Positions 1 through 7,496 of a stretch of DNA of 7,496 nucleotides are shown here, one piece after another (position 1 is the first letter of the stretch; every line of letters begins with the position of its first letter). The DNA comes from Nitrospinae bacterium RIFCSPLOWO2_12_FULL_45_22. Its GTDB lineage: Bacteria > 2-12-FULL-45-22. The notes under the pieces are model-generated. The model was given only the letters and a program-made list of their open reading frames with translations. It ran no database searches and was not told the DNA's origin. Where the stretch lies: contig MHDQ01000073.1 in assembly GCA_001803565.1 (NCBI GenBank), positions 461 through 7,956 on the forward strand. The letters run 5' to 3'. The position numbers were made by a program, and so were the translations under genes.

Positions 1-1298
1 AACTTTCCGTTGTTCTTCGTGAGCAGGCAGGGATGGTCAGTTATTCTCTTGAATTTTTTGCCTCTGCCATAAAGGGCTAATTGATGGAGACCAATATCTT
101 CTTCTATATCCCTTGCACAAACATTGCAATAGCCTTCTATAGCATAGGGACGCATAGGAAGAAGCTGATCCTCTGGCAGTTTTCTTATAGAATTTATTAT
201 TCGATCGGTGTGTCCACAGGCAGGGCATAGAAACCAACCATTCTTAGGGACATTGCCCTGCATGGGGTTATAGGTTTCCTCACAAACGGGGCAACAGACC
301 TGATCGGGAAGATTCCCCCGCCACTGCCATACCGCATAGCAATAAGGACATAGAAGGACCGTTAATGGAACCTTTTTTCGCTCCATTTTGGAGGATTTGG
401 ATATCGGTTTTACATTTTTGTTGCACCAGGGACACTTTACTAAGTTTTGAGTTTTGAGTTTTGAGTTTTGAGTTGAAAGGGGGGCATAGCTCCAGCGCGC
501 GGTAGTTCGGCCCATGCCGGCGGAATAGGTCGGGCTTGCTATACAGAGACTCGGTTCAGCAATGAGACTGGCAGGTTCTACTTCCCAATCAAATGTCTTT
601 CTGCACTCAGGGCATTCGACATCACGGTTATATCTTATGGAGGGAGACTTGGGCACAATGATATAGTCCGAAAAAAGGGGGACCTCCTTACGGCAGAGCG
701 GATTGGTGCAAATAGCCGATTTGACCCAGAAGGTATAGATAGTATCTGCCTCTTCTCTGCCGGCGCCACAGCAGGGGCACTCGGTTTTGTACTGTTCCAA
801 AAGAGTCTCTTTGACCGATTTGCCGTTCCAGGCAACCTTACGCCCTGCCAGACGCCCAAATGATGCCTTGAGTTCGTCAATATCGACCGGTTCGACTTCG
901 GTCTTCACGATAAACCAGGCAACAGGATTGAGGTCTATCCCGATAACCTTACATCCAAGCCGCAATGCCTCCACTACCGTGGTACCGCCCCCCATAAAGG
1001 GGTCAAGGATGACCTTTCCTTTGGTATCCGGGTCATTGGTATGATCTTTATAGAACTCCTCCATAATGACCTCAGCACCACTTTTGAGGGGCTTGCCATT
1101 TTCATCCAGGGGGAGGGGTTTCATACAGCCCAGAAGGATGGCCCGGAATACACAGGAGGCCCGGCGGGCAAACCATTTGTGCATTTGATAGATAGGTTTA
1201 AAGGCATTCCTCTCGGGGATGGCCAGCCGATTTATCTCCACAATGGGAAAGGAATCCTCAATGGCATATTTAGTATAATTTGGATGCGAATCACTCAC
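1..1298 (-). CDS. DUF1156/COG1743-type adenine-specific DNA methylase, N-terminal part (C-terminus beyond the window)
   Basis: Reading right to left, the frame is open from a GTG at 1298 to the window edge: 432 codons, no stop. An in-frame TAG at 1331-1329 limits the start. AAGGAG at 1313-1308 lies 9 nt before the GTG and supports it over a TTG at 1304. Residues 29-60 (PERNAFKPIY, MHKWFARRAS) match the DUF1156 entry segment. DPFMGGGT at 99-106 is the SAM-binding motif, followed by IGIDLNP at 119-125. Eight cysteine pairs follow (174/177, 197/202, 229/232, 289/292, 317/320, 336/339, 358/361, 391/394), enough for about four zinc ribbons. The catalytic DPPY motif is not seen and should lie past position 1. 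Predicted role: N6-adenine methylation of host DNA as the self-marking arm of a BREX-like defence system (inference). An in-frame heptamer repeat encodes residues 276-285, between two zinc ribbons. Confidence 0.88.
   Translation of the reverse strand, partial: MSDSHPNYTKYAIEDSFPIVEINRLAIPERNAFKPIYQMHKWFARRASCVFRAILLGCMKPLPLDENGKPLKSGAEVIMEEFYKDHTNDPDTKGKVILDPFMGGGTTVVEALRLGCKVIGIDLNPVAWFIVKTEVEPVDIDELKASFGRLAGRKVAWNGKSVKETLLEQYKTECPCCGAGREEADTIYTFWVKSAICTNPLCRKEVPLFSDYIIVPKSPSIRYNRDVECPECRKTFDWEVEPASLIAEPSLCIASPTYSAGMGRTTARWSYAPLSTQNSKLKTQNLVKCPWCNKNVKPISKSSKMERKKVPLTVLLCPYCYAVWQWRGNLPDQVCCPVCEETYNPMQGNVPKNGWFLCPACGHTDRIINSIRKLPEDQLLPMRPYAIEGYCNVCARDIEEDIGLHQLALYGRGKKFKRITDHPCLLTKNNGK
444..471. 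repeat. Four tandem copies of heptamer GTTTTGA (TCAAAAC on the coding strand) inside the methylase
   Basis: Four perfect 7-bp units at 444-450, 451-457, 458-464 and 465-471, followed by a degenerate GTTGAAA. On the coding strand they read TCAAAAC and stay open in the methylase frame, giving a polar Gln/Asn/Ser/Lys-rich linker (residues 276-285, TQNSKLKTQN) just before CPWC of the next zinc ribbon. The unit length is not a multiple of three, so each gain or loss of one copy would shift the frame. Confidence 0.85.
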
Positions 1299-1307
1299 CC
1301 TCAATTT

Positions 1308-1313
1308 CTCCTT
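1308..1313 (-). promoter_or_regulatory. Ribosome binding site of the methylase
   Basis: AAGGAG on the minus strand, 9 nt before the GTG at 1298. It decides for this non-ATG start, since no ATG exists in frame between the upstream TAG (1331-1329) and the conserved DUF1156 segment. It lies 9 nt after the downstream arm of the 10-bp inverted repeat, so folding of that repeat could affect its access. Confidence 0.7.
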
Positions 1314-1322
1314 GATAAATGT

Positions 1323-1401
1323 AGCAATCTAAATAGCAAATGGAGCAGTTTTAAACTTAAAAAGTAACATTCCTGTCTGCCGCCAGGCAGGTTAGATTGC
1401 T
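1323..1401. repeat. 10-bp perfect inverted repeat enclosing a hairpin, upstream of the methylase
   Basis: AGCAATCTAA at 1323-1332 is the exact reverse complement of TTAGATTGCT at 1392-1401. The 59 bp between them include the hairpin at 1372-1391, which abuts the right arm. The ends face each other like the terminal repeats of a tiny non-autonomous element or the base of a branched RNA stem. In the methylase transcript the second arm ends 9 nt before the ribosome binding site. Confidence 0.7.
1372..1391. repeat. REP-like palindrome, CCTGTCTG/CAGGCAGG hairpin
   Basis: CCTGTCTG (1372-1379) and CAGGCAGG (1384-1391) form an 8-bp stem with one non-Watson-Crick position around a CCGC loop. It is far more GC-rich than the flanking AT-rich DNA. 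Similar CCTGCCTG/CAGGCAGG palindromes are scattered in genomes of uncultured bacteria, as I recall. It lacks a run of T after either arm, so it is not a standard intrinsic terminator, although it could pause or protect the transcript. Confidence 0.65.
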
Positions 1402-1421
1402 TCATTTTTATTAATAGGTGG

Positions 1422-1443
1422 GTTGCGTACGTATTTATGCAAC
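1422..1443. promoter_or_regulatory. 22-bp imperfect palindrome, possible operator or small hairpin
   Basis: GTTGCGTA (1422-1429) and TATGCAAC (1436-1443) match at 7 of 8 positions as inverted arms around a 6-bp centre. The length, two half-sites about 14 bp apart centre to centre, suits a dimeric DNA-binding protein. The helix-turn-helix protein of this operon, or the winged helices of the AlbA_2 protein, are possible but untested partners. Confidence 0.4.
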
Positions 1444-1506
1444 ATTTTAAAACCGTTTTGAGACACTTTAAAATTCGTGAGTGTGCATATTAGAGTGTTT
1501 CATAAG

Positions 1507-3159
1507 CTAATTTATGAGCTTTGTATATTTCATGCCCTTACCGGTTCCCGTCTTTATTAATAAACCAAGATCAACCAGCCTTTGAGCGATTCTTAATGCA
1601 GTATACCTTGGAACATGGAGAGTGGCCCGGATATCTTCATTCTTAAGATACCCTTTTTTCACCAGAATCGGTTCCAATGCCCTATATTCCTCAGACAGGT
1701 CTTTCATCTGCTTCTCAGAGGGCATCTCTATTTTATAAACCCTGCCTCCCTTCCTCAATAATCTCGCAACCCTTTTTTTCATCATTTCTTTAATTTCTCT
1801 TGCCGCCGTGTAAATATCGACCTTGCATATTTTCTGCCAATTCCTGCTGGTGAATGAACCACCATGAGATCGAGCAAAGAGCAACATGCGTTTCTGATTA
1901 GGATTCAGCTTTAGGTAATTAAACTGCTCAAGCCATTCTATATCTTCGAGTGAATACATCGGTTGATTCTTTAAAGTAACAGAAAATAGTGAATCAGCTA
2001 CAATCTCAATCTTTGGAGGGTATAATCCATTCTTTTCCATCTCCTCAAACATCCGTGGGATTCCTTCCCCGGTCTCTCGCATGTAGCCCAAATCAGTCAG
2101 TATCCGGACAATAAGAGGATTTCTACTGGCATGAACCCGTTCCCTTTCAAGAATCTTTTCCAGGGTGACTGGTTCGGGTGGCAAGCCGGGGCTACGGATT
2201 TCTATCCGGTCATCAAACATCCATACCTCAATAGACAACCCCTGAATACTGTAATCTCTGTGGGCAACAGCATTTACAATGGCCTCCTGCCAGGCAAAAG
2301 AGGGATACTCGATTTTTTCAACAAAAAATAGGTCATGTAGATATTGCCTCTCTTTTATGTGGGCAGAAATTGCTTTATATGCCTCCTCAATCAGCCTTAC
2401 CAACGGAAGCTCCAACCTCACTCGTTTGACAATATTCAATGCTCTGCCTGTTTTTCTTTCCGTCCCTTCATATTTGATAAAATCAATACCGCATCTGGGA
2501 TGCCACCGAAGAGGGTCTTTCCCGAAAAGGAGAAGCGCGGCTAGATTAAATCTGGGATTCCCATTGTCATAATCTATCAAACGATACTGGCTAAGTATAT
2601 CCTCATGGCTTCCATTTATAGCTACCTTTTTAGCGAAATCTGATATAAGTTCTGCCGAGAGATCATTCCATAAAGCAGTTAGTTCAATACGACTATCAAA
2701 GATAGCCTTTCTTTTCCCCATTTTGAGCAATTCGATTTGATTTGCAGGAAAAGGTGTATTCGAATCGCCAATTCTGAGCAGATAGCGACCATCAGATAAC
2801 TGATACGCATCGGGCATCCAGTGAGTGCTAAAAATAAAAACCCATTTTCCAGGAAAAGCAGCTTTATCAATTTTAACGCCTAAGGGAGGTGCTATCAGAT
2901 TCTTAGGTGCATCCAGGATAATTCTGATTTTGTCATCAGGAAAATCGACGCCAGAGACATTCCCGTCATCGTCGACTCCTAATAAAAGTGTCCCTCCGTC
3001 AGCGTTGGCAAAGGCCGATAGCGTCTCTGCAACATCTTTGGCAACATCCTTAGCTTTTCTAAGTTTCCATTTGCCTTCTATATACCCATAACAGCTCTTT
3101 CGTTCCAGAAACTGTCCTTCGGGTTGGCGAAGCAGCCGTTCAATGTTGATTCTACTCAT
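1507..3159 (-). CDS. AlbA_2 (Schlafen-type) and GHKL-ATPase-like protein with C-terminal winged helices (COG2865-like)
   Basis: 550 residues from the ATG at 3159. A GTG at 3168 would add three residues and abut the previous stop, but AGGTGA at 3170-3165 is a ribosome binding site correctly placed for the ATG. Residues 15-135 form an AlbA_2 domain: FLERKS at 17-22, then ETLSAFANADGG and LLLGVDDDG at 45-66. Residues 288-375 look like the divergent HATPase_c_4 fold: EAIVNAVAHRDYS at 292-304, RIEIRSPGLPP at 318-328, RETGEGIPRM at 361-370. The remainder (about 415-550) has two helical segments of winged-helix type, the last with basic residues (RYTALRIAQRL at 518-528). The family is often annotated as transcriptional regulator or RecG-like C-terminal protein; its activity is mostly unknown. 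Being locked between PglZ and the methylase suggests either control of the system or an effector role. The domain call is firm; the function is not. Confidence 0.9.
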   Translation of the reverse strand: MSRINIERLLRQPEGQFLERKSCYGYIEGKWKLRKAKDVAKDVAETLSAFANADGGTLLLGVDDDGNVSGVDFPDDKIRIILDAPKNLIAPPLGVKIDKAAFPGKWVFIFSTHWMPDAYQLSDGRYLLRIGDSNTPFPANQIELLKMGKRKAIFDSRIELTALWNDLSAELISDFAKKVAINGSHEDILSQYRLIDYDNGNPRFNLAALLLFGKDPLRWHPRCGIDFIKYEGTERKTGRALNIVKRVRLELPLVRLIEEAYKAISAHIKERQYLHDLFFVEKIEYPSFAWQEAIVNAVAHRDYSIQGLSIEVWMFDDRIEIRSPGLPPEPVTLEKILERERVHASRNPLIVRILTDLGYMRETGEGIPRMFEEMEKNGLYPPKIEIVADSLFSVTLKNQPMYSLEDIEWLEQFNYLKLNPNQKRMLLFARSHGGSFTSRNWQKICKVDIYTAAREIKEMMKKRVARLLRKGGRVYKIEMPSEKQMKDLSEEYRALEPILVKKGYLKNEDIRATLHVPRYTALRIAQRLVDLGLLIKTGTGKGMKYTKLIN

Positions 3160-3164
3160 TGCTT

Positions 3165-3170
3165 TCACCT
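3165..3170 (-). promoter_or_regulatory. Ribosome binding site of the AlbA_2 gene, overlapping the PglZ stop codon
   Basis: AGGTGA on the minus strand, 5 nt before the ATG at 3159. Its first two bases belong to the TAG stop of the PglZ gene (3171-3169). It moves the preferred start from the GTG at 3168, which is inside this site, to the ATG at 3159, and implies translational coupling. Confidence 0.65.
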
Positions 3171-4146
3171 ATTCTAAAACAATCCAGGGGACCAGCATCT
3201 CCATTATGGAAAGGCCTCCATGTTTGTACAGCATACTCGCTGTTTTACCCTGGGGATGGGTCTGAATACGTCCCTTTAAAACCGCAACCTTCAGGTTACG
3301 ATATACTGCCAGGTCAGGATGATCCGGTGGATTAATATTCTCATCAGTTAGGTACCGGTAACGCTCACCTCCAAGATATGCAATTAATGGTCTTAACTCC
3401 AGATTGGATCTCGGAAACGATAGGCCCGCTCCAAGATACATGTATCCATGGTCACTGGTTAGCAAAATCTTGCGCCCGCGAGGGATCTGCTGGACGGTGT
3501 TAAGCCATGCCGTTTCAAGGAGTTTATGCATTTGTATAAAATGCTGCGGAAAACGGGCACCACTATCACTATAGGTATTATCAGGAAAGGCTGACCATAG
3601 GAGTAATTTTGGGGAATGTCGATCAAGAGGAAACTGTTGGCTCGGGTTGTTATAGTAATATACTGCCATGTCCTTTTCTTTAATTTGACCCCTTTTGGGG
3701 AGTTGAGATGGGGAAACCCTTCCTAATTTCAATTTGTGCGCTATAAAGTCAATGCTTTCTGTCGGTAAGGTAGAATAGGATGTGCCAATTTCTTGAACAA
3801 TAAAATTTGATTTTCTCGCAAGATCCAAAAGCGGAGGAATCTCCCTGAGGGATAATCCATCAAAGATAACAAGGGCGGTTGGTTCATCCATTTCGAGGAA
3901 ATGCAAAATATTTCGCCCATGGAGGGGCTCATCAAGGAATTCATCATAAAGCCTATGTGCTGCATGGGCTATAATCTCCTCGAGGGTGTTGATCTCTAAT
4001 TCACCATCATTCAAGTACTGCAATGCAGAAAGGTTTTGATAACGTTCAGCCGACCAGACTTCTCCTAACAGCCACTTTTCCAGCCATGCAACTCTGGGTC
4101 CCGGTCTAATCAGACTTTCAAAATTATCTAAGACCAAATTACTCAT
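3169..4146 (-). CDS. pglZ: Short PglZ-domain protein (alkaline-phosphatase superfamily)
   Basis: 325 residues from an ATG at 4146 preceded by AAGGA (4159-4155, 8 nt away), overlapping the end of the ATPase gene by 8 bp. The alkaline-phosphatase-type metal-site motifs of PglZ are all visible: ALVIFDGLSLRE at 91-102, with D96 as a first metal ligand; YSTLPTES at 124-131, where the Ser/Thr nucleophile is expected; TSDHGY at 230-235, with D232 and H233; and YKHGGLSIMEMLVP at 307-320, with H309. Nothing follows this last motif but five residues. PglZ is one of the two hallmark proteins of BREX and Pgl phage defence, where it is essential, but its substrate is unsettled. BREX PglZ proteins are usually about twice this length or more, so this one is essentially the bare catalytic domain with a roughly 85-residue helical front. 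It probably works together with the ATPase encoded just upstream. Confidence 0.88.
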   Translation of the reverse strand: MSNLVLDNFESLIRPGPRVAWLEKWLLGEVWSAERYQNLSALQYLNDGELEINTLEEIIAHAAHRLYDEFLDEPLHGRNILHFLEMDEPTALVIFDGLSLREIPPLLDLARKSNFIVQEIGTSYSTLPTESIDFIAHKLKLGRVSPSQLPKRGQIKEKDMAVYYYNNPSQQFPLDRHSPKLLLWSAFPDNTYSDSGARFPQHFIQMHKLLETAWLNTVQQIPRGRKILLTSDHGYMYLGAGLSFPRSNLELRPLIAYLGGERYRYLTDENINPPDHPDLAVYRNLKVAVLKGRIQTHPQGKTASMLYKHGGLSIMEMLVPWIVLE

Positions 4147-6757
4147 CTTTCTCTTCCTTATCCTCGGATGATAGAATATCTAATCGGGCGGAATAACTTG
4201 CGCCGGAAAGAGATGGGAGCGACTCGATGATCTTCTCAATTTCTCCTTTAGTGAAAGGGCCTTCCTTAGTAATTGTAATCTCTGCTGTGAGGGCCCCTTG
4301 TCCGCTAAGACTTCCCCTAAGAGAGGTAGGAAGAGCGCTGAGATCCCCCGTGCTTTTATCTAAAAATATGGTTGTGCGGATGCGGATTATCGTGGCATCA
4401 GGAAATTCCTGGAGTCGAACTGCAACGGCTTGCCGGAGTTCTCCGCTGCTTTCTTGAGGTGGAAGGCTAAGCTCCTCCTTTTTCTCCTCTATAATAGGTG
4501 AAGGCTTAACCGGCGGAGTATCTTCTTGTTCCGTACCGGGATGGATAATCTCTTTTCTCTGGTCGGGCAATGTAATCAATGGAGGGCGGTCCGGATGTTT
4601 TTCCAAGGGTTCTCCAATAGTTGCCTCTGATAGTTCTGTTTCTGTTAAATTTGGATTCTCGTGGGAGAAATTTCCCCGTGGATGCCGGATGCTAATCTGC
4701 CCTTTTCGGCATAATTCTCGAAGGGCCTGACTGACCGATCTCACCGTGGTAGGGACAGGGAATCCCAGGGTAGAACTATACTGCCTATCTATCTCTTTTA
4801 CGGTGAGGTTGAGAATCTCCTCTAGACGAGATGAAAGGTGCTCCTCAAATAATTGGGTAGGGAATAGTTGCTGAGAAAGGAAATTGAGAACATCTTCTTT
4901 GGTGGTTCCAGGAATAGCTTCTTCCTCGATGCGATCCTTATTTGGTGTGTCTCCATATTGTTCCCATCGGATAAAAACAAGTCCTGCTCGTTTGATAGTG
5001 TCAATACAGTTATTTCTATCTTCCCGGGCAATTCTTTCATATTCAGCTCTACGCGCCGCATTTCTAGCCGTCCCGGCAAGCTCTTGAGCGGCAAGCTGTC
5101 TCTGGGCCCATTTGAGAAGGTCCCTATGAATATCAAGGTTAAATCTTGGCTCCTTTGGCTCCAGGAGAACAACCTGATTCCGCATTGGGATACCATAAAA
5201 TAGCTTATGCCGGTCTTCCGGACTCAACTTCCGTGGGGAAAGAATATAGCGGAGCCGATTCTTGTCAAGTCCATCCAATAGATTCTTGGTCTCCTCTTCG
5301 CCCTGGTAGATAATACAGTTCGGCTCCTTAAAAATATCGTCTTGCCAAAGGGTACGGAGGAAAGTGCGGGCCTTGCTCCCATCTGGGTCAATGGTTAAAG
5401 AACGGAATTCCACCTTGGCATCGGGATTTTCTTCCAGATCGAAGAAATATCTCCCTTCTTCTACCCAAAAATGTGAGGCATATTTTTGAAAGCTAAGGAG
5501 GGTCTTCTCGAAGTCATTTATATCAACCCTGGGAGTGAGGACGTGTCTTATTAGCTCTTCTCGGGTAGCACCACGGCCGCGGCCGGAGCTGGTGAGGGTA
5601 TATAGCATCACCGTTGCACTGATATCGGATGCTAATGGTTGATCTTTTAATTCATCAAGGTTCCCCCGGGCCCTTGAAATTAAGTCTCCACTTGGATCAA
5701 GATCGGAAAGTCTGGTAGCTACCTCCCTGTCATGTAGATTAGCATGGGCCGCGGTTATGAAATCTGCTTTGTCATGGGTCAACCTGACCATATTTGCCAA
5801 AAATCCTAATGCCCCGCGAACGCTTTGAAACCCACCTCGGGCAGGTACTCTTTCCAAAATCAGCTCAAGCACCTCGGGCAAAAAAGGATATGTTAGAAGC
5901 ATCTTTGACCGGTACTCTTCGGATGAAGAGATTTGTTGCCGGCGCCAGGTATTCAGGTAGCTATCAATAATGGAAGCGCATGCATTATGGTTGAAATCTA
6001 TGTAATTTTCAAAGAGTCTATGAAGGACCACCTTTGCCCTATCGGCAGAATGAGCAAATTGGATACGGCAACTAGGAACCCTTTTGAGCGTACTTCCTGG
6101 CTCTTCCTGGTCACTATAGATGCTCGCAAACACAGTGACCTTATCGGAGCGGTTTGCCCATTCCGAGAGCATCTGAAGGAATGCTACGTTCTGTGCTTTT
6201 ATAGATGGCTCGCTTATTACCCGGATACCTTGTTCCAGCTCATCCAATATAAGAATCAATCTTTTATCTCCAAAAACTTTCTCCACTTCTGGCAAGCTTG
6301 GCTGGATGATGCTTTGCTTGGAGCGCCGTTTTGACAATTTCTCAAATAGGAAATCCCAGATTGAATATAGGGGCAAGTCTGTGAATTTATTTACGACTAC
6401 TACGGTATCATGAGGAAGTTCACAGTTCAGCTTATGAATATCAAGCCAGTCCTTGGCTACTCCATAATTCTTAAATAGATGATAAATCATGAGGAGTAAG
6501 TGAGATTTTCCACTCCCTTTGAGCCCCTCAAAAAGAAACAATCCGGGAGTGTCTTTATGCCCTGAAAACCTATCAGATAGTTTCTGAATAACCCGGCGAA
6601 TATCTGCGGTAGGATAAGTTAGGGAGAAAAACCTTCGAGGGTCCCTCTCAAGTTTTTGACCCGTGGGTTCTTCAAGATTTGCAAGGTCTATGATTCCATC
6701 GATTCCCTCATCAGAAAGGGCCTCTGACCTTGGTCGAAGTATTTTAGAGAAGGCCAT
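4139..6757 (-). CDS. DUF499/BrxC/PglY-like P-loop ATPase
   Basis: 872 residues from an ATG at 6757. A GTG at 6781 in the same frame gives eight more residues but would place the strong GGGAGG site (6772-6767) inside the gene. The front (DPRRFFSLTYPT, 39-50) resembles the entry of DUF499 ATPases. Walker A is GLKGSGKS at 78-85 and Walker B LILILDELE at 167-175 (D172, E173). KVTVFASIYS at 206-215 is a sensor-1-like strand, and RGGFQSVRGALGFL at 307-320 resembles the post-ATPase helix of that family. Residues 395-443 look like a winged helix ending in EEGRYFFDLEENP. A helical charged segment (545-590), a second small winged-helix-like unit (665-692), a proline- and glutamate-rich linker (about 713-770) and an alpha/beta domain with acidic tail (775-872) follow. 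In BREX, BrxC/PglY is the large essential ATPase. It overlaps the PglZ gene, as expected for partners. It is shorter than typical BrxC/PglY (often above 1,100 residues), so a DUF499-class assignment is the safer one. Confidence 0.85.
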   Translation of the reverse strand: MAFSKILRPRSEALSDEGIDGIIDLANLEEPTGQKLERDPRRFFSLTYPTADIRRVIQKLSDRFSGHKDTPGLFLFEGLKGSGKSHLLLMIYHLFKNYGVAKDWLDIHKLNCELPHDTVVVVNKFTDLPLYSIWDFLFEKLSKRRSKQSIIQPSLPEVEKVFGDKRLILILDELEQGIRVISEPSIKAQNVAFLQMLSEWANRSDKVTVFASIYSDQEEPGSTLKRVPSCRIQFAHSADRAKVVLHRLFENYIDFNHNACASIIDSYLNTWRRQQISSSEEYRSKMLLTYPFLPEVLELILERVPARGGFQSVRGALGFLANMVRLTHDKADFITAAHANLHDREVATRLSDLDPSGDLISRARGNLDELKDQPLASDISATVMLYTLTSSGRGRGATREELIRHVLTPRVDINDFEKTLLSFQKYASHFWVEEGRYFFDLEENPDAKVEFRSLTIDPDGSKARTFLRTLWQDDIFKEPNCIIYQGEEETKNLLDGLDKNRLRYILSPRKLSPEDRHKLFYGIPMRNQVVLLEPKEPRFNLDIHRDLLKWAQRQLAAQELAGTARNAARRAEYERIAREDRNNCIDTIKRAGLVFIRWEQYGDTPNKDRIEEEAIPGTTKEDVLNFLSQQLFPTQLFEEHLSSRLEEILNLTVKEIDRQYSSTLGFPVPTTVRSVSQALRELCRKGQISIRHPRGNFSHENPNLTETELSEATIGEPLEKHPDRPPLITLPDQRKEIIHPGTEQEDTPPVKPSPIIEEKKEELSLPPQESSGELRQAVAVRLQEFPDATIIRIRTTIFLDKSTGDLSALPTSLRGSLSGQGALTAEITITKEGPFTKGEIEKIIESLPSLSGASYSARLDILSSEDKEEKDE

Positions 6758-6766
6758 AATAAAAAT

Positions 6767-6772
6767 CCTCCC
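6767..6772 (-). promoter_or_regulatory. Ribosome binding site of the ATPase gene
   Basis: GGGAGG on the minus strand, 9 nt before the ATG at 6757. This strong site, in the 20-nt gap after the helix-turn-helix gene, decides for the ATG at 6757 over the in-frame GTG at 6781, which overlaps the preceding gene and has only GAATAGAAA in front of it. Confidence 0.75.
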
Positions 6773-6777
6773 AATAG

Positions 6778-6999
6778 TCACTTTCTATTCTGTATCTTTT
6801 GCCGCTTTTTTGTCTTAATCTTGTGATTCATTTTCTTGTTATCTTCAATCCAGTTATTAATATCCTCACGCTTAAACCTCCAGGCCCCCCCCACTTTAAA
6901 GCCTGGCAACTGTCCCCGCTCCAGAAGATTGTAAATAGTCCTTTCTGTTACATTGAGATACTTAGCTAGTTCTTTAATCGTCAGAGTCGATTCTGTCAT
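6778..6999 (-). CDS. Excisionase/MerR-type helix-turn-helix DNA-binding protein (HTH_17-like)
   Basis: 73 residues. The start ATG at 6999 has a purine-rich GGGAAGGG (7011-7004) just ahead. Residues 5-53 match the small excisionase-family domain: LTIKELAKYLNVTERTIYNL at 6-25 is the helix-turn-helix, GQLPGFKVGGAWRFKREDI at 29-47 the beta-wing, and INNWIEDN the closing helix. The last 20 residues form a strongly basic tail (KIKTKKRQKIQNRK) that probably adds nonspecific DNA contact. This domain occurs in phage and transposon excisionases but also in many small regulators. As first gene of the operon, with no integrase in view, I favour an autoregulator of the cassette, and consider a remnant of a mobile element possible. 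Confidence 0.88.
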   Translation of the reverse strand: MTESTLTIKELAKYLNVTERTIYNLLERGQLPGFKVGGAWRFKREDINNWIEDNKKMNHKIKTKKRQKIQNRK

Positions 7000-7042
7000 T
7001 GTGCCCTTCCCATGCGATCAAGCTTCTCACTACTGGTAATGA

Positions 7043-7080
7043 ATTATATAGTTTTATATTATATTCATAAATATTCAAAT
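7043..7080 (-). promoter_or_regulatory. Probable promoter/operator region of the defence operon
   Basis: This very AT-rich stretch upstream of the helix-turn-helix gene contains two perfect TATAAT hexamers on the minus strand, at 7063-7058 and 7048-7043. The second has a weak -35-like TTTATG (7071-7066) at 17 bp. The first has no good -35 box. Two copies of TGAATAT at 7077-7071 and 7067-7061 are spaced exactly 10 bp, one helical turn, overlapping the promoter elements, so a repressor could sit there. The rest of the gap between the two genes (7132-7000) shows no clear terminator. Confidence 0.4.
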
Positions 7081-7132
7081 ATAAAGGCTAAAAAAGATTT
7101 CTATGGAATTGGGGCTTTTCAACGGTACCTAA

Positions 7133-7496
7133 TTAGATATGAAATTCTATGATATCTCCCTCTTGAAGGATATAATCTCTATGGACCAGTTGACCGGCAT
7201 ATTTATCTTTACCCCAGATCCTGGCAAATTTTAATCTTTCAGCAAAATCTTTATGGATAGATTGGCCCACATCAACTACATTGCTCCCTTTCTTCATAGC
7301 CAACGGTTCATTATAGTTTACCTCTTTACCCGGGGCCCTGGTATATACCCGGACAATATCCAGTGCGTTATATATTTGATTTTTTAGCTCCTCCAGGTTA
7401 ATGCCTTTCTCAGCAGAGACAGGAACGATAGAATATCTTTCCCCATATAATTCCTGCAGGACGGTTAAGTTTTCCTGGCTCTCTGGTAGATCAGCC
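7133..7496 (-). CDS. OBG/DRG-like GTPase with TGS domain, C-terminal part (N-terminus beyond the window)
   Basis: The last 120 residues are present, ending at TAA 7135-7133. The fragment opens with ADLPE, which would be the end of an NKxD (G4) motif. VPVSAEKG at residues 24-31 is the G5 SA motif, and after a short helix residues 48-120 form a TGS domain: VRVYTRAPGK, a GSNVVDVGQSIHKDF segment and FARIWGKDKYAGQLVHRDYIL, closing with GDIIEFHI. TGS domains bind ribosomes or RNA in OBG, DRG and related GTPases. The gene is upstream of and separate from the defence operon by 133 nt, and it marks the probable edge of conserved chromosome next to the accessory cassette. The precise subfamily cannot be told without the G domain. 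Confidence 0.85.
   Translation of the reverse strand, partial: ADLPESQENLTVLQELYGERYSIVPVSAEKGINLEELKNQIYNALDIVRVYTRAPGKEVNYNEPLAMKKGSNVVDVGQSIHKDFAERLKFARIWGKDKYAGQLVHRDYILQEGDIIEFHI

Follow-up and report, generated by a model that had tools for sequence, protein, structure and literature searches.

Type-3 BR (BREX-Related) systems, reported from 569 taxa, combine a DUF499 ATPase, a zinc-finger N6-methylase, a nuclease-free helicase and a stand-alone PglZ, which takes the place of the nuclease of Type-1 and Type-2 BR systems (PMC12839542). A small iSTAND protein is found in 82% of Type-3 BR systems, and BR systems as a whole are linked to, and possibly derived from, Type-3 BREX (PMC12839542). 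Proteins that fuse Schlafen, minimal histidine kinase and wHTH domains accompany BREX and BR loci in at least 1,017 taxa and are described as auxiliary effectors there (PMC12839542). In Type-3 BR, auxiliary nucleases are absent or kept in limited instances only (PMC12839542), which makes the Schlafen gene reported here a less usual feature. No study was found that assays a Type-3 BR locus for defence.

The window analysed here (the whole stretch of DNA, 7,496 nt) very probably represents the front part of a Type-3 BR operon that has lost its last genes at a contig end and gained a Schlafen-like auxiliary gene. A DUF499-type ATPase, a stand-alone PglZ and a zinc-finger N6-methylase are all present. 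The nuclease-free SNF2 helicase of the class was seen in a complete relative (L013) and a helicase is likewise placed in most bacterial and viral loci; here it would fall beyond the contig end. An earlier note on this DNA had read it as a BREX-like defence operon, and the family matches and the match to the Type-3 BR class bear this out. Its suggestion that the locus may stand midway from BREX to the DUF499/DUF1156 anti-phage loci comes very close to the published description of Type-3 BR (PMC12839542). The earlier note had thought of a possible variant subtype; the locus is new, but this kind of system was already described in January 2026 (PMC12839542).

Gene layout and conservation of the core

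The window spans positions 461-7956 of contig C73 (7,956 bp in all) in G000, a draft genome that is 85% complete. Six-frame ORFs confirmed five minus-strand genes near the positions given in the earlier note, and its view that four of them are tightly coupled agrees with their overlaps and abutting ends (Table 1). The HTH and ATPase genes overlap by 4 nt and the ATPase and pglZ genes by 8 nt, the pglZ and AlbA_2 genes abut, and about 200 nt lie between the AlbA_2 and methylase genes. Promoter and terminator scans of the window gave results near chance level overall.

Table 1. Features of the window, with positions counted from its first nucleotide.
Feature	Position	Strand	Evidence or remark
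HTH protein, 73 aa	6778..6999	-	HTH_17 4.8e-19; MerR/excisionase-type
DUF499/HmaC-type AAA+ ATPase, 880 aa as read	4139..6781	-	NCBIfam DUF499_antiphage 2.7e-16; PADLOC HmaC 2.7e-13
Stand-alone mini-PglZ, 325 aa	3169..4146	-	Profile matches to BREX PglZ and PorX; AlphaFold model
Candidate metal and nucleophile residues of PglZ: D96, S131, D189, D232, H233, H309			Sequence comparison
Schlafen AlbA_2 + degenerate GHKL (HATPase_c_4) + C-terminal wHTH-like protein, 553 aa	1507..3168	-	SLFN_AlbA_2 3.3e-19; HATPase_c_4 1.9e-23; weak C-terminal wHTH matches
DUF1156-class N6-DNA methyltransferase, N-terminal part	1..1304, off left edge	-	DUF1156 2.4e-6; N6_N4_Mtase 1.9e-8
Sigma-70-like site upstream of HTH gene	7085-7058	-	10/12 matches; scan overall near chance
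C-terminal end of TGS-domain GTPase	7133-7495	-	Upstream of operon, apparently unrelated

A run of 35 N (contig positions 426-460) immediately precedes the window start, and the methylase ORF resumes past this gap and reaches the contig end. As the genes of the left flank are unassembled, their absence there is no evidence. Of the five core genes, this assembly contains only three. The lack of BrxB, BrxF and BrxL, listed in the earlier note as part of the unusual membership, must be dropped as a feature of the locus because the contig ends, and in relatives a small protein and a helicase follow the methylase. By comparison with these relatives, genes for a small protein resembling BrxB/BrxF and for a helicase resembling BrxHII would lie past the contig end here. 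Searches of G000 with the L013 proteins returned no match for the small protein and, for the helicase, only weak matches (at most 39% identity) with no convincing copy.

A scan of species genomes for the mini-PglZ detected the complete relative L013, on a Latescibacterota contig (72% identity), together with two Dehalococcoidia loci. L013 encodes, on one strand, the HTH protein, ATPase, PglZ, AlbA_2 protein, a methylase of 1,023 aa with the DPPY motif, a protein of 143 aa and an SNF2 helicase of 947 aa. Every core gene of the window is 72-83% identical to its L013 counterpart (ATPase, 76%; methylase, 81-83%). The small gene 3' of the methylase in relatives encodes 128-173 aa without a Walker A motif; its fold model is poor, and the best matches are weak and RecA/Rad51-like (Z 4.8), with no BrxB listed, which speaks neither for nor against a kinship.

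Profiles of the core proteins recovered the order ATPase, PglZ, methylase, small protein wherever the contig allows, be it bacterial, viral or a haloarchaeal plasmid. Where bacterial and viral contigs extend past the small protein, the helicase is in most cases the next gene. PglZ directly follows the ATPase, with ends usually overlapping or abutting, in 28 distinct loci that carry both genes. The idea that the four-gene core is conserved across distant genomes therefore holds in part: ATPase, PglZ and methylase co-occur in distant taxa, but the AlbA_2 gene is not core. The system is rare: matches of any kind were obtained in 24 of the 386 sampled bacterial genomes, and most of these matches fall on the C-terminal portion of longer PglZ proteins that do not belong to the group.

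The haloarchaeal plasmid loci have no adjacent co-oriented helicase; in L069, L096 and L097 an annotated DNA adenine methylase gene follows the small protein in its stead. Type-3 BR operons, most of them complete for the five core genes, are also found on nine contigs catalogued as viral in the IMG/VR collection (L100-L108). This suggests that mobile or (pro)viral elements may carry the system. At L066 (G028:C88), the Type-3 BR ATPase and PglZ genes are interrupted by stops and frameshifts, and this is likely a decayed or badly assembled copy.

The HTH protein is a probable operon regulator, and similar genes lie directly 5' of the ATPase gene in L013, L088, L089, L105, L106 and L107. It scores 64 bits with the NCBIfam 'excise' model and 79.6 bits with NCBIfam MAD1. 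Identification as MAD1 of the MADS system was rejected, as this score is just below the cut-off of 80 bits and the other MADS genes are absent. Within the mad1-mad8 set, only the generic HTH comes near its model (MAD1), and the weak match of the methylase to mad2 is confined to motif I.

The ATPase contains Walker A (GLKGSGKSH) and Walker B (LILILDELE) motifs, and comparison with L013 points to the ATG at 6757 as its likely start. Pfam DUF499 did not match the window ATPase; it did match the related ATPase of L015 (6.1e-9). A PDB sequence search with the ATPase returned no informative relative, and the PADLOC BrxC model reached an E value of 0.06 only. In an ATPase tree, the PglZ-linked ATPases of the window, L013 and L100 grouped with 100/100 support; the tree has long branches and was built without a BrxC outgroup, so that this group is supported and deep relations are not.

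In the methylase fragment motif I reads DPFMGGG, and there are several CxxC pairs of the zinc-knuckle type. Motif IV (DPPY) falls outside the window and reads ITDPPY in the full-length L013 homologue, which matches the HmaB, DUF1156_MTase and PglXI models. In the earlier note, a methylase of the DUF1156 class was taken to set the locus apart from BREX. This does not stand, since the PADLOC PglXI model of Type-3 BREX is homologous and BR is itself tied to Type-3 BREX (PMC12839542). Further DUF1156-type methylase fragments are present on G000 contigs C91 (L057), C113 (L058), C192 (L059) and C6 (L060). An SNF2 helicase frame of 1,167 aa lies on the same strand as the fragment on C91, a possible Type-1 BR/Hma locus.

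Proposed function and cargo at the pglZ-methylase junction

By analogy with published work on relatives, the most likely function of the operon is modification-based defence with PglZ as a metal-dependent nuclease. The DUF1156 methylase would mark host DNA at N6-adenine, and the ATPase, helicase and small protein would survey for unmarked or invading DNA. Upon recognition PglZ, a putative metal-dependent phosphodiesterase of the PorX/NPP fold, would nick or otherwise degrade the invader. The AlbA_2/GHKL/wHTH protein may be a second-line effector, probably an RNase, set off when the first line fails, although its role in the mechanism is a guess. Gene content, conserved order, fold and most of the catalytic residues are what the analysis itself shows, whereas nuclease activity, host marking and defence are extrapolated from the work on relatives.

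It is conceivable, if only as a tentative reading, that the AlbA_2/GHKL/wHTH gene encodes the operon's transcriptional regulator and not an RNase effector. Proteins of the COG2865 type are usually annotated as transcriptional regulators, and the weak wHTH matches at the C terminus and a best PDB match to an uncharacterised relative are consistent with such a role. However, a separate HTH gene already stands first in the operon, and the protein keeps the two acidic residues of the AlbA_2 motif (EGQFLERK). Moreover, the gene occurs in some loci only, and defence or toxin modules fill the same slot elsewhere. A second-line effector is the preferred interpretation.

The AlbA_2 gene was counted as a core member in the earlier note, but it is missing from most relatives and, on sequence comparison, is auxiliary cargo outside the core. 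The protein is 72% identical to that of L013, and a 24%-identical Schlafen protein occupies the same pglZ-methylase slot in L063. In the ATPase tree L063 is distant from the window and L013, with cargo-free loci in between, and L100 is the sister of the window and L013. Given this position, two Schlafen gains are likelier than one, and the gene has probably been gained at least twice. Downstream of the complete operon, L013 16606-17631 encodes another protein related to it, 341 aa long and lacking the AlbA_2 N terminus of the window protein.

Junctions were surveyed in a convenience sample of 29 distinct loci, with the near-copies L092 and L108 left out. The pglZ-methylase junction measures at most 125 nt in 21 of these loci and 432-2,933 nt in the other 8. 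Its cargo consists of Schlafen genes (window, L013 and the 24%-identical one of L063), an HD gene and another gene (L062), SIR2-HerA (Klebsiella plasmids), a ParE-like pair (L015 and L093) or HicBA (L014). The remaining junctions are short, except for that between methylase and small protein in L106 (lipase) and that between small protein and helicase in L064 (MBL-fold and other genes). With related loci counted once, six of eight insertions fall at pglZ-methylase (P ~0.01 against even placement, in a small and post hoc comparison). The pglZ-methylase junction appears to be the preferred cargo site of Type-3 BR operons, as a generalisation from the 29-locus convenience sample.

A word search of the main text of PMC12839542 found no description of this cargo slot. 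One could tentatively go further and regard the junction as a dedicated exchange slot, repeatedly loaded with unrelated second-line effectors that are coupled to PglZ failure or activation, though we would not count this as the expected outcome. If it were true, a comparison of cargo-free and cargo-bearing operons would test the hand-over from PglZ to a second effector.

Several of these loci deserve separate mention. L072 7548-20150 (NZ_CP023186.1) is a complete Type-3 BR operon with SIR2-HerA between pglZ and methylase, and the Klebsiella plasmid that bears it also has blaKPC-2. This K518 locus is the one that was read fully; an equally similar pglZ was found in more than 30 further records, for the most part conjugative plasmids of enterobacteria. 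At L062 994-2216 the HD cargo gene is split into two ORFs (HD and HD_assoc_2) and may be frameshifted or badly assembled.

The mini-PglZ protein

Of the profile searches proposed in the earlier note, those for AlbA_2 and DUF1156 succeeded and those for Pfam DUF499 and Pfam PglZ failed. On its own, the window PglZ fell below every threshold (Pfam E value, 0.26), and a Pfam PglZ search of the whole of G000 returned no match anywhere, this locus included. The Pfam profile missed the short PglZs because it is too narrow, and relatives were therefore needed for the assignment. A profile built from 13 PglZ sequences matched the BREX PglZ 9nv3 at 3.1e-10 and PorX at 2.6e-7. The AlphaFold model (pLDDT 71, pTM 0.76) matched PorX over its whole length with Z 17.2 and the BREX PglZ 9zn5 with Z 14.2. 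With the relatives and the predicted fold added, the assignment to PglZ is solid.

Most of the presumed catalytic residues are in place. D96, D189, D232 and H233 are kept in every compared locus, and H309 in every compared locus whose sequence extends that far. The LPTES motif of the window PglZ aligns with the PorX-like LPSAT. At the presumed nucleophile the window PglZ has Ser131, where nearly all other compared loci have Thr. Four residues past D189 it has Ser193, where many relatives have His; L013, L100 and the archaeal loci likewise lack this His. No complete second metal site stands out in the window protein. Because of Ser131 for Thr and Ser193 for His, activity of this PglZ would not be assured.

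We lean towards PglZ as the DNA-cleaving effector. Type I PglZ was shown to nick and linearise DNA, and its catalytic mutant lowered defence by about 3 logs; by a section heading of the paper that describes it, this activity does not contribute to methylation. PglZ also stands in for the nuclease of Type-1 and Type-2 BR (PMC12839542). The cleavage of DNA, the mutant phenotype and the replaced nuclease argue against PglZ being a phosphodiesterase that acts on nucleotides or cyclic oligonucleotides, either removing a signal that activates AlbA_2 or depleting nucleotides, while another component restricts. In most loci of the set, moreover, there is no adjacent AlbA_2 gene whose product PglZ could regulate. 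On the other hand, the closest fold, PorX, is an oligonucleotide phosphodiesterase, the substrates of Type I PglZ include cyclic oligonucleotides besides DNA, and a complete second metal site is not apparent here. Overall, a phosphodiesterase of this kind appears rather unlikely, and cleavage of DNA by PglZ is the more likely reading.

Comparison with described systems

A divergent canonical BREX operon of Type 3, in place of BR, is very improbable and largely refuted. The PADLOC PglXI and BrxHI/HII models do match the L013 methylase and helicase, and BR is possibly derived from Type-3 BREX (PMC12839542). However, the HmaB, HmaA and DUF499 models outscore the BREX models, and the PglZ is a 325-aa domain alone, compared with about 880 aa in the matched BREX PDB chains. 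No BrxA-like gene, BrxC or long PglZ was recognised in the complete L013 operon, and BrxC, BrxA and a long PglZ are likewise not seen in the window. A Type-1 BR (Hma) system with PglZ as a chance neighbour, although the best PADLOC matches include HmaC and HmaB, is extremely improbable given the position of PglZ directly after the ATPase in the 28 loci and an L013 helicase that has SNF2/helicase domains only (matching the HmaA and BrxHI/HII models), without the nuclease domain that usually occurs in Type-1 BR. The three-gene arrangement of that system, with a helicase-nuclease and no PglZ, is found neither in the window nor in L013.

With this locus, a class first described in 2026 gains a member that bears a Schlafen gene and comes from a lineage sampled little so far, and the position of cargo within the operon is shown; taken alone, the locus alters the picture little. 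With Type-3 BR (Rakesh & Krishnan 2026, PMC12839542) it shares the ATPase, PglZ and methylase; the helicase and small protein are seen in its relatives. It differs in that the copy is truncated, a Schlafen gene lies inside the operon, and the presumed nucleophile of PglZ is Ser instead of Thr. Hma and Type-1 and Type-2 BR systems (PMC8565338, PMC12839542) have homologous ATPase, methylase and helicase, but they lack PglZ and carry a PD-(D/E)XK or HKD nuclease that is usually fused to the helicase. Type-3 BREX shares a homologous methylase (PglXI/BrxXI) and helicase (BrxHII), the PglZ domain and an inactive P-loop small protein, whereas it has BrxC (DUF6079) in place of the DUF499 ATPase, a long PglZ and BrxA. 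The PorX response regulator has the same PglZ domain fold and motifs; unlike the protein described here, it is a signalling protein with a receiver domain and lies outside defence operons.
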